Source of the DNA: a virus
Strand: one strand, 5' to 3'
Length of the DNA stretch: 28,853 nt
IMG/VR virus record: IMGVR_UViG_3300027759_000326
Coordinates: 1 to 28,853 of that record
The notes under the pieces are model-generated. The model searched no databases and was not told the origin of the DNA. It saw only the letters and a list, made by a program, of their open reading frames with translations. Below are positions 1 through 28,853 of this stretch, piece by piece. Both the position numbers and the translations under genes were made by a program. Within the stretch, counting starts at the first letter, position 1; every line of letters starts with the position of its first letter.

Positions 1-1
1 T

Positions 2-211
2 ACAGTTCCCCCTACACATACTATTCCAGACAAACAATCCGCACCCATATCCGAAACACCCCCCTTATCAATTCCAAACACAGAGGGGGAGGGGGTATCT
101 AATTTTTGGGAACAGTTTGAAGAGCCGTCTATAGAAACACCCCCCCTTGTTGATTCTGGGTCCCCTACTAGCCCAGTAGATATTTCTAACCCAAATTGGA
201 AAGAAGTGTAA
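2..211 (+). CDS. C-terminal end of an unknown proline-rich phage protein (5' truncated)
   Basis: The frame starting at base 2 is open from the window edge to TAA at 209-211 and encodes 69 visible residues. They are rich in Pro, Ser, Thr and acidic residues, with an ETPPL motif occurring twice and a final NWKEV. The composition looks like a flexible acidic tail rather than a folded domain. Both ETPPL codings sit on runs of C (six and seven). The stop overlaps the next start as TAATG, so it belongs to the same transcription unit. No family can be named from this fragment, and the true start lies outside the window. Confidence 0.7.
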   Translation, partial: TVPPTHTIPDKQSAPISETPPLSIPNTEGEGVSNFWEQFEEPSIETPPLVDSGSPTSPVDISNPNWKEV

Positions 212-426
212 TGGAAAGGATTGATGTTTCCTATGTATATACACATCTTGTATGGGGATTTGTTATGACTATCTATCTTAATACTGTTCTCTTTGCTCTT
301 TACTCCATATGGACTGACCTAAAGGGTTTTAAGGGGGCGAAAGAAGATTTCATTATGGCTTTACTAGTATCTTTATGGTGTGGACTTGCATATGGATTAT
401 GGACAGCTACTGAAAGGTTTGTATGA
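211..426 (+). CDS. Small two-helix membrane protein, unknown function
   Basis: This 71-aa protein starts at the ATG that overlaps the upstream stop (TAATG at 209-213). A TTG 15 bases upstream would also be in frame, but the ATG placement and coupling favour 211. Two hydrophobic stretches, about residues 8-34 and 46-66, look like transmembrane helices, separated by a Lys/Asp-rich loop (DLKGFKGAKEDF). It could be a small inner-membrane protein such as a holin-like or superinfection factor, but no diagnostic motif is visible. It overlaps the next gene by ATGA. Confidence 0.65.
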   Translation: MERIDVSYVYTHLVWGFVMTIYLNTVLFALYSIWTDLKGFKGAKEDFIMALLVSLWCGLAYGLWTATERFV

Positions 427-575
427 AAGAGTATGAACTAGATAAGTCTACGGGTGAGCTCATCTGGACAGAAGATAACTCTAAAGTATTGGAGTTAGAA
501 AAGATGCTAAAGAATAGCCACCTTGAAAAATATGTAGAACAGATTAACAACGATGGATTTAAGAAGAGCAAATGA
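423..575 (+). CDS. 50-aa hypothetical protein
   Basis: This short gene starts ATG at 423, inside the upstream gene's stop (ATGA), and ends TGA at 573-575, itself overlapping the next start by ATGA. The 50-residue product begins MKEYELDKSTGELIW and is charged and largely helical. The double ATGA overlaps indicate translational coupling within an operon, which is the main evidence that it is real. No family is recognised. Confidence 0.6.
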   Translation: MKEYELDKSTGELIWTEDNSKVLELEKMLKNSHLEKYVEQINNDGFKKSK

Positions 576-796
576 CCCCAGCACAAAAAGAAATCTTTCT
601 GATCGTAGATGAGTTTTGGCGTAACTACGGCTTTGGTCCGACTATAGATGATATCATGCGTCTAACGGGCGAAAGAGGTAGGGGCAATGTTGCCCGTAAG
701 ATGTCTATCCTGATCGAGATAGGAGTTTGCAAAGGGGTGAAGGGCAGATCACGCTCGATTCGTCCAGCAGGGTTAAGGGTACGAGATCTTGAGTGA
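572..796 (+). CDS. LexA-type winged-helix DNA-binding protein (stand-alone DBD)
   Basis: The 74-aa product aligns by eye with the N-terminal DNA-binding domain of LexA. It has a TPAQKEIF opening helix, FWRNYGFGPTIDDI with the FGPT turn before the second helix, a recognition-type helix around residues 38-49 (NVARKMSILIEIG) and a wing ending SRSIRP at about 59-64. It lacks the LexA peptidase domain (no Ser/Lys dyad), so it cannot self-cleave. It lies directly upstream of the large terminase, overlapping it by 8 bases, where phages usually encode the small terminase, itself often a helix-turn-helix protein. It may therefore be a transcriptional regulator or an unusual small terminase. The fold call is fairly secure; the role is inferred. 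Confidence 0.75.
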   Translation: MTPAQKEIFLIVDEFWRNYGFGPTIDDIMRLTGERGRGNVARKMSILIEIGVCKGVKGRSRSIRPAGLRVRDLE

Positions 797-2282
797 TAAA
801 GTCATAGAGTTAATGAATATGTTATCTCCAGAAGAACAGACTATGGTTCTGGAGCAAGTTCGTGAGTATGATAATGCATTACTTCGTGAAGAAGGCCAAG
901 AAGACTTCATGAAGTTTGTAGTCACTATGTGGCCAGGATTTATCCATGGAAGGCACCACGCCTTAATGGCTAGGAAGTTTGAAGAGATCGCTCAAGGCAA
1001 GACTAAGCGTTTAATCATTAACATGCCTCCAAGGCACACTAAATCAGAGTTTGCATCCTTTATGCTGCCAGCTTGGTTCTTAGGAAGATTCCCTGGCAAG
1101 AAGATTATTCAATGCTCAAATACAGCTGAACTTGCAGTTGGGTTTGGACGAAAGGTGCGAAATCTGGTAGACTCTGAAGTCTATGCTAAAATATTTCCAA
1201 ATGTCGCCCTTCGTTCTGACTCTAAAGCTGCTGGCCGCTGGAGCACTAATGCTAATGGTGAGTATTTTGCTATCGGTGTTGGTGGTACTGTCACTGGTAA
1301 AGGAGCAGATTTGCTCATCATTGATGACCCGCATTCGGAGCAAGAAGCAGCGTTAGCCGCTGGAGACCCATCCGTCTTTGATAAGGTGTATGAGTGGTAT
1401 ACTTCAGGTCCACGTCAACGTTTACAACCTGGAGGCTCTATTGTAGTGGTTATGACCCGTTGGTCTAAAAGAGACCTGACTGGCAAGATCCTACAAGCTA
1501 TGACTGATCGTGATGGAGATGAATGGGAAATCATTGAACTCCCAGCTATTCTTCCTTCTGAAAAACCTTTATGGCCAGAGTTCTGGTCTTACGATGAATT
1601 AAGTAAATTACGTATTGAACTACCATTAAGTAAGTGGTCAGCTCAGTACCAACAAAACCCAACCTCTGAAGAGGGCGCTTTAGTGAAGCGTGAATGGTGG
1701 CAAGTATGGGAAAAAGAAATACCACCACAGTGTCAATTCATTATACAATCATGGGATACCGCATTTACTAAATCTGAACGTGCCGATTATTCTGCATGTA
1801 CAACATGGGGAGTCTTTTATAAAGATGAAAATGAAAATGATCCTCATATTATTCTTCTTGATGCTCTTAAAGAGCGGATGGAATTTCCAGAACTTAAGGC
1901 AAGAGCGCTTGAATACTATCAGGAATGGCAACCAGATGCTTTTATTGTCGAAGCAAAGGCCTCTGGAGCCCCGTTAATATTTGAATTAAGAAGGATGGGA
2001 ATACCCGTTCAAGAGTTTACACCGACCCGTGGAAACGATAAAATAAGCAGATTAAACTCTGTAACAGATTTATTCGCATCAGGCAAGGTGTGGGCACCAA
2101 ATAAACGTTGGGCAGAAGAAGTCATAGAAGAGATGGCAGCCTTTCCAAATTCAGACCACGATGACTTAGTGGACTCTTCAACCCAAGCTCTTATTCGGTT
2201 TAGAAAGGGAGGATTCGTTAATCTTCCATCAGATGAACCAGATGAACCAAGAGAATTTAGACGTAAAGTTGCATATTACTAA
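789..2282 (+). CDS. terL: Terminase large subunit (DNA-packaging ATPase/nuclease)
   Basis: This 497-aa protein powers DNA translocation into the prohead and cuts the concatemer. The ATPase half shows a Walker A-like PPRHTKS at residues 80-86, Walker B LLIIDD at 175-180 and a coupling motif MTRWS at about 222-226. The RNase H-like nuclease half shows the acidic triad: Asp323 in SWDTAF, Glu388 in IVEAKASG and Asp457/459 in DHDDLVD. Length is normal for the family. The start is TTG at 789, overlapping the upstream stop by 8 bases with AAGGG just upstream; the first in-frame ATG is 24 bases further in. It sits directly before the portal gene, as expected. Confidence 0.96.
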   Translation: MSDKVIELMNMLSPEEQTMVLEQVREYDNALLREEGQEDFMKFVVTMWPGFIHGRHHALMARKFEEIAQGKTKRLIINMPPRHTKSEFASFMLPAWFLGRFPGKKIIQCSNTAELAVGFGRKVRNLVDSEVYAKIFPNVALRSDSKAAGRWSTNANGEYFAIGVGGTVTGKGADLLIIDDPHSEQEAALAAGDPSVFDKVYEWYTSGPRQRLQPGGSIVVVMTRWSKRDLTGKILQAMTDRDGDEWEIIELPAILPSEKPLWPEFWSYDELSKLRIELPLSKWSAQYQQNPTSEEGALVKREWWQVWEKEIPPQCQFIIQSWDTAFTKSERADYSACTTWGVFYKDENENDPHIILLDALKERMEFPELKARALEYYQEWQPDAFIVEAKASGAPLIFELRRMGIPVQEFTPTRGNDKISRLNSVTDLFASGKVWAPNKRWAEEVIEEMAAFPNSDHDDLVDSSTQALIRFRKGGFVNLPSDEPDEPREFRRKVAYY

Positions 2283-2291
2283 GGAAAAATT

Positions 2292-4784
2292 ATGGCAATT
2301 GACAAAGCACTATATGAACTACCACAAGGCCTAGCAGGTATTGAACAAGCACCTGCAATGGAAATTGAAATTGAGGATCCAGAATCTGTACATATTAATA
2401 TGGATGGCGTAGAAATTGACATTGAAAAAGCTCAAGATGAAGAAGAGTTTAATAAGAACTTAGCTGAAGAGCTTACTGCTGGTGAACTAACTCTTTTAGC
2501 GGGTGATTTAATTGGTGACTTTGATTCTGATATTGCAGCAAGAAAAGACTGGATACAAACTTATGTAGATGGTTTGGAACTTTTAGGTCTTAAGATTGAA
2601 GAAAGATCAGAACCATGGGAAGGTGCGTGTGGAGTCTATCATCCTATTCTAGCTGAAGCTGTGACTAAATTCCAATCAGAAACAATCATGGATACTTTCC
2701 CAGCATCTGGTCCTGTTAAGGGTGAGATCATTGGTAAAGAAACACAAGATAAAAAAGATGCAATGACACGTGTCGTAGATGACATGAACTATGAACTTAC
2801 AGAACACATGACAGAGTATCGTTCTGAACATGAACGTATGTTATGGGGCACCGCATTATCTGGTAACGGATTTAAAAAGGTTTATGTAGATCCAGGTCTT
2901 GATCGTCAAGTATCTATCTATGTACCTTCAGAAGATTTAGTAGTTCCTTATGGCGCTTCTAATCTTGAAACTGCAGAGCGTGTATCTCACGTCATGCGTA
3001 AAACAGAAAATGAATTATTAAGATTGCAACTTGATGGCTTCTACCGTGATATTGAATTAGGTGCGCCACAAAACACTTTAGATGAAGTTGAGAAAAAGAT
3101 TGCAGAGAAGTTAGGCTTCCGTGCAACAACTGATTCAAGATATAAACTTATTGAAATGCAAGTAGATTTAGATATTCCAGGATTTGAACATGAAGATGAA
3201 AAAGGTAACAAGACTGGTTTAAAACTTCCTTACATTGTAACGATTGAATATGGAAGTATGCAAGTTCTTGCTATTAGACGTAACTGGGAACCTGATGATG
3301 AGACTTTCCAAAAGCGTCAACACTTTGTCCATTATGCATACATTCCAGGTTTTGGTTTTTATGCTTTTGGTTTGATTCACTTGATCGGAGGTTTTGCTAA
3401 ATCTGGTACATCCATATTACGTCAGTTAGTAGACGCTGGATCACTAGCTAACCTTCCAGGTGGATTCAAAACAAGAGGCCTTAGAGTCAAGGGTGATGAT
3501 ACACCAATCGCTCCAGGCGAATTTAGAGATGTAGATGTACCTTCTGGCACGATGAAAGATAATATCATGCCGTTGCCGTACAAAGAACCAAGCCAAACGC
3601 TTATCCAATTACTTAATCAGATCATTGAAGAAGGTAGAAGATTTGCAGCTGCAGGTGATTTAAAAGTTTCAGACATGAGCGCTAACTCTCCAGTAGGCAC
3701 AACGCTTGCTATTTTAGAGAGAACACTCAAAGTCATGTCAGCTATTCAAGCTCGCATGCACTTTTCAATGAAAAATGAGTTTAAATTACTCAAAAAGATC
3801 ATTGCAAGCTACGCTCCAGCTGATTATTCATATGAACCAGTGACAGGTGATCGTAAAGCTCGTAGAAAAGACTACGAAATGGTCAATATTATCCCTGTTT
3901 CTGACCCAAATGCAGCCACAATGAGTCAAAAAGTGGTGCAATACCAAGCAGTTTTACAACTTTCACAGACAGCGCCTCAACTTTACAACCTACCATACTT
4001 ACATCGTCAGATGTTAGAGGTATTGGGCATTAGAAATGCTGAAAAATTGGTACCGTTACCTGAAGATGAGAAGCCATTAGATCCAATCACTGAAAATATG
4101 AACGCTTTAAAGAACAAACCTATGAAGGCATTCATGTATCAAGACCATCAAGCCCATATCCAGATCCATATGGCTATGCTTAATGATCCAAAGATCAGAG
4201 AAACGATTGGCCAGAACCCACAAGCTCCACTTATTGCTCAAGCATTACAAGCACACATTACAGAGCACGTAGGTATGGAGTATAAACGTCAAATGGAACT
4301 CACTATGGGCATTAACATTCCATACAATGACCTTGACGCTGATGATGAGTCAACTAAGTTATCACCAGAACAAGAAATGCAAATTGCTCGTATGGCCGTT
4401 CCAGCAGCACAACAATTGCTCAATCAAAATCAAACAGAGATTGCAGCTAAAAATGCTCAACAAGCATCTCAAGATCCAGTGATTCAAATGCAAATGAAAG
4501 AACTTCAGTTAAAAGCTCAAGAAGTAGATATTAAAATGAAGAAAATGCAAATTGATGCAGCAGCAAAAGCTGACCAACTTGAATTAGAGAAAGCTCGTAT
4601 ATCAGCGCAAAAAGAAATTGCTGGCATGCAAGTAACTGCTAAAGCTCAAGCTGAAAAAGCTAACATTGCATCTAAAGAAAAGATGGAGGGCTTTAGACTT
4701 GGTTCAGATATTGGTAGATCCAAAGCTCAAATGGCTATGCAAGAAAAACAAAAACAACAACCTTCAAACAAGGAAAATAAATGA
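2292..4784 (+). CDS. Portal protein, P22 gp1-like
   Basis: This 830-aa protein forms the dodecameric ring at the capsid vertex through which DNA enters and to which the connectors attach. It is recognised by position after terL, large size, and a core resembling the long portals of P22-like and environmental podoviruses. Conserved-looking blocks include WEGACGVYHPILAEA, then FPASGPVKG, then the SGNGFKKVYVDP region, followed by a central clip/wing region. The last ~125 residues are Gln/Lys/Met-rich and predicted helical or coiled-coil, resembling a portal barrel or internal tail. AAGGA lies at 2281-2285, just before the start. It overlaps the next gene by ATGA. Confidence 0.9.
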   Translation: MAIDKALYELPQGLAGIEQAPAMEIEIEDPESVHINMDGVEIDIEKAQDEEEFNKNLAEELTAGELTLLAGDLIGDFDSDIAARKDWIQTYVDGLELLGLKIEERSEPWEGACGVYHPILAEAVTKFQSETIMDTFPASGPVKGEIIGKETQDKKDAMTRVVDDMNYELTEHMTEYRSEHERMLWGTALSGNGFKKVYVDPGLDRQVSIYVPSEDLVVPYGASNLETAERVSHVMRKTENELLRLQLDGFYRDIELGAPQNTLDEVEKKIAEKLGFRATTDSRYKLIEMQVDLDIPGFEHEDEKGNKTGLKLPYIVTIEYGSMQVLAIRRNWEPDDETFQKRQHFVHYAYIPGFGFYAFGLIHLIGGFAKSGTSILRQLVDAGSLANLPGGFKTRGLRVKGDDTPIAPGEFRDVDVPSGTMKDNIMPLPYKEPSQTLIQLLNQIIEEGRRFAAAGDLKVSDMSANSPVGTTLAILERTLKVMSAIQARMHFSMKNEFKLLKKIIASYAPADYSYEPVTGDRKARRKDYEMVNIIPVSDPNAATMSQKVVQYQAVLQLSQTAPQLYNLPYLHRQMLEVLGIRNAEKLVPLPEDEKPLDPITENMNALKNKPMKAFMYQDHQAHIQIHMAMLNDPKIRETIGQNPQAPLIAQALQAHITEHVGMEYKRQMELTMGINIPYNDLDADDESTKLSPEQEMQIARMAVPAAQQLLNQNQTEIAAKNAQQASQDPVIQMQMKELQLKAQEVDIKMKKMQIDAAAKADQLELEKARISAQKEIAGMQVTAKAQAEKANIASKEKMEGFRLGSDIGRSKAQMAMQEKQKQQPSNKENK

Positions 4785-4969
4785 ATGAATACGAAGTAAT
4801 CTTAAGAGAAATAGATATACAAGTAAGAAATTTAGAAGAACATTTAGGTACTGGTGTAGCCAAAGACTACTCTGAATACCAAAATATATGCGGAAAGATA
4901 TCAGGTCTACTTTCTACACGAAGATACATTCAAGACCTAAATAAACAAATGGAGAACTCAGATGAGTGA
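4781..4969 (+). CDS. Small helical protein next to portal, unknown
   Basis: This 62-aa product is translationally coupled to the portal (ATGA overlap at 4781-4784, with AAGGAAAAT as ribosome site inside the portal gene). It is strongly helical and charged, with an N-terminal segment EYEVILREIDIQVRNLEEHL and a C-terminal RRYIQDLNKQMENSDE, suggesting a short coiled coil. Its placement between portal and co-chaperonin suggests a head-assembly accessory. I do not recognise a named family. It overlaps the next gene by 8 bases. Confidence 0.7.
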   Translation: MNEYEVILREIDIQVRNLEEHLGTGVAKDYSEYQNICGKISGLLSTRRYIQDLNKQMENSDE

Positions 4970-5372
4970 AATACTAATCGGCTCAAATACCGATGATGTA
5001 ACCCAAGCAACAACCCTTCCCCAAACGGATGAGGACAAAGCAAAGCAGCTCCCAGAAGTATCAGGATATCGTATTTTATGTGCGATTCCAGAAGCAGAAA
5101 AAGAGTTTGAAAGCGGATTAATTAAGTCCGATCAAACATTACGAAATGAAGAAGTTTTATCTACAGTATTTTTTGTAGTTAAAATGGGTCCAGATTGCTA
5201 CAAGGATGAAAAAAGATTTCCTTCAGGTCCTTGGTGTAAGGTTGGTGACTTCATATTAGCCCGCCCTAATTCAGGCACACGCTTGAAGATTCATAATAGG
5301 GAATTCCGAATAATTAATGATGATAGTGTTGAGGGTATTGTAGAAGATCCCCGTGGCATTAGTCGTATTTAA
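4962..5372 (+). CDS. GroES-like (Cpn10) co-chaperonin
   Basis: Residues 35-136 match the Cpn10 pattern. They open with GYRILCAIP (as in GroES R-I-L-V). A mobile-loop-like ESGLIKSDQ follows at 50-58, where GroES has its hydrophobic GroEL-contacting tripeptide. Next come FFVVKMGPDCY, a KVGDFILA block at 93-100, SGTRLKIHNREFRII at 104-118 and a final VEGIV. The first ~33 residues are an extra polar extension. Known phage co-chaperonins such as T4 gp31 replace GroES to fold the capsid protein, and this gene's place between portal and scaffold fits that role with host GroEL. The fold is inferred from motifs only. Confidence 0.78.
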   Translation: MSEILIGSNTDDVTQATTLPQTDEDKAKQLPEVSGYRILCAIPEAEKEFESGLIKSDQTLRNEEVLSTVFFVVKMGPDCYKDEKRFPSGPWCKVGDFILARPNSGTRLKIHNREFRIINDDSVEGIVEDPRGISRI

Positions 5373-5383
5373 GGAGAATTAAC

Positions 5384-6340
5384 ATGGCTGAAGAAGATTT
5401 TAAATTTCCAGATGAAATGGAAACACCAGAAGTAGAAGCATCTGCAGAAGATAAAATTGAAATTGAAATAGTGGATGATCGTCCTGAAGAAGATCAAAAG
5501 AATGCTCAACCACTACCAGAAGAAATTGTAAAAGACATTGAAAATGATGATCTTGAACAGTATTCAAAAGAAGCTAAACAACGTTTACTTCAAATGAAAA
5601 AACTCATTAATGATGAGCGTAGAGAAAAAGAACAGGCAGTACGTGAGCAACAAGAAGCAATTCGTGTAGCACAATCATTAGTAGAAGAAACTAAAAAACT
5701 TAGAGGCCGTCTAACAGAAGGTGAAAAAGTATACGTTTCTAACGCTAAAGAAGGTGCAGAAAGACAATTAGAACTAGCTAGAATCGCTTATAAAGAAGCA
5801 TATGATTCTGGTGACTCTGATAAAGTCGTAGATGCACAAGAAAAACTCACAGAAGCTAAGTTTAAAATCCATCAAGTTGAGTCTTATAGACCGCAATATG
5901 ATGAAAGTTCTTTACAAACAGCTGAAAATGAGGTAAAAATACCAGAACAGTCACAACAACCGCAACGATTGGATTCAAAAACCCAGTCTTGGTTGGACAA
6001 AAACAGCTGGTATGGTGTTGATGACGATATGAGTTTCCTTGCTATGGGTATTCATAGACGACTAGAACGTGATGGAGTCACAACTGGCTCTGATCAATAC
6101 TGGAACGCTATAGATACTGAAATCAAGAAAAGATTCCCAGAGAAATTCGCTGGCGAAAATAACTCAGAGACCAAAGACTCTGTTAAAAAACCATCAACGG
6201 TAGTAGCGCCTGCTACTCGTTCTACATCCCCAAAAAAGATTAGACTGACGCAGACACAATTAGCTTTGGCTAAGAAGTTCAAACTTTCTCCAGAGCAATA
6301 TGCGCTGGAATTAACTAAATTGGAGTCCCAAAATGGCTGA
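5384..6340 (+). CDS. Probable capsid scaffolding protein
   Basis: The 318-aa product is highly charged. Residues 1-60 are acidic, about 60-170 form a long Glu/Lys/Gln-rich helix or coiled coil, and the C-terminus is a basic helix (residues 285-315) with TQTQLALAKKFKLSPEQY. An acidic, helical protein with a basic C-terminal capsid-binding helix, lying between portal and capsid genes, is the usual picture of a scaffold that shapes the prohead and is later lost. AAGGAG precedes the ATG. It overlaps the next gene by 8 bases. It could instead be a capsid-interior protein. Confidence 0.75.
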   Translation: MAEEDFKFPDEMETPEVEASAEDKIEIEIVDDRPEEDQKNAQPLPEEIVKDIENDDLEQYSKEAKQRLLQMKKLINDERREKEQAVREQQEAIRVAQSLVEETKKLRGRLTEGEKVYVSNAKEGAERQLELARIAYKEAYDSGDSDKVVDAQEKLTEAKFKIHQVESYRPQYDESSLQTAENEVKIPEQSQQPQRLDSKTQSWLDKNSWYGVDDDMSFLAMGIHRRLERDGVTTGSDQYWNAIDTEIKKRFPEKFAGENNSETKDSVKKPSTVVAPATRSTSPKKIRLTQTQLALAKKFKLSPEQYALELTKLESQNG

Positions 6341-6779
6341 AAATAGAATTCCCCGTGAAGTAGATAACCGTCAACAGGATGAGCGCCCTAAACAGTGGCA
6401 AGCTCCTGAATTGTTACCAGAACCAGACAAACAAGCTGGCTTTGCGTACAGATGGATTAGAGTTTCAATGCTGAACTCAGCAGACCCACGCAATCTCAGT
6501 TCTAAACTTAGAGAAGGCTGGGAACCTGTTAGAGCAGAAGAGCAACCTAAATTTCAACTGTTAGTTGATCCCGATAGTCGTTATAAAGACAACATTGAGA
6601 TTGGCGGATTATTACTTTGTAAGACCCCTGTTGAAATGGTCGCACAAAGAACAGAATATTATGAGAAGCAAACGCAATCTCAAACAGACGCTGTTGATAA
6701 TAATCTTATGCGTCAAAACGATCCTAGAATGCCTCTCTTTAATGAGCGAAAATCTACGACTAGTTTTGGCAAAGGTTAA
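6333..6779 (+). CDS. Conserved head-region protein, unknown function
   Basis: This 148-aa protein is encoded between scaffold and decoration genes and overlaps the scaffold by 8 bases. The central part (about residues 35-115) contains a readable folded block: FAYRWIRVSMLNSADPRNLS, then LREGWEPVRAEE, then IGGLLLCKTPVEMVAQR. The flanks are polar and Gln/Pro/Arg-rich. Similar proteins with a Y-R-W-I-R opening recur in this position in environmental phages, from memory. A head or head-tail assembly role is inferred from position only. Confidence 0.75.
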   Translation: MAENRIPREVDNRQQDERPKQWQAPELLPEPDKQAGFAYRWIRVSMLNSADPRNLSSKLREGWEPVRAEEQPKFQLLVDPDSRYKDNIEIGGLLLCKTPVEMVAQRTEYYEKQTQSQTDAVDNNLMRQNDPRMPLFNERKSTTSFGKG

Positions 6780-6805
6780 TTTTATTAATTTAAGGAGTTT
6801 TAAAT

Positions 6806-7429
6806 ATGGCTTATCCAACCATTGATAAACCCTATGGCTTTAAACCGATTCAACGTTATGATGGTATTCCATACGCTGGCGCTACTTTACAGTATCCAAT
6901 CAGCGGATCTTACAATACTGCAATTTATAACGGTGCTTCAGTTAAACTCGTAGCGGGCGGTACAATAGAGTTATCTGGTGCTACAACTACAGGTACAATT
7001 ATTGGCGTGGTAACTGGTTTTCAATATACCAATTCATCAGGTCAAACAGTTCAAGCTCAATACTATCCAGGTACTAGCGTAACTAACGCTATTGCTTATG
7101 TAGTGGTTGATGCTTCAGCTTCATTCAAAGTAGCAGTAACAACATCTGGCACAGCTGGCACAGTAACATATGCTAATGCAACTATCTTAGGTACTAACGT
7201 AGCTGAGATCCAAAACGGTACAGGTTCTACAACAACAGGCGATTCACAAGCATCTATTGTTAAACCTGCTAACGGTGCTGGTGATACAACTACACTCCCA
7301 TGGAGAGTTGTTGGTCTAGTTCCAGATACTGCATACTACGTTTCAACTACTTTAGTTTATCCTGAAGTAATTGTGAAGATTAACAACCCACAGTTGACTG
7401 CCCTTACAGGCACAACTTACACAGCTTAA
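6806..7429 (+). CDS. Capsid-associated beta-rich (decoration-like) protein
   Basis: The 207-aa product starts MAYPTIDKPYGFKPIQ. This DKPYGFKP opening is typical of a protein encoded immediately before the capsid gene in many environmental phages. The rest is Thr/Gly/Ser-rich and beta-strand-like, without Cys, containing QYYPGTSVTNAIAYVV at about 85-100 and a hydrophobic PWRVVGLVP segment near 163. A strong AAGGAG site precedes the ATG. It is likely a cement or decoration protein, or a second major virion protein. The function is inferred from position and composition. Confidence 0.75.
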   Translation: MAYPTIDKPYGFKPIQRYDGIPYAGATLQYPISGSYNTAIYNGASVKLVAGGTIELSGATTTGTIIGVVTGFQYTNSSGQTVQAQYYPGTSVTNAIAYVVVDASASFKVAVTTSGTAGTVTYANATILGTNVAEIQNGTGSTTTGDSQASIVKPANGAGDTTTLPWRVVGLVPDTAYYVSTTLVYPEVIVKINNPQLTALTGTTYTA

Positions 7430-7444
7430 CTAGGAGAATAAAAC

Positions 7445-8353
7445 ATGGCTATTTCACGTGCACAGCTCCTTAAAGAGCTATTACCAGGACTTAATGCGCT
7501 ATTCGGTTTAGAATATGCAACTTACGGTCAAGAACACAAAGAAATCTACGAAACAGAGACTTCTGAGCGTTCATTTGAAGAAGAAACAAAACTTTCAGGC
7601 TTTTCAGCAGCACCAGTTAAAAACGAAGGCACAGCCATCGCTTATGACAATGCTCAAGAAGCTTGGACAGCACGATACAATCACGAAACTATCTCCCTTG
7701 GCTTCAGCTTAACTGAAGAAGCTATTGAAGATAACTTATATGATTCATTATCTGCTCGTTACACAAAGGCTTTAGCAAGAGCTATGGCTTACACAAAACA
7801 AGTGAAGGCTGCTGCAGTTATTAATAACGGCTTCAGTTCTTCATACACAGGTGGTGATGGTGTTGCGTTATTCAGCACTGCTCATCCACTTGTTTCAGGT
7901 GGCGTTAATAGTAACACTCCAGCTACAGCAGCTGACTTGAACGAAACTTCATTGGAAAATGCAGTTATTCAAATCGCAGCTTGGACTGATGAGCGTGGTC
8001 TATTAATTGCAGCTAAACCTAAAAAACTTATCGTTCCACCAGCATTGCAATTCGTTGCAACTCGCTTATTGGAAACTGAGTTACGTGTTGGTACTGCTGA
8101 CAATGATATCAATGCTATTAAGAACAATGGCTCTATCCCAGAAGGTTATACAATTAACCACTTCTTGACAGACGCTAATGGTTGGTACTTAACAACTGAC
8201 GTTCCTAATGGTATGAAACACTTTGTTCGTACTCCATTAAGTAATTCAATGGACGGTGACTTTGACACAGGTAACGTACGTTATAAATCACGTGAACGTT
8301 ATTCATTCGGTTGGTCAGATCCGTTAGGTATGTTCGGTTCACCAGGTGCTTAA
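7445..8353 (+). CDS. Major capsid protein
   Basis: This 302-aa protein is the shell subunit. It belongs to the Mu gpT-like group of HK97-fold capsid proteins by visible signatures. These are LLPGLNALFGLEY at 13-25, the E-loop-like FEEETKLSGFSAAPVKNEG at 44-62, and SLGFSLTEEAIEDNLYDSL at about 84-102. Further on come DGVALFSTAHP, the DNDINAI block and a C-terminal RERYSFGWSDPLGMFGS. AGGAG precedes the ATG, and the gene is followed by a strong terminator, consistent with the last gene of a head operon. Length is normal for the family. Confidence 0.92.
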   Translation: MAISRAQLLKELLPGLNALFGLEYATYGQEHKEIYETETSERSFEEETKLSGFSAAPVKNEGTAIAYDNAQEAWTARYNHETISLGFSLTEEAIEDNLYDSLSARYTKALARAMAYTKQVKAAAVINNGFSSSYTGGDGVALFSTAHPLVSGGVNSNTPATAADLNETSLENAVIQIAAWTDERGLLIAAKPKKLIVPPALQFVATRLLETELRVGTADNDINAIKNNGSIPEGYTINHFLTDANGWYLTTDVPNGMKHFVRTPLSNSMDGDFDTGNVRYKSRERYSFGWSDPLGMFGSPGA

Positions 8354-8371
8354 TTAAGCATTTGATGATGG

Positions 8372-8399
8372 AAAAGGCTCTCTTCGGAGGGCCTTTTTT
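8372..8399 (+). terminator. Rho-independent terminator after the capsid gene
   Basis: A stem of 11 pairs (8372-8382 with 8387-8397, one G-T wobble) closes a TTCG tetraloop at 8383-8386. It is followed by the remainder of a run of six T ending at 8399. UUCG loops are exceptionally stable, and the A tract opposite the T tract makes the stem partly bidirectional. It separates head genes from the downstream virion genes. Confidence 0.92.
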
Positions 8400-8400
8400 A

Positions 8401-8518
8401 TTTGCCAGTAAGCGTGAAAATACTACCGTTTACAGGCAAAAGTATTGTAAAATAAACATATCCAGGAACTACCTGGTTTATTAGACTGTCCTGGCAGACG
8501 CATATAAGACTAATAAAC
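8401..8518 (+). promoter_or_regulatory. Structured non-coding leader between terminator and next virion gene
   Basis: This lies within the 191-nt gap between the capsid gene and the gene at 8545, and no ORF fits it. Three inverted repeats are visible. The arms are 8401-8410 with 8431-8440 (9 of 10 pairs), CCAGG 8462-8466 with CCTGG 8472-8476, and 8476-8487 with 8507-8518 (11 of 12 pairs). CCAGG could also pair with CCTGG at 8490-8494, and TGCCAG at 8403-8408 is complementary to CTGGCA at 8491-8496, so the stems partly exclude one another. A promoter is expected after the terminator. TTTACA at 8429-8434 is a possible -35, but no convincing -10 is spaced correctly. The role is inferred. Confidence 0.5.
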
Positions 8519-8544
8519 TTAACTTTATATGAAGGAAAATTATT

Positions 8545-9018
8545 ATGTCATCAACAACCTTTTCGGGTCCAGTGACCTCTACAGCTGGTTTTATTACTGG
8601 CACAGGCGTTAATTCAACAGTTACAGCATCAACATTAACAGTAACAGCATCTGCATACAATGGTCAAACAATCAACCTAAGCCGTGCAGCTGGTATCACA
8701 GTTACTCTTCCAGCAGCTACAGGTTCAAACGCTGTTTACAGATTTGAAGTTGCAACATCTGTTACATCTAACAGTTACAAAATTCAAGTAGCTAACTCAA
8801 CAGACGTTATGAATGGCTTCTCATCAGTTGCTGGTACTACAGGTACTGTATTCAGTACTCTTCCAGCTTCAGATACAATCACAATGAATGGTTCTACAAC
8901 AGGTGGTTTAATTGGTTCATACGTTCAAGTAACTGACCTTGCAACTGGTTATTATTTAGTACAAGGATCTTTAGTAGGTTCTGGTACACCAGCTACACCA
9001 TTTAGCGCAGCTGTTTAA
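8545..9018 (+). CDS. Beta-rich virion protein, possibly decoration or head-fibre-like
   Basis: The 157-aa product is Ser/Thr/Gly/Ala-rich with alternating beta strands and very few charged residues, typical of exposed phage structural proteins. Residues 1-35 resemble a fibre-type repeat start (FSGPVTSTAGFITGTG), followed by INLSRAAGITVTLPAATG at about 43-60, a block common in phage capsid-decorating and fibre proteins. It is isolated between two terminator-like hairpins (8372-8399 and 9028-9047), has its own long leader and a GAAGGAAAA ribosome site. This suggests separately tuned, high expression. The exact role is unknown. Confidence 0.75.
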   Translation: MSSTTFSGPVTSTAGFITGTGVNSTVTASTLTVTASAYNGQTINLSRAAGITVTLPAATGSNAVYRFEVATSVTSNSYKIQVANSTDVMNGFSSVAGTTGTVFSTLPASDTITMNGSTTGGLIGSYVQVTDLATGYYLVQGSLVGSGTPATPFSAAV

Positions 9019-9027
9019 TTAATCACT

Positions 9028-9048
9028 GGGGGCGCTTAGCCCCCTTTA
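9028..9048 (+). terminator. GC-rich stem-loop, probable terminator
   Basis: GGGGGC at 9028-9033 pairs perfectly with GCCCCC at 9039-9044 around a 5-nt loop, followed by TTTATA. The T tract is short, so termination may be partial or need Rho, allowing read-through into the gene at 9068. Confidence 0.65.
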
Positions 9049-9067
9049 TAACCCAAGGAGATTAATT

Positions 9068-9580
9068 ATGGCAATGCAATATGATGTAAAACAAGGTCAC
9101 ATAGATCAAAGCGGCTATCTAGTAAAATTTGCAACTAGAGTTAAAGGCGTGTCATATGTAGGCACGGCTACTGCTGGATTTGTAGTTTTATTTGATACAT
9201 TAACAACGCCAGTTTCATCTAGTGTTACTTATGGCAGATCTGGTACAACTGTAACTGTAACTAAAGTAGCTCATGGATTAAGTACAGGAGATAAAATTGG
9301 TATTCATTTTGAATCTGGTACAGGTGGTGCAGCAACTGATGGTAACTACACAATAACCAGATTAACTGCAGATACATTTACGCTTACAGATATTAATACT
9401 GGAACAATTACTGCATCACCAACAGCAGTATATTCTACAAAATGGCTATTAACTTATAATTCTTCTGCAGCTGATACATATAATAATGCTCCAATTATCC
9501 CAGGCGAAGGTGTGCGTGTAGATAATGGTGTTTATGCTTATATGGTTAACGTAGAAGCTACTCAAATATTTTACGGATAA
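9068..9580 (+). CDS. Conserved virion protein with an inserted beta domain
   Basis: The 170-aa product has an outer framework, residues 1-52 (YDVKQGHIDQSGYLV, then TRVKGVSYVGTATAG) and about 123-170 (PIIPGEGVRVDNGVYAYM, ending IFYG). It is split by an insert at about 53-122. The insert has the pattern SGTTVTVTKVAHGLSTGDKI, then GTGGAATDGNYTIT, then DTFTLTD, which resembles the FCCH-like beta domains found in many phage proteins. The framework family is recurrent in environmental phages after the head genes. A head-tail or decoration role is inferred. The ATG follows AAGGAG. Confidence 0.75.
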   Translation: MAMQYDVKQGHIDQSGYLVKFATRVKGVSYVGTATAGFVVLFDTLTTPVSSSVTYGRSGTTVTVTKVAHGLSTGDKIGIHFESGTGGAATDGNYTITRLTADTFTLTDINTGTITASPTAVYSTKWLLTYNSSAADTYNNAPIIPGEGVRVDNGVYAYMVNVEATQIFYG

Positions 9581-9583
9581 TAT

Positions 9584-9805
9584 ATGAGCGCAGAACGTGA
9601 AGTTATAGAACACGGTGTAGAAATTAAACATATTCAATCAGATGTGGATAGTATTATGGAAGATATGGAACAGCTAAAAGCTCGTCTTGATAGTATTGAA
9701 AAAACACTAGAAGAGATTAAAGGCGGTTGGAAAGTATTCATCGCTATTGCTACTGTTCTTTCTGGCGTCATTAGCTGGATGGTAACTCACTGGTTAGGTA
9801 AGTAA
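9584..9805 (+). CDS. XhlA-like membrane protein (holin-associated)
   Basis: This 73-aa protein has an N-terminal coiled coil (about residues 5-45, with heptad-like IKHIQSDVDSIMEDMEQLKARLDS) followed by a single C-terminal membrane helix at about 50-69 ending THWLGK. That layout matches the haemolysin XhlA family, small phage or prophage proteins linked to holin function at the inner membrane. It lies 3 bases after the upstream gene and its stop overlaps the next start (TAATG). Alternative: a membrane-anchored assembly factor. No endolysin is seen nearby. Confidence 0.75.
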   Translation: MSAEREVIEHGVEIKHIQSDVDSIMEDMEQLKARLDSIEKTLEEIKGGWKVFIAIATVLSGVISWMVTHWLGK

Positions 9806-10191
9806 TGCCAAGTAAATCTAAAGCACAACATAAACTTATGGAAGCAGTTGCTCATAATCCTAAGTTTGCTAAAAAGGTTGGAATACCACAATCTGTAGGT
9901 AAAGACTTTGCAAAAGCTGATAAAGGTAAGAAGTTTAAAAAAGGCGGTGTATCATTAGCTATTGGCCGTGGTGAAAAGTTACCAGTATCTCAAGGTGCTG
10001 GGTTAACTGCTAAAGGCCGTGCTAAATATAATGCTGCTACAGGATCTAATTTAAAAGCTCCACAACCACAAGGCGGTGCTCGTAAAAAATCTTTCTGCGC
10101 AAGAATGTCTGGAATGCCTGGACCTATGAAAGATGAAAAAGGCAGGCCTACTAGAAAAGCAGCTTCTCTTAAACGATGGAAATGTAACTAA
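9805..10191 (+). CDS. Basic virion-associated protein, DUF6321-like
   Basis: This 128-aa, strongly basic protein has two recognisable blocks. Residues 1-47 open PSKSKAQHKLMEAVAHNP, followed by FAKKVGIPQSVGKDF and DKGKKFKKGG. Residues 64-128 contain GLTAKGRAKYNAATG, then ARKKSFCARMSGMPGPM and RKAASLKRWKC. Both blocks recur in small phage structural proteins (the second corresponds, from memory, to DUF6321). The start overlaps the previous stop (TAATG). It is the first of four consecutive Lys/Arg/Gly-rich genes. A DNA-associated or virion-interior role is inferred. Confidence 0.75.
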   Translation: MPSKSKAQHKLMEAVAHNPKFAKKVGIPQSVGKDFAKADKGKKFKKGGVSLAIGRGEKLPVSQGAGLTAKGRAKYNAATGSNLKAPQPQGGARKKSFCARMSGMPGPMKDEKGRPTRKAASLKRWKCN

Positions 10192-10200
10192 GGAATTAAT

Positions 10201-10590
10201 ATGAAAAAGAAATCAACCAATCCAAGAATGGCTATGATGATGGGACGTGCAATGAGACGACCAGCACTAGCTGCAAGCCCAGCAGTAGCTCAACCAGCTA
10301 TTAATCCAATGGCTGCTATGGCTGCTCCAACAATGCCAACTATGAAAAAAGGTGGAAAAACTATGAAATCAGATATGAAAGAAGATACAAAAATGGACAT
10401 GGCTCAAGACAAAGCTATGATCAAAAAAGCTATGAAGCAACATGATATGCAAGAACACAAAGGTGGTAAAGGCACTAAGTTATCCCTTAAATCAGGCGGT
10501 AAATGTTACGCTTCTGGTGGCAAAGCATCTCAATTAGCAAAAGCTAATGGCATTGCTGTTCGTGGTAAAACTCGTGGAAAGATTATTTAA
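10201..10590 (+). CDS. Met/Lys-rich basic small protein with RGKTRG tail
   Basis: This 129-aa product is extremely rich in Met and Lys, probably mostly disordered or helical, with an Ala/Pro/Met middle (residues 20-50). Three or more GGK motifs follow, including YASGGKASQL at about 102-111, and the C-terminus is ANGIAVRGKTRGKII. The same C-terminal motif ends the next gene, and a variant opens the gene at 12588. AAGGA precedes the ATG. The composition suggests nucleic acid binding or packing inside the capsid. No named family is certain. Confidence 0.75.
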   Translation: MKKKSTNPRMAMMMGRAMRRPALAASPAVAQPAINPMAAMAAPTMPTMKKGGKTMKSDMKEDTKMDMAQDKAMIKKAMKQHDMQEHKGGKGTKLSLKSGGKCYASGGKASQLAKANGIAVRGKTRGKII

Positions 10591-10592
10591 TC

Positions 10593-10865
10593 ATGGCAGA
10601 TAAAGACAAAGCCCCCACACAAGCTGACTATGATAAAGCTTGGGAAGATGTAAAGAAAAATCCCAAATCAGCTCCTAAGTTTATTGATGGTATGCCTCCT
10701 AAAGAAACTCCTGACATTAAAAAAGGTTTATTAGAAGGATTAAAAGGCTATTCACCAAGCAAAGAAGTTAAAAAGTTTGATGATAATTATAAACAAGGCG
10801 GCAAAGTATCTTCAGCTTCTAAACGTGCAGATGGTTGTGCCATTCGTGGAAAGACAAGAGCTTAA
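10593..10865 (+). CDS. Basic small protein ending in ADGCAIRGKTRA
   Basis: The 90-aa product has a charged helical N-terminal half (DYDKAWEDVKKNPKSAP, then a Lys/Pro-rich linker) and a C-terminal tag region YKQGGKVSSASKRADG followed by CAIRGKTRA. The tag parallels the end of the upstream gene. It starts only 2 bases after the previous stop, with no strong ribosome site, so translation is probably coupled. Its stop overlaps the next start (TAATG). Function is unknown; a virion-cargo or DNA-binding role is inferred. Confidence 0.7.
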   Translation: MADKDKAPTQADYDKAWEDVKKNPKSAPKFIDGMPPKETPDIKKGLLEGLKGYSPSKEVKKFDDNYKQGGKVSSASKRADGCAIRGKTRA

Positions 10866-11113
10866 TGAGAACTTCTCGTGGTATGGGCGATATTGCACCA
10901 TCTAAAATGCCTAAAGGTAAAAAGAAAGCCCGTAGAGATGATACGGACTTTACTCAATACGCTAAAGGTGGCAAGGTAGGTTTATATGCTAATATTCATG
11001 CTAAGAAGGCACGTATTGCTGCTGGCTCTGGTGAGAAGATGCGTAAACCTGGCTCTAAAGGTGCGCCAACCGCAAAACAATTCAAACAAGCTGCTAAAAC
11101 AGCTAAAAAATAG
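10865..11113 (+). CDS. Basic small protein with GLYANIHAKK motif
   Basis: The start is the ATG at 10865 overlapping the upstream stop; an in-frame ATG at 10835 lies inside the previous gene and would add an unrelated 10 residues. The 82-aa product is Lys/Arg-rich. Residues 35-48 carry YAKGGKVGLYANIH and the C-terminal part has KKARIAAGSGEKMRKPGSKG followed by PTAKQFKQAAKTAKK. This IAAGSGEKMRKPGSKGAPT block is a recurrent signature of small phage proteins in environmental genomes, from memory. Function is unknown. Position in the basic cluster suggests the same compartment as its neighbours. Confidence 0.75.
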   Translation: MRTSRGMGDIAPSKMPKGKKKARRDDTDFTQYAKGGKVGLYANIHAKKARIAAGSGEKMRKPGSKGAPTAKQFKQAAKTAKK

Positions 11114-11121
11114 GGGTATAT

Positions 11122-11187
11122 ATGATTAAGAAATTTGTGAAAAAACTTATCAAGAAGCTTAAGAATTTGCGTATTCTGCAAAAATAG
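11122..11187 (+). CDS. 21-aa cationic amphipathic peptide
   Basis: This 22-codon ORF, ATG 11122 to TAG 11185, has a well-spaced AGGGG ribosome site at 11112-11116. The peptide has nine Lys/Arg and no acidic residues. Hydrophobic residues fall at positions 2, 5, 6, 9, 10, 13, 16 and 19, and Lys/Arg at 3, 4, 7, 8, 11, 12, 14, 17 and 21, giving a textbook amphipathic helix (core VKKLIKKLKNL). The stop is 7 bases before the next ATG. It resembles membrane-active antimicrobial peptides in design. Possible roles are lysis helper, membrane effector, or simply a coupling leader for the connector gene. Being so short, it could be chance. Confidence 0.5.
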   Translation: MIKKFVKKLIKKLKNLRILQK

Positions 11188-11194
11188 GTAAACA

Positions 11195-12142
11195 ATGGCC
11201 TCAACTACAGGAACCACCCTATTTAATCTAAACATGAATGACCTCATTGAAGAGGCATTTGAGCGCTGTGGTTTAGAGTTAAGATCAGGTTACGATTTTA
11301 GAACTGCTAGACGATCACTTAATCTATTAACAATTGAGTGGGCTAATCGTGGTATTAACCTTTGGACAATTGAAGAAGGTCAAATACAAATGGCTACAGG
11401 CCAGATTACCTATGCTCTTCCAGTAGATACTATTGATTTATTAAGTATGATTACTAGAACTGGTAATGGTGGACCTAACCAACAAGACATTAATATTAAT
11501 CGTATATCAGAAGATACTTATTCTACGATTCCAAATAAATTAGCTACAGGCCGTCCTATCCAAGTATGGATTAATAGACAGTCTGGTATGTCTAACACAA
11601 GCACTGTATATCTAGCAGCTTCTATTAGTGCTACAGATACTACCATTACATTAAGCACTGTATCAGGTATTGCAGCAGCTGGATTTATTCAGATAGATAA
11701 CGAAATTATTTACTATCCAAATGTAGATAGCACAAATAACCAATTATTAAATTGTGCTCGTGGTCAAAACAATACAACAGCAGCAGCCCATATTGCTACA
11801 GTAACACCACGCAATTATCTTACTATACAAAACTTACCAAGTGTAAATGTATGGCCAAGCCCTAACTCTCCTGGCAATCAGTATACATTTGTATATTGGA
11901 GAATGCGTAGAGTGCAAGATGCTGGCACTGGCGTAACAGTTAATGATATTCCATTTAGATTCTTACCATGTATGGTAGCTGGATTAGCTTATTACTTAGC
12001 TATTAAATCCCCTGCAGTAGATCCTAATAGAGTAGCATTCTTACAGTCTGACTATGAAAAACAATGGGATCTAGCATCTCAAGAGGACAGAGAAAAGGCA
12101 CCAATTAGATTTGTGCCTAGAAATATGTCTTATATAAGGTAA
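11195..12142 (+). CDS. Head-to-tail connector (P22 gp4 / T7 gp11-like adaptor)
   Basis: The 315-aa product has the N-terminal helical pattern of podovirus adaptors (LIEEAFERCGLEL, YDFRTARRSLNLL, then EWANRGINLWTIE at 49-61). Its C-terminal part, DIPFRFLPCMVAGLAYYLA then DYEKQWDLASQEDREKA, returns to that family, which forms the ring below the portal. An inserted beta domain at about 134-206 contains STVYLAASISATDTTITL, IDNEIIYY and CARGQNNTTAAAH, a small module seen in other phage structural proteins. Expression is likely tied to the tiny upstream peptide, since its own ribosome site is weak. Confidence 0.8.
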   Translation: MASTTGTTLFNLNMNDLIEEAFERCGLELRSGYDFRTARRSLNLLTIEWANRGINLWTIEEGQIQMATGQITYALPVDTIDLLSMITRTGNGGPNQQDININRISEDTYSTIPNKLATGRPIQVWINRQSGMSNTSTVYLAASISATDTTITLSTVSGIAAAGFIQIDNEIIYYPNVDSTNNQLLNCARGQNNTTAAAHIATVTPRNYLTIQNLPSVNVWPSPNSPGNQYTFVYWRMRRVQDAGTGVTVNDIPFRFLPCMVAGLAYYLAIKSPAVDPNRVAFLQSDYEKQWDLASQEDREKAPIRFVPRNMSYIR

Positions 12143-12144
12143 TT

Positions 12145-12573
12145 ATGGCTACCAAGTATTCAAGCGGTAAACACTCCATTGCCGAATGTGATCGTTGTGG
12201 TCAACGCTATAAGCTTTCAGAATTAAGAAAACTTATACTTAAAACAAAACAGATTAGCGTTAAGGTTTGTCCAGAATGCTGGGAACCAGATCAACCACAG
12301 TTATTATTAGGTATGTATCCTGTGAATGATCCACAAGCAGTTCGTGAACCAAGACCAGATGTATCCTATCAAATATCTGGTAATACAGGTTTACAAATTG
12401 GATTAAATAATTCTAACAATATTCAAGATAATGGTTACCCTCAAGATGGTAGCCGTCAAATTGAATGGGGTTGGAATCCAGTAGGTGGAGCAAGTTACTT
12501 TGATACTTTATTAACGCCTAACCACCTTATAAGTAATGTTATAATAGGCGATGTAACAATTGTCACAACTTAA
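12145..12573 (+). CDS. Zinc-ribbon virion-region protein
   Basis: The 142-aa product opens with a zinc-ribbon: Cys15-x2-Cys18 (ECDRCGQRYKL) and Cys42-x2-Cys45 (KVCPECWEPDQPQL), joined by a basic helix. It is followed by DPQAVREPRPD at about 62-72 and a polar Asn/Gln/Gly-rich tail. Similar zinc-ribbon proteins with the DPQA-x-R-x-PRPD block accompany connector genes in environmental phages, from memory. The four Cys argue for structural zinc. The job is unknown; it may bind DNA or stabilise the neck. AAGG lies 8 bases before the ATG. Confidence 0.75.
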   Translation: MATKYSSGKHSIAECDRCGQRYKLSELRKLILKTKQISVKVCPECWEPDQPQLLLGMYPVNDPQAVREPRPDVSYQISGNTGLQIGLNNSNNIQDNGYPQDGSRQIEWGWNPVGGASYFDTLLTPNHLISNVIIGDVTIVTT

Positions 12574-12587
12574 TTAGGAGAAATAAA

Positions 12588-12782
12588 ATGGCATTTCGTA
12601 AAGCAGCTGATGGTATTACTAAACAAGGTAAAACTAAAGGCAAAAATCTAGGTGATTCAGGACCAATAGCTGGTATTCAATCTGGTAAAGGTTCTAAGGG
12701 TGCTTCTTCAGTAACTTCATTATCTATGAAGAAACTTGGACGCAATTTAGCAAGAGCAATGAATCAAAAAAAAGGTAAATAA
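12588..12782 (+). CDS. Small basic Gly/Lys-rich protein
   Basis: The 64-aa product begins MAFRKAADGITKQGKTKGKN, a variant of the ADG-x2-x2-GKTRG tag found at the C-termini of the genes at 10201 and 10593, here at the N-terminus. The middle is Gly/Ser/Lys-rich and the end is a basic helix SMKKLGRNLARAMNQKKGK. AGGAG precedes the ATG. It has no acidic cluster or membrane segment. A DNA- or capsid-interior role is inferred from charge and context. Confidence 0.72.
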   Translation: MAFRKAADGITKQGKTKGKNLGDSGPIAGIQSGKGSKGASSVTSLSMKKLGRNLARAMNQKKGK

Positions 12783-12784
12783 TC

Positions 12785-13117
12785 ATGACTACAGAACGCA
12801 AAGTTCCAGTGACACCAGCAGAATCTTATCCTTTAGGTAATGCTAAAGAGAATAAAGATGCTAGTGCATATACTGGATTTAAATATCCATCTGGCGGTGG
12901 TGATGACATTGGTGTTTATAAACAACCTATGGATAATCCAAATGGCACAGAGCAAAATGCAGTAGCTATGCCTGGCAACGGAATAGATAGAATGAATATT
13001 TCTGTTGGTGGCGTAAGTAAAGGTAACTATGCAGAAGTAAACCCATATGGCGTTAAAGAAATGCGTGGTTATGGTGCAGCTACTAAAGGTCGTAAGATTA
13101 GCGGTAAACAAGGCTAG
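12785..13117 (+). CDS. Small Gly-rich protein with RGYGAATKG tail
   Basis: The 110-aa product is polar, Gly/Asn/Pro-rich and likely disordered. It ends in EMRGYGAATKGRKISGKQG, resembling the RG-x-GAATKG tails that I recall from small proteins of other environmental phages. It starts 2 bases after the upstream stop, without a strong ribosome site, and the next gene starts 2 bases after its own stop, so all three are probably coupled. Function is unknown; virion-associated by context. Confidence 0.7.
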   Translation: MTTERKVPVTPAESYPLGNAKENKDASAYTGFKYPSGGGDDIGVYKQPMDNPNGTEQNAVAMPGNGIDRMNISVGGVSKGNYAEVNPYGVKEMRGYGAATKGRKISGKQG

Positions 13118-13119
13118 TA

Positions 13120-14040
13120 ATGAACTACGTTCAACTGTATCAATCAATTCAGGATTATGCGGAAACTACGGAACAATTATTCGTAGCTAATATACCTCGT
13201 TTTGTTCAAGAAGCTGAAGAACGTATTTATAATTCAGTTCAATTACCTTCGTTACGTAAAAACGTTACAGGTACTTTGACATCTGGCAATAAATACTTAT
13301 CACTTCCAAACGATTGGTTATCTACATATTCTTTTGCTGTTATTAATCCAGATGGAACGTATGAATATCTTTTAAACAAAGATGTAAACTATATTAGACA
13401 AGCTTTCCCTAGTCCTACTGATACAGGAACACCAACGCATTATGCATTGTTTGGGTCTCAATATAGTGCTATTAATGAGCTATCTCTTCTTTTAGGGCCA
13501 ACGCCTGATGCAAGCTATAATGCTGAATTACATTATTACTATTACCCACCTACTATTGTGCAAGGTCAAATTACATTAATAGCTATTACCACAGTAGGGT
13601 CATTATATGTTCCTGGCGTATATGAGAACGTATCGTTAACTGGTGGTTCTGGATCTGGTGCTACAGCTACTATTGTCATTAATTCATCTGGTGCAGTGAG
13701 CTCAATCACTTTAAATGAAGGTGGTCAGTTCTATGTAGTAGGCAATATATTAAGTGCCGCTACAGCAAACTTAGGTGGCGCTGGTTCTGGATTTACTGCA
13801 ACTGTAACTGGTGTATCTAATTCAACTGGCACTTCATGGCTAGGTGATAACTATGATCCAGTCTTGTTTTATGGCGCAATGCGTGAAGCTATGATCTTCC
13901 AAAAACAAGAAGCTGATATTATTAAGAACTACGAAGATAAGTATCAAGAAGCTGTACAACAACTTAAACGTCTTGGTGATGGTCTTGAAAGAGGTGATGC
14001 GTACCGTGATGGACAAACTAAACTTAGAGTTAATTCATGA
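13120..14040 (+). CDS. Adaptor/connector protein (SU10 adaptor-like) with inserted repeat domain
   Basis: The 306-aa product has an N-terminal part typical of phage adaptor families: LFVANIPRFVQEAEERIYNSV at 20-40, YLSLPNDWL, then a beta region to about 148. The C-terminal helix (DPVLFYGAMREAMIFQK, then YEDKYQEAVQQLKRLGDG) matches the same family. Between them, residues 150-235 form a Gly-rich beta insert (VSLTGGSGSGATATIVI, SSITLNEGGQFYVVG, GGAGSGFTATVTG) like modules in phage fibres. It probably forms a neck ring with the protein at 11195. Family assignment is from memory of motifs. Confidence 0.75.
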   Translation: MNYVQLYQSIQDYAETTEQLFVANIPRFVQEAEERIYNSVQLPSLRKNVTGTLTSGNKYLSLPNDWLSTYSFAVINPDGTYEYLLNKDVNYIRQAFPSPTDTGTPTHYALFGSQYSAINELSLLLGPTPDASYNAELHYYYYPPTIVQGQITLIAITTVGSLYVPGVYENVSLTGGSGSGATATIVINSSGAVSSITLNEGGQFYVVGNILSAATANLGGAGSGFTATVTGVSNSTGTSWLGDNYDPVLFYGAMREAMIFQKQEADIIKNYEDKYQEAVQQLKRLGDGLERGDAYRDGQTKLRVNS

Positions 14041-14462
14041 TAACTCAAACCGCTTGTACAGTATTTAAATCTAATATGCTTAAAGGACTAGAAAACTTTA
14101 ATGCAGGTACGCCATATACATATAAAATAGCCCTTTATAACGCATTAGCAGATCTAGGTGATGCTACGACAGCCTATACCACAACTAATGAGGTTACAGG
14201 CACAGGATATGCAGCTGGAGGGGTAGTTTTAACCCCTACGACAATACTTTCAGATACAGAAGATAATACAGCTTACTTATCATTTGCTAACGTCACATGG
14301 ACTCCAGCAAATTTTACTTGTAGGGGTGCTTTAGTTTATAATAGCACTACAAATGCAGCAGTTTTTGTATTAAATTTTGGCTCTGATAAGACGGCTACCA
14401 CCAGTTTTACAGTGCAATTTCCAACGGCAAATTCAACAAGTGCCATTTTAAGAATAAGTTAA
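14037..14462 (+). CDS. Beta-rich tail/neck protein
   Basis: The 141-aa product overlaps the adaptor by ATGA. It begins ITQTACTVFKSNMLKGLENF, then PYTYKIALYNALADLG at about 26-41, followed by beta strands rich in Thr/Ala and a TWTPANFTCRGALVYNST block at about 88-105. This arrangement recurs in small structural proteins encoded just before fibre genes in environmental phages. A tail-tube or neck role is inferred from position; there is no catalytic motif. Confidence 0.7.
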   Translation: MITQTACTVFKSNMLKGLENFNAGTPYTYKIALYNALADLGDATTAYTTTNEVTGTGYAAGGVVLTPTTILSDTEDNTAYLSFANVTWTPANFTCRGALVYNSTTNAAVFVLNFGSDKTATTSFTVQFPTANSTSAILRIS

Positions 14463-14471
14463 GGAGTAATT

Positions 14472-15083
14472 ATGAATCAAAACGAAAAAGGTGGATTTGG
14501 GGATAATGCTACCATCACGCTAAATGCTGGTGCTGCTGCTAATGAAACTGTAGGTATTGAAGGTTTTTATGAAGTAAAATGTCATGATAAAGATGGCAAT
14601 TTAAAATGGGAAGATTCATTTCCTAATCTAGTAAACGCTGTAGGTAAACAATTAATGTTAGATACCTTATTAAAAGGTTCTTCATATTCTGTAACAGGTC
14701 CATTTTTAGGTCTTATTTCAGGTGCATCACCAACATTTGGTACAGGATCAGACACACAAACGTCACACGCTGGTTGGACAGAGTTTACTAACTACACAGT
14801 AGGTGGTTCAGCAGTACGTGGTACAGCAGTGTTTGCCTCAGCAACATCAGCTGGATCAACACCATCAAACGTAACTACATCTGCAGCAACAGCAATTGTT
14901 TATACAATTACAGGTGCTGGCGGTACAGTAGGCGGATGTTTCTTGGTAACAGGTACTGGTGCTACATCGGCTCAATCTAATACTGGTGGTACATTGTATT
15001 CTGCAGGTGCATTTACAACAGCTAAAGTTACAACAGCTGGTGATACAGTAAGCGTTACATACTCTACAACAGCTACTAGCTAA
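14472..15083 (+). CDS. Conserved tail structural protein
   Basis: The 203-aa product contains a readable core at about 25-75: GIEGFYEVKCHDKDGNLKW, then FPNLVNAVGKQLMLDTLL. GPFLGLISGASP and GWTEFTNYTVGGSAVRG follow. The remainder is Thr/Ala/Gly-rich beta. The G-K-x-L-M-L-D-T-x-L block is familiar from tail proteins of many phages that precede fibres. AAGGAG precedes the ATG and another AAGGAG, at its stop, serves the next gene. The role in the tail is inferred. Confidence 0.75.
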   Translation: MNQNEKGGFGDNATITLNAGAAANETVGIEGFYEVKCHDKDGNLKWEDSFPNLVNAVGKQLMLDTLLKGSSYSVTGPFLGLISGASPTFGTGSDTQTSHAGWTEFTNYTVGGSAVRGTAVFASATSAGSTPSNVTTSAATAIVYTITGAGGTVGGCFLVTGTGATSAQSNTGGTLYSAGAFTTAKVTTAGDTVSVTYSTTATS

Positions 15084-15092
15084 GGAGCTTAA

Positions 15093-17417
15093 ATGGCTCT
15101 TGCGTTAAATGATCGTGTCCAGCAACAGGGTACGGCCAATACCACAGTCAGTTTTACCCTAACAGCTTCAGTTGCAGGGTTTCAATCCTTTGCCGTCATC
15201 GGTAACGGAAACACGACCTATTATTCTGCAACAGACGCTTCTGGTAACTGGGAAGTTGGTATTGGTACTTATTCTACAACTGGACCTACATTAACTCGTA
15301 ATACCATTCTATCTTCAAGCAATTCTAATACTGCGGTTACATTCTCTGGTGTAGTCAATGTATTTGTTACATACCCTTCAAGTAAATCAGTTAATTTAGA
15401 TGGTTCAAGTAATGTCAGCGCATTAGGCACGGTATCTTCTGGCACTTGGCAAGGTTCAACGATTGGTGTAGCTTATGGTGGCACAGGTGTTACAAGCTCA
15501 TCTGGCGCTAACTCTGTTATGTTACGGGATGCCAATCAAAACGTAGCCGTAAACCGACTTAATCAATCTAATACAAATACAACAGCTGCAGGTGGAACAA
15601 CGGCTTTAACAGCTGCCTCTAGTTATTCTCAAACACTTAATGGTACTGGCAATCAGACATATACAATGCCAGATGCAACTACGCTAACAACAGGCGTAGC
15701 ATTTGTATTTAACAACAATGCAACAGGCACACTTACACTACAAGATTATTCTACTGGACCTGTTGGCACAATTACCTCTGGAGGTGCTGTTGAGCTTGTG
15801 TTGTTATCTAATGCTACTGTTGGTGGCACATGGGATGTTCACGGATATCTTCCAGAAGCAGTTACTTGGGGAACCAATGCTTTAAACCTTGGAACTACTG
15901 TTATTACAAACGGTACGTGGAATGGTGGCACAATAGGTACTGCTTATGGTGGTACAGGTTTAACTTCTTTCTCTGCGGCTAACTACGCTTTATATTCTAC
16001 TTCTTCTAGTGCATTAACAGCAGGCACATTACCCATTGCAGCAGGTGGTACAGCAGCTACTACATTCACAGCAAATGGTGTTGTTTATGGTAACGGTACA
16101 TCTGCATTAGGTGTTACAGCAGCAGGCACTACAGGACAAGTTTTAGTAGGCAATACAGGATCTGCTCCAACATGGGGCACATTATCTAGTTCAGCAGTTA
16201 CAACATTTAGTGCAGGTACTACAGGATTTACACCAAGTATTGCCACAACAGGTGCAATCACACTAGCAGGAACTTTAGCTACCACAAATGGTGGTACAGG
16301 ACTTACATCATTTACAAGCGGTGGTGCATTATATGCAACATCCTCAAGCGCTTTAACCACTGGTACACTTCCAATAACTTCTGGTGGTACAGGGCAAATA
16401 TCAGCCTCTGCAGCATTTAATGCATTAAGTCCTATTACTACAACAGGTGATTTAATTATTGGTAATGGTACTAATAGTGCTACAAGATTAGGTATAGGTA
16501 CTAATGGTTATGTCTTAACATCAAATGGTACTACAGCTTCATGGCAATCTGCTTCAAGTAGTGGTGTATCAACATTCCAAACATCTTTAAGTGGATTAAC
16601 ACCAAGCACCGCTACAACAGGTGCAGTCACATTAGCAGGTACATTAGGCGCTACATCTGGCGGCACTTCACAATCAACTTATACTACTGGTGATATTCTT
16701 TATGCTTCAGCTACAAATACATTATCTAAATTAGCTGCAGGTACTAACGGCTATATTTTAACTCTAGCTTCAGGTATTCCTTCATGGGCAGCAAGTACTT
16801 CATCTGGTGTTTCATTTACCGTTACAGATTTTACAGCGACAGCAAGCCAAACAACATTTACTGTGACCTACACTGTAGGCTTAGTAGAAGTTTATAGAAA
16901 CGGTGTTAAATTAGCTATTGCTGATTATACTGCGTCTAATGGTACTACAATCGTTTTAGCTACAGGTGCTAATGCAGGGGACGTAATTGAAGTGGTGGCA
17001 TTTGCTGCAGTGAATACAGCAGCTACTATATCTTATGATACATTTAGTGGCACAGGCTCTCAAACCGCATTTACAATGTCTGTAACTCCTGCTAACTCAC
17101 AATCAGTCGTTGTAGCTATCTCAGGTGTGGTTCAAGACCCAGCAAGCTATACAGTTTCAGGTACAACTTTAACATTTTCAACAGCACCTCCATCAGGTAC
17201 TAACAATATATCATGCCGTTATCTAGCTTTACCTACGACTACCACAGGAACAGCGTCTGTAATTAATGCAACTAATGGTATAATTATTAATAACCAAACC
17301 ATCTCAGCTTCTTATACAATTCCTGTAGGCAGTAATGCCATGAGTACGGGTCCTGTAACCGCAGCTAGTGGTGTTACAATTACGGTAAGTTCAGGCAGTA
17401 GATATATAGTTATTTAA
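15093..17417 (+). CDS. Large tail fibre with GGTG-type repeats
   Basis: The 774-aa fibre has an N-terminal virion-attachment-like domain at 1-100 (LNDRVQQQGTANTT, GFQSFAVIGNGNTTYYSA, WEVGIGTYSTTGPTLTRNT). A shaft of repeated AYGGTGLTSF/GGTG and SSSALTTGTLPI units spans about 110-560. Two fibre beta modules lie around 570-720 (FTVTDFTATASQTTFTV with VEVYRNGVKL, then a FSGTGSQTAFTM module). The end is GSNAMSTGPVTAASGVTITV. No enzymatic motif is seen. It is a trimeric shaft by family analogy. AAGGAG precedes the ATG. It starts an ~11.5 kb run of fibre genes. Confidence 0.88.
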   Translation: MALALNDRVQQQGTANTTVSFTLTASVAGFQSFAVIGNGNTTYYSATDASGNWEVGIGTYSTTGPTLTRNTILSSSNSNTAVTFSGVVNVFVTYPSSKSVNLDGSSNVSALGTVSSGTWQGSTIGVAYGGTGVTSSSGANSVMLRDANQNVAVNRLNQSNTNTTAAGGTTALTAASSYSQTLNGTGNQTYTMPDATTLTTGVAFVFNNNATGTLTLQDYSTGPVGTITSGGAVELVLLSNATVGGTWDVHGYLPEAVTWGTNALNLGTTVITNGTWNGGTIGTAYGGTGLTSFSAANYALYSTSSSALTAGTLPIAAGGTAATTFTANGVVYGNGTSALGVTAAGTTGQVLVGNTGSAPTWGTLSSSAVTTFSAGTTGFTPSIATTGAITLAGTLATTNGGTGLTSFTSGGALYATSSSALTTGTLPITSGGTGQISASAAFNALSPITTTGDLIIGNGTNSATRLGIGTNGYVLTSNGTTASWQSASSSGVSTFQTSLSGLTPSTATTGAVTLAGTLGATSGGTSQSTYTTGDILYASATNTLSKLAAGTNGYILTLASGIPSWAASTSSGVSFTVTDFTATASQTTFTVTYTVGLVEVYRNGVKLAIADYTASNGTTIVLATGANAGDVIEVVAFAAVNTAATISYDTFSGTGSQTAFTMSVTPANSQSVVVAISGVVQDPASYTVSGTTLTFSTAPPSGTNNISCRYLALPTTTTGTASVINATNGIIINNQTISASYTIPVGSNAMSTGPVTAASGVTITVSSGSRYIVI

Positions 17418-17426
17418 GGATAAAAA

Positions 17427-18683
17427 TTGGCTTCTACAATAAATGCAAGTAATTCTGGGTTTGGTGGCATAGTCTCTACTGGAGATTCTAGTGGACAATT
17501 GCAACTTCAAACAGCAGCTACTACAGCTCTTACTATAGATACATCACAAAATACTACATTAGCTGGTAAACTTACTACAGCTTCTAGTGGCATACAGTTT
17601 TCAGATGCAAGTATCCAAACTGCTGCAGCATCACCTTATGTGCTAAAGAACCGTATTATTAATGGCGCAATGGTTGTGGACCAAAGAAATGCTGGTGCTA
17701 GTGTTACCGCTTCTACAACAGGTGCATATGCTTTAGATAGATGGTATTTAGAAGAAGCTACAGATGGAGCCGCTACAGTACAACAAGTTTCTGATGGTCC
17801 TACAGGTTTTACAAATAGTTTAAAAGTTACAGTAACATCTACAGATACAAGTATAGGTGCATCACAATATTTTGAAGTAGACCAAAATATAGAAGGATTT
17901 AATACAGCAGATTTATCTTTTGGCACTGCATCAGCATCTACAATTACTATTTCGTTTTGGGTTAAAAGTTCTTTAACTGGAACATTTGGTGGTTCTATAA
18001 GAAATTCAGCAGCCAATAGGTCATATCCATTTAGCTATACAATTAATGCTGCAAACACTTGGGAAAAAGAAACCATCACAATTGCAGGTGACACTACAGG
18101 TACTTGGATTGGTGCTACTAACGGTATTGGGTTAAGATTAACATTTGCATTAGCGGCAGGAAGTTCATTATCTGGTACAGTAAATACATGGGCTGGATCA
18201 AATTTATTAGCACCTACAGGCTCTACAAATTTAATGGGAACAGCAAGTGCAACTTGGCAAGTCACAGGTGTCCAACTAGAAGTAGGCACATCAGCAACAC
18301 CGTTTGAACGCAGACTTTATAATCAGGAATTGGCTAATTGTCAGAGGTATTATTTTAAAGTAGCTCCAGGAAGTGGCGGTTATTTAACGGAAACAGCTTT
18401 TGCAATATCAACAACTGGTGCTTACGGTGCAAATAAATTTCCAGTAACAATGAGAACTGCACCGACTTCTTTAGAACAAAGTGGAACTGCTGGTGATTAT
18501 AGAATTGTTAGATGTGGAGCTGCTGGCTCAACCACTTGTTCTGCAGTGCCAACATTTGCAACTGCAACTATTGACAGAGCTTTTACTTCTTTTGCTGTTT
18601 CTTCAGGATTAAGCAATAGCAGTGCTGGAGCTATGGATGCTGCTGGAGCAAACGCATTTCTTGCTTGGAGTGCTGAACTATGA
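17427..18683 (+). CDS. Tail fibre tip with carbohydrate-binding-like domain
   Basis: The start is TTG at 17427, 6 bases after AAGGA; no ATG fits. The 418-aa product has a short fibre-like N-terminus at 1-75 and then a widespread receptor-binding module: KNRIINGAMVVDQRNAGA, YALDRWY, ISFWVKSS, WEKETITIAGDTTGTW, WQVTGVQLEVG and ANCQRYYFK, to about residue 310. The first part is beta-sandwich-like, similar to carbohydrate-binding domains. A variable C-terminal domain (315-418) likely contacts the receptor. The stop overlaps the next start (ATGA). Family evidence is good; ligand is unknown. Confidence 0.85.
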   Translation: MASTINASNSGFGGIVSTGDSSGQLQLQTAATTALTIDTSQNTTLAGKLTTASSGIQFSDASIQTAAASPYVLKNRIINGAMVVDQRNAGASVTASTTGAYALDRWYLEEATDGAATVQQVSDGPTGFTNSLKVTVTSTDTSIGASQYFEVDQNIEGFNTADLSFGTASASTITISFWVKSSLTGTFGGSIRNSAANRSYPFSYTINAANTWEKETITIAGDTTGTWIGATNGIGLRLTFALAAGSSLSGTVNTWAGSNLLAPTGSTNLMGTASATWQVTGVQLEVGTSATPFERRLYNQELANCQRYYFKVAPGSGGYLTETAFAISTTGAYGANKFPVTMRTAPTSLEQSGTAGDYRIVRCGAAGSTTCSAVPTFATATIDRAFTSFAVSSGLSNSSAGAMDAAGANAFLAWSAEL

Positions 18684-18841
18684 TTTATAAAATACTTACA
18701 ACAAGTCTTGATGGTCAAACTATTTATGCTCGTATAGAAGATGATGGTAAATGCTATCTAACTTGCACAGGAAACGACCAAGCCTACCTAAAATGGGTAA
18801 GCGAAGGCAACGAGCCTGAACCAGCAGAGGAAACAATATAA
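18680..18841 (+). CDS. Small tail-fibre-associated protein
   Basis: This 53-aa gene overlaps the fibre gene by ATGA and the homing endonuclease start by TAATG. It reads MIYKILTTSLDGQTIYA, then an acidic C-terminus YLKWVSEGNEPEPAEE. The W-x-x-EGN-x-PEPA ending is common in small phage proteins encoded next to fibre genes, sometimes called fibre-assembly helpers. Size, overlap and acidic tail suit a small chaperone, but the function is inferred. Confidence 0.7.
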   Translation: MIYKILTTSLDGQTIYARIEDDGKCYLTCTGNDQAYLKWVSEGNEPEPAEETI

Positions 18842-19476
18842 TGGCTAAATTTGTCAAAGGACAAATACCTTGGAACAAAGGCATGCCTGTAACTGAAGAA
18901 GTGAAGGCTAAAATCAGTGCTAAAAATACTGGTAAAAAACATACGCCTGAAACTCAAGCTAAAATAAATCTTAATCTTACTGAAGGTGGTAAAGCTACTA
19001 GGTTTGTAAAAGGACAAGTTGCATATAATAAAGGAATTAAATGTCCTCGTTATACTAAAGAAGAAATTAAAACTCATCAAAAAGAATGGCGTGAAAATAA
19101 TAAAGAAAAGATATATGCTAATACTACAAAATGGAGATTGGCAAATAAAGACAAACAAAAAGAATATACTAGCAAATCTAAGATAAAAAATTCAGCAAGA
19201 GTTAATGCTACTAATAATAAAAGACGTGCAGATAAATTAAATAGAACACCTAAATGGCTCACTAAAGATGATTTATGGTTAATAAAAGAGGCATATGAAT
19301 TAGCAGCATTAAGAAGTAAAATATTTGAATTTAAATGGCATGTAGATCATATTATTCCACTAAAAGGTAAATTAGTATCTGGTCTTCATGTACCGACTAA
19401 TTTACAAGTAATAGAAGGAACATTAAATATTATGAAGAATAATAAATTTCAAGGAGATTTATTTTGGCCTCTTTAG
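18841..19476 (+). CDS. HNH homing endonuclease with NUMOD3-like motifs
   Basis: The 211-aa free-standing endonuclease has a duplicated N-terminal FVKGQ-x3-NKG motif (4-14 and 54-65) with a NUMOD3-like DNA-binding stretch TEEVKAKISAKNTGKKHTP at 18-36. A basic linker (70-140) follows, then a C-terminal HNH site: His167-Val-Asp169-His170, Asn187, and Asn196-x2-Lys199-Asn200. Such genes spread by cutting alleles that lack them. It sits between a fibre-helper gene and the next fibre gene, is very Lys-rich and AT-rich, and its last 26 bases contain the next gene's ribosome site and start. Confidence 0.9.
   Translation: MAKFVKGQIPWNKGMPVTEEVKAKISAKNTGKKHTPETQAKINLNLTEGGKATRFVKGQVAYNKGIKCPRYTKEEIKTHQKEWRENNKEKIYANTTKWRLANKDKQKEYTSKSKIKNSARVNATNNKRRADKLNRTPKWLTKDDLWLIKEAYELAALRSKIFEFKWHVDHIIPLKGKLVSGLHVPTNLQVIEGTLNIMKNNKFQGDLFWPL
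19451..19456 (+). promoter_or_regulatory. Ribosome binding site inside the endonuclease gene
   Basis: AAGGAG ends 7 bases before the TTG at 19464. It decides that TTG start and lies within the 3' coding end of the homing endonuclease, so the downstream fibre's translation signal is now part of the mobile gene. Confidence 0.75.
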
Positions 19477-20099
19477 TAGTAGCAGGAGATACATCAGGAA
19501 CCGTAACCTTAGCTGCACCAGCAGTATCAGGTACAACTACGCTCACCCTGCCTACAACAAGTGGGACTTTAGTAACAGGAACTACACCTAGCGGAACTAT
19601 TGTAGGAACAACGGATACTCAAACACTTACTAATAAAACGCTTACAAGCCCTACCATTACAGGTGCTACTATTACTGTAGCAAGTACTGCTGCTCCAGCG
19701 TTTAGTGCTTATCAAAGTTCAACTCAAACTTTAAGTACTAATACATTTACTAAAATTCAATTTCAAACTGAAGAATTTGATACCAATAGCAATTTTGATA
19801 ATGCTACTAATTATCGTTTTACACCTACTGTAGCGGGTTATTATCAAGTTTCTGCTGCTATATCATTAAATGCATCTAATGCTGGCATTAATTTAACTAT
19901 ATATAAAAATGGCTCTGTATTTAAAAGACTTCAAAATACTTATAACACTACTACTTTTTGCGCTAGTGGAAGCACATTAATTTCTATGAATGGAAGCACA
20001 GATTATATAGAAGTTTATGCTCAAATATCAACAGGTCAAGCACTTGAAACTGGTGCATATGCTACTTGGTTTCAAGCATCAATGGTAAGGAGCGCATAA
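19464..20099 (+). CDS. Tail fibre with C1q-like C-terminal domain
   Basis: The 211-aa product starts TTG (the same TTG-GCN-TCT opening as the gene at 17427). Residues 1-75 are a phage fibre repeat region including TQTLTNKTLTSPTITGATI. Residues 78-211 have the C1q/TNF jelly-roll pattern: FSAYQSSTQTL, KIQFQTEEFDTNSNFD, YRFTPTVAGYYQVSAAISL, INLTIYKNGSVFKRL, IEVYAQIS and a last strand WFQASMVRS. C1q-like domains trimerise and bind ligands, so this is a plausible receptor-binding tip. It overlaps the endonuclease by 13 bases and the next gene by TAATG. Confidence 0.85.
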   Translation: MASLVVAGDTSGTVTLAAPAVSGTTTLTLPTTSGTLVTGTTPSGTIVGTTDTQTLTNKTLTSPTITGATITVASTAAPAFSAYQSSTQTLSTNTFTKIQFQTEEFDTNSNFDNATNYRFTPTVAGYYQVSAAISLNASNAGINLTIYKNGSVFKRLQNTYNTTTFCASGSTLISMNGSTDYIEVYAQISTGQALETGAYATWFQASMVRSA

Positions 20100-20257
20100 T
20101 GTTATACGATAAAATTAAATCCATATATCCACAATTAGAAGATAAAGACTTTCTTACAGTCATTACACTACAAAACGATTCAGATGGTAAAGGTGACTAC
20201 ATAGCTAAATGGGAACATCCTACACTTGCTAAACCTACAGACGAGGAACTAGCATAA
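20099..20257 (+). CDS. Small XkdW-like tail protein
   Basis: The start is the ATG at 20099 overlapping the fibre stop (TAATG); an upstream in-frame ATG at 20066 lies inside the fibre gene. The 52-aa product reads MLYDKIKSIYPQLEDKDF, a QNDSDGKGDYIAKWEHP block, and ends KPTDEELA. This resembles the phage XkdW/YorD group (short, with DDGDG-x-YIxKW), which sits next to fibre genes. It overlaps the next gene by TAATG too. A role in fibre assembly or attachment is inferred. Confidence 0.75.
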   Translation: MLYDKIKSIYPQLEDKDFLTVITLQNDSDGKGDYIAKWEHPTLAKPTDEELA

Positions 20258-21180
20258 TGGCACTCATACTTACAGGAGCATCAGGAGCAAGTACACTAGA
20301 TAGTTCTACAGGGTTAGCTATTGCTACTTGGACAACTGCTGGAAGACCTACATCTCCTATTGCTGGTCAAATGGGTTGGAATACAACTACTAAACTAATG
20401 GAAGTTTATACAGGAACTGCGTGGGTGGCCTTGGGTAACCAATCAAGTACTTATTCAGTAGAGTATTTAATTACCGCTGGTGGCGGTGGTGGTGGAACAA
20501 ATGGTGGTGGTGGCGGAGGTGGCGGATACAAAACTTCTACTACAACATTAAATGCAGGTACTACTTATACAATTACAGTAGGTTCTGGTGGTGCTGGAGC
20601 TTCTTCTGGAAATGGAACAAATGGCGGTAGTTCAGAATTATCAGGCACAGGATTAACTACTGTAACTTCATTAGGCGGTGGGGGTGGTGCAGCAGTTGAT
20701 ACATCTGGAACAGCACGAAGTGGTAATAGTGGCGGTTCAGGTGGTGGAGCTATGCAATGGAATTTTACTGGCTCTGCTGCTGGTGGTGCAGGCACTGTGG
20801 GACAAGGAAATAACGGTGGTGCAATGACTGGTTCTGGAGCAGATTTTGGTGGAGGAGGTGGTGGTGGTGCTGGAGCTGTTGGTAGTTCTGGAAGCGGTGG
20901 AGCTGGTGCTAATGGCGGAGCAGGAACTGCATCTTCTATTACTGGTTCATCCGTAACTTATGGTTCTGGAGGCGGTGGTGGCGGTAGTTCTTCTGCTGGT
21001 TCAAATGGAGCAGGTTTTTATGGTTTAGGTGGTAAAAATGGTGCTGGAAATGCAGGTATAATTATTTTATCAGTACCAACCACAAATTACTCTGGAACAA
21101 GCACAGGATCACCTACAGTTACAACATCAGGTTCTAGTACAATATTACAATTTACAGCAAGCGGTACTTACACTGCATAA
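20257..21180 (+). CDS. Glycine-rich tail adhesin, copy 1
   Basis: The 307-aa product has an N-terminal module at 23-60 (TWTTAGRPTSPIAGQMGWNT then MEVYTGTAWV). A glycine-rich body with many GGGGGG runs follows at about 72-260, and then a C-terminal block with IIILSVPTTNYSGT, GSPTVTTSG and QFTASGTYTA. Long regular Gly tracts between short loops are seen in polyglycine-II sandwich adhesins such as phage S16 gp38, and the C-terminal block is typical of phage glycine-rich domain proteins. It is paralogous to the genes at 21513 and 22632. The likely role is receptor binding at the fibre tip. Confidence 0.82.
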   Translation: MALILTGASGASTLDSSTGLAIATWTTAGRPTSPIAGQMGWNTTTKLMEVYTGTAWVALGNQSSTYSVEYLITAGGGGGGTNGGGGGGGGYKTSTTTLNAGTTYTITVGSGGAGASSGNGTNGGSSELSGTGLTTVTSLGGGGGAAVDTSGTARSGNSGGSGGGAMQWNFTGSAAGGAGTVGQGNNGGAMTGSGADFGGGGGGGAGAVGSSGSGGAGANGGAGTASSITGSSVTYGSGGGGGGSSSAGSNGAGFYGLGGKNGAGNAGIIILSVPTTNYSGTSTGSPTVTTSGSSTILQFTASGTYTA

Positions 21181-21193
21181 CAAGGAGAAAACA

Positions 21194-21508
21194 ATGTCAC
21201 ATTTTGCAAAAGTAGTAGACGGTAAAGTTACACAGGTCATCGTGGCTGAACCAGAATTTTTTGATACATTCGTAGATTCAAGTCCTGGTACTTGGCTACA
21301 AACTTCATACAATACGCATGGTAATCAACACCCAGAAGGTAGACCTTTACGTGGAAATTATGCTGGTATTGGTTTTTCTTACGATGCAACTAACGATGTA
21401 TTCATAGCCCCTAAACCATCAGACACAGCAGTATTAAATGAAACAACATGGTTATGGGAAGATACAGAAGCGCAAGCACCAGAATTACCACAAGATCCAC
21501 AAGGCTAA
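21194..21508 (+). CDS. Small conserved tail-region protein
   Basis: The 104-aa product begins MSHFAKVVDGKVTQVIVAE. Recurrent blocks follow: FVDSSPGTWLQTSYNTHGN at about 26-44, PLRGNYAGIGFSYDATNDVF, then PKP and a Trp-rich LNETTWLWE near the end. Small proteins with this order are common beside fibre genes in marine and freshwater phages, from memory. It may be a fibre assembly or capping protein. AAGGAG precedes the ATG. Function is not established here. Confidence 0.75.
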   Translation: MSHFAKVVDGKVTQVIVAEPEFFDTFVDSSPGTWLQTSYNTHGNQHPEGRPLRGNYAGIGFSYDATNDVFIAPKPSDTAVLNETTWLWEDTEAQAPELPQDPQG

Positions 21509-21512
21509 CTAA

Positions 21513-22622
21513 ATGACCAACGCAGTCAATCTATCAGCACTAGGTTCTAACGGAGGAACATTAGTTTCTACTTGGACTACAGGAACTCGTCCAGCTTCTC
21601 CTATTACAGGGCAAACAGGCTACAACACAACTTTAGCCGCATTAGAAATATATAATGGTTCAGGTTGGACTTCACCTAATGGTGTATGGACTACAGCAAA
21701 TAGACCTACAACACCTCCTACTGGAACAATGGGATACAATACAACTACAACTCAATTAGAAATATATAACGCTACTTATAGCAGTTGGTCAAATGCAGGA
21801 ACACCATTAATTTATACTGCTTCTTATCTTCTTGCAGCGGGCGGAGGTGCTGGAGGATATTTAGGCGGTGGAGGCGGTGCTGGAGGTTTATTAACTGGCA
21901 CTACAACTTTAACAGTTGGAACAGTTTATACAGTTACTGTTGGAGCAGGTGGAACAGCTTCTGGTTCAAGTGGTTCAAATGGTGGAGCAGGTAATAATTC
22001 TTCATTTACAGGATTAACTACAGCTCTTGGTGGGGGCGGAGGTCAATCAAGAAATGCTTCAGCAAGCTCATCACAAAATGGTGGTTCTGGTGGTGGCTCA
22101 ACAGATTGGTTTGGAGCAAACACAAACGGAACAGGAACTTCTGGTCAAGGTAACAATGGTGGTAAATCTAACAGTAGCAATAATCCTGGTGGAGGTGGTG
22201 GCACAGGGGGGGGTGGCGGTGCTTCTGCTGTAGGTGGCAGTTATAGTGGATCAGGCAATTCAGGTGCTGGAGGAGCAGGAACTGCATCATCAATAACAGG
22301 TTCATCAGTCACTTACGCAGGTGGTGGAGGTGGTGGTGATGGTTCAACTGTAAATGGATGCCCTCCAGGTGCTGGAGGTTCAGGCGGGGGTGGGGCTGGA
22401 GGAGCTTCAGGAGCTGCTGGGACTGCTGGAACTGTTAATACTGGAGGTGGAGGAGGTGGTGGTGGTAATAACCAAGCTGGTGGTGCAGGAGGTTCAGGTG
22501 TAGTAATATTATCAGTACCAACTGCAAACTATACAGGTACAACCACAGGAAGTCCTACAATTACAACTTCAGGCTCTAACACAATTATTAAATTTACAGC
22601 TTCTGGCAGCTACACAGGATAA
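21513..22622 (+). CDS. Glycine-rich tail adhesin, copy 2
   Basis: The 369-aa paralogue carries the RP-x-SP-x2-G-x2-GYNT module twice in tandem (about 19-50 and 56-90), where the other copies have it once. It then has a long Gly-rich body (about 105-325) with GGGGG runs and the shared SSITGSSVTYAGGGG block, and the C-terminal VPTANYTGT and GSPTITTSG region. The ATG lies 4 bases after the upstream stop. By analogy it forms polyglycine-II-like sheets displaying loops that contact the receptor. The differences from copies 1 and 3 are mostly in the loops between Gly tracts, as expected for host-range variation. Confidence 0.82.
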   Translation: MTNAVNLSALGSNGGTLVSTWTTGTRPASPITGQTGYNTTLAALEIYNGSGWTSPNGVWTTANRPTTPPTGTMGYNTTTTQLEIYNATYSSWSNAGTPLIYTASYLLAAGGGAGGYLGGGGGAGGLLTGTTTLTVGTVYTVTVGAGGTASGSSGSNGGAGNNSSFTGLTTALGGGGGQSRNASASSSQNGGSGGGSTDWFGANTNGTGTSGQGNNGGKSNSSNNPGGGGGTGGGGGASAVGGSYSGSGNSGAGGAGTASSITGSSVTYAGGGGGGDGSTVNGCPPGAGGSGGGGAGGASGAAGTAGTVNTGGGGGGGGNNQAGGAGGSGVVILSVPTANYTGTTTGSPTITTSGSNTIIKFTASGSYTG

Positions 22623-22631
22623 GGATAAATC

Positions 22632-23693
22632 ATGGCATTAACACAAGTCCCACCAGCGCTTTTAACTGCGACTACAGGAACAGGAACAACTGTTGTACTA
22701 GGTACATCGCCTACGATTACTACTCCTACTATTTCTGGACAATTAAATCTTCCTACATGGACTACAGGGACAAGACCTGCAAGTCCAGTAACAGGAACTC
22801 AAGGCTACAATACTACTACAACACAAATAGAAGTTTACAATGCAACATATGGCATTTGGTCTAATGCTGGAACATCACCAATCTATACTGCTTCTTATTT
22901 GATTATTGCTGGTGGCGGTTCTGGAGGAAATGCTCCTACTGGTTTTTGGGAGGTTGGCGGTGGTGGCGGAGCTGGAGGATTATTAACTGGAACAACAACT
23001 TTAACTGTAGGCACAGTATATACAACAACTGTCGGTGCTGGTGGGTCAGGCACTTCAAGCAATTCTCGTGGTAGTAGTGGTTCAAACTCTACTGGATTTG
23101 GATTAACTTCAATTGGCGGTGGTGGCGGTGGCGGTGGTAATACTGCGGGAAACAGAGCAGCATTATCAGGGGGATCAGGTGGCGGAGGTTCAGGGTATGA
23201 TTTCAGGGATGGAGCTGCTGGAACATCAGGTCAAGGTTTTGCTGGAGGAAGTGGTTATGCAGATGGTGGCGGTGGAAATGCTGGTGGCGGAGGTGGCGGT
23301 GGAGCTGGCGCTGTAGGCGGCAATGCTACAAGTGCAAATGGTGCTACTGGAGGTAATGGATCATCTAGTTCTATCACAGGTTCTTCAGTAACACGTGCTG
23401 GTGGAGGTGGTGGTGCTGGTGGATCTTCATCAGGATCAGGAGGTGCTGGAGGTTCAGGCGGAGGCGGAGCTGGTGCGGCAGGTGGAACAGCTACTTCTGG
23501 TACAGCAAATACTGGTGGTGGTGGCGGAGGAAACTCAAGATCAGGAACTAGCGGTAGCGGTGGTTCAGGCGTGGTTATTATTTCAGTACCAACAATTAAC
23601 TATACAGGAACTACAACAGGCTCACCAACAATAACAACTTCAGGTTCAAGTACAATATTACAATTTAACGCTTCAGGAAGCTACACAGCATAA
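22632..23693 (+). CDS. Glycine-rich tail adhesin, copy 3
   Basis: The 353-aa paralogue has an N-terminal fibre-type start (LTATTGTGTTVVLGTSPTI), one RPASPVTGTQGYNT module at about 47-60, a Gly-rich body from about 95 to 315 with the SSITGSSVTRAGGGG block, and the C-terminal VPTINYTGT and GSPTITTSG region. AAGGA precedes the ATG. The stop overlaps the next start by TAATG. Its similarity to copy 2 extends from the GYNT module into the YTASYLI segment, suggesting copies 2 and 3 are the most recent pair. Confidence 0.82.
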   Translation: MALTQVPPALLTATTGTGTTVVLGTSPTITTPTISGQLNLPTWTTGTRPASPVTGTQGYNTTTTQIEVYNATYGIWSNAGTSPIYTASYLIIAGGGSGGNAPTGFWEVGGGGGAGGLLTGTTTLTVGTVYTTTVGAGGSGTSSNSRGSSGSNSTGFGLTSIGGGGGGGGNTAGNRAALSGGSGGGGSGYDFRDGAAGTSGQGFAGGSGYADGGGGNAGGGGGGGAGAVGGNATSANGATGGNGSSSSITGSSVTRAGGGGGAGGSSSGSGGAGGSGGGGAGAAGGTATSGTANTGGGGGGNSRSGTSGSGGSGVVIISVPTINYTGTTTGSPTITTSGSSTILQFNASGSYTA

Positions 23694-24592
23694 TGTTTGG
23701 ATACGCTGCCTTTGCTCAACCTACATTTGCTGGACTAGGTGGCAATTCGTTTGTACTTTCTTTAACTGAAGATATTGTTATGGCTGACGCAAGTAGCCAA
23801 GTCTTTGTATTTAATGAAGCCGTCTTTGAAAATGTAGTGATGGATGATATTGACGCTACAACAGGTGATTTCTTTGGGCTTATTAATGAATTTGTAGCGA
23901 TGAATGATGTTAATACTGTTACAGCTCAGTTTTCATCAAGCATTACAGAAGATTCAGTTTTAAACGATACACCAGCTATAGCAGCTCAGTTTGCAGTAAG
24001 TAAGACAGAAGACGCAGTTATGGACGATGTAAGAGATGTTTATTTTGCAGCGTTACAAGAGCGTGTTGAACCATTTACGATGGATGATATAAGAAGTATA
24101 GCAGCTCAGTTTATAGCGTCACAAACAGAAAATGTAGACCTTGCTGATACACAAAGTATTACGGCTCAGTTTGCACAAAGTATTGTAGAAGACATGACGA
24201 TGGCAGATGCTTATGTAGCTATAACTAACTTTTTAGTTTCAAGAAATGAAGACATTACAATGGCAGATATTTTAACCATTGTCCAAGGGTTCTTCTTTAC
24301 AATTACAGAGAATCTAAACGCTGCTGATGCAAATACAGCTATTACCAACTTTAATGTATCTTTAACAGAGAACTCTAACTTAGAGGATACGACTACAGTT
24401 ACAGCTGCATTCCAAGCTTCTATTGTTGAAACATTTGCACTATTAGATTCCCAATTCCCTCGTGGATGGTTTAAAATAAACGATGACCAATCTGTTACTT
24501 GGGCAGCGATAAACAATGATAATTCAGTATCTTGGACTGAAATTAATAACAATGTACCTACTTCATGGACAGATATAAATAATACTCAATAA
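23693..24592 (+). CDS. Repeat protein: twelve 20-residue Glu/Asp repeats plus four 11-residue Trp repeats
   Basis: The 299-aa product is almost entirely repetitive. From residue 21 to 252 the unit is exactly 20 residues with no indel: Glu at 26, 46, and so on to 246, Asp at 32, 52, and so on to 252, and Phe at the end of nearly all units (40, 60, 80, 100, 140 and so on). The C-terminus has Trp at 259, 270, 281 and 292, each followed by an IN(N/D) at +3. Such perfect phasing suggests a beta-solenoid or stacked fibre shaft with acidic ladders. It lies among fibre genes (start overlaps the upstream stop), so it is probably a fibre shaft. No enzymatic motif. Confidence 0.85.
   Translation: MFGYAAFAQPTFAGLGGNSFVLSLTEDIVMADASSQVFVFNEAVFENVVMDDIDATTGDFFGLINEFVAMNDVNTVTAQFSSSITEDSVLNDTPAIAAQFAVSKTEDAVMDDVRDVYFAALQERVEPFTMDDIRSIAAQFIASQTENVDLADTQSITAQFAQSIVEDMTMADAYVAITNFLVSRNEDITMADILTIVQGFFFTITENLNAADANTAITNFNVSLTENSNLEDTTTVTAAFQASIVETFALLDSQFPRGWFKINDDQSVTWAAINNDNSVSWTEINNNVPTSWTDINNTQ
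23768..24448 (+). repeat. 12 x 20-residue (60-nt) coding repeat
   Basis: The DNA equivalent of residues 26-252 of the repeat protein. The protein period is exact (20 residues, invariant Glu and Asp six residues apart). The nucleotide repeats have diverged, so the phasing is maintained at protein level rather than by recent duplication. GCTCAGTTT recurs in several units. Confidence 0.85.
24467..24589 (+). repeat. 4 x 11-residue Trp-Ile-Asn coding repeat
   Basis: Residues 259-299: W-x2-I-N-[ND] four times at an exact spacing of 11 residues. The last copy is truncated at the C-terminus. Confidence 0.8.
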
Positions 24593-24601
24593 GGACACAT
24601 T

Positions 24602-25987
24602 ATGGCATCAACCTATTCAACCTCGTTAAAACTCACTCTCATTGGAGATGGTGAACAGGCTGGTACCTGGGGATCAACTACCAATAATAATTTAAACTTA
24701 GTAGAACAAGCTATTACAGGTGTAGACGGTATTGATCTTACAGGCCTTACGACTTATACACTTTCTAACTATAACGGCACCACAGATGAAGCTAGAAATG
24801 CCGTATTATTATTTAAAGGAACTCCATCAGCTACTGTAACTATTACTGCACCATTACAAAATAAATTTTATATTGTAAAAAATGCTACAGCCCAAACAAT
24901 TACAATGTCAGCTTCTGGAGGATCTATATCTTTATCAATTCCAGCTGGTGTAACAGCTCAAGTATATTGTGATTCAACAAATGAATCTGGTACAGGTACT
25001 GGATTTTATTCAGCACAAACAGGATCTGCTGGTAACTTTACAGTTAATGGTAATTTATCTGTTACTGGAGCTCAAGTTAATACAGGAAACTTTTTAGCTG
25101 CTGGTGTTTTAGGTGCCTATACTGCAGCATCATTTACAGGCGGTATTAGTAATGGATCTGGTGCAGCAGGTACAGTTCTTAATATATCTGCAGTAGCAAG
25201 TGGCACTATATTTATAGGTCAAAGAGTTACTGGTTCTGGTGTAACATCTGGAACGCTTATTACTGGATTTGGCACAGGGTCTGGTGGTGCTGGAACTTAT
25301 ACAGTCAATACATCTCAACTTGTTAGTGCTAGCACATCATTAACTGGTGCAGCTAGTGCGATTGCAACAACCCCAGCATCTGGTGACAATTCAGTTAATA
25401 TTGCTACAACAGCATTTGTACAATCATCTGTAGGCACTTTAGGCACTATGGCTTCTCAAAACGCAAGCTCAGTTGCTATTACTGGTGGTGCAATTAATGG
25501 AACAACAATAGGCGCAACTACTGCATCAACGGGTGCTTTTACAACATTATCTGCTAATTCAACAACAGCTATTACAGGCGCTTTATCTATTAGTAATTTA
25601 ATTACTGCTGGCGAAAAAACAACTGTATCTGCCACAGCAGCTTCTAGCACAGTTCAATTTGATATTTTAACTCAAGGTGTTTTATATTATACAACTAATG
25701 CATCAGGTAACTGGACACTCAATGTAAGAGGTAATAGCAGTACTACACTAGACAGTGTTATGGCTGTAGGAGAAACAAGAACTATTACATTCTTAGCTAC
25801 ACAAGGCAGTACGGCTTATTATCAATCAGCGCTTACTATAGATGGTACTTCAGTAACACCTAAATGGCAAAATGGAATAGCACCATCTTCAGGAAATGCA
25901 AGTGGAATTGATATTTATGTTCTTAGTATCGTTAAAACTGCATCTGCTACATTTACAGTTTTAGAATCACAAACTAAATTTTCATAA
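24602..25987 (+). CDS. Tail fibre with GEQAGTWG N-terminal domain
   Basis: The 461-aa fibre begins with the well-known phage block [20 protein letters not shown] at 8-27, followed by [12 protein letters not shown] beta region (about 50-130) then carries [16 protein letters not shown] shaft has an [19 protein letters not shown] module near 185 and [19 protein letters not shown] at about 290-308. The C-terminal domain has [37 protein letters not shown] and a final [10 protein letters not shown]. These N- and C-terminal blocks recur together in environmental phage fibres. AAGGA precedes the ATG. Receptor is unknown. Confidence 0.85.
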
Positions 25988-25995
25988 GGATTAAA

Positions 25996-26598
25996 ATGCC
26001 TTTAAATATAACAACAGGTGCTTTATCCGCTAGGGGCTTTGGTTTTGCTGGAAATGGACTTGTAAGATTTACTACAGGCGCTGAACAAACAGCAAGTGTT
26101 TCTGGAACTACAACTATTAGTTTAGCCGATGGAAATATTATGACTGGATCTCTTATTAACTCTAGTAGTGCTCAGTCTATTCGCTATAAAGCCCTTACTG
26201 TAAGTAATTCCGTTGGATTATATGGAGCTAGCCAAACATCAAGCTACGCTAATTGTGATGGAGGATCATACAATACTACGGAATTATCTAGTGGATACAT
26301 TGGAAGCGGAAGATATTTAGTTGATGATGGAGAAGGAAGATATACTGGTAGTGGCGCTTTTTATTATAAATCATTTAGCCTTTCATACTACAATACATTA
26401 AGCTGGAGCTCATCTTCTTTAACTTCTGTAGTGCAATCTAATCAATGGACAGATGTTCCAAGCACTTCAGTAACAAACAGTACAACAGTAAATATATGTA
26501 CAGGACAAACCTATTATGTAGGTAGTGGAAGATGTGGTCGTCTAACTTACGCAGATATTAATCATCAGATTTATTATAGAACTCTTACGGTTTCTTAG
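25996..26598 (+). CDS. Beta-rich tail-tip protein, unknown
   Basis: The 200-aa product begins MPLNITTGALSARGFGFAG. The rest is Ser/Thr/Gly/Tyr-rich beta without charged clusters, with a central Tyr-rich segment and two or three Cys (about residues 90, 168 and 180) near the middle and end. The Tyr/Ser-rich surface composition and its place at the end of the fibre array fit a receptor-contacting tip. It is preceded by AAGGA. The stop (TAG) overlaps the GTG start of the next gene. Confidence 0.7.
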   Translation: MPLNITTGALSARGFGFAGNGLVRFTTGAEQTASVSGTTTISLADGNIMTGSLINSSSAQSIRYKALTVSNSVGLYGASQTSSYANCDGGSYNTTELSSGYIGSGRYLVDDGEGRYTGSGAFYYKSFSLSYYNTLSWSSSSLTSVVQSNQWTDVPSTSVTNSTTVNICTGQTYYVGSGRCGRLTYADINHQIYYRTLTVS

Positions 26599-26861
26599 TG
26601 TTTGTTATTTACGATAAAAAAACAGGTTATGTCAAAATGACTTGTACAGAAATGCCAGTATTTAGTTTTAATTTTGCAGATAATTGGCGAGATAACTATG
26701 AATTAGATGAGTTTCCTTTAACTGAGTTTATACATTTAACGGAATATTTTTTAAGAGTAGAAGATAAAAAGCTAAAGATTATAGGAAAATTAACAGATTT
26801 AAAAGAACAAGGCTTACCATATGAATATACTGGTTTTGCCCCATTATTTAAAGAGGAATAA
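26598..26861 (+). CDS. Small protein, tandem paralogue A
   Basis: The start is GTG at 26598, overlapping the upstream TAG, without a clear ribosome site, so translation is likely by re-initiation. The 87-aa product begins MFVIYDKKTGYVKMTCTE and has a FLRVEDKKLKIIGKLTDL block near 52-69. Both halves parallel the next gene (MFVLACKESKCVQLICSE and FLKVINGDLVDLG). Two small coupled paralogues after a tip gene suggest fibre assembly or capping factors; no family recognised. Confidence 0.7.
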   Translation: MFVIYDKKTGYVKMTCTEMPVFSFNFADNWRDNYELDEFPLTEFIHLTEYFLRVEDKKLKIIGKLTDLKEQGLPYEYTGFAPLFKEE

Positions 26862-26862
26862 A

Positions 26863-27117
26863 ATGTTTGTACTTGCATGTAAAGAATCAAAATGTGTTCA
26901 ATTAATTTGTAGCGAAGATCCTCGTATTGTTATGGTACTGGTATCTGATGTTGAAATTAATTTTGATATTATTGAATTTGCTGATAAGACTCCAGAACAA
27001 TATGTTGGTAAATTTTTAAAAGTTATTAATGGAGATCTTGTTGATTTGGGTTATACGTCTGAGCTAGAAAAAGAAGGTAAGCTTGAAGGCTGTGGCGATT
27101 GCCCACCATACGCTTAA
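26863..27117 (+). CDS. Small protein, tandem paralogue B
   Basis: The start is the ATG at 26863, 6 bases after AAGAGG; an in-frame ATG at 26821 lies inside the upstream gene. The 84-aa product resembles its neighbour in layout: MFVLACKESKCVQLICSED opening, IEFADKTPEQYVGKFLKV middle. A Cys-containing tail CGDCPPYA is absent from paralogue A. The CxxC could bind metal or form a disulfide. Function is inferred only from location after the last tip gene. Confidence 0.7.
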   Translation: MFVLACKESKCVQLICSEDPRIVMVLVSDVEINFDIIEFADKTPEQYVGKFLKVINGDLVDLGYTSELEKEGKLEGCGDCPPYA

Positions 27118-27125
27118 GGACTCAT

Positions 27126-27593
27126 ATGAAAATATTAATTGGAATTTTATTAACACTTTGCTTACTTTGGTGTGTGCACAATGCTCATGCTGAAACAACA
27201 ATTATTCAAAACAAAGGTATGCCAGTACAGAGTGCTATGGCACCTAGTATGTCTGCATTTTCACAAGATGTTTGTGCAGTTCCTATATCAGGTGCGGGTA
27301 ACTTTGGTGTAGTGTCGTTATCAGGCGGTACTGTGGTGCTAGATCAGAACTGCGTTAAGATTAAGTTAGCAAAAACATTAAATGATTTAGGACTTAAAGT
27401 AGCTGCCGTATCAGTGCTATGCCAAGACCCAACAGTTTGGGATGCAATGGAAATGTCAGGTTCACCATGTCCTATGGGTGGTGCTGTAGGTCAAGCCGCT
27501 AAGAAAGCTTGGTTCACTAAGTATCCTGAAAGGTTTAAAAAATTATATGGTGAGGATTACAACATTCCTTCTTTGCCTCCTACTAGAGAGTAA
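27126..27593 (+). CDS. Secreted protein with Sec signal peptide, unknown
   Basis: The start is the ATG at 27126, 5 bases after AAGGA; the longer in-frame ORF from 27099 lacks such a site. The 155-aa product has a clear signal peptide (MKILIGILLTLCLLWCVHNA, cleavage expected after AHA at residue 22). The mature part has Cys near 46, 67, 91 and 106, with VCAVPISGAGNFGVVSLSGG and VLCQDPTVWDAMEMSGSPC. It probably acts in the periplasm of a Gram-negative host. The last 47 bases overlap the next gene. Confidence 0.78.
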   Translation: MKILIGILLTLCLLWCVHNAHAETTIIQNKGMPVQSAMAPSMSAFSQDVCAVPISGAGNFGVVSLSGGTVVLDQNCVKIKLAKTLNDLGLKVAAVSVLCQDPTVWDAMEMSGSPCPMGGAVGQAAKKAWFTKYPERFKKLYGEDYNIPSLPPTRE

Positions 27594-28587
27594 TGCGTAT
27601 GCTTGGTATTGTAACTACGTTCCGCAACAAGGTACAGGCTATGTTACAAACCTTGCCTGTTATGGTATTGACAATCAAAGCGCATTGTCTCAAGCTTGGT
27701 GCCCTACGCACCCTAATGATCCCATATGTGGATTTTATTACCAACCAGTTTGCCAAAATCAAACAGAGTATCAGTCACTTGGTTGCTTACCTCATTTCTC
27801 AGGTGCTATTAATCAAAGTAGGTCTTATGCTTGTACTTCACAAAGTTGGACAGCTTGGACAACAACTTCTGATAACTGTACGCCAGATCCTCCAACGTGC
27901 ATACAAAGCACTGAAACGAGGCAACTAACATGCCAAGCTGGTTACGAAGGATTATTACAGGAGCAAAGGAATTCAATTTGCTCGGATCCGTATGGTTCTC
28001 CAACTTGGACAGCTTGGTTGGAAACGTCCAATACTTGCAAGATGACGGCAACGAACATAAACAATCCGACATCGCCAATCAGTCCGATCAGTCCAACGAA
28101 TCCAAACAGTGTGATAAATCAACAAGTCACAACTGCGCCAGCACCCCAAATAGAACCTGTAACTGTTCAGGATCTGAGTGCATTACCAACGGGGAATCTG
28201 GATACTACTTTGGCAGCAACACCAGCAAAAAGCGAGGTAAGTGGAACGACATCTGCACCAAGCCCCGCAAGTACTACGATGACATCGGGTACAGATAAAA
28301 AAGATACACCTAAAGGAGTTGATATTCCTAAAGGTAAAGATATAGTACCAGGCTTTGGCATAGTAATGTCAATGCAATTTTTAAATGCTGGTTACAATAT
28401 GCAACAAGAACAAATGAAAGAATATATTAACTTAATACAGGAAGAAGATTATGGCAGACAACAAAACATACTCCTTGAATTTATCAGCGCAAATGATACT
28501 GGGGATCGCCTGTTCAGTGCTAGTGCCATTAGGTGGCGCAGTATACTACGGGATAACCCTCTTCAACGATTTGACAGGGACGATTGA
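27547..28587 (+). CDS. Secreted protein with two TSP1-like Cys/Trp repeats
   Basis: The 346-aa product has a signal peptide (residues 1-19, hydrophobic core TTFLLCLLLE, cleavage after AYA). Residues 69-111 and 118-164 are two repeats with matching Cys spacing (C-x10-C-x15-C) and WTAW seven residues before the last Cys, reminiscent of thrombospondin type-1. A Pro/Ser/Thr-rich linker follows (170-245). The C-terminal part, about 265-346, begins DIVPGFGIVMSMQFL. The first 47 bases overlap the upstream gene and the last 137 overlap the next, both in other frames. Adhesin, host-surface or lysis role are all possible. Confidence 0.72.
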   Translation: MVRITTFLLCLLLESNAYAWYCNYVPQQGTGYVTNLACYGIDNQSALSQAWCPTHPNDPICGFYYQPVCQNQTEYQSLGCLPHFSGAINQSRSYACTSQSWTAWTTTSDNCTPDPPTCIQSTETRQLTCQAGYEGLLQEQRNSICSDPYGSPTWTAWLETSNTCKMTATNINNPTSPISPISPTNPNSVINQQVTTAPAPQIEPVTVQDLSALPTGNLDTTLAATPAKSEVSGTTSAPSPASTTMTSGTDKKDTPKGVDIPKGKDIVPGFGIVMSMQFLNAGYNMQQEQMKEYINLIQEEDYGRQQNILLEFISANDTGDRLFSASAIRWRSILRDNPLQRFDRDD

Positions 28588-28846
28588 AGAAGTTAAAAAA
28601 ATGTCTAGTGTAGAAACTAGAATCGTAGTATTAGAAGATAGATCAAAATCAACAGAGCGTCAATTAGTAGATGTTATGATGTCTAACAATCGTGCATTAG
28701 AAAAAGCAAATGAAGCTTACGGTAAGGCTATTGAAGCTAATAGTGTAGCTAAAGGTACTGCAGACAAAGTAACAGACACAGTTGCTAATGTTAAAGATGA
28801 AATGAAACAATTAAGAAAGGCAATGGTTAATCCATTGAATAACTAA
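28451..28846 (+). CDS. Membrane-anchored coiled-coil protein (holin or i-spanin-like)
   Basis: The 131-aa product has a short polar N-terminus, a membrane segment at about 14-34 (MILGIACSVLVPLGGAVYYG), then a long charged coiled coil (about 40-125). That N-in signal-anchor plus coiled coil topology is that of inner-membrane spanins, or of membrane-anchored phage proteins of the same group as holin-adjacent genes. The ATG follows AGGAAGAAG within the upstream gene. The overlap of 137 bases is large; the membrane segment would be lost if translation began downstream at MSSVETR. No outer-membrane partner lipoprotein is visible. Confidence 0.72.
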   Translation: MADNKTYSLNLSAQMILGIACSVLVPLGGAVYYGITLFNDLTGTIEEVKKMSSVETRIVVLEDRSKSTERQLVDVMMSNNRALEKANEAYGKAIEANSVAKGTADKVTDTVANVKDEMKQLRKAMVNPLNN

Positions 28847-28853
28847 TATGCTA

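What the first reader, a model, noticed from the sequence alone, without database searches (positions are those of the whole stretch)
23768..24448. Perfectly phased 20-residue repeat with invariant Glu and Asp ladders
Over 12 units, Glu recurs at residues 26, 46, and so on to 246 and Asp at 32, 52, and so on to 252, with no insertion or deletion, while other positions vary. Such exact spacing implies each unit is one turn or layer of a regular fold. Stacked acidic side chains would form ladders that could bind metal ions. I know no named fold for this 20-residue pattern in phage fibres.
Basis: partly seen in the sequence, partly recalled or inferred. Interest (0 to 1): 0.7.

Follow-up and report, generated by a model that had tools for sequence, protein, structure and literature searches.

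The report
Phage rod-like repeat protein, unusually regular
A short-tailed aquatic phage makes a probable tail-appendage protein built from twelve 20-amino-acid units, each with a near-invariant glutamate and aspartate; the same end piece occurs in related phages in front of different repeats, which suggests a rod that is exchanged between fixed ends.

Summary
ORF 23693-24592 (299 aa) carries 12 gap-free 20-residue units with Glu (26...246) and Asp (32...252) in 12/12, plus Phe in 11/12 and Met/Leu in 11/12. It is real and under selection: 388 relatives occur in uncultured viral contigs, E is kept at 86-100% and D at 68-100% per column, spacing is 20 in 775 of 811 intervals, and ladder codons differ mostly synonymously.

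No Pfam, PDB, GTDB-genome or cultured-phage relative of the repeat was found. The protein has three modules: an 18-residue N-terminal cap, the array, and a C-terminal 11-residue Trp repeat. It sits upstream of a tail-fibre-type gene in all 65 loci tested. In cultured relatives the same slot and cap carry other repeats: a 22-residue VTG repeat (HTVC023P gp68) and an acid-poor 20-residue repeat (ctXG6705, Venkman gp51). Profile comparison aligns only the caps.

Best reading: a virion rod with swappable repeat chemistry; the acids are structural, possibly metal-binding. Fold and metal binding are not shown. Two AlphaFold2 monomer jobs failed (pLDDT 41, 32), which neither supports nor refutes an obligate multimer.

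The parts
23693..24592 (+). ORF of the finding, 299 aa; net charge -37; its ATG overlaps the upstream stop by one base (TAATG)
23693..23746 (+). N-terminal cap, residues 1-18 (MFGYAAFAQPTFAGLGGN), shared with proteins that carry different repeats
23750..24469 (+). 12 x 20-residue repeat array, residues 20-259; consensus F-x-x-S-[IL]-T-E-N-x-x-[LM]-A-D-x-x-[ST]-[IV]-x-A-x
23768..24448 (+). span of the Glu (26...246) and Asp (32...252) ladders as reported
24467..24589 (+). C-terminal module with Trp at residues 259, 270, 281, 292 (period 11, W-x-x-I-[ND]); copy number varies in relatives
22632..23693 (+). upstream glycine-rich ORF (Pfam Gly_rich_2 above cut-off), overlapping by one base; in L031 a Gly-rich stretch is fused directly to the same repeat
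24602..25987 (+). downstream tail-fibre-type ORF ('GTWG' N-terminus), downstream of the repeat gene in 65 of 65 eligible family loci

Best explanation
The ORF encodes a rod-like component of the phage's tail or fibre apparatus, with three modules. The 18-residue cap docks it to a conserved virion or fibre partner (inferred). Twelve 20-residue units make a beta-rich rod of fixed length (inferred). The Trp-repeat end closes the rod, or contacts the next fibre protein (encoded directly downstream) or the host surface (inferred). Within a unit, residues 23-32 alternate strictly, with hydrophobic residues at 24, 28 and 30 and with Glu26 and Asp32 on the same parity. The acids would therefore lie on the core-facing side, where they would hold neighbouring layers or chains together by hydrogen bonds or bound metal; this is a structural rather than catalytic role. 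Shown: sequence, conservation, selection, synteny and cap sharing. Inferred: virion location, beta fold, oligomer, ladder stacking, metal.
For: Tail-gene neighbourhood: Gly-rich proteins upstream and a fibre-type protein downstream whose relatives are annotated tail fibre, tail spike or tail protein. The downstream gene follows the repeat gene in 65/65 loci of this family (L028 and L038 counted), 26/26 of the VTG type and 11/11 of the acid-poor type, mostly within 120 bp, in a few up to 1.7 kb. Fixed length: 59 of 66 relatives are 299-300 aa, and units of the same index are more alike across diverged relatives than units of different index (0.42 against 0.30). Ladder codons show 107 synonymous against 20 nonsynonymous differences; other repeat codons 668 against 1514. 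Hydrophobic fraction at 24/28/30 is 77-87%, at odd positions 23-31 6-17%. Net charge is -37 against +1 to -8 for neighbouring fibre-like ORFs. Cap profile: the top 63 of 204,672 scored positions are all the caps of repeat proteins; hhalign gives cap-only matches, E 1.6e-7 and 1.3e-7.
Against: No proteomic or imaging evidence that the protein is in virions. AlphaFold2 gave no fold, and the weak secondary structure it drew was helical. Mean helix and strand propensities of the units are about equal (1.05 and 1.03). No metal-site precedent was found.
Confidence: 0.58

Rival explanations
1. A monomeric beta-solenoid of the pentapeptide-repeat type (20 residues = 4 pentapeptides per coil) with acidic ladders on its surface.
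For: Period 20 equals one quadrilateral coil; F at 20 and L/M at 30 are 10 apart; three distant relatives match Pentapeptide_4 weakly (best E 4e-6, 27 bits, below the cut-off of 38).
Against: The window protein has no Pfam match at E <= 0.1; lag-5 identity is 0.10 against 0.08 for shuffles while lag-20 is 0.28-0.30; both monomer predictions failed, whereas in general knowledge monomeric solenoids usually predict well.
Confidence: 0.12
2. A secreted, curli-like (CsgA-type) repeat protein acting on the host surface rather than in the virion.
For: HTVC023P-type pelagiphages, related to this phage by terminase, are reported to carry curli secretion genes including CsgA/B repeats (PMC9599517); repeats of about 20-22 residues are in the curli size range.
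Against: No curlin Pfam match; no CsgG or CsgF seen in the window; the gene sits in the tail-fibre block in every repeat type tested; the curli gene cluster described in the paper has its own order.
Confidence: 0.07
3. A flexible acidic linker or spacer without regular structure, its period reflecting only duplication.
For: Low AlphaFold2 confidence; small polar composition.
Against: Units are highly diverged yet keep E, D, F, L/M and the 20-residue phase; ladder codons are under purifying selection; hydrophobic alternation.
Confidence: 0.13
4. A short alpha-helix plus loop per unit (the 20, 24, 28 stripe) stacking as a helical repeat.
For: The second AlphaFold2 model drew a helix in most units at pLDDT about 32; helix propensity is not lower than strand propensity.
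Against: Very low confidence; high Thr/Ser/Asn/Val/Ile content; Pro at 27 and 34 and Gly at 38 in 12-14% of units.
Confidence: 0.1

Closest known systems
Pelagibacter phage HTVC023P gp68 (QGZ17697.1, hypothetical protein)
   Same: Same slot upstream of a tail gene; homologous cap (LLGITAISQSPIASLGG); Trp-containing C-terminus; tandem repeats; terminases of the two phages 55% identical
   Different: Repeat is 22 residues with a VTG-x-Q consensus and no E/D ladder; hhalign does not align the repeats
Podovirus ctXG6705 UOF77505.1 and Methylophilales phage Venkman gp51 (QLF88126.1)
   Same: Cap MFGICSFSQAPFSSLAG / MYGLSAFSQSPYSALG; 20-residue period; 11-residue Trp C-terminus; in a tail gene block
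   Different: Repeat is Ala/Ser/Thr-rich (ASI-x-A-x-A-x-V) without acidic ladders; the annotated names ('serine-rich adhesin', 'HERC6') are not informative
Pentapeptide-repeat proteins (Pfam PF13599, PF00805)
   Same: 20 residues per coil in principle
   Different: No significant match for the window protein and no 5-residue periodicity
Trimeric phage and virus fibre shafts (triple beta-helix, e.g. T4 gp5; triple beta-spiral, e.g. adenovirus fibre)
   Same: Works-like analogy only: long, regular, beta-rich repeats in a fibre
   Different: Known repeats are of about 8 and 15 residues (own knowledge); no sequence match in PDB

Membership tests
Pentapeptide-repeat proteins | Match to pentapeptide Pfam models above cut-off | tested here: not met
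   none for the window protein; best relative 27 bits against cut-off 38
Pentapeptide-repeat proteins | Five-residue periodicity | tested here: not met
   lag 5 = 0.10, shuffle mean 0.08, lag 20 = 0.28-0.30
Curlin (CsgA) repeats | Match to a curlin repeat model | tested here: not met
   no Pfam match at E <= 0.1; none listed among relatives
Capped tail-slot repeat proteins (group described here) | Cap homologous to MFG-x-x-AFAQ-x-PFA-x-L-GG | tested here: met
Capped tail-slot repeat proteins (group described here) | Located upstream of a tail-fibre-type gene | tested here: met
   all eligible loci of three repeat types, mostly adjacent; in a few the hit starts up to 1.7 kb downstream
Trimeric fibre shafts | Homotrimer with repeats wound round a common axis | not testable with these tools
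   only monomer prediction offered; both jobs below pLDDT 42
Metal-binding acidic ladder | Stacked carboxylates coordinating metal ions | not testable with these tools
   no confident model

The most novel reading that the evidence does not exclude
A new multimeric fibre fold in which Glu and Asp on the core-facing side of each 20-residue layer stack into ladders that hold a column of metal ions, and which is one of at least three unrelated repeat rods exchanged between the same cap and the same kind of Trp-repeat end in one gene slot of aquatic phages.
Probability: 0.15. Interest if true: 0.7.

Novelty: new variant of a known kind. Interest (0 to 1): 0.45.

Why it matters
Long phage fibres are usually built on a few known repeat folds. 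This repeat is present in hundreds of uncultured aquatic phages, matches no described family at a curated cut-off, and keeps two acidic positions per unit almost invariant. Finding the same end cap on proteins with chemically different repeats, in the same gene slot, gives a testable case of rod exchange between fixed ends. It also gives cultured handles (HTVC023P gp68, Venkman gp51) on a family otherwise known only from metagenomes.

Tried and rejected
AlphaFold2 on the window protein with 66 aligned sequences (pLDDT 41) and on the more regular array of L038 (pLDDT 32): no usable model, so no fold search was run. PDB profile search: only chance-level hits (ATP synthase delta, E 0.8). PHROGs: weak matches only (phrog_1352, E 0.009; phrog_28766 'tail fiber' in 4 of 66 members). 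tblastn of three family members against cultured phages: nothing at E 0.01; a fourth gave one chance-level hit (E 3) in DSL-LC04 over the Trp end. Profile-based scan of bacterial and archaeal genomes: no confirmed relative. Literature searches for this repeat or for acidic ladders in phage fibres: nothing relevant. Weak Pfam hits such as RAD24, MukB hinge and OSCP in single relatives were rejected as chance. The weak PDB leads for the sister repeats (baseplate spike 9f4a, E 0.085; adhesin 3ljy, E 0.025) are not significant.

Full report
What is there. The ORF at 23693-24592 (+) encodes 299 aa. Identity at lag 20 is 0.30 against 0.079 +/- 0.018 after shuffling, and no shuffle in 100,000 had a column above 9/12 for the residue types tested. 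The units also share Phe (11/12) and Met/Leu (11/12). A second phased repeat ends the protein: Trp 259, 270, 281 and 292, period 11.

It is a family under selection. A single-sequence scan of viral contigs gave 41 loci; a profile scan found 388 relatives, of which the best 80 were kept. In an alignment of 66, Glu is conserved at 86-100% per unit column and Asp at 68-100%. Among 80 distinct ORFs, 775 of 811 unit intervals are exactly 20. 59 of 66 aligned members are 299-300 aa. Distant or fused members have from about 5 to 16 units. Units of the same index in diverged relatives are more alike (0.42) than units of different index (0.30), so the 12-unit array is inherited as a whole. Against 16 relatives, ladder codons show 107 synonymous and 20 nonsynonymous differences, other repeat codons 668 and 1514. 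This count is rough because a few relatives may have compensating indels.

Three modules. The protein has an N-terminal cap (MFG-x-x-AFAQ-x-PFA-x-L-GG), the array, and the Trp end. Net charge is -37, against +1 to -8 for the neighbouring fibre-like ORFs. In L028, L031 and L038 the repeat is the C-terminal part of 1282-1579 aa proteins, and in L031 a Gly-rich stretch precedes it. In the window, a Gly-rich ORF (Pfam Gly_rich_2) precedes the repeat ORF with a one-base overlap. This supports joint function of the two parts.

Neighbourhood and phage. The window holds terminase, portal, GroES, capsid and SU10-type adaptor genes. The terminase is 55-59% identical to HTVC023P-type pelagiphages and DSL-LC04 and 48% to Pag-Yong1, so this is probably a short-tailed phage of that wider group. 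The gene just downstream of the repeat ORF is a fibre-type protein whose relatives are annotated tail fibre, tail spike or tail protein. It lies downstream of the repeat gene in 63 of 65 eligible loci by script. The two script misses, L028 and L038, are adjacent too; their match coordinates overran the ORF end.

Same slot, different rods. In cultured relatives the gene at this slot has a homologous cap but other repeats. HTVC023P gp68 was found through the slot; it has 68 uncultured relatives, and the 28 examined share a 22-residue VTG repeat. Podovirus ctXG6705, Venkman gp51 and relatives have a 20-residue Ala/Ser/Thr repeat without acidic ladders and with a clear 11-residue Trp end. Scoring 204,672 positions of those loci with the cap profile of the E/D family puts the caps of these repeat proteins in the top 63 places, with no other site among them. 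A 23-residue cap consensus searched against 50,697 phage records returns only these three proteins, at E 0.4-4: individually weak, but the same three that synteny or whole-protein similarity had already named. The repeats are therefore either unrelated or diverged beyond detection, while the cap is shared. Whether this happened by exchange or by rapid divergence is not settled.

How it may work. In units, positions 24, 28 and 30 are large hydrophobics in 77-87%, positions 23, 25, 27, 29 and 31 in 6-17%. If residues 23-32 form a strand, Glu26 and Asp32 lie on the hydrophobic side. With few Lys or Arg in the units, buried acids would need hydrogen bonds, protonation or metal. This is inference. 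The strand assignment itself is uncertain, since mean propensities for helix and strand are about equal.

Structure. AlphaFold2 gave pLDDT 41 for this protein and 32 for L038. This does not support a stacked ladder, and makes a simple monomeric solenoid less likely. It does not exclude a trimer, which could not be run.

Verdict. The most useful new point is the shared cap in front of different repeats in one slot.

Noticed in passing
window 20257-21180, 21513-22622, 22632-23693: Three glycine-rich ORFs with similar C-termini match PHROG 2295 (and Gly_rich_2); they look like paralogous fibre-tip proteins, and which gene precedes the repeat gene varies in relatives.
   Followed up: partly
window 18841-19476: Endonuclease VII / homing-endonuclease-like ORF inside the tail gene block.
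   Followed up: no
window 4962-5372: GroES-like co-chaperonin gene between portal and capsid genes.
   Followed up: no
window 27547-28587 and 27593-28298: A 346-aa ORF overlaps two ORFs in other frames; all are similar in relatives by tblastn, so either one frame is passively conserved or genes overlap.
   Followed up: no
L031 1460-1882: A 140-aa second copy with the cap, a few repeat units and a short Trp end on the same contig as the 1282-aa fused repeat protein.
   Followed up: partly
literature, HTVC023P-type phages: Related pelagiphages are reported to carry curli secretion genes (PMC9599517); none was seen in this window.
   Followed up: no
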